From Desulfatirhabdium butyrativorans DSM 18734 (GTDB lineage: Bacteria > Desulfobacterota > Desulfobacteria > Desulfobacterales > Desulfatirhabdiaceae), in contig NZ_AUCU01000014.1 of assembly GCF_000429925.1 (NCBI RefSeq), positions 62,001 through 126,000 of the forward strand: 64,000 nucleotides of DNA, written 5' to 3'. This document shows positions 1-64,000 of the stretch, piece after piece (within the stretch, counting starts at the first letter, position 1; each line of letters starts with the position of its first letter). The translations under genes and the position numbers were made by a program. The notes under the pieces were generated by a model. The model had not been told where the DNA came from and did no database searches. It saw only the letters and a list, made by a program, of their open reading frames with translations.

Positions 1-241
1 TGCCGAAGACCCCGCGAATCGAGAGATAGGTCCCGCTCAGCGCGCCCTCAACCACCAGCACGATAGCCCCGAAGAGCATGAGCACCATGGTTTTCTGGCC
101 CCTGGGTTCCTTGCCGACGAACGGGCCGATAAACAATCCGGCAGCCAGAAAACAGGTGGCGATGAAAAACACGGCAAGCTGCAGATGCCAGGTTCGGGAT
201 GCGGCATAGGTCAGGATCTTTCCGAGGGGTATGCCGATTGG
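1..241 (-). pseudogene. Nitric oxide reductase large-subunit (qNor/NorB-type) fragment, cut by window edge
   Basis: On the minus strand one frame stays open to position 1 and reads IGIPLGKILTYAASRTWHLQ, then a hydrophobic segment ending LFIGPFVGKEPRGQ and a second hydrophobic stretch. The RTWHLQLA...IAT..LAAGLFIGP..G.EP.GQ pattern is characteristic of the middle of quinol-dependent nitric oxide reductases (haem-copper oxidase family, membrane, 2 NO to N2O). Upstream of about 241 the frame gives no family-like sequence and no convincing start codon, so roughly the first 250 residues expected of qNor are missing. It is either a 5'-truncated relic, a frameshifted gene, or a short variant with an unusual start. 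The remainder lies outside the window. Confidence 0.5.
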
Positions 242-361
242 TTCCCTGCATGGTGGGCATCCTTTCGGGATGGGGGTTTTCGGGAGATTGGGTGCACCGC
301 CAGCCAAAGGTCTGCAAGCGTCCTTTTCCCATGTTCCTATCCGAAACGATCAGTTCATGCA

Positions 362-375
362 TTGACTTAAATCAA
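362..375. promoter_or_regulatory. FNR/CRP-family (Dnr/NnrR/HcpR-like) operator
   Basis: TTGACTTAAATCAA is a dyad with TTGAC and ATCAA half-sites separated by four bases, close to the FNR/Dnr consensus TTGAT-N4-ATCAA. It lies in the space between the minus-strand NO-reductase fragment and the plus-strand microprotein/sigma-54 regulator pair, so it could serve either side. Assignment to a particular regulator is inference. Confidence 0.45.
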
Positions 376-512
376 AAACGGCGAAAGAATAGGCAAAAGA
401 AGACGATTTTCAACGAATCGGAATTTCGTTTGAGCCCATTGGAAAAGAAACGGGGCTTATGTTCCGAAACGGCATTCCCCTGGAATACCCGTGATATGAA
501 AGGAAAGTGGTG

Positions 513-737
513 ATGGTGCGCCTTTGGAACCGGATGTGGATGCCGCTTTGCCGATGGATGGGATGGTGGGTCGGCTTGTTCACGCTCAATACCAATTGCC
601 CATGCTGCGGTCAACCCCTTTGTCCGAATGCGGCCCTGGGCGCCGGTCTTTTGGCCGCTCTGCTGACATGCTGTCTGCAAGGCCGAAAGTGGATGTTGCA
701 GATATGGAATGGCGTTGCACGAAGGCGCATCCCATGA
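513..737 (+). CDS. Small cysteine-rich membrane protein coupled to the downstream regulator
   Basis: This 74-residue ORF begins at an ATG six bases after AAAGGAAAG, and its TGA overlaps the next gene's ATG as ATGA, a classic sign of translational coupling. The sequence has an aromatic, tryptophan-rich N-terminus (RLWNRMWMPLCRWMGWWVG), then TNCPCCGQPLCPN, then a hydrophobic segment (ALGAGLLAALLTCC) and a basic tail. The CPxCGxPxCP cluster suggests metal binding (zinc or Fe-S) next to one membrane-associated helix. I do not recognise a named family. The coupling suggests it works with the sigma-54 regulator, perhaps as a redox or metal sensor or tether; that function is inference. The alternative upstream GTG at 507 would add two residues. 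Confidence 0.6.
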   Translation: MVRLWNRMWMPLCRWMGWWVGLFTLNTNCPCCGQPLCPNAALGAGLLAALLTCCLQGRKWMLQIWNGVARRRIP

Positions 738-2128
738 AAGAGCAGAGCGATACAACCGTTTGCAGTCCGACCGAGGCCATCCTGGAGAGCATTTCGGATG
801 GGGTTTTCACGGTTGACCATGAGTGGCGGATTACCTCGTTCAATCGGGCTGCGGAAAAGATCACGGGTATTCCCCGGCAGGAGGCCATCGGCCGTTTCTG
901 CTCCGAGGTGTTCCGCTCCAGCATGTGCGAAACCGAATGCGCCCTGCGGGAAACCCTGGCCAGTCAGCAGCCGGTTATCGGACGGACCGGCTACATCATC
1001 GATGTCAACGGGACCCGGATTCCGGTAAGCGTTTCGACAGCCGTGCTCCGGGATGCAGACGGGACCATCATCGGTGGAGCGGAAACCTTCCGGGATCTGA
1101 GCGAAATCGAAATCCTGCGCAAACAACTGGAGGCAAAATACCATGTCGGCGATCTGGTCAGCCGGAGCCCATCGATGCAGCGGATTTTCGAGATTCTGCC
1201 GGCCATTGCGGAGAGCTCGAGCACGGTTCTGATCGTCGGGGAAACCGGGACCGGCAAGGAGCGGATCGCCCGGACCATCCACGAGCTGAGCCCCAGGAAA
1301 GAAGGGCCTTTTGTGGCAGTCAATTGCGGTGCGCTGCCGGATACCCTGCTCGAATCGGAATTTTTCGGATACAAGGCGGGGGCGTTCACGGGCGCTACCC
1401 GGGACAAGCCGGGGCGCTTTGCCATGGCAAACGGGGGTACGCTGTTTCTGGATGAAATCGCCGAAATCAGCCCCGCGCTTCAGGTCCGGTTGCTGCGGGT
1501 GTTGCAGGAACGCACGTTCGAGCCGCTTGGCGCAACCCGCTCGGAAAAGACGACAGCGCGAATCATCGTTGCAACCAATAAGGACCTTGGCGAGGAAACG
1601 CGCAAGGGGTCCTTCCGGGAGGATCTGTATTACCGGGTGAACGTGATCCGGATCGAGATTCCGCCGCTTCGCAACCGCAAGGAAGACATCCCGCTGCTGG
1701 TGGACCAGTTTATCCGCAGGTTCAATTCGCTGCAGGGAAAGCGCATTCATTCCGTGACTCCGGAAGTCCTGTCCCTGCTGCTTTCCCGGGATTGGCCGGG
1801 CAATGTCCGCGAGCTGGAAAATGTCATCGAGCACGCGTTCATCCTGTGCCGGGGCGACATCATCACCATCGATGCCCTGCCGGATGAATTCCGGGGCCGA
1901 TCCGCCTGCACGCAGCCGCTGCAGGACATCCGGACAACCCGCGGGATTCTCGAGGCCCAGGCCATCCGGCAGGCGCTCGAAGCTGCGAATTTCAACCGGA
2001 TCGAGGCTGCCCGCCGCCTGCGCATCCACAAAAGCACCCTGTACCGCAAGATGAAACAGCTCGGTATCGATCCGGCCGCCCGATCTCATACGGGTCGGGC
2101 GGATCCGGGTCCATCCAGAAAAGCATAA
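734..2128 (+). CDS. PAS-domain sigma-54-dependent transcriptional activator
   Basis: An enhancer-binding protein of 464 residues. A PAS domain (about residues 15-125; ILESISDGVFTVD, FNRAAEKITG) is followed by an AAA+ domain with Walker A GETGTGKE, the sigma-54 contact loop GAFTGA, Walker B GGTLFLDEI and the arginine-finger region, then a Fis-type helix-turn-helix near the C-terminus (AARRLRIHKSTLYRKM). No receiver domain is present, so the PAS domain is the likely sensor. Several cysteines follow the PAS core (SSMCETECAL), which could matter for ligand or redox sensing. The ATG at 734 is chosen because it overlaps the previous stop and GAAGG lies upstream; a longer frame back to 524 reads non-family sequence. 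The last about 18 residues are encoded by a dispersed repeat fragment. Target genes are not known. Confidence 0.9.
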   Translation: MKEQSDTTVCSPTEAILESISDGVFTVDHEWRITSFNRAAEKITGIPRQEAIGRFCSEVFRSSMCETECALRETLASQQPVIGRTGYIIDVNGTRIPVSVSTAVLRDADGTIIGGAETFRDLSEIEILRKQLEAKYHVGDLVSRSPSMQRIFEILPAIAESSSTVLIVGETGTGKERIARTIHELSPRKEGPFVAVNCGALPDTLLESEFFGYKAGAFTGATRDKPGRFAMANGGTLFLDEIAEISPALQVRLLRVLQERTFEPLGATRSEKTTARIIVATNKDLGEETRKGSFREDLYYRVNVIRIEIPPLRNRKEDIPLLVDQFIRRFNSLQGKRIHSVTPEVLSLLLSRDWPGNVRELENVIEHAFILCRGDIITIDALPDEFRGRSACTQPLQDIRTTRGILEAQAIRQALEAANFNRIEAARRLRIHKSTLYRKMKQLGIDPAARSHTGRADPGPSRKA

Positions 2129-2143
2129 TCCAATGAATGAGGA
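2073..2143 (-). repeat. Fragment of the GTGCCTGAACG repeat element overlapping the regulator 3' end
   Basis: Read on the minus strand this segment matches the interior of the MITE-like element at 19758-20138 (about 19976-20046) with only scattered mismatches: CTCATTCATTG, the CTTTTCTGG block, GATCCGGACCCGCCC-type sequence and CGATATCGGGCGGC-like end. It covers the last codons and stop of the sigma-54 regulator, so the C-terminal tail (about AARSHTGRADPGPSRKA) comes from the repeat. Confidence 0.65.
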
Positions 2144-2182
2144 GGGTTTTTCTTCCATTCGGGGAATGGGAGAAAAACCCTC
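2142..2182 (+). terminator. Stem-loop after the sigma-54 regulator
   Basis: GAGGGTTTTTCT-CCAT pairs with ATGG-AGAAAAACCCTC around a short loop, a long hairpin 13 bases after the regulator stop. The 3' side lacks a run of T, so it may be a transcript-end or processing structure rather than a strong intrinsic terminator. Confidence 0.45.
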
Positions 2183-2186
2183 GCCT

Positions 2187-2460
2187 TTAGGCGAAGACTT
2201 TATGCGATGTCCATTCCGGCATTGTAGAGGCGGTTCGTGAACCGCCCACCATCGGATTTTCCCAATCCAATTCCCATTGCATCAGGTTGTTTGCGATGTA
2301 TTCCCGCATGCGGTTCAATTCGTCGTCATTTCGGATGATGTGTTCGTAATAATTGCGTTGCCAGATCAGCATGCCGGGCGTGCCGCGCATCATGTTGATA
2401 TGTTTGGTGGATACCGTTTTGAATGCGCCGATCAAACGGCCAATGGGTTTGCGTTTTTCC
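2187..2460 (-). pseudogene. RAYT (REP-associated tyrosine transposase) C-terminal remnant
   Basis: The minus-strand frame reads EKRKPIGRLIGAFKTVSTK, followed by WQRNYYEHIIRNDDELNRMR and a short tail ending WELDWENP. This is the typical C-terminal block of Y1/HUH transposases associated with REP palindromes. The N-terminal HUH motif and catalytic region are missing; upstream the frame runs straight into a palindrome at 2461. The tail after ENP likewise runs into a second palindrome at 2229-2246. The remnant therefore sits between two REP-like repeats and is inactive. Confidence 0.75.
2229..2246. repeat. REP-like palindrome (left of RAYT remnant)
   Basis: GGCGGTTCGTGAACCGCC forms an 18-bp near-perfect palindrome and shares the GGCGGTTCG/CGAACCGCC arms with the palindrome at 2461-2488 on the other side of the transposase remnant. 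Confidence 0.7.
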
Positions 2461-2488
2461 GTGAGGGCGGTTCGCGAACCGCCCTCAC
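2461..2488. repeat. REP-like palindrome (right of RAYT remnant)
   Basis: A perfect 28-bp palindrome, arms GTGAGGGCGGTTCG and its reverse complement, directly flanking the RAYT remnant and lying 12 bases before the stop of the beta-glucosidase gene (which ends at 2501 on the minus strand). It could also act as that gene's 3' hairpin. Confidence 0.75.
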
Positions 2489-2500
2489 GCCCCTACAGGG

Positions 2501-4696
2501 TTATACGGACCATGATTCATCATACCCCCGCACATTCGGGGTGATCTCGAATTCCGCGCCCAATTCGGCATTGCTGTCAGGGCCGACCCAAACCTGGAAA
2601 CGGCCGGGTTCAAGAACCTCATTGCCATTGTCATCCAGATACGAAAGCTCATGCGGGCCGAGCGTGAACTGAACGGTTCTCGTTTCGCCTGCATCGAGAA
2701 AGACGCGCTCGAAGCCTTTGAGTTCCCGGACGGGACGTGCCACACGGGCAACAATATCCCGTACGTAGCATTGTGCGACTGTCGTTCCGGCACGGTTGCC
2801 GGTGTTGGTGATCTCAACGGTGACGGAAACCTCCGGTTTTAGATGAGACTGAGATATTTGCAGATTGGCAAATTCAAAGGTTGTGTACGAGAGCCCGAAG
2901 CCGAAAGGGAAGAGCGGGGAATCGAGCGAATCCACATAACGGGAATAACGGCGGCTGTGGGGAGGCATCGGCCTGCCGGTGGGACGATGGTTGTAGTAGA
3001 GCGGGATTTGCCCCGTAGATCGGGGGAAGGTGATCGGCAGCCGGCCGCTTGGATTTACATCCCCGAAAAGGACATCGGCCACCCCCAGTCCGCCAGTGAT
3101 ACCTGGATGCCAGGCGAACAGAACGGCGTCGGCCCAGTCCATCACGCGGGTGAGATTCAACGGGCGGCCGCCGAACACCACCGCCACGATGGGGATTTCC
3201 ATGCGACGGGCTGACTCGAGCAGTGCCTCCTGGCCTGCGGGCAGATCGATGGTGGCCGTGCAGTTGTCCTCGCCCGAGCGGCCCGCCGATTCGCCGATGG
3301 CAAGGATCAGCACATCGCTTGAACGCGCCAGCTTGACGGCGTCATCCGATAAGTCAACATGGTAAAGCAGGCTTTCCGTGCCCAGCCTGCCGGCGATTGC
3401 CTCTTTCAGCGTCGTCACCTCTTCCGGCTGCCCGTCTGGAGCCCAGCAGCCGAGCATTGCCTGGCGCTGGTCCGCAAGCGGCCCGCTCAGGCAGATGGTC
3501 ACGTTTTCGGAGGGCAAAGGCAGCACACCGTTGTTTTTCAGCAGAACCATGCTTTCGGCGGCCAGTCGACGCATGGTGGCAAGCGATTCGGGCAACAGGT
3601 GGACCGCCTGGGATGCGTTCGGATCGGCGTAAGGGTTTTCGAAGAGGCCGAGTGCGAACTTGATCCGGAGTATCCGGGTTACGGCATCGTTCAGGCGGGT
3701 TTCGGAGACCTTGCCGGCCCGGACCAGATCGGGCAGGTGGTTCAGGTAGACCATCACGCACATGTCCATATCCACGCCGGCGTTGCAGGCCAGCTCGGCG
3801 GCATGAGCACCGTCTGCCGCGATGCCATGGTTGACCAATTCGCCTACTGCACCCCAGTCGGAAACGATAAAACCGCCGAATTCCCATTGTTTCTTCAGTA
3901 CATCGTCGAGCAGATACCGATGGGCGGAAAGCGGAACGCCGCCGATATCGTGAAAGGCGCTCATGACGGTGGCGCACCCGGATTGTATCGCTGCCTTGAA
4001 GGGGGCCAGATAGATGTTGTGCAGGGTGTGGCGTGTGATTTCGGTGGTGTTGTAATCGCGCCCGCCTTCTGCCGCGCCGTAACCGACGAAGTGCTTGGCG
4101 CAGGCGACGATGCGATCGGCTGGAAATTGCTGGGGAATGGTGCCTTGATCGTTTCCCTGAAAACCGCTGACAGCCGCCGCAGCCAGTTTTCCCGCCAGAA
4201 AAGGATCTTCGCCAAATCCTTCGGCAACGCGTCCCCAGCGAGGGTCTCGGGCGATATCGAGCATGGGCGAGAACCCCCAATGGATACCGTCGGCGCGCGC
4301 TTCTTTGGCAGCGATCGTGTTGGCTGCCCGAATCAGCTCGGGTGACCAGGCAGCCGCCATCCCGAGGGGGATCGGGGCGACCGTGCGATACCCATGAATC
4401 ACATCTCGACCGAAGATCAGAGGGATACCCAGCCGGGATTCCGTCACGGCGATTTTCTGGATTTCGTTGACCGCCCTGGCAAAAACCCGTTCCTGGCGAT
4501 TGTTGCCTGCCGTAGAACTGTTGGCCATCAGACCGGAGCCGATCTCTCCGCGGCGCACCATGTCATACTGATCCGGGCCGAGGTTGAACCATTGATTCAG
4601 TTGTCCGGCTTTTTCCTCGATGGTCATGCGGCCCAACAGATCTTCGATGCGCTCTGCAACGGGGAGTGCCGGATTTTGATATGCGGGAATGGTCAT
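2501..4696 (-). CDS. bglX: Glycoside hydrolase family 3 beta-glucosidase
   Basis: A 731-residue GH3 enzyme hydrolysing terminal beta-D-glucosides. The N-terminal TIM-barrel region contains GIPLIFGRDVIHGYRT, DPRWGRVAEGFGEDP, KHFVGYGAAEGGRDY and FIVSDWGAV, whose Asp is the expected nucleophile. The second alpha/beta domain follows (VLLKNNGVLPL, ILAIGE..GRSGED), then a C-terminal fibronectin-III-like domain (PFGFGLSYTTFE, VSVTVEITNTGNRAGTTV). Length matches BglX-type enzymes, but unlike E. coli BglX no signal peptide is visible, so it is probably cytoplasmic. The start has GAAGGAG nine bases upstream. It stands alone, convergent with the sigma-54 regulator; a heptamer repeat lies in its leader. 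Confidence 0.93.
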   Translation of the reverse strand: MTIPAYQNPALPVAERIEDLLGRMTIEEKAGQLNQWFNLGPDQYDMVRRGEIGSGLMANSSTAGNNRQERVFARAVNEIQKIAVTESRLGIPLIFGRDVIHGYRTVAPIPLGMAAAWSPELIRAANTIAAKEARADGIHWGFSPMLDIARDPRWGRVAEGFGEDPFLAGKLAAAAVSGFQGNDQGTIPQQFPADRIVACAKHFVGYGAAEGGRDYNTTEITRHTLHNIYLAPFKAAIQSGCATVMSAFHDIGGVPLSAHRYLLDDVLKKQWEFGGFIVSDWGAVGELVNHGIAADGAHAAELACNAGVDMDMCVMVYLNHLPDLVRAGKVSETRLNDAVTRILRIKFALGLFENPYADPNASQAVHLLPESLATMRRLAAESMVLLKNNGVLPLPSENVTICLSGPLADQRQAMLGCWAPDGQPEEVTTLKEAIAGRLGTESLLYHVDLSDDAVKLARSSDVLILAIGESAGRSGEDNCTATIDLPAGQEALLESARRMEIPIVAVVFGGRPLNLTRVMDWADAVLFAWHPGITGGLGVADVLFGDVNPSGRLPITFPRSTGQIPLYYNHRPTGRPMPPHSRRYSRYVDSLDSPLFPFGFGLSYTTFEFANLQISQSHLKPEVSVTVEITNTGNRAGTTVAQCYVRDIVARVARPVRELKGFERVFLDAGETRTVQFTLGPHELSYLDDNGNEVLEPGRFQVWVGPDSNAELGAEFEITPNVRGYDESWSV

Positions 4697-4716
4697 GGGA
4701 AAACTCCTTCAGCGGG

Positions 4717-4774
4717 AAAAGTTTTAAGTTTTAAGGGTTAAGTTTTAAGATTTAAGGTTTAAGTTTTAAGGGTT
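4717..4774. repeat. TTTTAAG-type heptamer tandem repeat
   Basis: About eight imperfect copies of a 7-base unit (AGTTTTA/AGGGTTA/AGATTTA variants) lie just upstream of the minus-strand beta-glucosidase start, outside its ribosome binding site. It belongs to the class of short tandem repeats scattered through intergenic DNA here. Confidence 0.75.
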
Positions 4775-4804
4775 CAGGGGTGGAAGGGGGCGTTTTGATT
4801 TTGT

Positions 4805-4830
4805 AAGGGCGGCCCTATATGGCCGCCCTT
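4805..4830. repeat. GGGCGGCC palindrome
   Basis: AAGGGCGGCC and GGCCGCCCTT flank CTATAT. REP-like hairpin. The remaining bases to about 5056 look like degenerate intergenic repeat (CCCCACAACGTGGGG hairpin near 4903-4917) with no supported gene. Confidence 0.6.
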
Positions 4831-5056
4831 CCGGAAGCAAGGATCGTATGTTCATCTATGTGGGCTTCGATACAGCCACAAGCATTAAAGTTGCCTTCCT
4901 CTGCCCCACAACGTGGGGGAGAGGCCTGATGGAATCGGGCCAGCCGGTCGCCCCTGCGAGGTTCAGCGTGTAGGCCAACGTTCTGGATTCCTGTGTCGGC
5001 TGGGAATGACGTCCGGAGAATTTCAGCGCATTTTGGGTTGCTGGCGGAATCCCGCC

Positions 5057-5422
5057 TTAGAAGAACGTTTCTTTGCACGCGATTCCGGCATCTCGCAGGC
5101 GCTGATAGTCCATTTTGAGACGCTCGTTGGCGATGCTTCGAATAACCTCTTCCTCCGCAGCGGTTTCATGGATGTCCCCGAATGCATACACCTTGGTCAC
5201 GGTGCGGTTCTTGCCGCCAGAACCAGTCAATGCAAAATCGGCGATCAGCAGGTACCAGTTCTTTCTCGCTTTCTGTTCGCCCGTCTCATCCGGAAGCATA
5301 TCCTGCTTCACGATCTCTTTGCGTAACTTGGCCTCGAATTGACCTTTATTTCGGGAAATGGCGAGTGCGATCAGATCCTCCAGCCGTTCCATATACCCTT
5401 TTTTGCCTTCTTCAGTTGTCAC
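5057..5422 (-). CDS. Hypothetical protein
   Basis: A 121-residue protein with no recognised domain. It starts at GTG 5422 because AAGGAGA lies seven bases upstream; an ATG at 5545 would add residues of poorer quality and has no ribosome binding site. The sequence is charged and mostly helical near the N-terminus (GYMERLEDLIALAISRNKGQ), has KNWYLLIADFALTGSGGKNRTV in the middle and ends RLKMDYQRLRDAGIACKETFF. No signal peptide or membrane segment. It stands alone between repeat-rich regions, so context gives no clue to its job. Confidence 0.5.
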   Translation of the reverse strand: MTTEEGKKGYMERLEDLIALAISRNKGQFEAKLRKEIVKQDMLPDETGEQKARKNWYLLIADFALTGSGGKNRTVTKVYAFGDIHETAAEEEVIRSIANERLKMDYQRLRDAGIACKETFF

Positions 5423-5919
5423 GGATAGGTCTCCTTGGTTGGATAAACGGTATTTTGCCGAAAAAACTGCACGAACCATCGGGATAAGAGCGCAAAGCTG
5501 CAATCCGTTTGCAAGCGGAGATTGGATTGCATGCTTTCGCTTCATCTGCGTGGAGCAACCATTTGGTCTTCCGTAAGGACCATATGATTGGATATTTTCT
5601 TTTCAATGCCAGACAGCGGTTAGATTGTCAATAAATGTTCATGGCGGTGTCGCCACTCCAGGGCAAGATCATCCAACCTGGTAATCTTGAGAAGACTTTG
5701 GATCGTTATTCCGGCAAATGCGGAATTCAGTTCCATGAGAGCGGGACTTGGACAGGCTTTGGACCCCTCCTGCCATAGGCGGGATTTCGCCGGGGTGACG
5801 GTCCATACCGCCCACTGCGGACTGTAAATCGCCGACTGCCTACAGCCCCCCATTATCAAGATAATCCCCCATGCAACCGGGATTTCACCCCGATGAATGA
5901 AAGTTGCAGAAGTAAGATA
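5423..5919. other. Gene-free, repeat-derived stretch
   Basis: No supported coding sequence; the open frame on the minus strand across 5620-6045 runs through repeats and the MITE end. Recognisable pieces are a CACTGCC-like degenerate heptamer patch around 5806-5845 and a composite repeat at 5862-5912 (CCCATGCAACCGGGATTTCA then CCCGATGAATGAAAGT) that recurs at 37774-37820. Confidence 0.55.
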
Positions 5920-6204
5920 GTGCCTGAACGGAAAACCCGTTTTGGGTACAACCTGAGCCGGAGGGCAGGCTGTTTTGTGATGCAGCGGGAACTTGTCTGA
6001 AGCCGCCGGAGATCGTTGGGCCGGGCGTTCTCCAAGAGAAAGCACGATATAAACCCTATGAATTCATTAGATTCGGCTTTTCTGGATTAATCCGGACCCG
6101 CCCGGCCCTTACGATATCGGGCGGCTGAGTTTTCACGCTGTATCGCAAAATTGCCTGCCCGCAGGCGACGCACTGCTCCAAATAGGGGTTTTTCGTTCAG
6201 GCAC
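5920..6204. mobile_element. MITE-like element, copy 1 (285 bp)
   Basis: The ends are inverted repeats: GTGCCTGAACGGAAAACCCG on the left and the reverse complement of GGGTTTTTCGTTCAGGCAC on the right, matching over about 20 bases with two mismatches. Direct repeats TAAGATA (5913-5919) and TAAGCTA (6205-6211) flank it and look like a 7-bp target duplication with one change. It has no coding capacity and internal hairpins (CCTGCCCGCAGGC). A second long copy is at 19758-20138. Confidence 0.75.
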
Positions 6205-6235
6205 TAAGCTATAAAAAAAGGAACCATCCGCTTTC

Positions 6236-6270
6236 TTCTGACTTCTGACTTCTGACTTCTGACTCCTGAT
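6236..6270. repeat. TTCTGAC heptamer array
   Basis: Four TTCTGAC units and one TCCTGAT. The preceding bases (AAAAAAAGGAACCATCCGCT-type) are shared with the array at about 37826-37875, so the array is part of a larger dispersed repeat. Confidence 0.8.
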
Positions 6271-6443
6271 AAACTCAGCCAAAAGTCGCATTCGTGCAAC
6301 TCATCGGCGGCGATTGGGTTCCAGATATGCGACAAATCGATTCCGTGTTTCGATGGAGCCCCCCTGCTTCATTGTCAGGTAACCGCCTGATCATCCATCA
6401 AAAATCCGTTTATCCCGATCAATAAATCACTTGTCCGACATCT

Positions 6444-6459
6444 TGGCATGGAAAATGCT
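6444..6459 (+). promoter_or_regulatory. Sigma-54 promoter of the NifX/MinD operon
   Basis: TGGCATGGAAAATGCT has the invariant -24 GG and -12 GC at the correct spacing and agrees with TGGCAC-N5-TTGCT at most positions. It lies 60 bases before the first gene of the cluster. An upstream dyad, GTCGCAT at 6285-6291 and ATGCGAC at 6327-6333, centres 42 bp apart, is a possible activator site. Confidence 0.65.
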
Positions 6460-6519
6460 TTCTCAATCGCCTCGGCAGGCAGGAAGGATTCAATGCGGAA
6501 TCATCAGGAGTATGATGTC

Positions 6520-7410
6520 ATGAAGGCGGCATTTTCGGTATGGAACAATCGCATTGCGCCGGTTTTCGATGTGGCGAGGAAAGTGCTGCTCGTTGACATG
6601 GAAAACCGTTCCGCGGTGAATTGTTGCGAGGCATGCCTTCTTTGCGACACGGATGAAGGCAAGGCGAAGCGGCTTTGCGAACTCGATGTGGATGTGTTGA
6701 TTTGCGGCGCGGTTTCCCGGTATCTGGAAACCACCCTGGTGAATGCCGGGATCCAGGTCATCGGTTTTGTGGCCGGTGACGCGCTGGAAATCATCGATTC
6801 CTGGCTGTGCGGGGATTTTCAGCGAAAGGATTATGCCATGCCGGGCTGTTGTTGCCGGGGCATTGTATCGAATGAATTGGGATTGATCCCAAAGGAGGTC
6901 ATCATGAACGGCAGAGGCGCTGGTCGATGCAGACAGCAGGGAATGGGGCAGGGAATGGGCCAGGGCAAGGGCCAGGGAATGGGAAGGCGAATGGGGCAAG
7001 GTAATCCCCAGGGCCGACAGAACGCCGAAACGGAGGCAGCCATGGGAAAAATCGCCGTGAGTTGTGAAGAACCGAGTCTGGATGCCATGATCGATCCGAG
7101 ATTCGGCCGGGCAGCAGGGTATCTGATCGTTGATCCCGATACCATGCAATTCGAATATCTCGACAATGGCGCCTCACAGGCCATGGCGCAGGGCGCCGGC
7201 ATCCAGGCGGCCGAAACCGTATTTCGTTCCGGCGCCAAGACGGTGCTGACCGGTTATGTGGGACCCAAGGCGTTCCAGGCATTGAGCGCTGCGGGCATTC
7301 AGGTGATTCAGAACGTCGAAAACATGAGCGTTCGGCAGGCAATCGAAGGATTCAAAGCCGGTCGCTTTCAGCCTGCGACGGAACCCAACCGGATGGGACA
7401 CGGCCGATGA
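6520..7410 (+). CDS. Double-domain NifX/NifB-like (dinitrogenase Fe-Mo cofactor biosynthesis family) protein
   Basis: A 296-residue protein with two copies of the NifX/NafY/orange-protein fold, which holds Fe-Mo- or Mo-Cu-type clusters in related proteins. Copy one begins MKAAFSVWNNRIAPVFDVAR and ends with a cysteine-rich PGCCCRG stretch. A low-complexity linker (GQGMGQGKGQGMGRRMGQG) joins it to copy two (GKIAVSCEEPSLDAMIDPRFGRA). The chosen ATG matches the usual family N-terminus and has CAGGAG nine bases upstream; an in-frame ATG at 6493 with AGGAAGGA is the alternative. Its TGA overlaps the next ATG (ATGA). It heads an operon of two MinD-ferredoxins, another NifX-like protein and a NifU-like scaffold, pointing to metal-cluster handling. 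Confidence 0.85.
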   Translation: MKAAFSVWNNRIAPVFDVARKVLLVDMENRSAVNCCEACLLCDTDEGKAKRLCELDVDVLICGAVSRYLETTLVNAGIQVIGFVAGDALEIIDSWLCGDFQRKDYAMPGCCCRGIVSNELGLIPKEVIMNGRGAGRCRQQGMGQGMGQGKGQGMGRRMGQGNPQGRQNAETEAAMGKIAVSCEEPSLDAMIDPRFGRAAGYLIVDPDTMQFEYLDNGASQAMAQGAGIQAAETVFRSGAKTVLTGYVGPKAFQALSAAGIQVIQNVENMSVRQAIEGFKAGRFQPATEPNRMGHGR

Positions 7411-8309
7411 AGATTGCCATTGCAAGCGGAAAAGGCGGAACGGGAAAAACGACGGTCTGCGCTTCCCTCGTTCATGTGTGGCCCCGGGCCGTTGCCGCAG
7501 TGGACCTCGATGTCGAAGAGCCGAATCTGCATCTGTTTCTGCATCCCCACATCGAAAGCACCGAAGAAGTGGGAATGGATATCCCGATTGTGGACGAAAC
7601 CAAATGCAGCTATTGCCGCAAGTGCGCCGAAATCTGCCAGTTCAAGGCCATATCGGTGCTGGGCAGCGTCGTGCTGACTTATCCGGAAATGTGCCATGGG
7701 TGCGGCGGGTGCATGGCTGTCTGCCCGGAGAAGGTCATCTCTACCGGAAATCGGCCTCTCGGTGAAATTCTTCAGGGAAAGGCCGGCAATGCGGCCTTCT
7801 GGATGGGAAGGCTCCGGGTAGGCGAGGCGATGAGCCCGCCGCTGATGCGCATGGTCAAAAAGCGCCTGGCGCAAGCCCTTGGCGAAGGATCGCCGGGCGC
7901 CGAAAGCCCTGTGGATGTGCTGATCGATGCGCCGCCCGGCGTATCCTGCCCGGCCATGAATGCCGTGATGGATACGGATGCCATCGTGCTGGTCACCGAG
8001 CCGACGCCATTTGGTCTCTATGATCTGAAACTGGCCTACCAGGCCTTTGGCCAGTTGAATGTCCCGATGGGTGTGGTGATCAACCGATCGGATATCGGCA
8101 ATTCGGATACCATTGCCTTCTGCAGGGAAGTCGGTCTCGATATCTGGGCCGAGATTCCATTCGAGCGAAACATCGCCGAGGCATACGCTTCGGGCAGAAT
8201 CATTGCGGAAACCGATCCGGCGCATTTTGCCGTATTTCACAGCCTGGCGGAAAAGCTCCAAAGCGTTGGCGAACGGTTGACGGCATCCAGAGAGGTGACC
8301 CATGCGTGA
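7407..8309 (+). CDS. MinD/ParA-family P-loop ATPase with two [4Fe-4S] ferredoxin motifs (first copy)
   Basis: 300 residues. The deviant Walker A GKGGTGKTTV is at residues 9-18, with the ParA/MinD DLDVEEPN element following. A ferredoxin insert carries two CxxCxxCxxxC motifs: CSYCRKCAEIC near residue 66 and CHGCGGCMAVC near 96. The ATPase core resumes with LIDAPPGVSCP and VTEPTPFGLYDL. Such proteins occur in orange-protein clusters of Desulfovibrio and are related to Mrp/NBP35 cluster-assembly ATPases. The start overlaps the upstream gene by four bases and the end overlaps the next gene by eight, so the genes are tightly coupled. Likely role: nucleotide-dependent assembly or delivery of a metal cluster; the client is unknown. 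Confidence 0.92.
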   Translation: MKIAIASGKGGTGKTTVCASLVHVWPRAVAAVDLDVEEPNLHLFLHPHIESTEEVGMDIPIVDETKCSYCRKCAEICQFKAISVLGSVVLTYPEMCHGCGGCMAVCPEKVISTGNRPLGEILQGKAGNAAFWMGRLRVGEAMSPPLMRMVKKRLAQALGEGSPGAESPVDVLIDAPPGVSCPAMNAVMDTDAIVLVTEPTPFGLYDLKLAYQAFGQLNVPMGVVINRSDIGNSDTIAFCREVGLDIWAEIPFERNIAEAYASGRIIAETDPAHFAVFHSLAEKLQSVGERLTASREVTHA

Positions 8310-9183
8310 GATCATCGTCATCAGTGGTAAAGGCGGCACCGGGAAAACGTCCCTCACGGCGGCATTCGCGCATCTGGCGTCTCCTGTCATGATCTGTGAT
8401 CTCGATGTGGATGCCCCGGATTTGCATCTGATTCTGCACCCGAATCAAACCCAGTCGCATGTGTTCATGGGCGGTCGTACGGCGAAAATCGATCCGGAAA
8501 AATGCACGTCCTGCGGGCTGTGCCAGGAGATGTGCCGCTTTGATGCCATCGAGGCTGCAGAGGGCCAACACCGGGTCAACCCGCTGCGGTGTGAAGGCTG
8601 CAGTGTCTGTGTACATTTCTGCCCGGAAGGCGCCATCGACTTTCCGGAAAAGCAATGCGGCCACTGGTACGCATCCCGGACCCGCTTTGGGCCGATGATG
8701 CATGCCCAGCTTTTTGCATCCGAGGAAAACTCCGGAAAACTGGTGGCGCTGCTTCGGACCCAGGCCAAGGAAAACGCCAAGAAGATCGGCATGGAGCTGA
8801 TCCTCTCCGATGGCCCTCCGGGTATCGGATGCCCGGTGATCAGCTCGCTTTCGGGCGTCTCCTATGCCGTTCTGGTGACCGAACCGACCCCTTCGGGTCG
8901 GCACGATCTGGAACGGGTTGCCTCCCTGTGCACCCACTTTGGTGTTCCGGCAGGGGTCATCGTCAACAAGAGCGACTTGAATCCAACAGAATGCGACGGT
9001 ATTGAAATCTACTGCAGGGATCACCATATTGATGTGATCGGTGAACTGCCCTTCGATCCGGTCATTACCCGAGCGATGGTTCAGGCCAGGGCCGTCACGG
9101 AATTCGATTCCGGCGCTTTTTCGAACCGCATCCGGGACCTGTGGACTCGGATTTGCGAAGTGGCGATTTACAACAAGAACTGA
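8302..9183 (+). CDS. MinD/ParA-family P-loop ATPase with two [4Fe-4S] ferredoxin motifs (second copy)
   Basis: 293 residues, a paralogue of the preceding gene with the same architecture: Walker A GKGGTGKTSL, DLDVDAPDLHLILHP, ferredoxin motifs CTSCGLCQEMC and CEGCSVCVHFC, then SDGPPGIGCPV and VTEPTPSGRHDL. The pair probably forms a heterodimer, as in other tandem MinD-ferredoxin loci; that is inference. Its ATG overlaps the first copy's end by eight bases. Confidence 0.92.
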   Translation: MREIIVISGKGGTGKTSLTAAFAHLASPVMICDLDVDAPDLHLILHPNQTQSHVFMGGRTAKIDPEKCTSCGLCQEMCRFDAIEAAEGQHRVNPLRCEGCSVCVHFCPEGAIDFPEKQCGHWYASRTRFGPMMHAQLFASEENSGKLVALLRTQAKENAKKIGMELILSDGPPGIGCPVISSLSGVSYAVLVTEPTPSGRHDLERVASLCTHFGVPAGVIVNKSDLNPTECDGIEIYCRDHHIDVIGELPFDPVITRAMVQARAVTEFDSGAFSNRIRDLWTRICEVAIYNKN

Positions 9184-9222
9184 TGTACCCGTATCATTCA
9201 ACATCTGGAAAGGAGTAGGATT

Positions 9223-9600
9223 GTGGAAACCATTGTTGCCATTCCCTCGACAGCACCCGGCGGGCTCGATGCGCCGCTGGGCGCCCATTTCGGTCATTGC
9301 GACCTCTACACCCTGGTTGCGCTGGAAAACGATCAGATCAAGAACGTCAACGTGATTCCCAATGTCCCCCATGTTCAGGGCGGATGCCTGGCCCCGGTGC
9401 AGTATCTGGCGCAGCAGGGCACCAAAAAGCTCGTTGCCGGCGGCATGGGATTGAGGCCGTTGATGGGCTTTAACCAGGTTGGTATTGAAGTGTATTTCGG
9501 CGGTGAATGCCAGACCGTCGGAGAAGCCGTCCAGGCATTGCTGGACGGAAAACTTCCCCAATTTTCCCAAGAATATACCTGCGGAGGCGGAGCACATTGA
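9223..9600 (+). CDS. NifX-like / orange-protein-type cluster-binding protein
   Basis: 125 residues forming one dinitrogenase iron-molybdenum cofactor-type domain: ETIVAIPSTAPGGLDAPLGA, HFGHCDLYTLV, GCLAPVQYLAQQGTKKLVAG, GMGLRPLMGFNQVGIEVYFG, and a C-terminal YTCGGGAH. The start is GTG at 9223 with AAAGGAG upstream. The single-domain size and place beside two MinD-ferredoxins resemble ORP of Desulfovibrio, which binds a Mo-Cu sulfide cluster; whether this one does is not shown. The TGA overlaps the possible TTG start of the next gene. Confidence 0.85.
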   Translation: METIVAIPSTAPGGLDAPLGAHFGHCDLYTLVALENDQIKNVNVIPNVPHVQGGCLAPVQYLAQQGTKKLVAGGMGLRPLMGFNQVGIEVYFGGECQTVGEAVQALLDGKLPQFSQEYTCGGGAH

Positions 9601-10043
9601 AGTCGCTGGATACCATGGAACCGGCATTGTCGGAACACCATCCGGATGAAATCCCCGCGAATCTGGACAAGCGGTTCTTTGCTCATGCGGAACATCCCAG
9701 AAATCTGGGCAGGATAGATGATGCCGACGGAAAGGCAACGGGAAAAGGGGTATGCGGGGATTCGATGGATATCTACCTGTGCATTCGTGATCAGCGGATC
9801 CATCGGGTGGGGCAAGTTCCGCATGGTTGCCTCTATACGGTGGCCAGCGCCAGCGCGCTCAGCGAGCTGTGTCTGGGAAAGCAGCTGGAGGAAGCACTGC
9901 GCATCATGCCGGAGGATGTATCTGGCGAGTTGGGCGGTCTTCCGGACGATCACATGCATTGCGCGCGCCTGGCGGTCAACACGCTTGGGGAAGCCATCGA
10001 GGATTACTACCGGAAAGCCTGGTCGAAAGCTTGCGGCCGGTGA
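9597..10043 (+). CDS. NifU/IscU-type iron-sulfur scaffold-like protein
   Basis: About 148 residues from a TTG that overlaps the previous stop (TTGA) with GGAGG about ten bases upstream; ATG 9615 is the alternative. It resembles the NifU N-terminal/IscU domain. The three scaffold cysteines are recognisable in GVCGDSMDIYL, GCLYTVASASALSELCLG and HMHCARLAVNTL, with the conserved Asp after the first, and LGGLPDDHMHC matches the IscU LPPxKxHC region. The first part (FFAHAEHPRNLGRIDDADG) matches the family start (a slot for 'HPRNVG'). The C-terminal NifU domain is absent. It probably assembles or passes Fe-S clusters for the MinD-ferredoxins. Confidence 0.85.
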   Translation: MKSLDTMEPALSEHHPDEIPANLDKRFFAHAEHPRNLGRIDDADGKATGKGVCGDSMDIYLCIRDQRIHRVGQVPHGCLYTVASASALSELCLGKQLEEALRIMPEDVSGELGGLPDDHMHCARLAVNTLGEAIEDYYRKAWSKACGR

Positions 10044-10182
10044 TACCGGTTTTCCGTCGCAAATCCGAATCGCAGTCCGGGTGATGAAGCCCGGACTTCG
10101 ATTCGGATATCCCGTGGCGGCCCATCTTCCAACCCTGAGCATTGCATCTATGTTCAATCCGATGCCGAGGATATGAGAAACC

Positions 10183-10434
10183 ATGCCCATCTATGAAATT
10201 CATTGCGATACGTGTGGTAAAACCGCCGAAGTGCTGGTGGTCAAACAATCCGAAAGCCTGAATTGTCCATCCTGTGGCAGCAACCGGGTGCAGCGGGTGA
10301 TGTCCGCGACCAGTTCGTTGACGGGCCGTGCGCCAAAGAGCTTCCCGGGGCCGAAGGATACGGGCTGCTGCGGTCATTCTCCTGCAGAAGCCCACTGCGC
10401 CGGCCCTGGCTCCTGCTGCGGCCGGAACGGATGA
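10183..10434 (+). CDS. FmdB-family zinc-ribbon protein
   Basis: 83 residues starting MPIYEIHCDTCGK with a second pair NCPSCGS, the paired CxxC zinc ribbon of the FmdB/CxxC_CxxC_SSSS family. The tail is richer in cysteine than usual (GCCGHS, HCAGPGSCCG), so additional metal binding is possible. It lies 139 bases after the NifU-like gene, in the same direction, probably in the same operon. Function in this family is poorly defined. Confidence 0.85.
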   Translation: MPIYEIHCDTCGKTAEVLVVKQSESLNCPSCGSNRVQRVMSATSSLTGRAPKSFPGPKDTGCCGHSPAEAHCAGPGSCCGRNG

Positions 10435-10464
10435 TGCCGCCAGAAACCATATAAAGGAAAAAGC

Positions 10465-10857
10465 ATGGCAAAGCGAGTTCTGTTCGTTTCCGGCCGACCG
10501 GAAAAGTGGCAGGAAATCGGAAACGGCTTCCACAACTATCCGGAAGTGAACCTGTACAAGGCTGCATCGCTTGCGCAGACGGAAAGTGTGATGGCATCCA
10601 ACCGTTTCGGAATAGGGGATCTGGTTGTTCTGGATGAGTTGATCGATGGTCGCCCGGCCATCGATGCAGCCAAGGACATCATCGTGAAGAACGCCTTCGT
10701 GTATCTTGCCATAACCAGCGATATGCCTCATGACCAGTTTCATGAACTGGCCGAAGGGCTGGGCATTCTTGCCCAGATTCCTTCCAGACCGACGGAGGCG
10801 GATTTCGAAGCCCTGATGCGTCAATGGGATGCGGTATCCTCCGTTTCGGGCCGGTGA
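10465..10857 (+). CDS. Conserved hypothetical protein, receiver-like fold, in the NifX/MinD cluster
   Basis: 130 residues. The start MAKRVLFVSGRPEKWQEIG has AAAGGAAAAAGC just upstream. The alternation of beta strands (RVLFVSG, GDLVVLDELIDG, FVYLAITSD) and helices, and DLVVLDE at the usual position of the phospho-acceptor region, suggest a CheY-like or pseudo-receiver fold, but there is no clear acidic pocket or conserved lysine. It is the last gene of the same-direction cluster, 30 bases after fmdB-like. No function can be assigned. Confidence 0.7.
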   Translation: MAKRVLFVSGRPEKWQEIGNGFHNYPEVNLYKAASLAQTESVMASNRFGIGDLVVLDELIDGRPAIDAAKDIIVKNAFVYLAITSDMPHDQFHELAEGLGILAQIPSRPTEADFEALMRQWDAVSSVSGR

Positions 10858-10861
10858 ACGA

Positions 10862-11653
10862 TCATTTCAGAAATTCCGCAGATGTGCAAAGCTGCATGCC
10901 GATGGACTTCATGTCCGACAGAAAGCTTTCGGCGATGTGGGCAAATCCGGAGACACTGGAAGAGCAGTCCGTGATCAGGTGAATTTTCCGGATATATCGG
11001 GTCGCGAAGTTGGCTACGATGTCCCGCCCCGTATTCGCGACACAGTGGCTGAGCGCTTCGCCGGTAAAACCGATCACGTCGTACGATTGCAGGTCTTTCA
11101 GAAAGGCCATGTTCAGTTCCGTATGCGGATCGGCCGGGTCCGGGACGTCCGCCTGGACCACCGAGTAATGTTCGGTGTAGATATTGCTTCCTTTGGCCAA
11201 CCACTGGACGACCGCCGGGCGCTCTTCCCATCTGAGAATGGCCTGCCGTACCGGGTCTACCACCACCTGCCCCCATGTTCCCATCAGACAATGCTCCGGC
11301 CAGATACACAACTGATAACGCCCGTTCTGCTCCAGTTGCTCGGTGTAATCCAGCGCACGGGTGTTCAAGGCAGTGTCGAAGGGCATCCATCGTCCTTCAC
11401 GCACATCTTCTTTGGTGATGATGGTGAAAGGCGAGGGGTGATTGCCTGCCGGATCGCGCCAAAAAATGGGATGGGCGACATGGAGCCGATGATGGCTGTC
11501 CATCGTGACCTTGATGGTGTTCAGTTTGTGTCGCACCCGGTCGATCATGGCGCCCAGTCGAACGGCATCCTGGTCGGCGCCCGGCACAAACAGCGAACCT
11601 TTCGGGTTGCAGAAATCGTTTTGCGGATCGACGATCAACAGACAGGTTTTCAT
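10862..11653 (-). CDS. Isochorismatase/nicotinamidase-like cysteine hydrolase
   Basis: 263 residues beginning MKTCLLIVDPQNDFCNPKGS, the cysteine hydrolase family signature with catalytic Asp in VDPQNDF; the nucleophile Cys lies in GEALSHCVANTG preceded by the cis-peptide region. HHxxHVAHPIFW and the WPEHC motif resemble nicotinamidases (nicotinamide to nicotinate), but the protein is longer than PncA (about 210 residues), so the substrate is uncertain. The longer frame to 11965 is rejected because its extra N-terminus is not family-like. It converges with the NifX cluster, four bases from its end. Confidence 0.85.
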   Translation of the reverse strand: MKTCLLIVDPQNDFCNPKGSLFVPGADQDAVRLGAMIDRVRHKLNTIKVTMDSHHRLHVAHPIFWRDPAGNHPSPFTIITKEDVREGRWMPFDTALNTRALDYTEQLEQNGRYQLCIWPEHCLMGTWGQVVVDPVRQAILRWEERPAVVQWLAKGSNIYTEHYSVVQADVPDPADPHTELNMAFLKDLQSYDVIGFTGEALSHCVANTGRDIVANFATRYIRKIHLITDCSSSVSGFAHIAESFLSDMKSIGMQLCTSAEFLK

Positions 11654-11989
11654 GTTTTCTTCAGGCTCCGACTCGTGATTCCAAATTACCGACTTCCGAA
11701 GCAATGACGCATCGGGTGTTTTGCAATTGGCTCTTGCAATACGCGTTTTCAAAAGATAAAAGAAGCGCCCGTCATGCCCCGAGTGTTTCGTGCCCGAGCG
11801 CGGCCCATGTTCGGGGCGGTGCGTCGTCCGCGCTCCGGCCTGGATCGGGCAAAAAACGAAGTTTCCGTTCAGGCAGTTTGCGGGAGCTGCAACACGTTGT
11901 CGAAACCCGGCCGGAAGGGGCGATGGCACGATAGAGCACATACCGGCGACTTCATCAGAAGTCAATACCCTCTTGAACTACTGGAAAAC

Positions 11990-14188
11990 ATGATGAGCGG
12001 CAGACAACCAGAGACATTCACGGATCCGAAATCCTGCGTGGATTTCATTCTGTCGAAAGTCGGCAAACACATTGTTCTGGGCCTTCCGCTGGGGTTGGGA
12101 AAACCCAATCACCTGGCCAATGCCTTTTATCGGAAAGCCCTGCAGGATCGAAGCATTCGGCTGCGTATCGTCACGGCCATCACCCCGGAAATTCCGCGAT
12201 GGTCATCGGATATGGAGCGCCGGCTGCTCCAGCCCATTTTTCAGCGGATTTTCGGCGGGTATCCCGAACTCGAGTACGCCCTTGCCGTGCGGAAGAATGC
12301 CCTTCCGGAGAACATCGATGTGACGGAATTCTTTTTCCGGCCGGGCGCATACATGGCAAACCCCCGGGCGCAACAGAACTACATCAGCACCAATTACACC
12401 CATGCCGTTCGGGATTTGATGGCCAACGGCCTCAATGTGGCCGCAAGCCTGATCTCAAAGGAAATCGTCGATGGCACTCCCCGATATTCCTTCAGTTGCA
12501 ACCCGGAGGTTTCGCTCGACCTGAAGGGCGCAATGGAGCAGGCGAGGCGGGAAGGCCGCGGCATGGCCGTCATTGCCGAGGTCAACCGGAATCTGCCCTT
12601 CATGTATGGCGGCGCCCGGATCGATGCCGACGCTTTCGACGCCATTCTGGACAATCCGGAGCTGGATTTTCCCTTGTACGCACCACCCAAGGAGCCGGTC
12701 AACACCCAGGACTACCGGATCGGCATGCTGGTGAGCGCGCTCGTACGGGATGGCGGAACACTGCAGATCGGCATCGGTTCCCTGGGCCATGCCATTGCAT
12801 ACGGACTGATTCTGCGAAACGAGCACAACTCGGTTTACCGAAACTTTCTGGCCGAGACGGGCATGCTGCAGGCGTTTGGCGCCCAGATCGGGGCATCCGG
12901 AGGTGTTACCCCTTTCGAAACGGGCTTGTACGGTTGCACGGAAATGCTCGTCGATGCCTATGTGTATCTGATGAAAATGGGCGTAATCAAACGGATGGTA
13001 TACGACCATGCCGGATTGCAGAAGCTGCTCAACGATGGGAAAATTGCGGAGCGAATCGGGCCGGATATGCTGCATACGCTGGTTGCTGAGGGCCTGATTT
13101 CGGAGCACCTGACGCAAGAGGATGCCGGCTTTCTCAGCCGGTTCGGCATCCTGCGGCCCGAATGGAATTGGGAAGGGGGCATGCTGAGTGATGGCACCAG
13201 CCGGATTGCCGCGGACCTTCACGATCCGGAGAGCCGCAAGACCATTGAAACCCATTGCCTGGGCGATCGGCTGCAAAACGGCATTCTGATCCATGGCGGT
13301 TTTTTCCTGGGACCAGAGGATTTCTACGAAGCGCTTCGCCGAATGCCCGAGGCCGAGCGCCGCAAGATCGACATGACCGCCGTGACCTACACGAACCAGC
13401 TCTATGGAAACGAGGAGATCAAAAGCCTGCAGCGCCTGCACAGCCGGTTTGTCAACACCGGAATCCTGGTGACGCTTGGCGGGGCCGTGGTTTCGGATGG
13501 ACTTGCGGACGGCCGGGTGATCAGCGGGGTCGGTGGGCAATACAACTTCGTATCGCAGGCCCACGCCCTGCCGGGAGCCAGAAGCATTCTCATGATTCGA
13601 GCTACCCGCCAGAGTGATGGAAAAACGAGCTCAAACGTGGTGTGGAACTACGGTCATGCCACCATTCCCCGGCATCTGCGGGATATCGTCGTCACCGAAT
13701 ACGGCATTGCCGATCTGCGCAGCCGGTGCGACAGGGAAGTGGCCATCGCCCTGATCGAAATCGCGGATTCCCGGTTTCAGGAGGGGTTGCTGCGGCAGGC
13801 CAAAGATGCCGGAAAAATTCCGAAAGACTACCGGATTCCGGACCGGTTTCGGCAGAATGTGCCCGAACGGCTCGAAAGGGAAATGGCCCCTTTCCGCCGG
13901 GAAAAATTCTTCCCGGCGTTTCCCTTCGGCTCCGAGCTGACGGAAGAGGAATTCACCCTTGCCCGGTCGCTCAAAATGGTCAAGGAGGCGGCCCAGGCCA
14001 GGGGGCTTCGATCCCTCGACTGGCAGAGCGCATGGAAGAGCCTTTCCATTCCCGCGGCAGCCAGACCTTATCTGGAACGCATGGAACTCGACCGGCCCCG
14101 AACCCTTCGGGAACATGCCCTGCAGCGGCTGCTGGTCTACGCCCTGCGGGTTTCCGGGGCGATTTCGCCGCATATCGAAAACGAATAG
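11990..14188 (+). CDS. Acetyl-CoA hydrolase/CoA transferase family protein
   Basis: 732 residues. The C-terminal half has the acetyl-CoA hydrolase/transferase signature: GGAVVSDGLADGRVISGVGGQ followed by FVSQAHALPGARSILMIRA, SSNVVWNYGHATIPRHLRDIVVTEYGIADL. The N-terminal half carries the first CoA-transferase domain (HIVLGLPLGLGKPNHLANA; GTLQIGIGSLGHAI). The enzyme would move CoA between short-chain acids or hydrolyse acyl-CoA in the cytoplasm. It is longer than the about 430-residue Cat1/acetate CoA-transferases and matches the long subtype that has an extra C-terminal region (residues about 600-732). The start is one of two adjacent ATGs; the ribosome binding site is weak. Upstream sequence contains degenerate repeat. 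Confidence 0.88.
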   Translation: MMSGRQPETFTDPKSCVDFILSKVGKHIVLGLPLGLGKPNHLANAFYRKALQDRSIRLRIVTAITPEIPRWSSDMERRLLQPIFQRIFGGYPELEYALAVRKNALPENIDVTEFFFRPGAYMANPRAQQNYISTNYTHAVRDLMANGLNVAASLISKEIVDGTPRYSFSCNPEVSLDLKGAMEQARREGRGMAVIAEVNRNLPFMYGGARIDADAFDAILDNPELDFPLYAPPKEPVNTQDYRIGMLVSALVRDGGTLQIGIGSLGHAIAYGLILRNEHNSVYRNFLAETGMLQAFGAQIGASGGVTPFETGLYGCTEMLVDAYVYLMKMGVIKRMVYDHAGLQKLLNDGKIAERIGPDMLHTLVAEGLISEHLTQEDAGFLSRFGILRPEWNWEGGMLSDGTSRIAADLHDPESRKTIETHCLGDRLQNGILIHGGFFLGPEDFYEALRRMPEAERRKIDMTAVTYTNQLYGNEEIKSLQRLHSRFVNTGILVTLGGAVVSDGLADGRVISGVGGQYNFVSQAHALPGARSILMIRATRQSDGKTSSNVVWNYGHATIPRHLRDIVVTEYGIADLRSRCDREVAIALIEIADSRFQEGLLRQAKDAGKIPKDYRIPDRFRQNVPERLEREMAPFRREKFFPAFPFGSELTEEEFTLARSLKMVKEAAQARGLRSLDWQSAWKSLSIPAAARPYLERMELDRPRTLREHALQRLLVYALRVSGAISPHIENE

Positions 14189-14245
14189 TGCATCGGCATG
14201 AAAGGTATGGTATGCTGAACAAGCTACGGCCGGGCAGGGGAAATA

Positions 14246-14293
14246 TGCCCTCGGGCTCAGCTTGTACCCGAAACGGGATTTGCGTTCAGGCAC
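14246..14293 (-). repeat. Terminal fragment of the GTGCCTGAACG element
   Basis: Read on the minus strand this is GTGCCTGAACGCAAATCCCG, then GGTACAAGCTGAGCCCGAGGG: the left end of the MITE-like element (copy 1, 5920-5967) with few mismatches. It lies 30 bases before arnB, so it may influence that leader. Confidence 0.75.
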
Positions 14294-14322
14294 GACTATC
14301 CTCCAAGTGAGAGAACAGCGAC

Positions 14323-15471
14323 ATGCGATCTTCATTTCTGCCGTTTTCACGGCCCGCCATCGACGAGGCTGATATTCAGGCGGTTGCGGACGTGCTGCGC
14401 TCGGGCTGGATCACCACCGGCTCGAAGGCCGCGGCCTTCGAAGAAGCGTTTGCCGATTACTGCCATGCAAGGGGTGCTGTCGCGCTCTGCTCGGCCACGG
14501 CAGGCATGCACCTGATGCTGATGGCTCTGGGCATCGGGCCGGGCGATGAAGTGATCACCCCCTCCATGACCTGGGTTTCCACGGTCAACCTGATCGTGAT
14601 GGCCGGCGCCCGGCCTGTCTTTGCGGACATCGACCGGGACACGCTGATGGTTTCCGCCGACGGGATCGCCCCGCTGATCACGGAGCGCACCCGGCTGATC
14701 ATTCCGGTTCATTTTGCCGGGGCCCCGGCCGATATGGCGCCGATCCGCAAACTTGCCGCCGAAAAAGGAATCGCCCTCGTCGAGGATGCGGCCCACGCGG
14801 TCGGCACCGAATACAGCGGGAGGAGGATCGGGGCCGAAGGGACCACCATCTTCTCCTTCCATCCCATCAAAAACATCACCTGCGGAGAAGGCGGGATGGT
14901 GTGCTCGGACGATCCGAAACTGCTCGATCGGATCCGGCGGCTCAAATTTCACGGGCTTGGCGTGGACGCCTACGATCGCACCATGCAGGGCCGCTCGCCC
15001 CAGGCAGAGGTGATGGAGCCGGGCTTCAAGTACAACCTGCCGGATATGGCGGCAGCTCTGGGAATCTCGCAATTGCGACGCATCGAATCGTTCATCGAAA
15101 AGCGCACCCTGCTTGCCCGCCGGTATCGGCAGGCGCTTGCCGGAATCGATGCAATCCTTCCCCTGTCCGAGCCTGCTTATCCGATACGCCATGCATGGCA
15201 CCTGTTCATCGTCCGGCTCGATACCGGCAAGGCCCGCATGGGCCGGGAAGCCTTCATGGCTGCCCTCAAGGAACGCAACATCGGCACCGGCATTCATTTC
15301 AAGGCCGCCCATGTCCAGAAATACTACCGTGAAACCCTGCAACTGCCTCAGGGAGCCCTGCCCAACACCGAGTGGAATTCGGACCGGATCCTTTCACTGC
15401 CGCTTTTCCCGGACATGGGGATAGAAGACGTGGACGAGGTGGTTGACACCATCAAAGAGGTGCTTGCATGA
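14323..15471 (+). CDS. arnB: UDP-4-amino-4-deoxy-L-arabinose aminotransferase
   Basis: 382 residues, DegT/DnrJ/EryC1/StrS family, PLP-dependent fold-type I. It transfers an amino group from glutamate to UDP-4-keto-pentose, giving UDP-L-Ara4N. Family features: [26 protein letters not shown] at the start, [26 protein letters not shown], and the PLP lysine in [15 protein letters not shown], then [14 protein letters not shown] and [15 protein letters not shown]. Length is the usual one for ArnB. Its stop overlaps the arnC start (ATGA). Together with arnC and arnA it forms the cytoplasmic route to Ara4N for lipid A and polymyxin resistance. Confidence 0.92.
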
Positions 15472-16424
15472 GGAGCCCGGAACTTTCCGTGGTCATCCCG
15501 GTATACAACGAGCGGGAAACACTGCCGGAGCTCATCGAACGCTGCCTGGCCGCATGTCGCACAACCGGCCGCAGTTTCGAGCTGATTCTGGTGGATGACG
15601 GCAGCCGGGACGGCTCCCGGGAACTCATCGGGCAGGCCGCCTCCCGGCATAACGAAGTGTTTGGCGTGATTCTCAATCGCAATTACGGCCAGCATGCCGC
15701 CGTGTTTGCAGGCTTGGAGCAAAGCAAGGGAAGCATGGTGATCACGCTCGATGCGGACTTGCAGAACCCGCCGGAGGAGATCCCGAGGCTGGTTGCGGAA
15801 ATGGCGAAAGGGGTCGATGTCGTCGGAACGGTGCGGGAAAACCGGCAGGACTCTTTTTTCCGGAAAAGCGCATCTGCTCTGATCAACCACCTGGTGCGGA
15901 AAACCACCGGCGTGATGATGCACGATTATGGCTGCATGCTGCGCGGCTACAGCCGTTCCGTGGTCAATGCCATGCTCCAGTGCCGGGAAAGCTCTACGTT
16001 CATCCCGATCCTGGCGAACGGTTTTGCGGCCAGCACGGCAGAAATCCCGGTCAAGCATGCGCCCCGTGAAACCGGAAAATCCAAATACAGCGTTTTCAAG
16101 CTCATTTCCCTGCAGTTCGATCTGTTGACATCCATGTCCACCTATCCGCTGCGGCTGCTTTCCTTTACGGGAGCGCTGGTTGCGGCCAGCGGGATCGGTT
16201 TCGGCATTTTCCTGATGGTGCTGCGGTTCCTGTACGGTGCGCGCTGGGCTGCGGAAGGGGTGTTCACCCTGTTTGCCATTCTCTTCGTGTTTATCGGCGC
16301 GCAATTTATCGGGCTGGGTCTTCTGGGCGAATACATCGGCCGCATTTACAACGACGTGCGGGGCAGACCCCGGTATTTCATCCAGGACATTTACGGGAAG
16401 GAAAAGCAGGGGAATGATGGGTGA
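15468..16424 (+). CDS. arnC: Undecaprenyl-phosphate 4-deoxy-4-formamido-L-arabinose transferase
   Basis: 318 residues, GT2 family membrane glycosyltransferase moving L-Ara4FN from UDP to undecaprenyl phosphate. The N-terminal catalytic domain shows [29 protein letters not shown] and the DxD-containing [13 protein letters not shown]. Two C-terminal membrane helices lie at about residues 228-258 and 262-292, as in ArnC/DPM1-like enzymes. It overlaps arnB by four bases. A heptamer array separates it from arnA. Confidence 0.92.
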
Positions 16425-16428
16425 TGTA

Positions 16429-16483
16429 GGCAGTGGGCAGTGGGCAGTGGGCAGTGGGCAGTGGGCAGTGGGCAGTGGGCAGT
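16429..16483. repeat. GGGCAGT heptamer array
   Basis: Seven to eight near-perfect 7-base units directly after the arnC stop. A second, reverse-orientation patch (ACTGCCG/ACTGCCC) lies at about 16590-16619, before the arnA start. The 289 bases between arnC and arnA contain nothing else recognisable apart from a degenerate ATGAATGAAAGTCG repeat near 16533. Confidence 0.85.
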
Positions 16484-16713
16484 TGCCTGGTCACCCCGCC
16501 GGAATCCCCCTTGAAGTCGAGGCTGCGCTCCGATGAATGAAAGTCGGTTGGGCAGAAATCAGGTGCTGGTATGGCTTCCGCCTTGCTTTACTGCCGACTG
16601 CCGACTGCCCACTGCCCCCATGCTCCGGCCATGCAGTAACAGAAAATTGGGGTTGGAGTGACTTTTTGAGAGACCATCTTCATTCATCACCTATCACTCT
16701 TTCGGAGAAGCAC

Positions 16714-18723
16714 ATGAAAGCAGTTGTTCTGGCCTATCACAACATCGGCTGCGTCGGTATCCAGGCGCTGCTGGATCATGGATACGAGATTCAGGCGGTT
16801 TTTACCCACCCGGATGATCCGCAGGAAACCATCTGGTTCCGATCGGTGGCCGAGCTTGCGGCGGCCAACAACCTGACCGTCTATGCGCCGGAAAACATCA
16901 ACCATCCGCTGTGGGTGGAAAGAATCCGGAACATGGCCCCGGATATTCTGTTTTCGTTTTACTACCGGGACATGATCGGGAAAAAAATCCTGCAGATTCC
17001 CAAAAAGGGCTGCTTCAACCTGCACGGCTCGCTCTTGCCGGCCTATCGGGGCCGATGCCCCGTGAACTGGGTGCTGCTCCGCGGCGAGCGGGAAACCGGT
17101 GTTACCCTGCATTACATGACGCCGCGGCCGGATGACGGGGATATTGTCGGACAGCGGGCCATCGCCATCGACGATTCGGATACGGCCCTGAGTCTGCATG
17201 GAAAGCTTGCCGCGGCATCCAGAACCCTTCTGGATGATGTTCTGCCCAGGATCCGGGAAAACCGCATCGAGCGCGTCCCGCAGGATCCGTCACTGGCCAG
17301 CTATTTCGGCGGCAGAAAGCCGGCGGATGGTCTCATTGACTGGACAGCCGATGCCCTCAGCGTACGAAACCTCGTTCGCGCGGTGACGCGCCCCTATCCC
17401 GGGGCCTTCTCCTTTCTGGGAAACCGGAAGTGCATTTTCTGGCAGGTAGCCCTGAGCCAGGCGCCCGCCGGTGCGGCCCCCGGAACGGTCATTTCCACAG
17501 ACCCGCTGGTGATCGCCTGCGGCAGAGATGCCGTTACGGTCGAGTTCGGCCAGGGCGAGGGTGGCCTGTTCATGAACGGCCGCCAACTGGCTGCGGAGCT
17601 GAATCTGGCTCCCGGCATGCGTTTCGGGTCCCAGAGCAGCTTCGTGGTCGGCAAACCCTGCAAGAAGAACGTGCTCATCCTCGGGGTCAACGGGTTTATC
17701 GGAAACCACCTGAGCGAGCGGCTGCTGCAAAGCGGGCGATATGGGGTCTATGGGATGGATCTGGGCTCGGGCAGCATCGAACATCTGATGCAGCACCCGG
17801 ATTTTCATTTCACGGAAGGCGATATTTCGATCATGCGGGAATGGATCGAATACCATGTCCGCAAATGCGACATAGTCCTGCCGCTGGTGGCCATCGCAAC
17901 CCCCATCGAATACGTCCGCAATCCGCTGCGGGTTTTCGAGCTGGATTTCGAGGAAAACCTGCGCATCGTGCGCTACTGTGTGAAATACGGCAAGCGGCTT
18001 ATTTTCCCGTCCACATCCGAAGTCTACGGCATGTGCACCGATTCGGAATTCGACGAACGGAGCTCGAATTTCGTTCTTGGCCCCATTCACAAGCAGCGCT
18101 GGATTTACTCGTGCAGCAAGCAGATGCTGGATCGGGTGATCTGGGCCTATGGCGACAAGCAGGGGCTGCCGTTCACGTTGTTCCGGCCGTTCAACTGGGT
18201 CGGGCCGAAACTCGATTCCCTGCAGTCGGCCAGAATCGGAAGCTCCCGCGTCATCACCCAGTTCATTCTGAACCTGGTGGAGGGAACCCCCATCCGCCTG
18301 GTGGACGGCGGCCAGCAGAAACGCTGTTTTACGGACGTCAAGGATGGGATCGAAGCGCTGTTTCGCATCATCGAAAACGAAGGGGAGCGGTGCAACGGCA
18401 AAATCTTCAATATCGGCAACCCGGACAACGAATACAGCATGGCCGAGCTTGCGGGCATGCTCCGGGAGAAATTTGCCCGTCATGCCCTGCGGCCCCATTT
18501 CCCGCCGGATGGGGGTATCCAGTACATCGAAGCCAGGGCCTATTACGGGAGCGGGTACCAGGATGTCCAGCATCGCAGGCCATCCATCCGGGAAGCCAGA
18601 AACATTCTGGGCTGGGAGCCGCAGGTACCCTTCGAGCAGTCCGTCATCGAGACGCTGGACTATTTTCTCAACGATGCGGTTGTCTGCGCAGCGGGCAAAC
18701 CCTGCGCATTGTCGGACTGCTGA
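16714..18723 (+). CDS. arnA: Bifunctional UDP-L-Ara4N formyltransferase / UDP-glucuronate decarboxylase
   Basis: 669 residues, near the 660 of E. coli ArnA. The N-terminal formyltransferase domain (1-310) has the catalytic Asn-His in FNLHGSLLP and Asp in PDDGDIVG. The C-terminal decarboxylase domain (about 318-669) is an extended SDR with NAD motif GVNGFIG, STSEVYG and the Tyr-Lys pair in YSCSKQ. It oxidatively decarboxylates UDP-GlcA and formylates UDP-Ara4N. The start has GGAGAAG upstream; the frame continues back to 16537 only through repeat sequence. arnD (deformylase) and arnT (lipid A transferase) are not in the window. Confidence 0.93.
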
Positions 18724-18923
18724 TTCCTGTTCGTATTCGAACTGAGACCGCGAAAGCGAGCGAGCTGCGATGAGACCGCACATTTCGTGCGTCGAATCGC
18801 AATGGGTTTCTACATCAACCGAGATTCGATATTTTCGGCATCAAACGCCAGTCGCACCTTCTTTTGATCCGTCCAAGCGGTGTTCCGATGGGATCCATGG
18901 TAGCGCTCTGTCTGTGGCCTTTT

Positions 18924-19447
18924 TCAATTGGAATTGCCCGGGTTTGGCGGATTGATGATCCAATGTCGTTCTATCGCCGTTACCCGATCAAAATCTGTGT
19001 CATCCGAAACGACTTGAGTGATCCCCAGTCGTTGCATGATGGTTAGGTGCAAGGCGTCACGGGGCAACAGGGAATACTGGAGGATGTTGGCAAGCACTCC
19101 CTCCGAATCGTCCGACTCAACGCCGACGAGTGTCATATTGGGCAAGCTCACCAGTTGACGAATGCTATCAGCGATTCGACGTCCATATGCTGCAATAGCA
19201 CCAGGCAGGTCTTGACGCAGCCTTTCCAAAGGATTGCCTCCAGCGGTATCTCGCAAGTGCGCCAGCAGCAGGCGATAGAAAAGCTCATCAATAATGGTAC
19301 ACCGATACGAGCGTCTATCCCGCCTCTGACAATACGATGAAAGAACTCGCTGATCGCAGGCAAATACACCGGATCTGTGCGTAGGTACATGTAGAGCACG
19401 TTCGTGTCGAGGTAAACGGGACCGACAACGACTTCATCGAGCTTCAT
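18924..19447 (-). pseudogene. PIN-domain toxin (VapC-like), frameshifted
   Basis: Two overlapping minus-strand frames together make one PIN-domain protein. The first (from ATG 19447) reads VYLDTNVLYMYLRTDPVYLP...GGIDARIGV with the first acidic residue of the RNase site. At about 19299-19302 one base appears missing; the next frame continues TIIDELFYRLLLAHLRDTAGG and ends QVVSDDTDFDRV, with the other acidic residues. In the uninterrupted reading the codon GTN would restore the frame. PIN toxins are endoribonucleases. The ATG overlaps the antitoxin 3' end by 14 bases, the usual toxin-antitoxin arrangement. Either a recent inactivation or a sequencing error. Confidence 0.75.
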
Positions 19448-19676
19448 ACAAGCCGCCGATTTTTAATCCAAAATCGTAGTCTTCCGCGGACTCCTGGCCC
19501 AGACAACCCGCTAATTCGTCCAACAACGCTTCCGGTTCGGGGGCAGTGTCTGAAACGATGCGAATTTCCCCTCGTCCAATGAGAAGTCGCACTCGGCCCA
19601 ACAAGCCTGCAGCTTGCAATGTCCTCTGATTCACAATCAATACTTTTTCAGGCGTGGTTTCAACTTGTTGCAGCAT
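19434..19676 (-). CDS. Putative antitoxin partner of the PIN toxin
   Basis: 80 residues from ATG 19676, chosen because AGGGGAG is six bases upstream; the frame continues to 19751. The sequence (QVETTPEKVLIVNQRTLQAA, RVRLLIGRGEIRIVSDTAPE, ending EDYDFGLKIGGLYEAR) has no named domain I can identify with certainty. Size, acidic character and overlap with the PIN gene support an antitoxin. A MITE copy lies 80 bases upstream of its start. Confidence 0.6.
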   Translation of the reverse strand: MLQQVETTPEKVLIVNQRTLQAAGLLGRVRLLIGRGEIRIVSDTAPEPEALLDELAGCLGQESAEDYDFGLKIGGLYEAR

Positions 19677-19757
19677 TGTTGACTCCCCTGTAAACAGTCT
19701 CATTGCGTCATCGCGCAATTCGGTGAATCGGGAACACGAACGTCTGCCCATAACATC

Positions 19758-20138
19758 GTGCCTGAACGAAAAACCAGTTTTAGTTACAACCTGAGCCGGA
19801 GGGCAGACCGTTTTGCGATACAGCGGGAACTTGTCTGAAGCCGCCGGAGATCACGCCAAAGGCGTCACGCCAAAGGCGTCACGCCAAAGGCGTCACGCCA
19901 AAGGCGTCACGCCAAAGGCGTCACGCCAAAGGCGTGATTGGGCCGGGCGTTCTCCGGGAGAAAGCACGATATAAACCCCTCATTCATTGGCTTCGGCTTT
20001 TCTGGGCGGATCCGGACCCGCCCGACCCGTACGAGATCGGGCGGCTGTCCTGTGTTCCGCAGGATTTCACGCTGTATCGCGACATTGCCTGCCCGCAGGC
20101 GGCGCACTGCTCCAAACAGGGGTTTTTCGTTCAGGCAC
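19758..20138. mobile_element. MITE-like element, copy 2 (381 bp)
   Basis: The ends are the same inverted repeats as copy 1 (GTGCCTGAACGAAAAACCAG left; GGGTTTTTCGTTCAGGCAC right). The body aligns with copy 1 through CAACCTGAGCCGGAGGGCAG, AGCGGGAACTTGTCTGAAGC and GGGCCGGGCGTTCTCC, but carries about 96 extra bases, chiefly a 6 x 14-bp palindrome array and GTGTTCCGCAGGATT-type sequence. It inserts between the antitoxin promoter region and the end of the DUF4410 gene, whose stop lies four bases beyond the right end. Confidence 0.75.
19851..19934. repeat. Six exact tandem copies of a 14-bp palindromic unit
   Basis: TCACGCCAAAGGCG is repeated six times without a mismatch (84 bp). Each unit forms a small hairpin (ACGCC-AAA-GGCGT). 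Copy 1 of the element has none of these units at the equivalent place, so the array expanded after the copies diverged. Confidence 0.92.
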
Positions 20139-20141
20139 TAT

Positions 20142-20882
20142 CTACCGGGCCGAATCCGGATGGATCCAGCCCTGTTTGGCAAAGTACTTTCCCAGTTCAT
20201 CGGCGATCTTCTCAGCCAGGCCTTTGGCCAACTGGGTGGAAGCCGACTGGTGTGTCTTCACGCCGCTCATGATGGCGTTGGATGAAAGAACGGCCCCCGT
20301 GCCTGCTCCTGCAGCAAGGCCTGCAGGCCCCATGACCGCCACTCCGGGCATTTTCCCGCTATCGATATGCGCGTCAAATGTGATGAGCTGCCTCGGGTCT
20401 GCGCTTCCTGAGGCGAACACGCTGACCGTGCAGTCCAGAGCGGATTTTCCCGCGCCCAGACCGACGAGATTTCGGCGCCGCCGGTTCCCCTCGTCAATCG
20501 AGACAAAATTCCCGGCGACCAGGATCGAATCCGGCGGTATGGCAGCTCCTGATGCGACACGTACCGGTTGCAATCCCATCGCGTCGATTTTCAGGGACAA
20601 CTCGCTGGAGAGTGCATCCGCCACCTCGCGGCCCAACTGAATTTCTTCCGCTGTCCGGTCATCGCCCTGGATACCACGATGGACAATCGAGAGAAAACCG
20701 GCATTTTGCTTGATCTCGGCTGAGCCAATCGCGAAATCGGCAATCAGCACCGCTTTCGGTTTGGGCAACTGTGTGCCGGCGATCTGTCCGACAGGATGAA
20801 CAGCCGTTTTGGCGCAGCCTGCAATAAACAGGATCAGCGCAAACGCCGTGGCGGATTTGAACGGAAATGGGTGTCGCACCAT
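20142..20882 (-). CDS. DUF4410-type lipoprotein
   Basis: 246 residues. A signal peptide with lipobox (FALILFIAGC) marks a lipoprotein. The body resembles DUF4410: VLIADFAIGSAEIKQNAG near the start, an intermediate GNFVSIDEGNRRRRNLVGLGAGKS that matches the family's 'G-x-F..I..G..R.R...G.G.G.S' signature, and a glycine/alanine-rich hydrophobic segment (VMGPAGLAAGAGTGAVLSS). The start has AGGAG five bases upstream. It ends four bases from MITE copy 2 and is the last of three same-strand secreted proteins. Function unknown. Confidence 0.75.
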   Translation of the reverse strand: MVRHPFPFKSATAFALILFIAGCAKTAVHPVGQIAGTQLPKPKAVLIADFAIGSAEIKQNAGFLSIVHRGIQGDDRTAEEIQLGREVADALSSELSLKIDAMGLQPVRVASGAAIPPDSILVAGNFVSIDEGNRRRRNLVGLGAGKSALDCTVSVFASGSADPRQLITFDAHIDSGKMPGVAVMGPAGLAAGAGTGAVLSSNAIMSGVKTHQSASTQLAKGLAEKIADELGKYFAKQGWIHPDSAR

Positions 20883-20920
20883 CGAATCTCCTCGAATGAT
20901 CTGCATAGAAGCGAAACCAA

Positions 20921-22261
20921 TCAATCGGAAACCGCCCCGTACTTGCTGACAATAAAATAGAAATTTCCGTTGCCGGAAAGTGCCGGGCTGTATTCCAGGT
21001 CGACACAGAGGTGATTGACACCATCGGGCATCAGCATATCCGGGATGTGAATCGACAAATTGTCGTACAGCGTCGATGCTGTACACGTATAGGACGGATT
21101 GTTGATCATGCCTGCGGAGGTCAGCTTGAAGGACAGCAACGAGGGGTATGCCTCATGATATGCGTAGACGAAATTCGCCCAGACAGACGGATCGGTCGGC
21201 TTTGCATTCGCGGCTGCCAGATAGGGGATATTGAGCACCAGAGTCTGACCCAGGGTTGCCGCGCAACCCGTCCGGAAATCCTGAAGTCGTCCAATGGCAT
21301 TGCCTTTGTATTCCGTGAACCAGAGATTCCCATCCGGTCCGGTCGTGATGCCCTGGGGACCGCTGGCTGTGGCAAGAGCGACAGAGGCCATGGAAATGAC
21401 GCCGGATGGTGTGATCCTTCCCATTGCATCGCCATCGTATACCGTGAACCAGAGATTGCCATCCGGCCCTGTGGTGATCGCCCAGGGACCGCTCTCTGCG
21501 GGAAGACCGCCGGAGAACTCCGTGATCACGCCCGATGGGGTAATCCTGCCAACGGCATTGCCGTCATATTCGGTGAACCAGAGATTGCCATCCGGCCCTG
21601 TGGTGATCCCTGTAGGGCCGCTCGATGCACTCATCCCGGCAGAGAATTCCGTAATGACGCCGGATGGGGTGATTCTGCCGATGGCATTGCCGTCATATTC
21701 GGTGAACCAGAGATTGCCATCGGGTCCCGCGGCAATTCCCCAGGGGTAAGTGTTTTCGGAAAGGCCTGTGGAGAACCACGTCAGATCGCCGGATGGCGTC
21801 ATCCTGCCGATGGCATTGACCGCAGGGTCCGTGAACCAGAGATTTCCGTCCGGACCTGCCACGATTTCGACAGGGCTGCTGTAACCGGGAAATCCTTCGG
21901 AAAACAAGGTGATGACGCCCGATGGCGTTATCCGGCCAATGCCTCCGTATACCGTGAACCAGAGATTGCCATCCGGCCCTGTGGTGATTCCCCATGGATA
22001 ACTGTTTTCGGCAAGACCGGATGAGAATTCCGTAATGGCTCCGGAGGGGGTGATCCGGCCGATTCGGTTTCCCGCATCTTCCGTAAACCAGAGATTGCCA
22101 TCCGGCCCGGTGGTGATCGCCCAGGGAAGACTGCTGGACGAAAGACCAGCGGAAAATTCGGTGAGCGTTTGACTGATGGCGTGGTTGGGCAGCACCCATC
22201 CGGTCATCAGCCCCAAAAAACAGAGACAGGCTGTGATTCCTGCATGTTGCTTTGTCTTCAT
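20921..22261 (-). CDS. Secreted seven-bladed Vgb-like (streptogramin lyase-type) beta-propeller
   Basis: 446 residues with an N-terminal signal peptide (KTKQHAGITACLCFLGLMTG). Seven repeats of about 42 residues with the core GPDGNLWFTE.DGNAIGRITPSG occupy about residues 40-325, as in virginiamycin B lyase/SMP-30-type propellers. The C-terminal part (about 325-446) is a separate, probably beta-rich domain ending NGNFYFIVSKYGAVSD, with four cysteines. Vgb's catalytic His and Glu cannot be placed with confidence, so enzymatic activity is doubtful. ATG 22261 is chosen since GGGGAA is seven bases upstream. The near-identical repeats suggest recent internal duplication. Confidence 0.8.
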   Translation of the reverse strand: MKTKQHAGITACLCFLGLMTGWVLPNHAISQTLTEFSAGLSSSSLPWAITTGPDGNLWFTEDAGNRIGRITPSGAITEFSSGLAENSYPWGITTGPDGNLWFTVYGGIGRITPSGVITLFSEGFPGYSSPVEIVAGPDGNLWFTDPAVNAIGRMTPSGDLTWFSTGLSENTYPWGIAAGPDGNLWFTEYDGNAIGRITPSGVITEFSAGMSASSGPTGITTGPDGNLWFTEYDGNAVGRITPSGVITEFSGGLPAESGPWAITTGPDGNLWFTVYDGDAMGRITPSGVISMASVALATASGPQGITTGPDGNLWFTEYKGNAIGRLQDFRTGCAATLGQTLVLNIPYLAAANAKPTDPSVWANFVYAYHEAYPSLLSFKLTSAGMINNPSYTCTASTLYDNLSIHIPDMLMPDGVNHLCVDLEYSPALSGNGNFYFIVSKYGAVSD

Positions 22262-22338
22262 GTGCATTTCCCCTTCGGTGTTTGGTTGCGTGATGGTTTC
22301 CCATTTCCGAAGCACACTACCAAATACGGATGCGATCA

Positions 22339-23898
22339 TCAATAGCCATCGTCCCGATAGTTGCAGTTCCCTTGCTCGTCTGTCGCCGGGATCTCCGTTG
22401 AGGGATCGATCTGGGCATACGGGTCCGGTTCCCCATCCGGCGTGCTGTATTTCGGCGGGTTCATCGTGCCCGAAGGCATCCGGGCCACCGGAGAGAACCC
22501 GAATTCCGGGACAGAGGCCCTGAGCTGAAGGATTTGCTCCCTGGTGACCCGAAGCACCAGCAGGTCGAAGGACCAGATGAGTTCAGGGCCGATCTTTTGG
22601 ATATCCGGGCAATGGGCCTGGACGCTGTTCAGTGCGCATGCCACCGTGTCGTTGGCTACCGGAAAATGGGTGGCGACGGTGAGCCGCGGACGAGGGTTGA
22701 TCTGGCTGAGGAGATACCCGAAGGCCCCTTGTGGCGTGTGGGAACTGTTCTGAATATTTTTCAGACCTTCGACCGTATCCAGAAAGGTGTTGTACAGCGG
22801 ATCATCCGGCTCGGGAGGTGCGCTGAGTCCCATGTTCTTGAACGCCCATACCTCCGCCGGAACCACCATTTCGTGAATAAATACGTCTACGCCCTTGCCG
22901 CCGTTGATGGCCTGATCTCTGGAGCGGATTTCCGGTTTGGTGTCGCTCGTGTAGATCATGGTCAGGCCGTTCCACTCGAGTTTGTAGCCGATGGAGCCTT
23001 TTCTGCAATGGATCACCGGGAAATGGGTGATCCTGACGCCGGTTTCCTTGTTGTCATAGGCGACGTTGTCACCTTCCACCGCCCCGTATTTCCACCATTT
23101 CAGCTCGATGGGCACCAGTGCGTAGGCATCGTCTGCAGGATCGTCATCGACGGGTGCGGGATCGACGGGAAGGCCCCAGCTTTCTTTTGTGGGCGGCGTA
23201 TATCCGGGATAACTGGTCGTCTGGAAACTGAAGCTCTCCGAGTGCCAGCGCATGGCTCTTCGAAGGTTTTCACAGAAGGCTTTTGTGCCGTCGTCATAGT
23301 ACTGGTACGATCCCTTCGGGCTTTCCACCCCGGAAGGCCCCGGTCCCCAGACATACAGGGGGGATTTTCGGTCCGCCGAAGGCCCGAAACAGTAAATGTG
23401 GGTCAGATCACTCATGTGATCACCGTGCAGATGTGCAATGAAGACCTTGTCCATCCTGCCGAATCCGATGCCCATGGCGCCGTAATTGGCGCATACGCCG
23501 GAGCCGCAGTCGAAGACGAACTGGTCGGCCTTTCCCATGGCGTTTCCAACCTCGACGAAGATGCTCATCATCTGCTGTGCGCGGCGCACCGGCGGGATGC
23601 ATGAACCCAGAAACGTGATTCGCATTTCGTTGGGCAGCAGCGGCGTATTCGGGTCTTTCGGATCGAGCGGGTTATACGTGGGCAGGCGCTCGAAATAGGA
23701 ATAGTGCTGGGTCATCGAGGAGAGCGATTTCCAGTCGCATGGCTGCACCGGAAGACAGGCTTCAGCGGCCCTCGCATGTTCCGCTTGTGCGTCGATCATG
23801 GTGCTGCCGATGGCGAGGCCGCCGATGGCCAGGCCGGAAAGCTTCAAAGCATCCCGCCTGGTGATTCCTTTGGGGGTTGTCGGATCCATTGGTTCCAT
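22339..23898 (-). CDS. Tat-exported metallo-beta-lactamase-fold hydrolase
   Basis: 519 residues. A twin-arginine signal (ITRRDALKLSGLAIGGLAIG) precedes the mature domain. Metal-binding motif HLHGDHMSD, an upstream beta strand MRITFLGSCIPPVRR, GITHFPVIHC-like HFPVIH, and YTSDTKPE with a downstream HFPVAND histidine fit RNase Z/arylsulfatase-like metallo-beta-lactamases acting in the periplasm. The acidic C-terminus ends QGNCNYRDDGY. Substrate unknown. It stands 78 bases upstream of the propeller gene and may be cotranscribed with it. Confidence 0.82.
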   Translation of the reverse strand: MEPMDPTTPKGITRRDALKLSGLAIGGLAIGSTMIDAQAEHARAAEACLPVQPCDWKSLSSMTQHYSYFERLPTYNPLDPKDPNTPLLPNEMRITFLGSCIPPVRRAQQMMSIFVEVGNAMGKADQFVFDCGSGVCANYGAMGIGFGRMDKVFIAHLHGDHMSDLTHIYCFGPSADRKSPLYVWGPGPSGVESPKGSYQYYDDGTKAFCENLRRAMRWHSESFSFQTTSYPGYTPPTKESWGLPVDPAPVDDDPADDAYALVPIELKWWKYGAVEGDNVAYDNKETGVRITHFPVIHCRKGSIGYKLEWNGLTMIYTSDTKPEIRSRDQAINGGKGVDVFIHEMVVPAEVWAFKNMGLSAPPEPDDPLYNTFLDTVEGLKNIQNSSHTPQGAFGYLLSQINPRPRLTVATHFPVANDTVACALNSVQAHCPDIQKIGPELIWSFDLLVLRVTREQILQLRASVPEFGFSPVARMPSGTMNPPKYSTPDGEPDPYAQIDPSTEIPATDEQGNCNYRDDGY

Positions 23899-24094
23899 TT
23901 TGTTTTCCTTTCGCAGATAGGGGATGTTGTGTTACCGATCCATGACTGTTTGAAAATACCGCTTTTCGATTTATCAGAGCTCTTTCAGGATCACAATGTA
24001 CCTGGGGTACAGTTCTGGGACAGGATCTACAGGAAAAGGTACAGTCTGGAGGTGAGGTTGGCGGGTTGTGCTCCGGCGCGGTTTCGAATCGGAA

Positions 24095-24742
24095 TCAGAT
24101 GAACTTCATCCCCCTCGCATAATCGATTGCCTGCCTGCGGTTTTCCAGGTGAAGCCGTTCGATGATCTCGCCCATGTGGTATTTGATCGTTCGTTCCGTC
24201 AGGAACAGCTTGGTGCCGATTTCCTTATAGGTCAATCCCTGGGCTACCAGCGTCAGCACCTGAATCTGGCGGGATGTCAAATGGCTGTCCGCATGGGCGC
24301 CCTGGGCGCAAGAGCCGGATGGCGGTGTTCTTTGAGCGAATTCGTCCAGAACGCGGACGGCAAGCCCCTGGGAAAGCGGAACTTCTCCGCGCATCAATCC
24401 TTCCAGGAGCATGAGCAGCCGATCCGCGTCCTCGGTCTTGAGCAAATAGCCGAATGCACCGTTTTTGATGGCCGCGAACAGATCTTCATCGGTTTCGGAC
24501 ATCGTGAGCATCACCACTTTGATGCCGGGATGCCGGGCCTTGATGATCCGTGTCGCAGTCAGGCCGTCGCAACCGGGCATGATAATATCCATCAGAATCA
24601 CATCGGGGGCCGAAATGCCAGCCTGATCGATGGCTTCCCAGCCATTTCGAGCCGTGCCGACAACGTCGAGACCGCGGAGGATGAGCAGGTTCTTGAGGCC
24701 TTCCAGAAAAATCGGATGGTCGTCTACCAAAAGGATCTTCAC
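24095..24742 (-). CDS. NarL/FixJ-family response regulator
   Basis: 215 residues. Receiver domain with KILLVDDHPIFLEGL, phospho-acceptor Asp in DVILMDIIMPG, the Thr/Ser position in VVMLTMSE and the lysine in GYLLKTED. C-terminal LuxR-type HTH: LTSRQIQVLTLVAQGLTYKE, TERTIKYHMGEIIERL. The GTG start overlaps the kinase stop (GTGA) and has GGAG upstream, so the two are coupled. The cognate kinase is the upstream gene. Targets unknown. Confidence 0.92.
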   Translation of the reverse strand: MKILLVDDHPIFLEGLKNLLILRGLDVVGTARNGWEAIDQAGISAPDVILMDIIMPGCDGLTATRIIKARHPGIKVVMLTMSETDEDLFAAIKNGAFGYLLKTEDADRLLMLLEGLMRGEVPLSQGLAVRVLDEFAQRTPPSGSCAQGAHADSHLTSRQIQVLTLVAQGLTYKEIGTKLFLTERTIKYHMGEIIERLHLENRRQAIDYARGMKFI

Positions 24743-26427
24743 GTCATCTCCTTGCGCAATGGGACCTGAACGTTTATCCGGGTGCCTTTGCCAGGGATCG
24801 AGGTCATCTCCAGGCATCCGCCGACGCTTGCCGCTCGACCGCCCATCGATCTCAGACCGAAGGCATCGTGCTTGCCGGCGGCAGACACATCGAAACCCTG
24901 TCCGTCATCCTCGATCATGATGCAAAGACGGTTTCCTCTGGTTTTCAGAAGCACGTTCACCAGGCGCGCATTTGCATGCCGCTTCACGTTGGTGAGGGCT
25001 TCCTGGACGATCGTATGAATCTGCGCAGCGACTGAGGCATCGATGGGGATTTCCTGAACCTCGGGCGTCGCATCGAATTCGATCCGGATATTGTGATTCC
25101 GGCTGTATCGCTCGATATGGCTCCTCAGTGTTTCCAAAAATCCGTTTTCGGATGGGGTAAGGGCTTTCACCCCGGCCAGATAGGTCCGGATGGCATTTTT
25201 GGCTTCCTGAACGATGCCGGAGAGCTGCCGCATATACAATGCCGCCTGTTCGGTTTCCCCCCTGGAGAGCAGCTCGCTTGCAGAGGCGATCTGCAGTTGC
25301 GCAGCAGCCAGAATCTGGCCGATGCCATCATGAAGCTCCCGGCCCAGCAGTTCGCGCTCCTGGAGCATGGCGTTGGTTCGCTGATTGTCCAGGAGTTGTT
25401 CCTGGACCCGCTTCTGCTCGGTGATGTCCCGTATCCAGATCAGATAACCCAGAAGAAGGGCGCGCCGGTCCGAAAGAGGGGAGATGGAAATGTGATACCA
25501 GCGGGAGTAGGGGCCTGCAAACGACAGCTCGGTTTGTCGCGTTTCCGAATCGCGGATGAGCGACACCATATCGGGAAAGGCCTCCAGTACCGATTCGGCT
25601 TGTCTCCCGATTGCCTGTTTCCTGGAAAGATTCAGCAGTCTTTCCGCCGTTTCATTCATGTCGCTGATGTATTTCTGGGTATCGAGAACGACCATGGCTT
25701 CCGTCATCCGGTCGATGACGGCATTGCGTGCGATGGGTACGAGTTCGAACATGTTCAGTCGAAAAAAAGCCAGGGCATACAGCAAGAACGTCAGATTGGA
25801 GGCCAGGATCATGAAATTGAGCGGCTTGAAGGGGTTGTTGCCCGAAATGTTGAGATAGGCCGCGACCCGGATCAATACCAACCCGAGAATGAGCCCGGCT
25901 GCGATCCAGCGGTGCCGGGGGGAGCGAACAAAGAGCCAGATGAGTACCGCCAGTTGCACCAGACCCAACGCATAGCCATAAACGGCGGCCACCCAGTGCG
26001 CGGGACCCATTTCGGTGCGGATGATGCCGTCGGAAAGGATATGTCTCCAAACCAACTGGTGGATATCGTTTGTGAAAATCAGGAGTGCGAACGCCAGCGG
26101 AACCAGGATCAGCACGCCGATCACCTGCCGATTCAGCCAGCGGGTCAATCCGGCATACGCCAGAACAAAGCACAGGGCTGCGCCTGCGATCGGAAGCACC
26201 AGGGCCTTTTCGAATTTGAACCAGAAGATGCGCGCCGGATCTTCCGTTGCGGACAGTCCGAAAGAATTGGCTACGATCCACAGAATCGTCAGGCCGATCA
26301 GAACCATAAATGGGGCCGCCCCGGGAACCTTCCGGTTCCGGAAACAATGAATCCCGAGAAGAACCATGAAAAACAGGGGGATCAGCGACGGCAACACATA
26401 GGGATTGTATTGGTATCCCCAACGCAT
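24739..26427 (-). CDS. Sensor histidine kinase with 7TM and PAS domains (NarX/LiaS type)
   Basis: About 562 residues. Seven or so N-terminal hydrophobic helices (about 10-220) correspond to the histidine kinase 7TM sensor region. A PAS domain follows (NAVIDRMTEAMVVLDTQKYI...). Then the HisKA_3 dimerisation helix with phospho-accepting His in GRELHDGIGQ (about residue 364) and the HATPase domain (EALTNVKRHANARL, MIEDDGQGFDV, GLRSMGGRA). ATG 26427 follows the 5'-nucleotidase stop by a few bases; ATG 26442 overlapping it is the alternative. It signals to the NarL-type regulator that overlaps its 3' end. Ligand unknown. Confidence 0.9.
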   Translation of the reverse strand: MRWGYQYNPYVLPSLIPLFFMVLLGIHCFRNRKVPGAAPFMVLIGLTILWIVANSFGLSATEDPARIFWFKFEKALVLPIAGAALCFVLAYAGLTRWLNRQVIGVLILVPLAFALLIFTNDIHQLVWRHILSDGIIRTEMGPAHWVAAVYGYALGLVQLAVLIWLFVRSPRHRWIAAGLILGLVLIRVAAYLNISGNNPFKPLNFMILASNLTFLLYALAFFRLNMFELVPIARNAVIDRMTEAMVVLDTQKYISDMNETAERLLNLSRKQAIGRQAESVLEAFPDMVSLIRDSETRQTELSFAGPYSRWYHISISPLSDRRALLLGYLIWIRDITEQKRVQEQLLDNQRTNAMLQERELLGRELHDGIGQILAAAQLQIASASELLSRGETEQAALYMRQLSGIVQEAKNAIRTYLAGVKALTPSENGFLETLRSHIERYSRNHNIRIEFDATPEVQEIPIDASVAAQIHTIVQEALTNVKRHANARLVNVLLKTRGNRLCIMIEDDGQGFDVSAAGKHDAFGLRSMGGRAASVGGCLEMTSIPGKGTRINVQVPLRKEMT

Positions 26428-26431
26428 CGTG

Positions 26432-28270
26432 TCACCCGGCATGCTGCATGGTTGCAGGGGCCGGCGAGTTCACAACCGGTATCGCCAGCAGTTCCGGGTG
26501 TGGGTTCCGGGCATGCGAATCCGGGCCGAAACCGGATTCCCGCTGTTCCGGGATAAAGACATCCGGCGTTATTGCACGTCTATCGAGCCTGCCGGCTTGC
26601 GGTTGTTTCGCATCCGCAGGAATCGTTCCGAGCTGTTTCAGATAATCCAGGAAAGCGTCGCTGTCGATGATCCCGGTATCCTCGCCCGGTGTATTTCCGA
26701 TGATCCGGAACCCGTCGTGCCCGCCTGCCACGAAAGCATTGACGACCGTTGTATAGACAGCCCGCTCCTGCACTGGTCGAAGCATACCCGATTCATCCCG
26801 AATCGAAAGCGTCTGAATCCGGGAACCGGCAGGGGCCGATGGCTGAACGCTCATGGAAGCACCGGCAAGATAGGGTGCGGCGGCGGTGTCATGGCCATAC
26901 TTGCGATGCAGGTATTCGAGGGCGTCTTCCAAGGTCTGTTTCAACCGGGCGCCGCTCAGATCCACCCGGATCAGCGTATTGGCGAAAGGCAGCACTTCGA
27001 GCACGTCGGCAAGGGTAACGGTGCCGGCGGAAAAACCTTTTCGAACGCCGCCATAATTCAAAACCGCCACTTGCGCGCCCGGCACGGCCCTCAGCATGGA
27101 TGCCGCCGCCAGAGGGCCTGGGCCGCTGCCGACGCCGAGCGGCATTTCACGGGTCGCAACAGCCACCCGCTCGGATCGGAAATGCTCCAGAAGAACCGTG
27201 TAGGGTTTCAGTGCGTCCACTAACGCCGGGTCTTCGGGCACGACCTGTACGATTCCGGTTTGCTCGAGCTCATGGCGCATCTGGCGATCCGCCGCCCTTT
27301 CGCCGATCACGGCTCCCTGCTCGTTGCGAAAAGCTTCTCCGACCGGCAGGATCGGCGATGCGCGCCAGCCTGTGATTTCTCCGTCGTTGGAGAACCCGAT
27401 CCGGATCCGGCCCAACACGAGCCCCCATTTCCAGGCTTGCAACACCAGAACCCGCCTGCCGTCGGGGGCCTTCACGACGGTGGGGTAGGGGCCTTCTGGA
27501 ACGAGGCCTATGGCCGACAGTGCCTGTTTGTCGGCCAGCAGGGTGTGGCTGTGTCCACCGACAATGACATCGATCCCGGATACCTGGCTGGCCAGGGCCT
27601 TGTCCTGCTCGTAACCCAGGTGGGAAAGCAGAATGATCTTGTTGATGCCGGATGCGACGAGTTCGGCAACCTGCTGTTTCACCCTTTCAACCGCATTGTG
27701 GAAAACCGCTTTTCCCGAGCCGATCGTGGACTGGGGGGTTGTCTCTGTGGTGACCCCGATCAGGGCTACGGGCTCACCGTGAATGGTTTTGATCAGACTG
27801 GGTTTGACCAATGGGGCGATGGCGGGTTCTCTGGAAAAATCGATGTTGGTGGAAATCCAGGGAAAGTTGCTGTGTGCGATCCATCCGGGAATGGGTGCTG
27901 TTCCGCGATCGAATTCGTGGTTGCCGAACGTCATGGCATCGACGCCCAGAAGATTCAGAAAATCGAAGTCAAGCGATCCGTCAAAACAGGTGAAATACAG
28001 GGTCCCCTGAACGGCGTCTCCGGCATGAACGAGCAGCAGCTCTGGATCTTCCCTGCGCATCTGGTCGATGACCGTCTTCAGCCGGCCGAAACCACCCGCC
28101 TGAATCGTTGTCTGCTCACCGGAAAGGGTCGTCGTTACTGCCACAGACTCGAGATGGGAGTGCGTGTCGTTCAAATGGGCCAGGTCCATCTGAAAGCTTT
28201 GCGGCTTGCTGCCTGCACAGGAAACCAGAAAGAACAGCAGCGCGATGATCCAGAGCCTTGACCGACGCAT
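26432..28270 (-). CDS. 5'-nucleotidase / UshA-family lipoprotein
   Basis: 612 residues. A lipoprotein signal (LWIIALLFFLVSC) precedes the calcineurin-like metallophosphatase domain with HLNDTHSHLE, VHAGDAVQGTLY, TFGNHEFD, LSHLGYEQD and GGHSHTLL. The C-terminal 5'-nucleotidase substrate domain contains NYGGVRKGFSAGTVTLADVL, EVLPFANTL and FVAGGHDGFRI. It likely dephosphorylates extracellular nucleotides in the periplasm. It lies directly upstream of the two-component pair, ending about 5 bases before the kinase start. Confidence 0.92.
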   Translation of the reverse strand: MRRSRLWIIALLFFLVSCAGSKPQSFQMDLAHLNDTHSHLESVAVTTTLSGEQTTIQAGGFGRLKTVIDQMRREDPELLLVHAGDAVQGTLYFTCFDGSLDFDFLNLLGVDAMTFGNHEFDRGTAPIPGWIAHSNFPWISTNIDFSREPAIAPLVKPSLIKTIHGEPVALIGVTTETTPQSTIGSGKAVFHNAVERVKQQVAELVASGINKIILLSHLGYEQDKALASQVSGIDVIVGGHSHTLLADKQALSAIGLVPEGPYPTVVKAPDGRRVLVLQAWKWGLVLGRIRIGFSNDGEITGWRASPILPVGEAFRNEQGAVIGERAADRQMRHELEQTGIVQVVPEDPALVDALKPYTVLLEHFRSERVAVATREMPLGVGSGPGPLAAASMLRAVPGAQVAVLNYGGVRKGFSAGTVTLADVLEVLPFANTLIRVDLSGARLKQTLEDALEYLHRKYGHDTAAAPYLAGASMSVQPSAPAGSRIQTLSIRDESGMLRPVQERAVYTTVVNAFVAGGHDGFRIIGNTPGEDTGIIDSDAFLDYLKQLGTIPADAKQPQAGRLDRRAITPDVFIPEQRESGFGPDSHARNPHPELLAIPVVNSPAPATMQHAG

Positions 28271-28311
28271 GGTATATCGAACCTCCCGGGAAACGGTAAC
28301 GGTTTGAATTC

Positions 28312-28365
28312 GTGCCTGCCCGCAGGCGACGCGCTGCTCCGAATAGAGGCTTTCCGTTCAGGTAC
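28312..28365. repeat. Right-end fragment of the GTGCCTGAACG element
   Basis: GTGCCTGCCCGCAGGCGACG, then a CTGCTCC block and TTCCGTTCAGGTAC match the right end of MITE copy 1 (6145-6204). It is bounded by TTCG/ACGAA bases, an extension shared with the fragment at 38073-38157. Confidence 0.7.
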
Positions 28366-28524
28366 GAATGATCTCGAAGCCGGTCTGAACGGCGATTTTC
28401 GAGGTTCCGCTGGAATGGTTGCAGCGGGCCACAGCAGGGTAGAATCCAGCTCAAAAATATCACGGACGATCTGTCGCAGCAAATCTTTATTCGTCAGGCT
28501 TTATCTGGTACAAGCTGCCTGTTT

Positions 28525-28562
28525 GGGCAGTCGGCAGTGGGCAGTGGGCAGTGGGCAGTGGG
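28525..28562. repeat. GGGCAGT heptamer array
   Basis: Five copies of the 7-base unit GGGCAGT/CGGCAGT in the gap between the 5'-nucleotidase and the transpeptidase gene. This intergenic stretch (28271-28877) also holds a MITE fragment and a hexamer tract, and no supported gene. Confidence 0.85.
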
Positions 28563-28602
28563 GACGACGGAACCTGTTCATCCCATGAAACGCGGGTGGA
28601 TG

Positions 28603-28776
28603 GTCGCTATCGTTTTCATAATCGTTGTCGTTGTCGTTGTCGTAATCGTAGTCGTAATCGCTGTCGTTGTTGCAATAGCTATTGCTATCTCTATGGTTGT
28701 CCTAATCCTAATCCTAATCGTTGTCGTTGTCGTTGTCGTAATCGTAGTCGTAATCGTAGTCGTAATCGTAATCGAA
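28603..28776. repeat. GTCGTT/GTCGTA hexamer microsatellite tract
   Basis: About 174 bases of mostly 6-base repeats (GTCGTT, GTAATC and CCTAAT variants) in three blocks; the reverse complement is the GATTAC/GACAAC pattern seen at 37489-37534, 37685-37731 and 60295-60351. Long valine/isoleucine-rich reading frames here come from the repeat and are not genes. Confidence 0.85.
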
Positions 28777-28877
28777 TCCATGATCTCACAAAACGAAGTA
28801 ATGGAATTTTCATCTCCGGGGGCTGCGACACCCGCCATGAGCACTGATCGTCTTTTACCGAAAGGAAAGGGGTATCC

Positions 28878-30404
28878 ATGAAAATCCGGCTGCGTATTTT
28901 CATCCTGTTGTTCCTGCTTGTTCCTGCAGCGCCTGCTATGTCAAACGCAGCAGACATTCCGCGGCGGATATCGGCGTTGCTGGTCAAACTCGACAAGGCT
29001 CTGACTGCCAGCCGGCAGGTGCTCTATGTCGATCCGGATGACAGGGCGGCGATCCGCGCAACCGCGTATCTGCTGGAGCGGAAGGGCGCATCCTGGTCAC
29101 TGGCCCTTGGCCCTTTTCCGGCGATCCTGGGCAGAAACGGAATGGCTCCGGCCTGGGAAAAGCGCGAGGGCGACGGACGAACGCCGTCGGGTGTCTTCCC
29201 GTTACGACAGGCCTTTGGCTATCCGGCAGCCATCCACACCCGGCTCGACTATCGCCAATCCCAACCGGACGATATCTGGGTTGACGACGTGCTGTCACCC
29301 GATTATAACCACCGGGTCAAGGTCGGCCAAACGGGGGCCTCCTCCTTCGAGTATCTGGTTTTGGACAACGATGCGTACAAATACGGGCTCATCGTCGAAT
29401 ACAACAGCCATCCGACGATCAAGGGGTTCGGCAGCGCCATCTTCGTTCATGTCCGTAAGGGGAAAGGGATGCCGACTGCCGGATGCATATCGCTGGCGGA
29501 GCATAACCTGAAGCAGATCCTTGGGTGGCTCGATCCGCAACAGAAACCGGTTCTCGTCGCCGGGACCCCGAAGGAGCTGGAGGCATTCGTATCCGGTCCG
29601 GCAGAGGCATTGCCTGCGGATATTCCGGAAACGATTCGCAGCAGGCTGGGCGCCGTATCGCGCAGGCTTGGCCAATGGCGTGTTGGCAACGGCTTTTTTG
29701 CCATGGCAACGACAGTGCCGGATGCCGTTGCCTCGAGCATGTTGGAAAAACGCTCCTGGCGGCCGGGATGTCCCGTGCCCATCGATGATCTGGCCTATGT
29801 GGTGTCGAATTATCACGGGTTCGACGGGAGAACGCAGTATGGCGAACTGGTCGTTCATGTGGGATTGTCGGGTTTCGTTCTGGACATTTTGAAGGGGTTG
29901 TACGAGAACGGCTTTCCGATCGAGCGGATGGAGCTGATTGAAAACTATGACGCGGATGACGATCGATCCATGGCGGCCAACAATACATCCGCCTTCAACT
30001 GCCGGGATATCACCGGCAAGCCGGGATTCTTTTCCAAGCACAGTTATGGGGGAGCCATCGACATCAATCCCGTTCAGAATCCTTATGTATCCGCCAAAGC
30101 GGAAGCGCTGAAAAAGCGCGGTTGGGATGGTGACGGCACAACAGCCGATTACCTGAAAAGAATCGGATACGGCGGCGCATCGCCCATCAGCAGTTTCTGC
30201 GCGGCAAATCCTTCCGAATGCAACGTCTTGCCGCCGGGAGGGCTCCCGTACCTCGAGCGGCGCATCCGGCATACGGGGATGCTGGCGGAAGGGGATCGGG
30301 CTGTGGCGCTGTTTCGGCAAAAAGGGTTCGATTGGGGCGGAGAATGGGTTGGCAAGCTGGATTACCAGCATTTCGAATTTGATTGGGGTCGGCTCTCCAG
30401 ATAA
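28878..30404 (+). CDS. L,D-transpeptidase (YkuD) fused to M15-type peptidase
   Basis: 508 residues with a signal peptide (RIFILLFLLVPAAPAMS). Residues about 45-235 form a YkuD/L,D-transpeptidase domain: GRTPSGVFPL, then IFVHVRKGKGMPTAGCISL with the catalytic His and Cys in their usual spacing. Residues about 270-508 form a D-alanyl-D-alanine carboxypeptidase/extensin-like M15 domain with SKHSYGGAIDINP (zinc His and Asp) and DYQHFEF (second zinc His). Both domains act on peptidoglycan in the periplasm: one forms or edits 3-3 crosslinks, the other cuts stem peptides. AAAGGAAAGG precedes the start. The fusion is uncommon to my knowledge. Confidence 0.85.
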   Translation: MKIRLRIFILLFLLVPAAPAMSNAADIPRRISALLVKLDKALTASRQVLYVDPDDRAAIRATAYLLERKGASWSLALGPFPAILGRNGMAPAWEKREGDGRTPSGVFPLRQAFGYPAAIHTRLDYRQSQPDDIWVDDVLSPDYNHRVKVGQTGASSFEYLVLDNDAYKYGLIVEYNSHPTIKGFGSAIFVHVRKGKGMPTAGCISLAEHNLKQILGWLDPQQKPVLVAGTPKELEAFVSGPAEALPADIPETIRSRLGAVSRRLGQWRVGNGFFAMATTVPDAVASSMLEKRSWRPGCPVPIDDLAYVVSNYHGFDGRTQYGELVVHVGLSGFVLDILKGLYENGFPIERMELIENYDADDDRSMAANNTSAFNCRDITGKPGFFSKHSYGGAIDINPVQNPYVSAKAEALKKRGWDGDGTTADYLKRIGYGGASPISSFCAANPSECNVLPPGGLPYLERRIRHTGMLAEGDRAVALFRQKGFDWGGEWVGKLDYQHFEFDWGRLSR

Positions 30405-30492
30405 CGGCAAGGTTTCCTGCTGTGGTCCGATGGCCATCGGGACATGAGGCCGGGCGCTAACACAAGGGAATTTCAAGATGAGGTGGAATCGA

Positions 30493-31182
30493 ATGAAAAG
30501 AGGATGTTTGATCGCGATGATGTTGATGTTGTTTGCCCATGGTGCGGTTGCAGCCTCGCTGCCCTGTGGGGGAAGTGACGCCCGCCAGGTTCCGGCAACC
30601 TACATCGCTGCGGACGGAAAGCAGGCGGATGCCTGTTTCGATCAGGGGCGCAACCGGGTTTCCATCCGATTGCCCGATGGCGAGACGGTATCGTTACCGT
30701 TGGCGATATCGGCATCCGGTTCCCGATACAGCGACGGGACACGCACGTTTTGGGAACACCAGGGCATCGGGCGATATTCCGTCGGGGAAAGAACGCTGTT
30801 CGAGGGCAAGATTGTTCAGGATGCGGGCTACAACAGCGGCGTAACGTCCAAGCTCCTGAAAAAAACGACGGTGACCGCCAACGGTGAGCCAATCCGCTAC
30901 CTGACTACGGACAAGCCCGAGGTGAGCGCCGTGCTCGTGGAGATAGCCCCCGGTCGGCAAACCGGCTGGCATAAACACTCCGTTCCTGTCTATGCGTATG
31001 TGCTTGCCGGTGAGATATCCGTAGAGCTGGAACAGGGAGAGCCGCTCTTTTACAAGACCGGAGATGCCTTCGTCGAAGTGGTGGAGGCCTTTCACAACGG
31101 GAAAAACAACGGCACGGAACCTGTCCGGTTGGTGGTTTTCTATACCGGAGCCCAGGGCCAGGAGAATGTGACCCGGAAATGA
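30493..31182 (+). CDS. MliC-like lysozyme-inhibitor domain fused to a cupin
   Basis: About 229 residues. Signal peptide KRGCLIAMMLMLFAHGAVA. Residues about 25-105 resemble MliC/PliC periplasmic lysozyme inhibitors: LPCGG, ACFDQGRNRVSIRLPDGETV and the hallmark SASGSRYSDGTRTFWEHQG. The remainder is a one-domain cupin: GWHKHSVPVYAYVLAGEISV with metal-binding histidines, and GDAFVEVVEAFHNGKNNG. ATG 30493 has GAGGTGG six bases upstream; ATG 30478 is also possible. It follows the peptidoglycan enzyme in the same direction, which fits a cell-wall or lysozyme-defence role; ligand of the cupin unknown. Confidence 0.8.
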   Translation: MKRGCLIAMMLMLFAHGAVAASLPCGGSDARQVPATYIAADGKQADACFDQGRNRVSIRLPDGETVSLPLAISASGSRYSDGTRTFWEHQGIGRYSVGERTLFEGKIVQDAGYNSGVTSKLLKKTTVTANGEPIRYLTTDKPEVSAVLVEIAPGRQTGWHKHSVPVYAYVLAGEISVELEQGEPLFYKTGDAFVEVVEAFHNGKNNGTEPVRLVVFYTGAQGQENVTRK

Positions 31183-31370
31183 CCGCTCCGGGCGGCGGAG
31201 ACAACGTCCGTTCAACATGCTTTGGGGCTGACATCCGTTATTTCTGGAAATTGGCTTGAGAGGGTTTGAAAGCGCCCAATTCGCGCTGGGGGATGCGTTG
31301 GGTATTCGACGTGCTCCACCGGGATATGGGTTTCCATTCAGGCGACAGGGAGCCGGAGGATCAGAGAGAT

Positions 31371-32603
31371 ATGCGCGGGATAGCCGGAATCGGGATGCTG
31401 CTGACCATCGCCTGGCTGATGAGCGAAAACAGGCGGATTGTGCCGTGGCGAATCGTGCTGGCAGGTATTGGCCTGCAGGTGGCGATCGCCATTTTGATGA
31501 TCAAGGCGGCGCCGTTTCGAATCGTTTTCATGGGGTTGAACAGGTTTGTCTCTGCCATGGAGGAGGCCACCCGGGCAGGCACTTCCTTCGTATTCGGGTA
31601 TGTGGGCGGTGCCCGGCCGCCGTTTGCCGAGTTGAATCCGGCCAATTCTTTTTCGCTGGCCTTTCAGGCCCTGCCCATGGTGCTGGTGATCGGCGCCCTG
31701 ACATCCCTGCTGTATTACTGGCGCATTCTGCCAAAAATCGTTCAGGGCTTTTCGTGGGTGCTGCGGAAATCCATGGGTATCGGCGGCGCGCTGGGCGTTG
31801 GCGCAGCAGGAAACATTTTTTTGGGTATGGTGGAAACCCCCTTGCTGATCCGGCCCTATTTGAAGCGAATGACCAGAAGCGAGCTCTTTGCCTTGATGGC
31901 GACCGGACTTTCCTGTATTGCCGGAACCATCCTGGTGGTCTATGCCACCATCCTGCAACAGGCGATTCCGGATGCACTGGGGCATATCCTGACCGCATCC
32001 ATCATCCACGCCCCTGCGGCCCTGGTGATTGCAGCCATCATGATCCCGGAGACGGGGCAGCAGACGCTGGGCGGAGAGATCGGCGCGTATGCGGCCAGAG
32101 GTTCCATGGACGCCCTGGTCAAAGGCACGGAAGACGCTCTGAATCTGCTGCTCAACATCGTGGCTGTCCTGATCGTGTTCGTCGCACTGATCAAACTGCT
32201 CGACATCGCGCTTGGCTATCTGCCGGAAGTCATGGGTGAGGCGCTGACCCTGGAACGGATCCTCGGCGTCCTGATGGCGCCTGTAGTCTGGATGATCGGC
32301 GTGCCTTGGAGCGATGCCGGGACAGCCGGTTCCCTGATGGGTGTCAAGATCGTTCTCAACGAGCTGATCGCCTACCTCCAGCTTGCGGCATTGCCCCCCA
32401 TGGCCTTGGAAATCAAGAGCCGGTTGATCCTGACCTATGCCATGTGCAGTTTTGCCAATTTCGGAAGTCTCGGCATTCTGATCGGCGGGATGGGGGCGCT
32501 GTGTCCTGAGCGGCGGGATGAAATCGTGGCCATGGGGATCAAGTCTTTGGTGGCGGGAGTTCTGGCTTCCATGATGACCGGTGCGATTGTCGGGGTTTTG
32601 TGA
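31371..32603 (+). CDS. Concentrative nucleoside transporter (NupC/CNT family)
   Basis: 410 residues, a multi-helix membrane protein. Start MRGIAGIGMLLTIAWLMSEN, and CNT landmarks: FVFGYVGGARPPFAELNPAN, ALPMVLVIGALTSLLYYW, GAAGNIFLGMVETPLLIRPY, ATGLSCIAGTILVVYA, and SFANFGSLGILIGGMGALCP. It takes up nucleosides with H+ or Na+. ATG 31371 is chosen as the family-like start with GGAGGA upstream; the frame back to 31266 is not family-like. With a 5'-nucleotidase 3 kb away, nucleoside salvage from extracellular nucleotides is plausible. Confidence 0.92.
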   Translation: MRGIAGIGMLLTIAWLMSENRRIVPWRIVLAGIGLQVAIAILMIKAAPFRIVFMGLNRFVSAMEEATRAGTSFVFGYVGGARPPFAELNPANSFSLAFQALPMVLVIGALTSLLYYWRILPKIVQGFSWVLRKSMGIGGALGVGAAGNIFLGMVETPLLIRPYLKRMTRSELFALMATGLSCIAGTILVVYATILQQAIPDALGHILTASIIHAPAALVIAAIMIPETGQQTLGGEIGAYAARGSMDALVKGTEDALNLLLNIVAVLIVFVALIKLLDIALGYLPEVMGEALTLERILGVLMAPVVWMIGVPWSDAGTAGSLMGVKIVLNELIAYLQLAALPPMALEIKSRLILTYAMCSFANFGSLGILIGGMGALCPERRDEIVAMGIKSLVAGVLASMMTGAIVGVL

Positions 32604-32605
32604 CG

Positions 32606-32637
32606 CAGCAGCCAGAATTTCTTCACCCCGGCTGCTG
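32606..32637. terminator. Stem-loop between convergent nupC-like and purA
   Basis: CAGCAGCC pairs with GGCTGCTG across a 16-base loop, just after the transporter stop and before the purA stop on the other strand. Could end both transcripts. Confidence 0.45.
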
Positions 32638-32646
32638 ATTGCCGAT

Positions 32647-33978
<1,332 letters not shown>

Positions 33979-34443
33979 TCAGTTCGCCATGCCATGAGCC
34001 TGCCTTCTTTGCCGGAAAAAATCCTGCATCAGCTTCCTGCATGGTTCTTCACAGATGCCGCCGATCGTTTCGGGTCGATGATTGAACCGGGTATCTCTGG
34101 CAAATGCATACAGCGAGTCGCATGCACCCCATCTGGGATCCGACGCCCCATAAACGACGGTATGCACGCGGGCATGAATCAGCGCGCCCATACACATGAC
34201 ACACGGCTCGATGCTAACATAGAGCGTGGTGTTTAACAACCGATAATTCCCCAGGATGGCGGAAGCCTTTCGGATCACCAGGATTTCCGCATGGGCGGTG
34301 GGATCGCAGCTGCTGATGGTGCGGTTGCAGTCCTTGGCCAGAATCTGACCTTCCGCATCGACCAGAACGGCTCCGATGGGCACCTCTCCAAGTGTGAATG
34401 CCTGTCTGGCCTGCTCGATGGCGATTTGCATGAATTCCTGCAT
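33979..34443 (-). CDS. tadA: tRNA-specific adenosine deaminase
   Basis: 154 residues. Converts A34 to inosine in tRNA-Arg(ACG). Zinc-dependent CDA fold: HAEILVIRKAS with zinc His and proton-shuttle Glu, and PCVMCMGALIHARV with the two zinc cysteines; the N-terminus MQIAIEQARQAFTLGEVPIG and C-terminal ECRKLMQDFF-like CRKLMQDFFRQRR are typical. Genetic neighbourhood with purA is common for housekeeping genes. Confidence 0.95.
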   Translation of the reverse strand: MQEFMQIAIEQARQAFTLGEVPIGAVLVDAEGQILAKDCNRTISSCDPTAHAEILVIRKASAILGNYRLLNTTLYVSIEPCVMCMGALIHARVHTVVYGASDPRWGACDSLYAFARDTRFNHRPETIGGICEEPCRKLMQDFFRQRRQAHGMAN

Positions 34444-34600
34444 TTCGGCGCTCTCCCGTTTCGTTTCATTTGAGGCCGTCTTCAGTGCCCGTCCGTTTCA
34501 TCTACATCATAATTTTATTGTTTTTTCAATTTCCTTTTGATAAATATATCAAGATATGCATCGGCATAAAATTCATTGTGCTCAGGGGGAATCAGGTTTC

Positions 34601-36406
34601 ATGGAAGATCAAACACCAACAAATCAAGATGTTCGGATGGATCGGCAAGAGCAGGAGACTTCTTTGTCTGCGGAAGAGAACATGACGTCACCGGTTGAAT
34701 CGCTGGTTGTGGAGGAAGGAACGGAACCGGGCGAAAGCATGGAAAACCTGATGGAAATGTATGAAGAGAGCTTCAAACGTTTCGCTGAAGGGGAAGTGGT
34801 GACGGGACGCATCATCTCGGTTGATCGGGACTTCGTGCTGGTCGATATCGGATACAAGTCCGAAGGTCAGATCAAGATTCATGAATTCCGGGACGAGTCC
34901 GGCAATATCACCGCAAAGGTCGGTGATCTTGTCGAGGTCATGGTCGAATGGTGGGACGACGAGAACGAAATGGTTGTCCTCTCCAAAGAGAAAGCCGCCA
35001 AGGTGAAGGTGTGGGAAGAGATCAAGAAAATCCACGAAAGTGACGGCACCATCGAGGGAACCATTACGGCCAGGGTCAAGGGTGGATTCTCCGTCGATGT
35101 CGGTGTTCAGGCTTTTCTGCCCGGTTCTCAGGCCGATCTCCGGCCGATCCGCAATCTCGATGAATTGGTGGGAAAAACCTTCGAATTCAAAATTCTCAAA
35201 TACAACCGCAAGCGAAGCAACATCGTGCTTTCCCGAAGGGTATTGCTGGAGCATGAGCGGGAAACCAAGCGCGCCGCCACGCTGAGTTCCATTTCGGAGG
35301 GCAAGATCATCCAGGGCCATGTCAAGAACATCACCGAATATGGTGTTTTCGTCGACTTGGGCGGGGTGGATGGGCTTTTGCACATCACCGATATTTCCTG
35401 GGGACGGGTCAAGCATCCGAACGAATTGTACAAGATCGGCGATCCAATCACCGTCAAGGTGCTGAATCTCGATGTCGAAAAGGAACGGGTTTCCCTGGGT
35501 GTCAAGCAGCTCAGTGAAGACCCGTGGATTACGGCCATCCAGAAATTCCCGGTTGGCACCCGAATTAACGGAAAAGTGGTCAGCCTGACCGATTATGGCG
35601 CATTCGTGGAACTGGAAGAAGGTATCGAAGGGCTCATTCATGTGTCCGAGATGAGCTGGACCCGCAAGATCCGGCATCCTTCCAAAATCCTTTCGGTCGG
35701 TGACCGTGTCGATGCGGTGGTTCTGGATATCAAACCGGACAATCGCCGGATTTCACTGGGTATGAAGCAGGTTGCGCCCAATCCGTGGGATCTGATCAGC
35801 GAGAAATACCCGGTCGGAACCACCATCGAGGGGAGAATCAAGAATATCACCGATTTCGGGATTTTCATCGGCATCGATGAGGGCATCGACGGCTTGGTGC
35901 ATATTTCCGATATTTCCTGGACCAAGCGGATCAAACATCCTTCCGATCTCTACAAGAAAGGGGATGTCGTTCAGGCCATCGTGCTGGATATCGACAAGGA
36001 TAACGAGCGTTTCTCCCTCGGGATCAAACAATTGCACGAGGATCCCTGGAAAACCGTGGCCCAGCGCTACGCCGTTGGAACCATCATTACCGGCACCATC
36101 ACCAACCTGACGGATTTCGGCATTTTTGTCGAGCTCGAGGAAGGGGTCGAGGGATTGGTCCATGTTTCCGAGATCAGCAAGGAAAAGATCAAGACCCCGG
36201 TCGGGCGGTTCAACGTCAACGACACCATTACGGCCAAGGTGATGAACATCAACACCGAGGAGCGCAGGATCGGCCTGTCGATCAAACGCCTCGAAATCGA
36301 TGACGAGCAGGCCCTGATTTCAGAATATGTCAGCAGCCTCAAGCCGGCATCTTCGGAATTTGGTGAAAAACTGAGGGAAAACCTTCAGGAGAAGTTTTCC
36401 GACTGA
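34601..36406 (+). CDS. rpsA: 30S ribosomal protein S1
   Basis: 601 residues with six S1 (OB-fold) RNA-binding domains beginning near residues 62, 147, 233, 317, 404 and 491, the last four highly alike (TEYGVFVDLGGVDGLLHITD, TDYGAFVELEEGIEGLIHVS). S1 brings mRNAs to the 30S subunit. The acidic, low-complexity N-terminal about 55 residues are longer than in E. coli S1. The start is uncertain: ATG 34601 has AGGGGG eleven bases upstream; a later ATG at 34682 is possible. A clear terminator follows. Confidence 0.94.
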   Translation: MEDQTPTNQDVRMDRQEQETSLSAEENMTSPVESLVVEEGTEPGESMENLMEMYEESFKRFAEGEVVTGRIISVDRDFVLVDIGYKSEGQIKIHEFRDESGNITAKVGDLVEVMVEWWDDENEMVVLSKEKAAKVKVWEEIKKIHESDGTIEGTITARVKGGFSVDVGVQAFLPGSQADLRPIRNLDELVGKTFEFKILKYNRKRSNIVLSRRVLLEHERETKRAATLSSISEGKIIQGHVKNITEYGVFVDLGGVDGLLHITDISWGRVKHPNELYKIGDPITVKVLNLDVEKERVSLGVKQLSEDPWITAIQKFPVGTRINGKVVSLTDYGAFVELEEGIEGLIHVSEMSWTRKIRHPSKILSVGDRVDAVVLDIKPDNRRISLGMKQVAPNPWDLISEKYPVGTTIEGRIKNITDFGIFIGIDEGIDGLVHISDISWTKRIKHPSDLYKKGDVVQAIVLDIDKDNERFSLGIKQLHEDPWKTVAQRYAVGTIITGTITNLTDFGIFVELEEGVEGLVHVSEISKEKIKTPVGRFNVNDTITAKVMNINTEERRIGLSIKRLEIDDEQALISEYVSSLKPASSEFGEKLRENLQEKFSD

Positions 36407-36429
36407 TTTGCCCGAGCTGTTCTGTGCCG

Positions 36430-36469
36430 AAAAGGACCGTGATTTCCGAAGACGGAAAGCGGTCCTTTT
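36430..36469 (+). terminator. Intrinsic terminator after rpsA
   Basis: AAAAGGACCG pairs with CGGTCCTTTT around a 20-base loop that contains its own TTTCCG/CGGAAA stem; T-rich downstream (TTTTCC). It lies 23 bases after the rpsA stop. Confidence 0.8.
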
Positions 36470-36511
36470 CCATTTGTGCGGTTGGTTTCCTCCGATACGA
36501 AAGGTCATCCC

Positions 36512-37396
36512 ATGTTTTCCCGAAGACATCCCTACCTCTTCTTTCTGTTGATTTTCTCCGGCATTTGCCTCTCGTTTCTCATGGTGATCAGCCTGATCGG
36601 GTTGCTGAGTCTGCGATCCATCGGATTCGACGTTTTGGAGACTTCCGGCCAGAACCGGATCGGCATTGTCGAGATATCGGGCTATCTGACGGATGTCGCA
36701 GATTCCGTCAAAGCGATCAAGCGGTTCCGGGAAGACGCCTCGATCAGGGCTGTCGTGCTGCGGATCGATTCGCCTGGCGGTGCTGTCGGGCCTGCCCAGG
36801 AAATCTATCGGGAAGTGGTTAAAACGGTCGGTGTGAAGCCCGTCATCGCCTCGATGGGAACGGTTGCGGCTTCTGGCGGATATTATATCGCGTCTCCGGC
36901 AACCCGGATCGTGGCCAATCCGGGGACACTCACCGGCAGCATCGGCGTCATCATGAATTTTGCCAATGTCGAGGAGCTGATCCACAAATTCGGTCTCGTG
37001 CCGGTGGTGATCAAAAGCGGGGAACACAAGGATATCGGTTCTCCCATGCGAAAAATGAAACCCGAGGAGCGGGCGATCCTTCAGGAATTGAGCGATCAGG
37101 TTCACCGGCAGTTCATCACGGCCGTTGCGGACGGCAGGAAACTGCCCGAAAACGAGGTCCGAAAGCTGGCGGACGGCCGGGTTTTTTCGGGGGAAACCGC
37201 GAAGGAAAAAGGCCTGGTGGACATGTTGGGCAATTTCGAGGATGCCGTCGATTTGGCTGCATCAACGGCCGGGATCGAAGGCAAGGTGGAAGAGGTGCAT
37301 GCGGAAGACAAAAAGGTCAAATGGCTGAAAAAGATCGCCGAAACCGCAGTCTCCGCGGCTTTGGACGCCGGATGGAAACCGGTTGTGCAATACTGA
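36512..37396 (+). CDS. sppA: Signal peptide peptidase SppA
   Basis: 294 residues. One N-terminal membrane helix (YLFFLLIFSGICLSFLMVIS), then the S49 serine protease domain with RIDSPGGAVGPAQEIYREV, the catalytic Ser in ASGGYYIAS and TGSIGVIM, and the downstream VIKSGEHKDIGSPMRKM region containing the lysine. It is the short, single-domain SppA type that forms an octamer digesting leftover signal peptides. ATG 36512 has AAAGGT upstream. It stands alone after rpsA. Confidence 0.93.
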   Translation: MFSRRHPYLFFLLIFSGICLSFLMVISLIGLLSLRSIGFDVLETSGQNRIGIVEISGYLTDVADSVKAIKRFREDASIRAVVLRIDSPGGAVGPAQEIYREVVKTVGVKPVIASMGTVAASGGYYIASPATRIVANPGTLTGSIGVIMNFANVEELIHKFGLVPVVIKSGEHKDIGSPMRKMKPEERAILQELSDQVHRQFITAVADGRKLPENEVRKLADGRVFSGETAKEKGLVDMLGNFEDAVDLAASTAGIEGKVEEVHAEDKKVKWLKKIAETAVSAALDAGWKPVVQY

Positions 37397-37440
37397 TCGG
37401 GGGTAGGTCGGAAGGCGTCGCCGCTTCGGGAGATGAAAAT

Positions 37441-37820
37441 CCGGTCGTCATTCCGGCGAAAACCGGGGTGACGAGCTTAGGGAATTTGGATTACGATTAC
37501 GATTACGACAACGATAACGACAACGACAACGATTGTCCCCAGCATTGCGAGGAGAGGGATTTAGACGATAATCGCCCATGCTACCGGGGTTTCACCCCGA
37601 TGCATGAAAGTTGAAGGAGCGACTTTGATAGGATATCCGGCCGTCATTCTGGCGAAAACCGGCGTGACGAGCTTAGGGAATTTGGATTACGATTACGATT
37701 ACGACAACGACAACGACAACGACAACGATTATTCCCGGCATTACGAGGAGAGGGATTTAGACGATGATCGCCCATGCAACCCGGGTTTCACCCCGGTTAA
37801 TGAAAGTCGCAGGAGCAAGC
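37441..37820. repeat. Two tandem copies of a ~180-bp composite repeat with hexamer core
   Basis: Copy one begins near 37441 and copy two near 37637. Both contain CGTCATTC-GGCGAAAACCGG, GTGACGAGCTTAGGGAATTT, a (GATTAC)n(GACAAC)n tract (37489-37534 and 37685-37731), GAGGAGAGGGATTTAGACGA, and a hairpin patch ending TGAAAGT. The YDYDND-type frames crossing each copy come from the hexamers and are not counted as genes. Confidence 0.85.
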
Positions 37821-37880
37821 TACAAAAAATGGGAGCCATCCGCTTTCTTCTGACTCCTGACTTCTGACTTCTGATATTCG

Positions 37881-37985
37881 ACTTTCGAAGGAATATGGCG
37901 ACATGACAGCCGCCTTAAGGTACTGCCGACTGCCCACTGCCCACTGCCCACTACCCACTGCCGACTGCCCACTACCAACTGCCGA
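37881..37985. repeat. Composite repeat with CACTGCC heptamer array
   Basis: ACTTTCGAAGGAATATGGCG, ACATGACAGCCGCC and a run of CCCACTG/CCGACTG units. About 60 bases are shared with 56771-56832. Together with 37441-37820, the TTCTGAC units near 37846-37875 and 38073-38157, it fills the 950 bases between sppA and csrA; no gene is supported there. Confidence 0.8.
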
Positions 37986-38072
37986 CTCTCCTGCCCTATG
38001 CCATGCCGCTTTTATGGAAGCCAGATCGTATGTGGTATGGTAATTGCTTTAACCTCGCATGAAAACTCCTTC

Positions 38073-38157
38073 GTGTCTGAACGAAAACCCGGTTTTTTCC
38101 CCGGCATGTGACTGCCCGCAGGCTCCTCATTGCTCCGGGCAGGTGATTTTCAGGTAC
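38073..38157. repeat. Internally deleted copy of the GTGCCTGAACG element
   Basis: Left end GTGTCTGAACGAAAACCCGG and right end (CTGCCCGCAGG ... TTTTCAGGTAC) are joined with most of the body missing, giving an 85-bp derivative. Flanking TTC and GAA extend the inverted repeat (TTCGTGTCTGAAC / its counterpart TTCGTACCTGAAA). Confidence 0.65.
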
Positions 38158-38347
38158 GAATGATGATGGACTCGCAAACAGCCGAAGAACGCCGAATTCC
38201 GTCATTCCAGCGAAAGCAGGAATCCTGCTAAATCAGATAGATGATCCGATGATGGGCCCCGGCCTCCGCCGGGTCGACGACTCTTTGCGGGACGATCAAT
38301 GGTCATGCGTCAATCATTATCTTAGCCTTGCAACAGAAAGGAACCCC

Positions 38348-38584
38348 ATGCTCGTCATCACTCGGAAGATGGATGAAAGTATCACGATCGGCGGAGATAT
38401 CCGGGTGGCGGTTCTGGGAATCAAGGGAAACACCGTGAAATTGGGAATCGATGCGCCGAGGCAGACCCCTGTCTACCGGACGGAGGTCTATCAGAATATC
38501 ATTGCCGAAAATTTGCGTGCAGCGGAATTGCCCCAGGACCTGTCTTTCCTGGAAACACGTTCCGGCAAGAAAGAAGGTGCATGA
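38348..38584 (+). CDS. csrA: Carbon storage regulator CsrA
   Basis: 78 residues. Dimeric RNA-binding repressor of translation. [20 protein letters not shown] and [15 protein letters not shown] contain the conserved RNA-contacting Leu/Arg positions (L4, R44-equivalent). The extended C-terminus (about 15 residues beyond E. coli CsrA) is the kind found in FliW-regulated homologues. ATG has AAAGGA upstream. The stop overlaps fliW's ATG. Beside fliW, its expected main target is the flagellin mRNA. Confidence 0.96.
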
Positions 38585-39057
38585 TGGATCGACAACCCAA
38601 TCTCCAAACCCAGGAACAAGCCCCCGCAATGGTCGAATTTGAAACTGCCCGTTTCGGCATCGTCCAGGTCGAAGCCGATAAAATCCTGCATTTTCCGGAA
38701 GGTCTCTTGGGGCTTCCGGACCACAAGGACTATTGTCTGCTGCCGCATCAGCCTGGATCGCCGTTTTTCTGGCTCCAGTCCATCACGGTGCCATACCTTT
38801 CCTTTATCGTTATCGATCCCTTGATGGGTGAGCCGGAATATTTCAAGAACCTCCCCGAGGTGGATCGTCAGCTTTTTGAAGGAATCGAGCAAGGGGATGT
38901 CATCGTTTTGGCACTGGTCACCATCAAGCCGGAAAAGGATCCGCCGTTGACGATGAACCTGGTCGGACCGATCTTGGTGGATCAGCGGATCCGAACAGCG
39001 CGGCAGGTGGTGTTGACCAGCACCCGTTACAGTTGCAGGCATCCGCTGAAATTGTAA
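38581..39057 (+). CDS. fliW: Flagellar assembly factor FliW (CsrA antagonist)
   Basis: 158 residues. FliW binds and inhibits CsrA when not held by flagellin, coupling flagellin translation to export. Family pattern: [75 protein letters not shown]. The ATG overlaps the csrA stop by four bases, an organisation widely seen outside gammaproteobacteria. The N-terminal about 15 residues are an extra, low-complexity extension. Confidence 0.95.
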
Positions 39058-39334
39058 TTCACGCGTTTTCGGCAGCGGTTGGTCCCGTTTGTCCGTTTTC
39101 TCTCTTCCCCTCACCCGCTTTCCGTACATGGCAGGTGGGGGGCCATAAGCTGCAGGAGCTCTTCACCCTGGCCTTCCCCCCGCAAGCGGGGAGAGGGCAT
39201 GCGTAAATTGCCTTGGTATCCTGCGTTGGGCGGGGTGCTGTATGGCGGGGATTCGTATCCGGCCGTCAACCGCCGACTTGGGGGCGATGTGCTTCCTGTT
39301 TCCAATGAGTTTCAAGCGTTCGAAAGGATTTTGC

Positions 39335-42300
39335 ATGACCAAGCGACGTTTCATCCAGCCGAAAAATCGTGCGCGCATCAGCGGACAATCCGGAGATCCA
39401 AAATCGTATCACTACCTGTTGGATCATTACAACCAGGGGCGATACGAATCGGCCGCGTCGGGATTGGATGACTATATGAGGCGGTTTCCGGAAGACCCGG
39501 ATGCCTGGAACCTGAAGGCGCTGCTGCACCGCGCAAATCTTCAATACGAGGCGGCGGCTCAGTGCCTGGAGCATGCGCTGCGGTTGAATCCGAAGAATGC
39601 CACCTATTGGAACAACCTCGGTGCAATGTACAAGGATTTGGGCCAAACCGAAAAAGCCATCGGGGCTTTCGAGAAGACGATCGCCATCGATCCGCAATAT
39701 GCCGATGCGTATTACAACCTGGGGTATGCCTATCAAGGCCAGGGGCAGTATGATCTGGCCCGGCAGTGGTACAACAAGTGCCTCGCGATCCGGCCGGACT
39801 TTGAAATGGCGCTCAGCAATTCGGCATCCTTATATAAAGAGCAGGGCATGATCGATGCGGCCATCGAAAGCTATGAGGAGCTGATTCGAAAAAATCCGCT
39901 CAATGGCTACCACTGGTCCAACCTGCTGCTGTGCATGAATTACAAGGAAGGGGTAACAGCGGAAGAGCTTTATGAAAGGCATATCGCGTATGGCCAGACA
40001 TTCGAAAATGCCATTGCCGTTTTCCCCCAGCCAACAAACCAGAACCTGACGGCAAACCGGCGTCTTCGGGTGGGCTTCGTATCGGCCGATTTCCGGACCC
40101 ATTCGGTTGCGTTCTTTCTGATGCCGTTTCTGGTCGAATACGACCGGAAACGATTTGAGGTATTCTGCTACAGCAATGTGCACCAGCCCGATGCAACCAC
40201 TGAAAAGATGCGGGCGCTGGCGGATCACTGGCGAAACATCCGCCCCATGTCCGATGCGGATGCCGGTCAGAGCATCCGAAACGATGCCATCGATATTCTG
40301 GTCGATCTGGCAGGCCATTCCGGATACAACCGCCTGACGGTGTTTGCTGCAAAACCGGCTCCGATTCAGGTGACCTGGCTGGGATATCCCAACACCACAG
40401 GGCTTCGTCGGGTGGACTATCGCCTCAGCGACAAGTGGACGGATCCGCCTGGCGAATCCGAGGCCTTGAATGCGGAGCGACTCTTTCGTTTGAACGGCGG
40501 GTTCTTGTGCTATCAACCGCCGACCGATGCACCGGATGTCGCCGACTTGCCGGCAGAGAAGAGCCGGACCATCACCTTCGGTTCCTTCAACAACCGGATC
40601 AAAATCACCGAAATGACCATCCGGATATGGAGCCGGATTCTGCGCCGTATCCCGGACGCCCGCATCGTCCTCAAGTCCAGTTCGCGACTCGATGACACGG
40701 GCAAGGACTCCCTGCTTTCTGCGCTGGAATCCGAAGGCATTGCAGCCGACCGGATCACCATCCTGGGGTATTTGCCCCTCCGGGAACATTTCGAGGCATA
40801 CGGCTTCATCGATATCGCTCTCGATACCTTCCCCTACAACGGCACGACCACCACCTGCGAGGCGCTCTACATGGGGGTGCCGGTGCTGGCGCTGGAAGGG
40901 CGAACGCATGCCGGGAAGGTCTCTGCCGGAATTTTGGCACGGGTCGGTTTGACGGACTGGATTGCCAAAACGGAAGATGAATATGTGGCGTTGGCGGTTC
41001 AAAAAGCCCGGGATTTGGATGCCCTGGCCGTTCTTCGCCGGGAACTTCGCAAGCGGATGAACCGCTCGTCACTGATGGATCGGTATCTGTTTACGGCCGA
41101 GATGCAGGATGCCTTCCGATGGATGTGGCTGCGGTATTGCGAAGAGCAGGCGGCGGGCCGGATTCCGAAGCTGGTGGTGGTTGCCGCGATGGCTGCGGCG
41201 GATGCGCACCTGCTGACCCGGATCGTGGAAGCGCTGATCCTGGGTGCAAAGGATGGCACGGAAATTGTAAGGGTATCGGTAAACCATCCGGAGGATTGGG
41301 ATCGGCAGGTTGCTCCGCTTCTGGCAAACGTCACCGGTGCATCCCGGTCGATCCTGGTGACATGCGAGCGGTGGGTGGTGCAAGCCCGGCATGCCCTCGA
41401 AGAACCCGGCGTTTTCGGGTTTTATGTGTATCACCGGATGCTGCCGGATGAAAGCCCGGCAAACGCTATAGGCGGCACGGCCGATTCGAAACCCCTTGCC
41501 GAAGCGATTGATTCGCATTCGCAGTGGATGCGGTGCATCCCGGCGCTTGTGGCCTTTCGCCGGATCGACTGGCAAAACCGGGCGGATCATCTGGTATCCC
41601 TGATGGCCAACCGGATGGGTCTCGATGTGCCGGATGAACGAATCGCAATTCTTGCAGCGGATGCTGTATCGAAGGTGGCATGCGGCAATCAGAAAGGAAT
41701 GGATGAGATGGCATTCGATCGATTCAACAAAGAAATTCATGCAGCAGAACCGACTGATTCCGTGACGATTCCCCTGAAGGCTTTTCGTCTGATACGGGAA
41801 AAGACGGATCGACCCGTTACAGGCGATAGTGCAGACAGGCTCATCGACGGGTATGAACATGGCGATGCCGAGGATATCGCTTTTGGTGAAAATTGGTGGA
41901 TCAGTTTTCCCAGGGGAGAGGTTTCCAGTGAGATGGTGCATGCACGATGCTGCAAGGATGAACCCGAGCCGGAACAGGTGTTGCTGCAGCGGTGGATGAC
42001 ACCCGGGTGCAGCGGGCTGGACATCGGCGCTGGCTTTGGGCTGCACACCATGACTGCCGCGAATGCCGCAGGGCCAAAGGGCGCATTCTGGGCATTTGAA
42101 CCCGATCGGACACGCTGGGCCTATGTTGCACGCAGCATTGCAATGAGTTCCATGCACCATATCCGTTTGATCCGGGCAGCCTTAGGAAACGGTTGCCAAA
42201 CGCCGGTGTTCGGGATGGGCGATCCGGTGCCGGTTTCCTGCATTCGCCTCGATGATGCCATGGCCCGTTACGACATGCCGGCCATCGACTGGGTCCGCAT

Positions 42301-43192
42301 CGGGGAAGATACGGATGTCGAAGCCGTTCTCGATGGTGGAAACGAATTTTTTGCGTTGAATTCGCCGCTGTTGCAGATCGCTTTTCAGCGGGAAGGAGAA
42401 CTTTCTCTGGAACTGGCTGAGCGGGTCCGGGAAATGGGGTATGCGACCTATCGCATCGTGCCGGGTCTTGATTGTCTTGCGCCATGCAGCTTGCTTGCCG
42501 GAATCGACGCTTCCCAGCGATACCTGTTCTGCTGCAAATCCGATCGTGCGGCAAAGCTTGCCTCCATGGGCGTTCTGGTACGTCAGGAAATTGACACCGA
42601 GGCAACGGGCCGAAGCCATCCATCGCTCTGGCTCGATTACGTCCGCAATTTCCCCTATACCCTGCGCCTGATTCATCTCTGGGAAGGGTATCTCACGAAC
42701 CACCTGCAGGATCCGGGATGGCGGGTGCACCAGGAGGCCATGAGCTGTTATGCGCTTTCCTGCACCCGAGAGCTGCCGCTCGAAGATCGTTGGCAGGCTC
42801 TGGGGCGGGCACACCGTTTGCTTGTAGATGTTATCGCCAAGAAAGCGACGTTTTCCCGGCTGATGACCATGGCCCGGGTGGCATCCGAGATGGGCTATGA
42901 CAGTCAGGCATCGGCAGCGCTTCACTACCTGGTGCGTTCCATGGAATCCGGCGAGAACGTATCCATTGACGAGCCTTTTTTGTTCCCCAACAAACGGCTC
43001 GATACCGTCGATCCGGGCGAGGGGATCGGCAATGTCGTTATGGTGGCGATACTGGAGGCGCTGGAGCGGACCCAGATGCGCATGGGGCATTTGATGGAGA
43101 CGGAAAATGCCGAGAGAATCGATTTGCTGCGTACACTGCCGTTTTATGATGAGCGGTTCGATGAGCGGCGGAGGCTGGTCGATAGGCAATAG
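39335..43192 (+). CDS. Giant TPR-SPINDLY glycosyltransferase with FkbM-like methyltransferase domain
   Basis: 1285 residues. Five or so TPRs (about residues 25-200) precede an O-GlcNAc-transferase/SPINDLY (GT41) catalytic region (about 243-600): RVGFVSADFRTHSVAFFLMP, DILVDLAGHSGYNRL, APIQVTWLGYPNTTG, IALDTFPYNGTTTTCEALYM. Residues about 605-870 are not recognised. A SAM-dependent FkbM-like domain follows near 890-1010 (CSGLDIGAGFGLHT, AFEPDRTRWAYV), then an unassigned C-terminal region. ATG 39335 has GAAAGGA. Beside flagellins and a paralogue, a role in flagellin O-glycosylation plus methylation of the glycan is likely but inferred. The stop lies inside a heptamer array. Confidence 0.85.
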   Translation: MTKRRFIQPKNRARISGQSGDPKSYHYLLDHYNQGRYESAASGLDDYMRRFPEDPDAWNLKALLHRANLQYEAAAQCLEHALRLNPKNATYWNNLGAMYKDLGQTEKAIGAFEKTIAIDPQYADAYYNLGYAYQGQGQYDLARQWYNKCLAIRPDFEMALSNSASLYKEQGMIDAAIESYEELIRKNPLNGYHWSNLLLCMNYKEGVTAEELYERHIAYGQTFENAIAVFPQPTNQNLTANRRLRVGFVSADFRTHSVAFFLMPFLVEYDRKRFEVFCYSNVHQPDATTEKMRALADHWRNIRPMSDADAGQSIRNDAIDILVDLAGHSGYNRLTVFAAKPAPIQVTWLGYPNTTGLRRVDYRLSDKWTDPPGESEALNAERLFRLNGGFLCYQPPTDAPDVADLPAEKSRTITFGSFNNRIKITEMTIRIWSRILRRIPDARIVLKSSSRLDDTGKDSLLSALESEGIAADRITILGYLPLREHFEAYGFIDIALDTFPYNGTTTTCEALYMGVPVLALEGRTHAGKVSAGILARVGLTDWIAKTEDEYVALAVQKARDLDALAVLRRELRKRMNRSSLMDRYLFTAEMQDAFRWMWLRYCEEQAAGRIPKLVVVAAMAAADAHLLTRIVEALILGAKDGTEIVRVSVNHPEDWDRQVAPLLANVTGASRSILVTCERWVVQARHALEEPGVFGFYVYHRMLPDESPANAIGGTADSKPLAEAIDSHSQWMRCIPALVAFRRIDWQNRADHLVSLMANRMGLDVPDERIAILAADAVSKVACGNQKGMDEMAFDRFNKEIHAAEPTDSVTIPLKAFRLIREKTDRPVTGDSADRLIDGYEHGDAEDIAFGENWWISFPRGEVSSEMVHARCCKDEPEPEQVLLQRWMTPGCSGLDIGAGFGLHTMTAANAAGPKGAFWAFEPDRTRWAYVARSIAMSSMHHIRLIRAALGNGCQTPVFGMGDPVPVSCIRLDDAMARYDMPAIDWVRIGEDTDVEAVLDGGNEFFALNSPLLQIAFQREGELSLELAERVREMGYATYRIVPGLDCLAPCSLLAGIDASQRYLFCCKSDRAAKLASMGVLVRQEIDTEATGRSHPSLWLDYVRNFPYTLRLIHLWEGYLTNHLQDPGWRVHQEAMSCYALSCTRELPLEDRWQALGRAHRLLVDVIAKKATFSRLMTMARVASEMGYDSQASAALHYLVRSMESGENVSIDEPFLFPNKRLDTVDPGEGIGNVVMVAILEALERTQMRMGHLMETENAERIDLLRTLPFYDERFDERRRLVDRQ

Positions 43193-43352
43193 GCAATAGG
43201 CAATAGGCGATAGGCGATAGGCTATAGGCTGTGGGTAATAGGTGATGGGTGATGGGTAATAGCGGCGAGAGACAATCAGGGATGAAAATAGTCCAAAGAA
43301 CTACTGCCCACTGCCCACTGCCCACTGTCCACTGTCCACTGCCCACTGCCCA
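43179..43352. repeat. GGCAATA and ACTGCCC heptamer arrays
   Basis: Eleven or so imperfect TAGGCAA/TAGGCGA/TGGGTAA units (43179-43263) start inside the last codons and stop of the giant glycosyltransferase gene. A second array of ACTGCCC/ACTGTCC units follows at 43302-43352. They fill the gap to the next glycosyltransferase. Confidence 0.85.
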
Positions 43353-43410
43353 CTGAATACACGTGATCGGGAACGATTCCCAGCCTGCACCATCTGAATC
43401 TGCAGGAGCG

Positions 43411-45447
43411 ATGATCGGCATGAAGCTGAAACCCAAACCGAAAATCAAAGCGAAAAAAAATCAGCACGTCCAGGGCGGCCATGACATTCAGCGGTTGCTG
43501 CAGGATGGGCTTTCGGCCCACCGGGAAGGCAGGCTGGAGGATGCGCTGCAGGCATACGGCCGGATTCTGGCCATCTCGCCCCGGAACCCCGATGCGCTGC
43601 ACCTGACCGGCATGGTGGCCTATTCCCGGAAACAATATGACATTGCCATTGCCTGGATCGAAAAGGCGATTGCATGCCAGCCCCGGGAGGCCATGTTCTA
43701 TTACAACCTGGGGGCATCGCTCAACGAAACCGGCCGGTTCCGGGAGGCGGTGGAGGCTTACCGAAAAGCCCTGTCTATTAGACCCGACTATGCCGAAGTG
43801 TATAGCAATCTCGGCAACACGTTGAAAAGTCTGGGCGATCCGGATGGCGCCATCGAATGCCTCCAGAAGGCCGTCAGCCTCAAGCCCGACTTCAGCGATG
43901 CCTATTGCAACCTGGGAATTGCCCTGGCCGATGTCAACCGGATCCGGGAAGCCGAACCCTGCTATCAGAAGGCGCTGGCACTCAACCCCCATTGCCTGCA
44001 GGCATGGCACAACTACGGAAACCTTTTCCGGGATACGGATCGGTTTTCCGATGCCATCGCGAGCTTTCAGAATGCCCTTGCGCTCAATCCCGACAAGCCG
44101 GAAAGCCTGAACAACCTGGGCCATGTCCTGCTGTTGCAGGGGGATGTGGGAGCCGGACTCCAATATATCCGGAAGGCCTGGGAGAACAAGCCCGATTACT
44201 GGGATGCCGGATCGAACTTGTTGCTCGGCTTGCATTACGCCGGGCCGATCGATCCCCAGATGGTGTTCCAGGCCCATCGGGTGTGGGGGCAGCGGGTGAT
44301 GGAGCATATCCGGCCTTTCGCGGATGTTCCTTCGCCAACCAGAGGTGACGGCAGAATTCGGGTGGGCTACATTTCACCGGATTTGCGAACCCATTCGGTT
44401 GCCTTTTTCATCGAACCGATCCTGGCCCATCATGACCGGAGCCGGTTTCATGTGACGGCATACTCGGATGCTGCCATCGAAGACGAAACGTCCAAACGGC
44501 TTGCCGGTTATGTGGATGAATGGCGCAATATTTCTCATCGATCCGACGAAGAAGTCTTCCGGCGGATTTGGGAAGACGGGATTGACATTCTGGTGGATCT
44601 GGCCGGGCATACGGCTCAGAACCGTCTGGTTCTGTTTGCCCATCGGCCGGCCCCCATTCAGGTGACGTATCTGGGATATCCCGATACGACCGGGCTTCCG
44701 ACAATGGATTACCGAATCACAGACGACGAAGCCGACCCGCCCGGAATGACGGAAGTCATGCATACGGAAACGCTCGTGCGTCTGAAGACCGGTTTTTTGT
44801 GTTATCAGCCGAAATCCGATGCGCCGGAACCCGGCCCTCCGCCGTGCGTCGAAAAAGGCTATGTGACATTTGCCTCGTTCAACAACCTGGCCAAGATCAG
44901 CGATGCCATCCTCGATGCCTGGTGCCAGATTCTGAAGCAGGTGCCCGAAGGCCGCATGATCGTGAAGGCCAAACCACTGAGCGACGCGGGGGCGCGGCAA
45001 TTTCTGATGGCACGGTTCGAACGGCGGGGGATCGATCCGGATCGGATCACGCCGGTCGGCATGCTTCCCTACAAGGAACACATGGGCCTCTATGGGCAGG
45101 TGGACATCGCCCTCGATACGTTCCCGTATCATGGGACGACAACGACCTGTGAAGCCTTGTGGATGGGCGTGCCAGTCATTACGGCAGCCGGCCGGACACA
45201 TGTTTCCCGGGTAGGATGCAGTATTTTGCACCGGATCGGCCTGGATGGCTTGATTGGCGAATCACTGGATGACCTGATCGAAAAGGCGACGGAACTTGCA
45301 TGGGACAACAGGAGGCTTGTCCTGCTTCGACAAGGGATGCGGCATCGGATACGCGCCTCGACGCTGGTCGATGGCCGGTCGGTGACCGGCAGCCTCGAAG
45401 AGGCATATCGGATGATGGTAGAGCATACAACATCAGCAGTAAGTTGA
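43411..45447 (+). CDS. TPR-SPINDLY (GT41) glycosyltransferase
   Basis: About 678 residues. A basic N-terminus (KLKPKPKIKAKKNQH) is followed by about seven TPRs (residues 25-290) and a GT41 catalytic domain (about 312-660): RVGYISPDLRTHSVAFFIEP, DILVDLAGHTAQNRL, APIQVTYLGYPDTTG, YVTFASFNNLAKISDAIL, IALDTFPYHGTTTTCEALWM. It is a paralogue of the preceding gene without the methyltransferase part. The start is uncertain: ATGs at 43411 and 43420 share one AGGAG; an upstream GTG at 43363 lacks a ribosome binding site. It lies immediately before a flagellin gene. Confidence 0.88.
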   Translation: MIGMKLKPKPKIKAKKNQHVQGGHDIQRLLQDGLSAHREGRLEDALQAYGRILAISPRNPDALHLTGMVAYSRKQYDIAIAWIEKAIACQPREAMFYYNLGASLNETGRFREAVEAYRKALSIRPDYAEVYSNLGNTLKSLGDPDGAIECLQKAVSLKPDFSDAYCNLGIALADVNRIREAEPCYQKALALNPHCLQAWHNYGNLFRDTDRFSDAIASFQNALALNPDKPESLNNLGHVLLLQGDVGAGLQYIRKAWENKPDYWDAGSNLLLGLHYAGPIDPQMVFQAHRVWGQRVMEHIRPFADVPSPTRGDGRIRVGYISPDLRTHSVAFFIEPILAHHDRSRFHVTAYSDAAIEDETSKRLAGYVDEWRNISHRSDEEVFRRIWEDGIDILVDLAGHTAQNRLVLFAHRPAPIQVTYLGYPDTTGLPTMDYRITDDEADPPGMTEVMHTETLVRLKTGFLCYQPKSDAPEPGPPPCVEKGYVTFASFNNLAKISDAILDAWCQILKQVPEGRMIVKAKPLSDAGARQFLMARFERRGIDPDRITPVGMLPYKEHMGLYGQVDIALDTFPYHGTTTTCEALWMGVPVITAAGRTHVSRVGCSILHRIGLDGLIGESLDDLIEKATELAWDNRRLVLLRQGMRHRIRASTLVDGRSVTGSLEEAYRMMVEHTTSAVS

Positions 45448-45513
45448 AATAGCAACATCTTGCCCGCATCGACGGAGAAGCGGGCGGGGGGCGAAAGAAC
45501 GAATCGATGAAGC

Positions 45514-45537
45514 GATGATCGAAGGATCATCATCCTT
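45514..45537 (+). promoter_or_regulatory. Alternative hairpins in the flagellin leader (candidate CsrA region)
   Basis: GATGATC-GAAG-GATCATC (45514-45531) and AAGGAT-CATC-ATCCTT (45522-45537) are mutually exclusive perfect stems upstream of the flagellin start, with an AAGGA motif in the loop/shoulder. A second AAGGA is the ribosome binding site itself (45577-45583). CsrA binds ANGGA in loops; with csrA-fliW 7 kb away this is a plausible target, not a proven one. Confidence 0.4.
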
Positions 45538-45591
45538 GTCGCAGCAAATAGACCGATCCTTGTATCGGCTTCCATGAAGGAGGAACAGACC

Positions 45592-47505
45592 ATGGCTTTA
45601 ACCATTCGAACGAATTTACCGGCAGAAGTGGCCCAGAAAAACCTGAGCCGTTCCCAGAACGCTCTCAACAGAAGTCTGGAGAGGCTTTCTTCCGGGCTCA
45701 GAATCAACAGCGCCAAAGACGATGCGGCGGGCATGGCCGTCTCGAACCGTTTCAGCGCCCAGATCCGCGGATTGAACCAGGCTGTCCGGAATGCAAACGA
45801 CGGCATTTCGATGTTGCAGACATCTGAAGGCGGAATGCAGGAAGTGACCAACCTGCTGCAGCGGATGCGGGAGCTTGCCGTTCAGGCATCCAACGACACC
45901 TATTCGCAGGCTGATCGTGCTTCGATGCAGGCAGAGCTGGATCAGCTCTATTCCGAAATCGACCGGATCGCCACATCCACCCAGTTCAACGGTGTGGGGC
46001 TGCTGGATGGCTCCGGTGGCGCCAAGAGCTTCCAGATCGGATCGGATGCCGGGCAGAGCATTTCCGTGAAATTGCAAAGTGTTCGGACAAAGGATCTGCA
46101 TTTGAACGGCTATTCGGCGCTTGGCGAGCTGAACAGCGGGCGGTTGGGTAGCAGCTTAAGTGCAAGCGGCCTGACCATTAATGGTGTGGCGATAGACGGA
46201 AGTACAGCAACCGCCGACACGGCCTATACCGCAGCGACCAATATCAATGCCAAGACCGGCCAGACGGGGGTTACGGCAACTGCCTACAATACGCTTCGCG
46301 GATCGGGAGGCGTATCCGGTATCGTGAATGGATTAAAGATTAACGGTATGGATGTCGCTCCATCCGGGTCAATGGAAGAACTGGTAGCGAACATAAACCG
46401 GGATGTCGGGGGGGTTACTGCCGTTTTGAACAGCGATGGTTCGATCACGCTGAGCAATGATACCGGGAAAGATATTCTCATTGGTGGGACTGTAACGAAT
46501 TCGGGCTTGACGGCCAATCGATACCGAGGTTATCTCTCCCTGAGTGATGCCCAGAAAAATCCGATCGCTGTAACGGCGACTACCGATGACAGCAATGGCG
46601 TGAAAGCGTTGCACCAGTGGGGCTTCAACATTTCGAACGGCCTGGATGCCTTGACAGGTGGAACGGTATCTTCAAACCTTCTGTCTGCCGGGGATCTGTA
46701 TATCAATGGCGTGGATGTCGGCGCCACGAAGAGCGCCAGCGCAGCGGACAAAGCGGCAGCCATTAACAGTGTGACGGATAAAACGGGGGTCAAGGCGTCG
46801 GCGATTACCTATCAAGAGCTGACAGTCGATATGACCAAAATCGCAAGTATGACTGCTTCAAGTTTGACAATCAACGGAAGCCAGATTGATCTGAGCAGCG
46901 CAACATCTTTGGAAGATGTCATTTCAGCGATTACCGATACCGTGAACGGTATCAATGCATCGGCTACGGAAGATGGCAAACTCGTTCTGCAATCGGCATC
47001 CGGCTACACCATCAGCGTTTATGATCAATTGGGCTTTACTGGAGTTACACCAGGGGATACGACCGCTTATCTCGGGAAGATTACACTGAGCTCTGAGACC
47101 GGTACCGATATTGTAATCAGCGGATCGGCCGCAGATCCGACCACGGCGGCGAAAGCCGGTTTTGTGGAGCAGGGTGGCAGCAGCGAGGCGATCGGGTCCG
47201 GTTTGAGCCTCATGAGCTTGGCCAATGCCAACAATGCGATCAAGCGGATCGATGAGGCGATTGACCGGGTCTCATACAACCGGGCGCAGCTCGGTGCGGT
47301 GCAAAACCGGCTGGAATCCACCATCAACAACCTGCAGAACGTGGCGGAAAACTTCATGTCGGCCAACGGTCGGATTACGGATGCCGATTTTGCGAAGGAA
47401 ACGGCGGAAATGACGAAAAACCAAATCCTGTCTCAGGCGGGTGTCGCCATGCTCTCGCAGGCCAAACAAATCCCGCAGCAGGCCATTCAGCTCCTGCAGC
47501 AGTAA
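45592..47505 (+). CDS. fliC: Flagellin (first copy)
   Basis: 637 residues, much longer than a minimal flagellin. The N-terminal D0/D1 helices (about 1-170; NLSRSQNALNRSLERLSSGL RINSAKDDAAGM region) and C-terminal D1/D0 (about 545-637; ANNAIKRIDEAIDRVSYNRA, ending AKQIPQQAIQLLQQ) are canonical. The 370-residue centre is built of modules with 'INGVAIDG...AA..IN..TG.TATAYN'-like sequence, resembling the hook-associated IN motif. AAGGAGG is nine bases before ATG 45592. It is exported and assembled into the filament; glycosyltransferases upstream probably decorate the central domain. Confidence 0.96.
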   Translation: MALTIRTNLPAEVAQKNLSRSQNALNRSLERLSSGLRINSAKDDAAGMAVSNRFSAQIRGLNQAVRNANDGISMLQTSEGGMQEVTNLLQRMRELAVQASNDTYSQADRASMQAELDQLYSEIDRIATSTQFNGVGLLDGSGGAKSFQIGSDAGQSISVKLQSVRTKDLHLNGYSALGELNSGRLGSSLSASGLTINGVAIDGSTATADTAYTAATNINAKTGQTGVTATAYNTLRGSGGVSGIVNGLKINGMDVAPSGSMEELVANINRDVGGVTAVLNSDGSITLSNDTGKDILIGGTVTNSGLTANRYRGYLSLSDAQKNPIAVTATTDDSNGVKALHQWGFNISNGLDALTGGTVSSNLLSAGDLYINGVDVGATKSASAADKAAAINSVTDKTGVKASAITYQELTVDMTKIASMTASSLTINGSQIDLSSATSLEDVISAITDTVNGINASATEDGKLVLQSASGYTISVYDQLGFTGVTPGDTTAYLGKITLSSETGTDIVISGSAADPTTAAKAGFVEQGGSSEAIGSGLSLMSLANANNAIKRIDEAIDRVSYNRAQLGAVQNRLESTINNLQNVAENFMSANGRITDADFAKETAEMTKNQILSQAGVAMLSQAKQIPQQAIQLLQQ

Positions 47506-47651
47506 TTTGGACAAACCGACCGAGATCAATCCGTTATCGTGAAAATGTGGGCAGTCGGCATGGGCAGTGGGCTCAGGATCTCTGGCCTGTTTTCATCCTC
47601 TGGGGCGGCAACCCTCGCCATGAACATTTATCGTGGAAATTCACATGCCGT

Positions 47652-47679
47652 GTAGGGGCGACCGGCCGGTCGCCCCTAC
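47652..47679. repeat. GTAGGGGCGACC palindrome
   Basis: A perfect 28-bp palindrome, arms GTAGGGGCGACCGG and its reverse complement. REP-like; in the 500-base gap between the first flagellin and the Uma2 gene. Confidence 0.8.
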
Positions 47680-47845
47680 GGTTCCAGAGATAAGCCTATG
47701 GTTTCATCCAAAAGGAAGGCCGGATTTTCATCCGCGGGGCGGCGACAGCCCGGGATTGCGGCTATCGCCTTGAAAAGCAGCCAATCCCGGGTTTGACCAG
47801 ATTCCGCTTTTAACGTTTTGATATGAAAAACGGATTGCGTCTCAT

Positions 47846-47865
47846 CCCGGGTTTGAAAACCCGGG
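47846..47865. repeat. CCCGGGTTT palindrome
   Basis: CCCGGGTTTGAAAACCCGGG, a 20-bp hairpin in the same gap. The gap holds no supported gene. Confidence 0.7.
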
Positions 47866-47946
47866 CTACGATCTTGTCTTCTTTGTTGACGACATTTCGC
47901 GAGATGAGCATCGATCCTGAAAATCGATTCAGGTTACAGATCGTTT

Positions 47947-47977
47947 TGCAGGGGCGGGTTCCAAACCCGCCCCTGCA
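47947..47977. repeat. GGGGCGGGTT palindrome
   Basis: TGCAGGGGCGGGTT and its reverse complement are separated by CCA. Third REP-like hairpin within 330 bases. Confidence 0.8.
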
Positions 47978-48008
47978 CATCAGGGGGTGGTGCTCCGTGT
48001 CATGAGCA

Positions 48009-48599
48009 CTATGATGGCAAATCCCTGAACACCTCCCGCAAATCGATCTTCAATTCTGGCAGAATTCCCACCGTAACGGCATCTTCACTGCAATACACAT
48101 CCGGTTTTCCGTATTTCCCGTCAGCCAGCAGGCGATACACCAGAAGGATCTTGTCGAGCGGCTGCACGATCCAGTATTCCCGAACACCGAACTGTTCATA
48201 CAATTGGCGTTTAATGATATGGTCTTTCGATGCAGTTGATGGGGAGACAATCTCGATTACCCAGTCCGGAGCGCCGATGCAGCCATGATCGTCGAGTTTG
48301 GCAGGATCGCAGACAACCACGATATCGGGTTGGACGACATGGAAGGAAGCTTCGTCGGGTATGGGGTGTGGTTCGAGGCGAACATCGAAAGGAGCATCAA
48401 ATACGTGGCATGACCTATCCTGCAGGAAAGAAAAAATATGATATTCCAGATTTCTTGAAATGGTTTGATGGGCGCGATTGGGTGCGGGAGACATGAGAAC
48501 GGGCTCACCGTCGATCAATTCGTAGCGTTCTTCGTCATGCCACTGCAGGTAATCCGCATAGCTGTATCTTTTTTCGTCGAACTTACGTACCGCTTTCAT
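48009..48599 (-). CDS. Uma2-family (DUF820) putative endonuclease
   Basis: 196 residues. The Uma2/DUF820 family has a PD-(D/E)xK nuclease fold. Typical sequence: YADYLQWHDEERYELIDGEP, NRAHQTISRNLEYHI, VQPDIVVVCDPAKLDDHGC, GAPDWVIEIVSPSTASKD, YEQFGVREYWIVQP; the Asp, Glu and Lys of the active site are in place. Physiological role of these proteins is unclear; they are common in cyanobacteria, Chloroflexi and some Desulfobacterota, often in repeat-rich places as here. It interrupts the run of plus-strand flagellar genes, suggesting insertion. Confidence 0.9.
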   Translation of the reverse strand: MKAVRKFDEKRYSYADYLQWHDEERYELIDGEPVLMSPAPNRAHQTISRNLEYHIFSFLQDRSCHVFDAPFDVRLEPHPIPDEASFHVVQPDIVVVCDPAKLDDHGCIGAPDWVIEIVSPSTASKDHIIKRQLYEQFGVREYWIVQPLDKILLVYRLLADGKYGKPDVYCSEDAVTVGILPELKIDLREVFRDLPS

Positions 48600-48984
48600 T
48601 GTAATTCCTTCCCAATTTGCATCGGCTTTCCATTACGGTAGAGGCTCCCATTCGGTTTCCCGAAACAATGGGGATATCCCGATACGAAATCATGTTCTTC
48701 TCCATTCATAAGTCGAAACCGGAACCTGCGTCAACCGTTTCGATCACAGTGGAAAGTGTCGTCGTTATCTGCAGTTAAGCTGGGAGTGGGTATGAGTTCA
48801 TTTTGCAGCACGGGATTGTTGTTATCGCTTTTAGAAGCAGCACATCCCGAGTTTAGCGGAATTCCATCATTCAAGTTTTCAGCGGAAAGGACGATAATTC
48901 AAAACAAGACCAAGACGCTCTTTGCGATGATCACCCAGGATATTCCTCGCCGCTTGATCGAGAGGGAAGGGTGAGGAAAAAAGA

Positions 48985-49011
48985 TTAAAGGTTTTCCGGA
49001 AAGCGTCGATA
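48985..49011 (+). promoter_or_regulatory. Sigma-28 (FliA) promoter of the second flagellin
   Basis: TAAAGGTT, eleven bases, GTCGATAA: matches the consensus TAAAGTTT-N11-GCCGATAA at 13 of 16 defined positions with exact spacing, 100 bases upstream of the start. The rest of the gap 48600-48984 shows nothing recognisable. Confidence 0.75.
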
Positions 49012-49110
49012 ATCAGATCAAAAGGAAAAACCTTTTCGTTCAAACAGGCAAGACAATTCAACTTAGGGCACTGAGGCCCGAAAACGCCATCATTCAAGGA
49101 GGAATGCACC

Positions 49111-51006
49111 ATGGCTATGGCAATCAACACCAATATCCCTTCTCTGAACGCTCAGAGAAACCTCGTCAAGAACCAGGCCGCTCTCAACAAATCCCTTCAG
49201 CGTTTATCTTCCGGTCTTCGCATCAACAGCGCCAAAGACGACGCGGCCGGGCTCGCCATTTCCACTCGCTTTACCGCTCAGATCAGAGGGTTGGACCAGG
49301 CCGTCCGAAATTCGAATGACGGCATTTCGCTGCTGCAGACCTCGGAAGGCGCCATGCAGGAAGTCACCAATATTCTGATGCGCATGCGGGAGCTTGCGGT
49401 TCAGGCATCCAATGACACCAACACGTCATCCGATAGAGCGTCTCTGCAGAGGGAAGTCGATCAGCTTTACACGGAAATCGACCGGATAGCCGGTTCGACC
49501 CAGTTCAACGGGATCAATCTGCTGGATGGAACGGGCGGGACCAAGCAATTCCAGATCGGCGCAAATGCAGGTCAAACGATATCGGTCACCCTTGGCAGTG
49601 TGAAGACTCGGGATTTGAATTTGAACGGATACTCCGGTCTTGGAGAACTGAACAGTGGTCGTGTAGCAGGGGATTTTAGTGGTAGCGGATTGACCATCAA
49701 CGGCGTGGCGATCGATGGAGCTACCGCAGCCACCAGTACAAACAATACGGCGTTTGTAGCGGCAACCCAAATTAACAAGAAAACCACGGATACGGGTGTA
49801 ACGGCGACAGCCTACAACACGTATCGCGGAGGCGCCGGATCGGGAATTACGGGTACCGGATTGACGATCAACGGGGATACAGTGACATCTGCCGGCAGTA
49901 TGCAAGGTTTGGTGGAGAACATCAACCGGGATGTCGCAGGGGTGACGGCGACGCTGAATTCGGATGGGACCATCTCGCTCAGCAATGACACCGGAAAGGA
50001 GATCAACATTGAGGGGGATGTGACCAATACCGGATTTGCTACAGGGACTTATCAAGGCTATCTCTCACTGAAGAGTGCAGATGGTGCAGCTATTTCCATT
50101 ACGGCTACCAGCACGAACTCAGCGCTTCAGAAATGGGGATTCAATGCTTCGGCGGGTTCAACAACAGTGACCGGTGGGGCGGTGACAACCAACAGTCTGA
50201 AGGCGGGAGATTTGGTGATCAACGGGGTGTCTATTGGCGATTCGACCGGATCGAGCGCCGGAGATAAGGCTTCTGCCATCAATGAGAAAACCGCACAGAC
50301 GGGTGTACGGGCGGAAGCGGTGACGACGAAGGCCTTTCAGGTCACAACCAACATGGGGACAGCCAGCTCCATAACGATCAATGGAACTTCCGTTGATCTG
50401 AGTAGCTCTACAACATTGAGTGCTGCAGTGGAGAAGATCAACACCAGCGTAAAAGGCGTTCAGGCAAGCCTGGATAATACCGGGAAACTGGTGCTGACAT
50501 CTGTGTCCGGTTTGGATATTACGGTTACGGATGCCGATACGAATAAATTTTTCATGTTATCGGGTACGGGCAGTTCAACCGAAACGGTTTACGGCACCAT
50601 CACGCTAACCTCCCAGACCGGTGCTGACGTGATTATTGGCGGCAAGAACGAGGCGTATGCCGGATTTGTGGAGCAGGGGGGCAGCTCGGATGCTGTAGGC
50701 TCGGGCCTCAGTGTGATGACCATCGCTAACGCAGGCAATGCCATCAAGAGGATTGACGATGCCTTGAACAAGGTTTCGACAAACCGGGGTGAGTTGGGTG
50801 CAGTCCAGAACCGGCTGGATTCGACGATCTCGAACCTGATGAATGTTTCCGAGAATCTCTCGGCAGCCAACGGCCGGATCGTGGATGCGGACTTCGCGGC
50901 GGAAACAGCCAACATGACCAAGTCCCAGATTCTGTCCCAGGCCGGTGTGGCCATGCTCGCCCAGGCCAAACAACTGCCGCAACAGGTGCTCTCGCTGCTG
51001 CAGTAA
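49111..51006 (+). CDS. fliC: Flagellin (second copy)
   Basis: 631 residues, same architecture as the first flagellin: N-terminal AINTNIPSLNAQRNL.. SGLRINSAKDDAAGLAIS, hook-IN-like modules in the centre (SGLTINGVAIDGATAATSTN, GDLVINGVSIGDSTGSSAGD), C-terminal ANAGNAIKRIDDALNKVSTN and AKQLPQQVLSLLQ. The ends are highly similar to copy one while the centre has drifted. AAGGAGGA precedes the ATG. Transcription from the sigma-28 promoter at 48985. Confidence 0.96.
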   Translation: MAMAINTNIPSLNAQRNLVKNQAALNKSLQRLSSGLRINSAKDDAAGLAISTRFTAQIRGLDQAVRNSNDGISLLQTSEGAMQEVTNILMRMRELAVQASNDTNTSSDRASLQREVDQLYTEIDRIAGSTQFNGINLLDGTGGTKQFQIGANAGQTISVTLGSVKTRDLNLNGYSGLGELNSGRVAGDFSGSGLTINGVAIDGATAATSTNNTAFVAATQINKKTTDTGVTATAYNTYRGGAGSGITGTGLTINGDTVTSAGSMQGLVENINRDVAGVTATLNSDGTISLSNDTGKEINIEGDVTNTGFATGTYQGYLSLKSADGAAISITATSTNSALQKWGFNASAGSTTVTGGAVTTNSLKAGDLVINGVSIGDSTGSSAGDKASAINEKTAQTGVRAEAVTTKAFQVTTNMGTASSITINGTSVDLSSSTTLSAAVEKINTSVKGVQASLDNTGKLVLTSVSGLDITVTDADTNKFFMLSGTGSSTETVYGTITLTSQTGADVIIGGKNEAYAGFVEQGGSSDAVGSGLSVMTIANAGNAIKRIDDALNKVSTNRGELGAVQNRLDSTISNLMNVSENLSAANGRIVDADFAAETANMTKSQILSQAGVAMLAQAKQLPQQVLSLLQ

Positions 51007-51241
51007 TATAAACCCTTCACTCCGGCAGTGATTTTGCATAAGCTTTCCATGGGTGGACAGGAGTTGCTTCTCGCTGCCGGACTTGACAAGTGGGCTGGAT
51101 TCGAGTCGAACGATTCGAATCCAGCCTGTCGTCAGGTTCAACAATGATCGTGGAATACGGTAGCCCGGTATTTCATTCCCGGGATCAAATGGACCGTTTT
51201 CAAACATCATCTGCAGACCAAGGCAATGGCCGGCATCCGAT

Positions 51242-51268
51242 TCAAGTCTTGCGGCTTTTTGCCGATAT
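51242..51268 (+). promoter_or_regulatory. Sigma-28 promoter of fliD
   Basis: TCAAGTCT, eleven bases, GCCGATAT agrees with TAAAGTTT-N11-GCCGATAA at most positions with correct spacing, 50 bases before the fliD start. The 311-base gap between flagellin and fliD holds nothing else I recognise. Confidence 0.65.
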
Positions 51269-51317
51269 ACCGATCATAAAGACATTGGTCATCATATCGA
51301 TCGAGGAGGATCGTCAG

Positions 51318-52748
51318 ATGGGCTTTTCAGTGAGTGGACTGGTTTCCGGCCTGGATACGGAATCGATCATCAGCAAACTGATGGATATCGAAAAAAAGCC
51401 GATTACCCTGCTGCAACAGCAGGAGGCGTCCTACAGCGTCAAGCTTTCCGCTTACGGCCAGTTGAAAGGACTGTTGTCTGGCCTGAGAAGCGCCGCCCGA
51501 AACCTGGACAGCCCGAGCGATATCACCACGTATGCGGCCGCATCGAGCAATTCGGCCGTGCTGACCGCGGATGCCGAGACATCGGCGGTGAAAGGGACTT
51601 ACAGCATTACCGTGCAGAGTGTCGCCGACGTTCAGAAACTCAAAAGCCAGGGCTTCGGTGCAACGGAGGCGATCGGCGAGGGGACCATCCATCTGAAGCT
51701 GGGCTCGGGAACATCGACGGATATTGCCGTTGGTGCATCCGATACCATCGGCAGCATCGCATCGAAGATCAATGACCAAAAGCTCGGGATTACGGCGTCG
51801 GTCATCAGCGACGGAACGCAGTCCTACCTGACCCTGACGAGTCAGAAAACAGGCGAAGCCAATGTCATCGATTTGACGGTGACGGAGGCCGGCACCTCGG
51901 ATCCGGCGGATCCGCTGAATCTCGATACGACAGGCCTGTCCCGGCTGGTGTATCAGAAAGGCGCAACGGAAAACCTTACCCAGACCCAGGCGGCGGCGGA
52001 TGCGCTGCTTTCGGTCGATGGCGTGGACAACATCAAACGATCTTCCAACACCATCGACGATGTCATCCCGGGTGTTACCCTCTATCTTCACGACAAGGCG
52101 CCGAGCGACCCGCTGAAGCTGACCATTTCGAGAAGCGATAACCTGCTGACGAGCCGGGTCAATGCCTTTATCGATGCCTACAACCAGTTGGCCGATTATC
52201 TGAAGCAGGCGCAATTGTATGATCCGGCGACAAAAGAGACCGGATCGCTGTTTGCCGACGCCACAACCCGAAACATCGATACGACCGTCAAGGGCCTCAT
52301 CGCAAGGACCGTTCCGGGGGGAACCTCCGGTTTCAGCCGACTGGCGGAGTTGGGGATCACCACAAACGATGACGGTCATCTTGAAATGAATTCAGCGACA
52401 TTCAGTGCCAGGCTTTCTGAAAATTTCGATGCCGTATCTTCTTTTTTTACAAAGCTCGACACCGGCGCCGAAGGGTTTGCGGTAAAAGTGGGGAATACGG
52501 TCGATTCGATGCTGAGCGCGACAAACGGTATCCTGACGACCCGAACGGATGGGGTGCAGAAATCGATCGACAGTCTCGAGGCGCAGATTACGCGACTCAA
52601 TGATCGGGCAACCAATACACAGGATCGGCTCAAGAAGCAATTTACATCGCTTGAAGTGGTTTTAGGACAATATCAGGGGCTTTCGGATTCACTGACCCAG
52701 CAGCTTTCGGCTCTGGAAAACCTGAACAGTGCGGTTTCGAAAAAATAG
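51318..52748 (+). CDS. fliD: Flagellar filament cap protein FliD (HAP2)
   Basis: 476 residues. N-terminal FSVSGLVSGLDTESIISKLM is the FliD signature; the middle includes a flagellin hook IN-like stretch (GSIASKINDQKLGITASVIS) and the C-terminal FliD_C region (FIDAYNQLADYLKQAQLYDP, RLNDRATNTQDRLKKQFTSL, GLSDSLTQQLSALENLN). It caps the filament and inserts flagellin subunits. ATG 51318 has GAGGAGGA upstream; the longer frame to 51090 is not FliD-like. Confidence 0.96.
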   Translation: MGFSVSGLVSGLDTESIISKLMDIEKKPITLLQQQEASYSVKLSAYGQLKGLLSGLRSAARNLDSPSDITTYAAASSNSAVLTADAETSAVKGTYSITVQSVADVQKLKSQGFGATEAIGEGTIHLKLGSGTSTDIAVGASDTIGSIASKINDQKLGITASVISDGTQSYLTLTSQKTGEANVIDLTVTEAGTSDPADPLNLDTTGLSRLVYQKGATENLTQTQAAADALLSVDGVDNIKRSSNTIDDVIPGVTLYLHDKAPSDPLKLTISRSDNLLTSRVNAFIDAYNQLADYLKQAQLYDPATKETGSLFADATTRNIDTTVKGLIARTVPGGTSGFSRLAELGITTNDDGHLEMNSATFSARLSENFDAVSSFFTKLDTGAEGFAVKVGNTVDSMLSATNGILTTRTDGVQKSIDSLEAQITRLNDRATNTQDRLKKQFTSLEVVLGQYQGLSDSLTQQLSALENLNSAVSKK

Positions 52749-52850
52749 AGGCAACGGTAGCGAGCGGAAGCCGGTTCTACCAAAGCAGGATTTGAACAGA
52801 TATTGGACAGATCGCAAGCAGATCATTCGTTCATAGAGGGAGGAAACGCA

Positions 52851-53294
52851 ATGGCATACGCAGGGTTGGGTGCATACAGCAAAGTGGCTACGGCAGTGGA
52901 GAGCAAGGAGCGGATCTTGTTGAAGCTTCTGGAAGGAGCCATTCGTTTTCTGGGTTTCGCCCGAAACGGTCTGGAGCTTGAAAACCCCAGAATCAAGGGT
53001 GAGAGCATCTCCCGGGTGATCGATATTCTGACGGAACTGGACTGCGCGCTTGACCGGGAAGTCGGTGGAGAGCTTGCCCAGAATCTTTCCGCGCTGTATC
53101 GGTACATGATGTACCGGTTGACGATTGCCAATCTGCGGAACGATGCGGGCATTCTCGATGAAGTGGAAACAGTGATTGCACAGATCAAGGAAGGATTCGA
53201 AGGGGCCATGAATCAGCGGCCCGCAGCGCCTGCGGCATCTGCAGCAGCCAGCGCCTATGCCCAGCCCACGAAGGGATTGAGTGTTGCGGCATGA
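52851..53294 (+). CDS. fliS: Flagellin export chaperone FliS
   Basis: 147 residues. Four-helix bundle chaperone binding the flagellin C-terminus. YAGLGAYSKVATAVESKERILLKLLEGAIRF, and VIDILTELDCALDREVGGELAQNLSALYRYMMYRLTIANL match the family. GAGGGAGGA precedes ATG 52851. The Ala/Pro-rich tail after about residue 125 is an addition. Downstream of fliD as usual. Confidence 0.95.
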   Translation: MAYAGLGAYSKVATAVESKERILLKLLEGAIRFLGFARNGLELENPRIKGESISRVIDILTELDCALDREVGGELAQNLSALYRYMMYRLTIANLRNDAGILDEVETVIAQIKEGFEGAMNQRPAAPAASAAASAYAQPTKGLSVAA

Positions 53295-53369
53295 TGTTGC
53301 AGGCGCATCAGGGAATGTTATCCGGCTTCGAATGGATCGAGGCCGATCGTGTTCGTCAGGGAGGACGAT

Positions 53370-53762
53370 ATGGAAGCGATTCAAGTTACCAGAACACAGC
53401 GGTATCAGACCGGTTTTACGGATGTGCTGAACCTTGGCTATCCCCAGGGTTCAAACCAGCAGAATCCGAAAGTCGATCCTGTGGAAAAAATTTCGGCGAT
53501 TCAGGCTCAGCAGGAGAACGCCAAAAATTCCGATCGGGATCAAGCATTACAGCAATTGAGAGACAAACTCGGACAAAACCTCGATAAATTGCAAAGCGTT
53601 GGCCTGCAGTTTACCCAGCACAAGGGAACGGGCAGGACGGTGATCCGGGTGGTGGAGGAGAAAACCGGGAAGGTCATCCGGGAAATTCCAGAGGAGAGTT
53701 TTCTCGATGTGGTGGCGAAACTGGATCAGATGATCGGTATCCTCTTCGACAAGCAGGCATGA
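53370..53762 (+). CDS. flaG: FlaG-family protein
   Basis: 130 residues. The C-terminal FlaG domain is clear: LQFTQHKGTGRTVIRVVEEKTGKVIREIPEESFLDVVAKLDQMIG. FlaG controls filament length in some bacteria; mechanism poorly known. The N-terminal half is a variable, glutamine-rich segment. GGGAGGA is nine bases before ATG 53370. It lies 75 bases after fliS in the usual fliD-fliS-flaG neighbourhood. The following 286 bases contain no supported gene. Confidence 0.9.
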   Translation: MEAIQVTRTQRYQTGFTDVLNLGYPQGSNQQNPKVDPVEKISAIQAQQENAKNSDRDQALQQLRDKLGQNLDKLQSVGLQFTQHKGTGRTVIRVVEEKTGKVIREIPEESFLDVVAKLDQMIGILFDKQA

Positions 53763-54048
53763 TCACACATGAAGGGGGGAGGATGGGCCGAACCGGAATA
53801 CCGCGCTCGGGGGGAGGTCACAGAACGACGGACCTTTCTTGAAGGGTGTGCGCAAAGATTATTTGACCTTGGATGAATATCGGGTTATTAGTGTATGCCA
53901 TGAACGCGATGCGCCGATTGCCTGCGACAGGAGCCTGCCGAAGGATGCCATGTTCGGTATCAGGGTGTTCCGGAAATGGCATAAGTGCTTTCAAATGCTT
54001 CCCCCAGACAATTCAGGGGGAATATCCGGCAGGCAATGGACTGGAATC

Positions 54049-54405
54049 ATGATCCGAATCGATCTCGATAAGGCCAAACCCGGGATGGTCCTCGCCAAAC
54101 CCGTGAACAACCTTCAGGAAATGCTGCTTCTGAAGGAACGGGTCCAGTTGACGGAGCGAAACATTCAGATGCTGCGCGCCTGGGGTGTCGGTGAAATCTG
54201 GATTGAGGGCGATGCCGATCGCCAGGATGAGGAAAACGCTCCGGATCACAATACCCGGCGAGTCGACATCGATCATGCGTTAGGGGAGAAATTCGCCAAT
54301 GTAGCCGGCGATCCGGTGATGATGGAGATCATGAGGCTTGCCGGCAATCAATTGGAAAGACGCCTTCTGAGAAGAGACGCGGAGCATGGTACCCCAACAT
54401 CTTAA
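54049..54405 (+). CDS. Small DUF3391-like protein paired with HDOD gene
   Basis: 118 residues from ATG 54049. The first half, IRIDLDKAKPGMVLAKPVNN then LLLKERVQLTERNIQMLRAWGVGEIWIEG, resembles the N-terminal segment (DUF3391-like) found in HD-GYP c-di-GMP phosphodiesterases. The second half is helical and lacks a catalytic motif. It overlaps the HDOD gene by 20 bases, so the pair may be a split counterpart of HD-GYP-type proteins. The frame extends to 53839 but upstream residues are not family-like. Function unknown. Confidence 0.6.
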   Translation: MIRIDLDKAKPGMVLAKPVNNLQEMLLLKERVQLTERNIQMLRAWGVGEIWIEGDADRQDEENAPDHNTRRVDIDHALGEKFANVAGDPVMMEIMRLAGNQLERRLLRRDAEHGTPTS

Positions 54406-55249
54406 GAAAATCATCCAGCGCATTCATGATCTTCCAACACTGCCCCGCACGATTCTCAAGATTTCAGAACTGGTCAACAACCCCAAAACCTCTGCAAGGG
54501 ATTTGGCCAAAGTCATCACGGACGACCAGGTTCTGACCGCAAGACTGCTCAAGCTCGTCAATTCCTCCTTCTACGGATTCCCCCAAAAAATATCGACGGT
54601 TACCGCTGCCATCGTTCTGCTGGGATTCGATGCCATTCGCAATCTGCTGCTGACGACTTCCGTGTTCGATCTGTTTTCCAGCAAATATCGGGAGAACAAG
54701 CAATTGCAGGAGAGCTTCTGGGACCATTCTCTCGGGTGTGCCATCGGCGCCAAGGTAATCGGCGGATTTTTGCGCAACGAGCAGATCGAGGAGCTTTTTG
54801 TGGCCGGGCTGCTCCACGATATCGGCAAGATCGTCGAACTGATGTTCATGCCTCAGGAATTTCAAAACGCCATTGAGAAGACGCGTACCGAGCCCCTGGT
54901 CATCTATCAGGCGGAAGAACAGGTCCTCGGCTTCACCCATACGGAAGTGGGGCAACTGCTTGCCGAAAAATGGAATCTCCCGCCGAAGCTGATCACGATC
55001 ATTGCGGAACACCACCATCCCGATCAAAACGGACGATATTTTCAGGAAACGGCAATCATCCATATCGCCGATATTTTCTGCCGGGCTTTGGGGCTCGGCT
55101 CGGGAGGGGATGAACGCATGCCGCCGCTCGACGCGGATGTGTGGGCGCAATTCCAGTTTTCGTCGCAGGTGATCGATCATTTGCTCCAGGAGATTGACAA
55201 CGCGTTTCACGATATCAGTTGGGTGATGAATGCCACGAGTCGAAAATGA
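54386..55249 (+). CDS. HDOD-domain signalling protein
   Basis: 287 residues. HDOD family, related to HD-GYP: PTLPRTILKISELVNNPKTSARDLAKVITDDQVLTARLLKLVNS, then a central stretch with LLHDIGKIVE and HHHPDQNGRYFQETAIIHIAD. The HD dyad is kept (HDIGK), although HDOD proteins usually lack phosphodiesterase activity; they act in signalling to motility and biofilm machinery. It overlaps the preceding gene by 20 bases and lies 65 bases before the histidine kinase. Confidence 0.92.
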   Translation: MVPQHLKKIIQRIHDLPTLPRTILKISELVNNPKTSARDLAKVITDDQVLTARLLKLVNSSFYGFPQKISTVTAAIVLLGFDAIRNLLLTTSVFDLFSSKYRENKQLQESFWDHSLGCAIGAKVIGGFLRNEQIEELFVAGLLHDIGKIVELMFMPQEFQNAIEKTRTEPLVIYQAEEQVLGFTHTEVGQLLAEKWNLPPKLITIIAEHHHPDQNGRYFQETAIIHIADIFCRALGLGSGGDERMPPLDADVWAQFQFSSQVIDHLLQEIDNAFHDISWVMNATSRK

Positions 55250-55314
55250 TGGACTCGCGGGAAGGCGGCCCCAGGCCACTACGGCTCGTTTAGTTCAACG
55301 GAAAAGTCGGATCC

Positions 55315-56589
55315 ATGAGTGATGAACGATTGGACAATCTGGAGAAAGGGTATCATGCCATTCTGGAGTTCGTGGACAGAATGGAAGAGATATCCCAGCT
55401 CCAGGACAGGGTGGATATTACCTCCAACATCAGTCAGATATGGAAGGTGTTTCTGGAGGAAATCCGGCGTGTTCTGCGGATGGATGGGTGTGTTCTGTTC
55501 CTTGTGGACGATGCGACCCAGGAATTTGTTCTGAAAAACGCGGCACCCTTGGGTATTGGCGAAACGGCGAAAAGCGAAGTCGATCTTCAGATTGAATGCG
55601 GCATGTTTGCATGGGTGATCAAGCGCAGAAAACCGGCGCTGGTCCCGGCTCTGGCTTTCAAGAACAACAAAACCCTCGTGATGTTGCCGCTGGTGACCAT
55701 CCGCCACATCCTGGGGATGGTTGTCATTGTGACATCGGTGGATGAAAGCCTGATCACCCATGAAAACATGCGGCTTCTCGGCATGTTGGCCAAACAGTGG
55801 GCGCTGGTGATGGAGAACTTTCTGCTCTACGACAGGTTGAGGCAAGAGCACGAGTTTTTTCAACGAGCGCAGCATCAGATCCTGCAGGCCGAGAAAATGG
55901 CGTCCATCGGGAGGTTGACGGCTGGGGCTTCCCATGAAATACTCAACCCGCTCAATATCCTCTCCGGTAACGTGCAGTTGCTGCAGATGATGATTGACCC
56001 ATCGGATGAAAAAAAGAAACGCTATCTCGATGTCGTTCAGGAGCAAGTCGAACGGATTGCAGGCATCATCAACAGTCTGTATCGATTCTCCAGACCCACC
56101 GAGTCGAAGCAGGGCCTGTTTTCCGTCAACGAAGTGATTGGACGGGTGGTCAATCTGTTCGATCATGAAAAACGGCATGATCATATCCAGTGGAATTTGC
56201 GGCTGGCGGAGCATCTGCCGCAGGTTCAGGGGAATCCGGATTCCATCGCTCAGGTTTTCGTCATTTTGTTTTCCAACGCGCGGGATGCCATGCCGAACGG
56301 GGGAACCCTGGAAGTCGAAACCCAATTGGTTCGTGATGAAGAGGGCGGACTCGATGGAAATGCCAAAGGACATCTTTCCATCCGAATATCGGATACGGGA
56401 ATCGGGATACCGGAGGAACATATCCGGAAAATCTTCGATCCGTTCTTTACGACAAAAACACAGGGAAACGGGACAGGTCTCGGGCTTTCTGTCGCTTACG
56501 GTATCATCCAGGAACATGGCGGCAGTATAACGGTGGAAAGCAAACCGAATCAGGGATCGACATTTACGATGACCTTGCCGCTGCCGTGA
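55315..56589 (+). CDS. GAF-domain sensor histidine kinase
   Basis: 424 residues, no membrane segment. A GAF domain (about 30-175; [20 protein letters not shown]) is followed by HisKA with phospho-acceptor His in [20 protein letters not shown], and HATPase_c motifs: [55 protein letters not shown] soluble NtrB/FlrB-like kinase; the receiver-STAS protein and the FlrC-like activator downstream are possible partners, though that activator has no receiver. The region 56590-56956 after it holds repeats. Confidence 0.9.
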
Positions 56590-56770
56590 AGCGGTATCGC
56601 GAAAATCGCCGACAGCGGGCAGTCGGCAGTGGCCCGGTGGATGAAAGCCGCCGGGGTGATTTTCGTAGAAATGGGCGTCATTTGCCTTTCTTCCGGCTCC
56701 TGATTCCCGACTTTCGCAGGAATCGCCCATGTAGCGGAGCTACGCCCCGCTGAATGAAAGTCTCCAGCGC

Positions 56771-56850
56771 GACTTTTGAAGGAATATGGCGGCATGACAG
56801 CAGCCATACGGTACTGCTGACTGCCCACTGCCGACTGCCCACTGCCGACT
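56771..56850. repeat. Composite repeat with ACTGCCG/ACTGCCC units
   Basis: GACTTTTGAAGGAATATGGC then GGCATGACAGCAGCC and heptamer units, matching 37881-37943. A shorter GGGCAGT patch lies at 56609-56630 and a GCGGAGCTACGCCCCGC hairpin at 56735-56752. The gap 56590-56956 has no supported gene. Confidence 0.75.
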
Positions 56851-56956
56851 TTCGCAGGAATGACAGGAAGATATTCATGCGCGGGGGCATCCCTTGCCAT
56901 GACCATTTTGATTATACGCCAACATATTACCGTTTGATATTTAAAGGAGTGTTTTG

Positions 56957-57439
56957 ATGGGTGACATACAGAAGCTCGATTTGAAAAGCATTGCGGTGAA
57001 TTCCACAAAACAGGTTTTCAGTACCATGCTTTCCATGCCGATCCAGGAGGCGGGAGGAGTCGACGGCCAAGGCATTTCCGGGAGCCGGATTGTGGGCAGC
57101 GTAAGCTTTGCCGGGGATGTGATGGGAAACATCTATATCCACGTTTCCGGAGAATTTGCGAAAAAAATGACCGCCGCCATGCTTGGGATGGAGCCTGATG
57201 AAGTCGAAGACGATGAGGAAGTGAACGACGTTATCGGCGAGGTGAGCAACATGATTGGCGGAGATATGAAATCGAGGCTTTGTGATGCCGGATTTCCATG
57301 CCAATTGTCAATTCCCAACATTACCCGGGGATCGGATTTCCAGATCGATTCCCTGGGCTGGGTCAGACACGAGCGCATTGGTTTCGACAGGGCGGGGGAT
57401 ATCGCTTTGATCGATGTCTATATCAAGTCTGTCAGTTGA
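56957..57439 (+). CDS. CheX-like chemotaxis phosphatase
   Basis: 160 residues resembling the CheX/CheC/FliY phosphatase family, which dephosphorylates CheY-P. GSVSFAGDVMGNIYIHVSGEFAKKMTAAMLG and EEVNDVIGEVSNMIGGDMKSRL carry the Glu and Asn of the ExxN active motif (EVSNM). AAAGGAG is seven bases before ATG 56957; a TTG one codon upstream is possible. Next to a receiver-STAS protein, which may be its substrate. Confidence 0.88.
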   Translation: MGDIQKLDLKSIAVNSTKQVFSTMLSMPIQEAGGVDGQGISGSRIVGSVSFAGDVMGNIYIHVSGEFAKKMTAAMLGMEPDEVEDDEEVNDVIGEVSNMIGGDMKSRLCDAGFPCQLSIPNITRGSDFQIDSLGWVRHERIGFDRAGDIALIDVYIKSVS

Positions 57440-57583
57440 ACACGGTGTCCATGCTTGCATTGGGCAAGGCAGGTTTTGAAAGAGAAAAAGTGAAAGGGCT
57501 CAACCAGTCACCAGGCGTGCAGGACGATACCGTTTCCCGATTCGGGAATCCACTGAAAAGCACAATCCGTTCAGGAGGGATGC

Positions 57584-58318
57584 ATGAGTTTGAAAGTTCT
57601 GGCTGTCGATGACAGCAAAACGATCCGGAAAATCGTTGCAAAAGCGTTTATTCCGTACGATTGCCAGGTTCTTGAGGCTGAAAACGGTGTGGAAGGACTT
57701 TCCACTGCCGCGAAGGAAAAACCCGACCTGATCATTCTCGATATTACGATGCCCGTCATGACGGGGATTGAAATGTTGGGGAAACTGAAAGCGCAGCCCA
57801 ATCTCAAGGACATTCCTGTGATCATGCTGACGGCGGAGTCAGGAAAGGAAAACGTCATCAATATCTTGAAGATGGGTGTGAAAGATTACATCGTCAAGCC
57901 TTTCAAGGGAGAACAGTTGATCGATCGGGTATCCAAAATATTTACACTCAAGCCGGTCCAGAAAGAGGAAACCGAGAAACCAAGCTGTATTTCCCAGCAG
58001 GGGGATGTTGCAATTTTCACCCTGCCGGAGAGAATCGAGCGCCAGCAAGGACCGGAATTTGATACGATGTTTCAATCGGCACTGAAGGATATGGCGACAG
58101 CCGGGAATAATAAGATCATTCTCGATTTTCATAAGATCAAGGACGTGAACATGTTTATCGTGCGACTGATCATCGGAATCGTCCAGCACGGACAAAAGGC
58201 CCGGGTCAAGATGCAGGCTGTGGGATCGGGGAATCTGGCGGGTGAGATGAAAGGGTTTCAGGAAACCAGCGAACTGGTCTTTCACGAAACCCTGGATGCC
58301 GCCCTGGCCGCTTTCTGA
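57584..58318 (+). CDS. Response regulator with C-terminal STAS-like domain
   Basis: 244 residues. CheY-like receiver (1-120): VLAVDDSKTIRKIV, phospho-acceptor Asp in LIILDITMPVMTG, MLTAES and VKPFKGEQL with the conserved Lys. Residues about 135-244 form a STAS/anti-sigma-antagonist-like domain (GDVAIFTLPERIERQQGPEF, NKIILDFHKIKDVNMF). Receiver-STAS proteins can act in partner-switch type regulation. It lies 144 bases after cheX-like and ends in a strong terminator. Confidence 0.9.
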   Translation: MSLKVLAVDDSKTIRKIVAKAFIPYDCQVLEAENGVEGLSTAAKEKPDLIILDITMPVMTGIEMLGKLKAQPNLKDIPVIMLTAESGKENVINILKMGVKDYIVKPFKGEQLIDRVSKIFTLKPVQKEETEKPSCISQQGDVAIFTLPERIERQQGPEFDTMFQSALKDMATAGNNKIILDFHKIKDVNMFIVRLIIGIVQHGQKARVKMQAVGSGNLAGEMKGFQETSELVFHETLDAALAAF

Positions 58319-58410
58319 GGCAGATGTCTGATCAAAAAACCGGTGGTCGTGGAAAAAATCCGTTGATCCCGAGTTCGACTGATTGAATTTCCTGTCCGGG
58401 ATGTTTTCTG

Positions 58411-58435
58411 GGCGGCCCATCGGGCCGCCTTTTTT
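58411..58435 (+). terminator. Intrinsic terminator after receiver-STAS gene
   Basis: GGCGGCCC-ATC-GGGCCGCC followed by TTTTTT, a textbook rho-independent terminator about 90 bases after the stop. Confidence 0.92.
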
Positions 58436-58825
58436 AAATGCCTTTCCCGTATTTTGCATTCTGCGATTCAAGGATTTGCAAAATGCAAATGATCGGTTGT
58501 GTATCGATGCCGTGATTCCAGCAGGTTGAGTGTGCATCGCCAAACATGTTCGCTCCCCCCGTTTTGCCATCTATCTGAAATCATATGGTTCCCCTTCATT
58601 CGTTGCCGTGTCGCAAATTGCAAAATCAGCGCCTTCATTCTCCCCGATAACGGCATGTCTCCCTATGTCTTCGGCTCCTTCCGAGAACCATACAATTCGC
58701 CATGATTCTTTCTCTATTGAAAGTAAACCAATTTGTCCATCATGATCAATATAGTTGAATATCAAATCGATATAGATGAATCATGAAATGACGGATATCC
58801 GTTCTGGACATGATGTCATTCCGAT

Positions 58826-58851
58826 GATCAAATGGAATGGACGATTTGATC
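58826..58851. promoter_or_regulatory. Candidate upstream activator dyad for the FlrC-like gene
   Basis: GATCAAAT and ATTTGATC are separated by ten bases; an overlapping dyad CATTCC/GGAATG lies at 58817-58839. Both are 30-60 bases upstream of the sigma-54 -24 element, so they could bind the enhancer-binding protein or IHF. The preceding 58436-58816 is AT-rich with no supported gene. Confidence 0.35.
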
Positions 58852-58877
58852 TGATGATCGGTATTTGATGCCTACTT

Positions 58878-58893
58878 TGGCAAGGGTCTTGCT
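58878..58893 (+). promoter_or_regulatory. Sigma-54 promoter of the FlrC-like gene
   Basis: TGGCAAGGGTCTTGCT matches TGGCAC-N5-TTGCT with invariant GG and GC in register, 107 bases before the GTG start. Confidence 0.8.
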
Positions 58894-59000
58894 ATGGCAA
58901 TTCGCAACAAATGGGAAAACCGGTCGCGATGGGGATTTGACCCTGCGATCATACCGACAGAAACGATCAGGTCAACAAGAGATAACGAGGAGGATCAACC

Positions 59001-60083
59001 GTGGACAATCTGGCCTATGACTTCAGGGAGGCGGAAGATACCGGCATCCACAGCGTTGAGTCGTTATCATCCATTCCGGATGGATCGAATACTTTTGGGC
59101 AGATCATCGGCCAGAGCGACTGTATGCGGGAAATCTACCGGCTGATCGATCTCGTGGCGGACAGCGACAGCACCATCGTGGTTCAGGGCGAGACCGGGAC
59201 TGGAAAGGGGCTTGTCGCGAGGGCGATCCATGAGAAATCCTATCGAAGAAACAAACCGTTTGTGTCCATCAATTGCGGTGCCATACCGGAAAATCTTCTC
59301 GAGAGCGAGCTGTTTGGCCATGTGAAGGGCGCATTTACGGGGGCTGTCACTTCCAAGCCCGGTAAATTCGAACTTGCCAATGGCGGGACCTTGTTTCTGG
59401 ACGAAATCGGGGATATGAGCCTGGATCTGCAGGTCAAGCTGCTTCGGGTTCTGGAGGAGAGCGAATTCGAACGGGTGGGAGGGTGCAATACGATCAAAGT
59501 GAACGTGCGCATCATTGCAGCCACCCATCGCAACCTGGAAGAAGCGGTGGAAAACGGCAAATTTCGCGAAGACCTCTATTACCGCTTGTTCGTGATTCCG
59601 GTCGAGGTTGCGCCGCTGCGAGAGAGAAAATCCGATATTCCGCTTCTGGCCAATCATTTTCTGCATGTGCTGAACCAAAAAAAAGGCGCCCGGGTACAGG
59701 GGTTTTCCGAAAAGACCCTGAAATGGATGATGGCATACGCCTGGCCGGGCAATGTGCGGGAATTGCGGAATCTTGTCGAAAGGCTGGTCGTTCTGGTTCG
59801 CGAAGGCGATATCTACCCGAAGGATCTTCCGGCAAAGATGCGTACCGCCTTCGAAGAAGAAACAGAAGAAACCGATGAGCAGAACGATTTTCCCGTAGCG
59901 GAACTGCCCGAGGAAGGGATATGCCTCACAACCGCAGTCAGCGATTTTGAAAAAGCCCTGATCGCCCGATCCTTGCAGAAAACAAACGGTGTCAAAAAAT
60001 CCGCGGCGAAACTGCTGAACATCAAACGAACCACGCTGGTCGAAAAAATCAAACGCTACCGTCTCGATTCCTGCATGGCCTGA
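59001..60083 (+). CDS. FlrC-like sigma-54-dependent activator without receiver domain
   Basis: 360 residues. A short N-terminus of about 30 residues leads directly into the AAA+ domain: GETGTGKGLVARAIHEKS (Walker A), ELFGHVKGAFTGA (sigma-54 contact), GGTLFLDEIGDM (Walker B), REDLYYRLFVIPVEV and the AWPGNVREL region; a Fis-like HTH closes the protein (KKSAAKLLNIKRTTLVEKIK). FlrC/FleR homologues normally carry a receiver; here it is absent, so control must come from expression, another protein or be constitutive. Start is GTG with GAGGAGGA. It directly precedes flgB and probably drives that operon. A strong terminator follows. Confidence 0.92.
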   Translation: MDNLAYDFREAEDTGIHSVESLSSIPDGSNTFGQIIGQSDCMREIYRLIDLVADSDSTIVVQGETGTGKGLVARAIHEKSYRRNKPFVSINCGAIPENLLESELFGHVKGAFTGAVTSKPGKFELANGGTLFLDEIGDMSLDLQVKLLRVLEESEFERVGGCNTIKVNVRIIAATHRNLEEAVENGKFREDLYYRLFVIPVEVAPLRERKSDIPLLANHFLHVLNQKKGARVQGFSEKTLKWMMAYAWPGNVRELRNLVERLVVLVREGDIYPKDLPAKMRTAFEEETEETDEQNDFPVAELPEEGICLTTAVSDFEKALIARSLQKTNGVKKSAAKLLNIKRTTLVEKIKRYRLDSCMA

Positions 60084-60110
60084 ACCTTGCTTGCCCCACC
60101 CATCCCCAAC

Positions 60111-60150
60111 GAGAAAGCCTGAACGTGTTCGGTTCAGGCTTTCTCATTTT
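60111..60150 (+). terminator. Intrinsic terminator after the FlrC-like gene
   Basis: GAGAAAGCCTGAAC pairs perfectly with GTTCAGGCTTTCTC around a 7-base loop, followed by ATTTTG, 28 bases after the stop. Confidence 0.88.
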
Positions 60151-60294
60151 GTGGCCCAGCCGTTTTCCATGACGCTGAAACGTCAAACTTTCGACACGGA
60201 AGCAGAACCGGCGGTACCGGCCATGCTCCCGTGTGTTGCCTAAACTGCTCATGGTGATTCCCTGTCCATCACAAAGTGGGGGAGCGGGGCCTTC

Positions 60295-60351
60295 GATTAC
60301 GATTACGATTACGATTACGATAGCGACAACGACAAGGACAAGGACAAGGAT
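60295..60351. repeat. GATTAC/GACAAC hexamer tract upstream of flgB
   Basis: Four GATTAC units then GACAAC/GACAAG units. Same design as the tracts at 37489-37534 and 37685-37731. It sits in the 443-base leader between the terminator and flgB; no promoter motif is obvious there. Confidence 0.85.
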
Positions 60352-60526
60352 ATAGTTAACGCCCTGCCCGCATATCGTGGATGTGGCTAAGAATAGTATT
60401 TTACGATCAATGAACGTGGCGGAGTCCGCCCCCTTGTCCAGAAAAATCGCAAAGTCGGTATCCAAATTGCATAGTCTCATGCCGGATCAAGATGAAACGA
60501 AAACGGAACAACACGGGGTGCTTCAA

Positions 60527-60946
60527 ATGATCGTTGACAGGCTTTTTTCTCCGACGATGCAACTGGTGGAAAGAAATCTGGATCTTCGGGCCAAACGGCA
60601 CGACCTGCTGGTGTCCAACATCGCCAACATGGATACGCCCAATTACAAAGCTTTCGATATCCAGGTGGAAGAGCAGATGCAGAAGATGCAAGAACCGGAT
60701 CGGACGGTTCGGATGGGTGTGACGCACCCGGATCATTTATTGCCAAGGCTTGTGGTCGATCGGAATCCTGAAGTGACCGAGGCGGAACCTTCTGAATTTT
60801 CGTTCAAAAATGACGGCAATACGGTGGATATTGATCGGACGATGACCCATCTGGCGGAAAACGGCATCCTCTATAATGCATCGGCACAGGTCATGTCCAT
60901 GAAATTTCAGGGGATGATGGAAGTGATTACCGGGGCAAGGAGGTAG
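60527..60946 (+). CDS. flgB: Flagellar basal-body rod protein FlgB
   Basis: 139 residues. Proximal rod protein. Family start LFSPTMQLVERNLDLRAKRH then LLVSNIANMDTPNYKAFDIQ is clear, and the C-terminus VDIDRTMTHLAENGILYNAS fits. ATG 60527 gives the usual length; the open frame extends back to 60377 without family similarity. flgC starts two bases after its stop, in an flgB-flgC-fliE-fliF-fliG operon. Confidence 0.95.
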   Translation: MIVDRLFSPTMQLVERNLDLRAKRHDLLVSNIANMDTPNYKAFDIQVEEQMQKMQEPDRTVRMGVTHPDHLLPRLVVDRNPEVTEAEPSEFSFKNDGNTVDIDRTMTHLAENGILYNASAQVMSMKFQGMMEVITGARR

Positions 60947-60948
60947 AA

Positions 60949-61386
60949 ATGAATTTTTTTGACGCGATTCAATCGAGCGGATCCGGTCTTTCGGCGCAGC
61001 GAATCCGGATGAATCTGATTACGAATAACCTTGCCAATTCACAGACCACGAAAACGGCGGAAGGCGGCCCTTATAAGCGGAAACTGGCCGTGTTTACCAC
61101 GCAACCGCTGGAGACGGATTTTGACAGTGTGCTCAAGGGGAAGATGGGTCAAGCGTCTTCCGAGGTCAAGGTTTCCGAAATTGTAGATGACAAGCGGCAG
61201 CCGTTACTCAAGTATGATCCCATGCATCCGGATGCGGACGCAGACGGGTTTGTCGCGATGCCGAACATCAACATCACGGAAGAAATGGTGGATATGTTAT
61301 CGGCCTCCCGCAGTTACGAAGCCAACGTGACGGCCATATCGACAACGAAGGCGATGGTTTTCAAAGCGCTCGAAATCGGGAGATGA
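60949..61386 (+). CDS. flgC: Flagellar basal-body rod protein FlgC
   Basis: 145 residues. Proximal rod protein with FDAIQSSGSGLSAQRIRMNLITNNLANSQTT and the conserved C-terminal NINITEEMVDMLSASRSYEANV. AAGGAGG precedes the ATG. The stop overlaps the fliE start (ATGA). Confidence 0.96.
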   Translation: MNFFDAIQSSGSGLSAQRIRMNLITNNLANSQTTKTAEGGPYKRKLAVFTTQPLETDFDSVLKGKMGQASSEVKVSEIVDDKRQPLLKYDPMHPDADADGFVAMPNINITEEMVDMLSASRSYEANVTAISTTKAMVFKALEIGR

Positions 61387-61691
61387 CCATGCAGACAGGT
61401 TCGATTCCGCAAATTCAGCCGTTGACGTATGGCCATCTGGCAAAGGGTGCCCAACCGGTTGCGCAGGGAACGCCTTCATTCGGTGAAATGCTCAAAAACA
61501 CCCTTTCGGAAGTCAACCGGGAGCAGAACAGCGCCGATGACGCTGTCAAGAATTTGGCAACGGGCAGGGACAAGGACATTCACCATACCATGATTGAAAT
61601 GGAGAAGGCATCCGTGTCCCTGAATCTGATGATGCAGGTCAGAAACAAGGTGCTCGATGCCTACCAGGAAATCATGCGGATGTCCGTATAG
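61383..61691 (+). CDS. fliE: Flagellar hook-basal body protein FliE
   Basis: 102 residues. Links MS-ring to rod. SFGEMLKNTLSEVNREQNSA, then HHTMIEMEKASVSLNLMMQVRNKVLDAYQEIMRMSV match the family. Start overlaps the flgC stop; a second ATG two codons later is possible. Confidence 0.95.
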   Translation: MTMQTGSIPQIQPLTYGHLAKGAQPVAQGTPSFGEMLKNTLSEVNREQNSADDAVKNLATGRDKDIHHTMIEMEKASVSLNLMMQVRNKVLDAYQEIMRMSV

Positions 61692-61769
61692 GGAATGCGG
61701 GATATGGGAGCGAAGCGTGGATATCCCCCGAACAATTGAACGAAACGATATTCTGTAAGGAAAGATCTC

Positions 61770-63386
61770 ATGGAACTCCAGAAATCACGGGAACAGCTTC
61801 GAGCGACATTTTCAGCCCTGAGTCTAACCAAAAAAGTCACGCTCTTTTCGGTGATCGGATTGATACTGGCCGGTCTGATTGTCGTCACATCCATCAGCTC
61901 CAGACCGGAATATCAGGTGCTGTACACCGGATTGTCCCCGGAAGATTCCGGCGTCATCCTGGGTAAGCTCAAGGAAAAGAAAATTCCGTTTCGCATCGGG
62001 CAAAACGGCGCTTCGATTCTGGTGCCCAAGGAGAAAGTGTACGAAACCCGCATGGAACTGGCCTCTCAGGGACTGCCCCAGGGCGGCGGGATCGGATTCG
62101 AAATATTTGACGGAACAAAGCTCGGCATGAGCGAATTCATGCAGAACGTGAACTATCAGCGGGCATTGCAGGGCGAGCTGATGAGAACGATCAACCAGAT
62201 CGAAGAAATCGACAGCTCCCGCGTGCATATCGTGATGAGTTCCAGATCACTGTTTATCGAAAACGAAAGCCCGGCACAGGCTTCGGTCGTGGTGAAGCTC
62301 AAACCCCAGAAACGGCTCAAGCCCGATCAGGTCAAAGGGATCGTGCATCTGGTTTCTTCCAGTGTGGCCGGATTGAAGCCCGATCAGGTCACCGTGGTCG
62401 ATACTTTCGGGAATATGCTTTCCGAAAAAATCAGAGAAGAGGACGTTTATGCAAAGGCAAGGGCCGAGCAGCTGGAGTATCAGGATCGCATCGAGCGCAG
62501 CATGGAAACCCGGGTGCTGACGATGTTGGAACAGGCATTGGGTCCAGGCAAGGCCATCGTGCGTGTAGCGAGTTCCATGGATTTTCGAAAGCAGGAAAAA
62601 ACCGAGGAGCGTTATTATCCCGATAACAAAGTTCCCAGAAGTGAGCAGGTGTATCAGGAATCTTCATCAAAACAGGAAAAATCCCAGCCGAGCGGGGTGC
62701 CGGGAACCCCTGCGGCCCTTGCCGGCAACCTGGGCAGCAATGCAGCCAACGCAAGCCCAGCCGCGACTTCCGAAAAGCGTGAGCAGACGACGAATTATGA
62801 GATCGGCAAACTCATCTCCAAAACGGTGGAGCCCGCCGGAAAAATGACCGGCCTTTCCGTGGCTGTGCTGGTGGATGGCAATTATAAAACGGTAACGGGA
62901 GAAAATGGGAAAGTCACGTACGAATATGTCCCCCGGACGCCCGAAGAAATGGAAAAACTGAAAAACATCGTCATGCGTGCCGTCAATTTGAACGGCTCTC
63001 GTGGAGATGAGGTCGAGGTGGTCAATATTCCGTTCGACAATCCGGACCTGAAGCCCATACAGGAAGCCAGGGAGCCCGGTTGGATCGAAGTCCTGAAACG
63101 CTATGCCAGCTATTTCCAATACGGTTTCTCCCTGCTGTTTCTTCTGCTGAGCTTTGTCTTTGTCGTCCGACCTCTGGTTCAATGGATTACGCTGCCGAAG
63201 ACCAGGCTTGCAGGCGAAGATATGGCGGAAGAATTGCCTCATTCTCCTTCGCCCGGAGAGCTTCCCATGGTGCAGAAGGCTTCGCATCTGCTGACGGACA
63301 ATCCGGCTACGCTTCAATTGCTTCGGGAATGGTTGAGGCAAGGGATCGAAGCCGATGCCGCTGTGGAGCAGGTGGCCAGAACGTGA
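61770..63386 (+). CDS. fliF: Flagellar MS-ring protein FliF
   Basis: 538 residues. Inner-membrane ring. Membrane helix one near residues 23-45 (VTLFSVIGLILAGLIVVTSI), periplasmic YscJ-like region (YQVLYTGLSPEDSGVILGKL, GFEIFDGTKLGMSEFMQNVN), the second helix near 445-470 (YGFSLLFLLLSFVFVVRPLV) and a C-terminal cytoplasmic FliG-binding tail (ATLQLLREWLRQGIEADAAV). Slightly shorter than Salmonella FliF (560). AAGGAAAGATCTC precedes the start. Confidence 0.96.
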   Translation: MELQKSREQLRATFSALSLTKKVTLFSVIGLILAGLIVVTSISSRPEYQVLYTGLSPEDSGVILGKLKEKKIPFRIGQNGASILVPKEKVYETRMELASQGLPQGGGIGFEIFDGTKLGMSEFMQNVNYQRALQGELMRTINQIEEIDSSRVHIVMSSRSLFIENESPAQASVVVKLKPQKRLKPDQVKGIVHLVSSSVAGLKPDQVTVVDTFGNMLSEKIREEDVYAKARAEQLEYQDRIERSMETRVLTMLEQALGPGKAIVRVASSMDFRKQEKTEERYYPDNKVPRSEQVYQESSSKQEKSQPSGVPGTPAALAGNLGSNAANASPAATSEKREQTTNYEIGKLISKTVEPAGKMTGLSVAVLVDGNYKTVTGENGKVTYEYVPRTPEEMEKLKNIVMRAVNLNGSRGDEVEVVNIPFDNPDLKPIQEAREPGWIEVLKRYASYFQYGFSLLFLLLSFVFVVRPLVQWITLPKTRLAGEDMAEELPHSPSPGELPMVQKASHLLTDNPATLQLLREWLRQGIEADAAVEQVART

Positions 63387-63434
63387 AACCGGATTGGATG
63401 AATCGTCAAACGCAAGTGGATCGAGCATACATCG

Positions 63435-64000
63435 ATGAAATCTGAAGCGGATATTCAAGAAATCGATTCGAAAAACCTGACGGGTCCCATGAAAGTGGCC
63501 ATCCTCATCTATTCTCTGGGTGCGGATGCGGCTCGGGCCCTCGTTTCGGGGTTGGATGCCCGTGAAAGAGCGGTGCTCCAGAAACATTTGAAGCTGGTTG
63601 AAAAGCTGCCGCCCAAAGTGATCGAGCAGGTGGCTGCGGAATTTATCGCTTTGGTGGAAAAGAGCCAGAATGCCGTCGCCCAGATACAGGAAGCGCTGAA
63701 CGAGGATTTTCCCCAGTTGCCTGCCATCGAGGATTTGTCGGATCAGAAGGAAAAGGACGGTAAAAAGCAGCAACAGCAGGCTTCAGGCGATCAGCGGCAA
63801 CAGCCCACAGACGAGAAGGATGCCGAACACAAGGATGAGGAGGAGGATGAGGAATTTTCCCTGAAAACCCTTCAAAAAATCGATCCGGAGCAATTGGCTG
63901 AAATGATCCGGGATGAGCATCCGCAGACCATTGCCATCATCGTCGTTCATTTGAAACCCGAATCCGGAAGCGAAGTGCTGGCAAGGCTTCCCGATTCGGT
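63435..64000 (+). CDS. fliG: Flagellar motor switch protein FliG (partial at window end)
   Basis: The first 188 residues are seen; the rest lies outside. The N-terminal domain (about 15-85; GPMKVAILIYSLGADAARAL, KLPPKVIEQVAAEFIALVEK) binds FliF. The middle domain begins near 145 (LKTLQKIDPEQLAEMIRDEH PQT). Between them lie about 50 residues of charged, glutamine-rich sequence (DGKKQQQQASGDQRQQPTDE, KDEEEDEEF) where typical FliG has a short linker. The start codon has only a weak upstream GAG; it follows the FliF stop by 48 bases. Confidence 0.93.
   Translation, partial: MKSEADIQEIDSKNLTGPMKVAILIYSLGADAARALVSGLDARERAVLQKHLKLVEKLPPKVIEQVAAEFIALVEKSQNAVAQIQEALNEDFPQLPAIEDLSDQKEKDGKKQQQQASGDQRQQPTDEKDAEHKDEEEDEEFSLKTLQKIDPEQLAEMIRDEHPQTIAIIVVHLKPESGSEVLARLPDS

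Follow-up and report, generated by a model that had tools for sequence, protein, structure and literature searches.

A probable sigma-54-controlled orange-protein operon with its own NifU-type scaffold gene in Desulfatirhabdium butyrativorans

The window analyzed here, a 64,000-nucleotide stretch of the Desulfatirhabdium butyrativorans DSM 18734 genome, contains seven tightly packed open reading frames (ORFs) from the ORF list, g1 to g7, all on the plus strand between positions 6520 and 10857. A reading of the sequence alone had described seven co-directional, partly overlapping genes, and all seven were recovered with overlaps of 4 bp between g1 and g2, 8 bp between g2 and g3, and about 4 bp between g4 and g5 when the TTG start of g5 is used. 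Searches against Pfam and NCBIfam assigned families to six of the products. The 296-residue g1 protein (6520..7410) carries two Nitro_FeMo-Co domains, an N-terminal dinitrogenase-cofactor domain (here N1) and an orange-protein (ORP) domain of the Orp8 type, joined by a cationic Gly/Met/Gln linker. The products of g2 (7407..8309; 300 residues) and g3 (8302..9183; 293 residues) are MinD-type ATPases of the CbiA/ParA family with Fer4 repeats. Each has a 2x[4Fe-4S] ferredoxin domain, inserted in g2 as in Orp3/Orp4, and each contains eight cysteines in a CxxCxxC...C pattern, giving two [4Fe-4S] motifs per protein. The g4 gene (9223..9600; GTG start, 125 residues) encodes a single-domain Nitro_FeMo-Co/NifX protein of the Orp5 type. 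It is followed by g5 (9597..10043; the ORF list gives 9507), whose probable TTG start overlaps the g4 stop codon and whose product is an IscU/NifU_N-type Fe-S scaffold that keeps the three cluster cysteines and the aspartate (CGD, GC, HC). The 83-residue g6 product (10183..10434) is an FmdB zinc ribbon with a conserved cysteine-rich tail (CCGx..CAGPGSCCG), and g7 (10465..10857; 130 residues) encodes a protein that matched no Pfam or NCBIfam family. The MinD-ferredoxin pair, scaffold and zinc ribbon named in the sequence-only reading were thus all confirmed at the domain level. A strong, unstranded hairpin with 19-nt arms that are 95% complementary and with no T run lies between g5 and g6 (10063..10108); it is single copy in the genome, which rules it out as a genome-wide REP element.

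The C-terminal domain of g1 matched the structure of the Desulfovibrio gigas orange protein (2wfb) with an E value of 2e-38, compared with 2e-11 for the next structure, and the alignment spans essentially the whole length of the 2wfb domain. Relative to the D. gigas protein, g1 adds a second Nitro_FeMo-Co domain, itself above the Pfam cut-off, and the cationic linker in front. The same N1-linker-ORP fusion was found at two related loci (L053 and L055). The description of the cluster as merely ORP-like was therefore right about the relationship and too weak in its wording, since g1 holds an actual ORP domain and g2, g3, and g4 match other core parts. Likewise, two NifX-type proteins had been counted correctly, but not as one domain each: g1 has two Nitro_FeMo-Co domains, for a total of three. 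These three, all within g1 and g4, are the only Nitro_FeMo-Co domains in the 4.48-Mb genome. Although the Nitro_FeMo-Co and NifU_N families are common to nif systems, a nitrogenase-type FeMo-co biosynthesis island built from NifX-, NifU-, and NifH-like proteins is scarcely credible here and was rejected: the genome has no NifX, NafY, or NifB with a Nitro_FeMo-Co domain outside the cluster, and the cluster neighbors belong to the ORP set. We conclude that the seven genes almost certainly form an ORP operon, a known kind of operon.

A sigma-54-type −24/−12 element, TGGCATGGAAAATGCT (6444..6459, plus strand), was recognized ahead of g1 by sequence match and conservation. Because the listed g1 start, ATG 6448, falls inside this element, the gene most likely starts at ATG 6520, downstream of the promoter and preceded by AGGAG. 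By itself, the site at 6444 to 6459 is weak evidence for a promoter, as six sigma-54-type sites with at most one mismatch occur in the 64 kb against 2.5 expected. A search for sigma-70 promoters returned one weak match against 2.6 expected. What makes the sigma-54 site convincing is its conservation, together with an upstream palindrome and an orthologous activator. Strong sigma-54 sites precede 45% of 127 related clusters; the reverse strand gives 7% and shuffled sequences 1.7%. One cluster (L115) has a 16-mer upstream that is identical to the 6444 to 6459 element. Conservation of predicted sites thus leaves sigma-54 control well supported.

The palindrome, AGTCGCATTCGTGCAACT, is 18 bp long (6284..6301, plus strand), and its first base lies 160 bp upstream of the −24 element, making it a putative activator binding site (UAS). 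Most ORP clusters headed by a sigma-54 site have similar palindromes upstream, between −92 and −160. The pattern derived from those of the relatives, AGTYGCAN4TGCRACT, has one exact copy in the 64 kb, at 6284 to 6301. Palindrome scores of at least 11 of 14 were obtained for 20 of 24 activator-linked promoters (window included), 22 of 33 others, and 3.6% of shuffles, in a comparison that is partly post hoc in that the pattern came from part of the scored data.

The candidate activator is a 464-residue protein encoded at 734..2128 on the plus strand, with PAS, sigma-54 AAA+, and Fis-HTH domains in Pfam. This protein was absent from the earlier account of the locus. Its gene lies 4.3 kb upstream of the operon, with two opposite-strand ORFs in between (2501-4696 and 5057-5545), the first of which we take, by inspection of the sequence, to be beta-glucosidase-like. 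PAS/sigma-54 activators flank 29 of the related clusters at related positions, and the window protein is a probable orthologue of these. It shares 71% identity with the activator adjoining a cluster of the same family (L061), and when 34 activators from its own genome were compared, it was the best match for 25 of the 29 ORP-linked activators. The runner-up, the paralogue L200, was the better match for the remaining 4 and scored close to the 734-2128 protein against more distant ORP-linked activators. In addition, three cysteines of its PAS domain (Cys56-x8-Cys65-x3-Cys69) are invariant in 29 of 29 ORP-linked activators, and the Cx8Cx3C pattern occurs in only 4 of the 34 activators of the genome itself. 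On these comparisons, it is very probable that the 734-2128 activator and sigma-54 control the operon. Sigma-54 control, as proposed in the sequence-only reading, therefore held up through the conserved sites, the palindrome, and the orthologous activator, and the bounds given there, 6444 to 10857, enclose the operon but stop short of a unit that reaches to the UAS at 6284 and to the activator gene. Regulator, binding site, and promoter together provide a concrete candidate set, and the invariant cysteines of the sensor domain suggest a route to the signal that the ORP system answers.

To our knowledge, no consensus has been reached on what the orange-protein complex, described years ago, does, and we examined which genes accompany it. 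Relatives were sought in 147 genomes of the class by fetching the regions around g3 and g7 relatives and mapping clusters with profiles built from the window proteins, which gave 134 cluster loci for comparison; a contig scan with g3 had returned six loci, four of which could be used. The core is close to universal, with ORP-type MinD genes (g3 relatives) in 134 of the 147 genomes, and g7 relatives are present in 87. Both core gene order and accessory genes are conserved over the 134 loci, which include ORP in 117, NifX in 112, the receiver-like gene (Rec7) in 70, FmdB in 42, the N1 domain in 35, and a NifU-type scaffold in 33, or about a quarter of clusters. The flanking DNA (1310 kb, against 470 kb of clusters) contained 5 NifU, 6 FmdB, and 1 Rec7 matches, so that NifU and FmdB are linked to ORP clusters about 18- to 20-fold above the flanks. 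Loss of synteny between the NifU/FmdB genes and the MinD pair had been named as an outcome that would speak against a common unit, but the linkage found, far above the level of the flanks, did not bear this out. The receiver-fold family and the cysteine-rich FmdB subfamily can thus be defined as regular companions of ORP clusters.

Among the 147 genomes, the twelve best g5 relatives scored at least 119 bits, the next scored 91, and each of the twelve has an ORP MinD gene nearby on its contig. These twelve form one clade (SH-aLRT 98). The g5 product shares the NifU_N domain, the three cluster cysteines, and the aspartate with IscU/NifU scaffolds such as that of Archaeoglobus fulgidus (4eb5), but differs from them in belonging to its own ORP-cluster-linked clade and in having no desulfurase beside it. 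Further NifU lineages outside the clade likewise adjoin ORP clusters, and the link therefore arose more than once; this repeated, independent linkage ties the orange-protein complex to dedicated Fe-S scaffolds. It also bears on a different reading, in which the MinD pair places the complex at a pole or septum, the receiver-like protein is a localization adaptor, and NifU and FmdB are incidental. D. vulgaris ORP genes have been proposed to act in cell division, and MrpORP localizes at a pole (PMC3897727, PMC6345978). However, linkage of this strength across several NifU lineages makes incidental status unlikely, and no division genes recur in the cluster neighborhoods; we regard a spatial or cell division device as quite improbable.

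The g7 product had been called receiver-like, and structure prediction agreed. AlphaFold2 run on 70 g7 relatives yielded a confident (beta-alpha)5 fold (pLDDT 90), and a Foldseek search with the model returned 257 PDB matches at an E value of 1e-3 or below, with receiver domains leading, indicating that g7 really adopts a receiver fold. It shares this fold with CheY-like receiver domains but differs in its residues: the acidic pair after strand 1 was not found in the family alignment, Asp57 is kept in 75% of relatives, proline stands at the usual lysine position, and H93, E97, G98, and G100 form an invariant HxxxEGxG motif of its own. Because the acidic pair is missing and HxxxEGxG is invariant, phosphorylation appears unlikely, and a docking role is the more likely one.

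The sequence-only reading went on to propose a self-contained metallocluster assembly unit, and this part was not supported. A scan of ten ORFs, covering the cluster and adjoining genes, found no cysteine desulfurase. MrpORP, an NBP35 domain fused to a Di-Nase domain, is missing from the genome, as no Nitro_FeMo-Co domain occurs elsewhere in it, and a plain Mrp/NBP35 is present on another contig. An MrpORP identity for the cluster proteins themselves was ruled out, as g1 to g4 score far below the NF041136 cut-off. We also considered whether the scaffold strictly replaces Mrp or MrpORP and rejected this, since NifU and Mrp-like genes do not exclude each other in clusters and tend, if anything, to occur together (P = 0.07). 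In vitro, the Orp3-Orp4-Orp8 complex of Desulfovibrio receives Fe-S clusters from MrpORP (PMC6345978), and by analogy g5 is the nearest candidate for this transfer step in the window.

The resemblance to D. vulgaris extends to regulation. Its orp operons (DVU2103-2109; Orp3, Orp4, Orp5, Orp8, and Orp9) depend on sigma-54, IHF, and the single-component activator DVU2106, which binds palindromes at −88 and −131 (PMC3897727). The window shares with them the ORP domain, the pair of MinD ATPases that each bear a double ferredoxin motif, and the single-domain NifX, as well as a predicted sigma-54 promoter, a palindromic upstream site, and a nearby candidate single-component sigma-54 activator. In contrast to the two divergent operons of D. 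vulgaris, the window has a single co-directional operon, with its activator set apart by the two opposite-strand ORFs; it lacks MrpORP (Orp9), has the ORP domain fused to an extra domain, and adds genes for the NifU scaffold, FmdB, and the degenerate receiver.

Taken together, the probable best explanation is a sigma-54-switched ORP operon whose complex has its own scaffold. The PAS activator with its three invariant cysteines would answer a cue, which could plausibly be metal, sulfide, or redox state, bind the palindrome at 6284 to 6301, and drive sigma-54 RNA polymerase at 6444 to 6459. The operon would then yield an ORP joined to another cofactor-binding domain, a pair of ferredoxin-domain MinD ATPases, and a NifX-type carrier. 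These g1 to g4 products would form an ORP complex holding Fe-S clusters and, by homology with the characterized ORP, an anionic metal-sulfide cluster; in the D. vulgaris-type complex, Orp8 carries a noncovalent S2MoS2CuS2MoS2 cluster. The scaffold would most likely build or supply the Fe-S clusters of both ferredoxin-ATPases; we hold this scaffold-to-ferredoxin step tentatively, at slightly less than an even chance. Most likely, the degenerate receiver protein would be an adaptor or docking subunit that is not phosphorylated, and FmdB would be a metal-binding accessory. From this we infer that the operon serves to mature or handle anionic metal-sulfide clusters.

A role mainly in storing and buffering metal sulfide would make a different use of the same proteins: an IssA/IssX-like g1 would wrap anionic thioferrate or thiomolybdate, and the scaffold and MinD-ferredoxins would draw on this store. 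The g1 linker is glycine-rich and strongly positive, as are the tails of N1 proteins that stand alone and of other cluster Nitro_FeMo-Co proteins, and g1 shares with the IssA/IssX thioferrate proteins both the Nitro_FeMo-Co domain and a glycine-rich cationic segment. IssA binds thioferrate with a cationic, glycine-rich tail of this kind and reconstitutes ferredoxin in vitro, and uncharacterized "IssX" relatives with glycine-rich tails have been described (PMC5524996). However, this likeness is one of low complexity only: IssA tails are also rich in aromatic residues, but the g1 linker has none and lies internally, between two domains, and the best structural relative of the g1 ORP domain is ORP rather than the IssA relative MTH1175. 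The likeness of the g1 linker and N1 tails to IssA may serve as a lead rather than a test, and we consider storage rather unlikely next to the ORP operon with its own scaffold.

More speculatively, the ORP clusters across the class might constitute one regulon with a so far unrecognized division of labor. The activator with the cysteine-bearing PAS domain would sense metal-sulfide status, and anionic thiometallates would be held by N1 proteins that have IssA-like cationic tails. Scaffolds of the IscU type, acquired on several separate occasions, would convert these to clusters for the MinD-ferredoxin motors, the degenerate receiver would be a docking subunit, and the MinD pair would be exchangeable between two ORP lineages. 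As a whole, this scheme is unlikely to hold.

Across the clusters compared, N1 accompanies sigma-54 sites, which occur in 31 of 35 clusters with N1 and 26 of 99 without it (P = 1e-10, Fisher test, kinship ignored). In the MinB tree, the window belongs to a clade of 26 rows (support 99) whose gene order is ORP-MinD-MinD-NifX. Of the 26 clusters in this MinD lineage, a sigma-54 site was detected in just two, those of the window and L055, and by these sequence matches a sigma-54 promoter is unusual among the closest MinD relatives of the window. The nearest relatives of the window g2 and g3 differ from those of g1, g4, and g5. In the ORP+NifX tree, L053, L062, L068, L105, and L040 join the window lineage, although by their MinD genes they fall in the other one. 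The gene trees indicate that the two lineages have exchanged MinD pairs and ORP/NifX modules.

In one relative of the operon, the scaffold and receiver-like genes are joined. At ORP cluster locus L062, a single ORF (9581-10387 of that locus) spans a NifU scaffold and a receiver-like protein, forming a natural fusion of relatives of g5 and g7, with the caveat that a TGA was found within its wider match. This fusion supports a physical link of the g5-type scaffold with the g7-type protein. In another relative, L065, a NifU gene remnant of 69 aa (9725-9934 of that locus) sits between the NifX and receiver-like genes and is apparently a decaying gene.

Within the operon, the gap between g5 and the zinc ribbon gene g6 (window 10063-10108) holds an almost perfect hairpin with 19-nt arms and no T run. 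It occurs once in the whole genome and is possibly an element for mRNA processing or stability. Immediately 5' of the putative activator-binding palindrome lies a (TTCTGAC)n heptamer array (6236-6268), a 24-bp exact piece of which has 22 copies at about 12 sites across the genome (control, 0). Downstream, an isochorismatase/nicotinamidase-like ORF (weak match; 10862-11965, − strand) is convergent with the operon, and a long + strand ORF (11774-14188) carries an acetyl-CoA hydrolase/transferase domain at its C-terminal end, showing only weak similarity to butyryl-CoA:acetate CoA-transferases.

Cationic (GMGGGRGMG)n tails were seen on additional Nitro_FeMo-Co proteins of ORP clusters, including L068, L099 and L063, some then running into a coiled-coil-like end. 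Further kinds of gene recur beside ORP loci (e.g., L112, L044, L170 and L174): histidine kinases (28 loci), DUF5320 (22), CGGC (18), metallo-beta-lactamase fold (17) and DUF134 (9).
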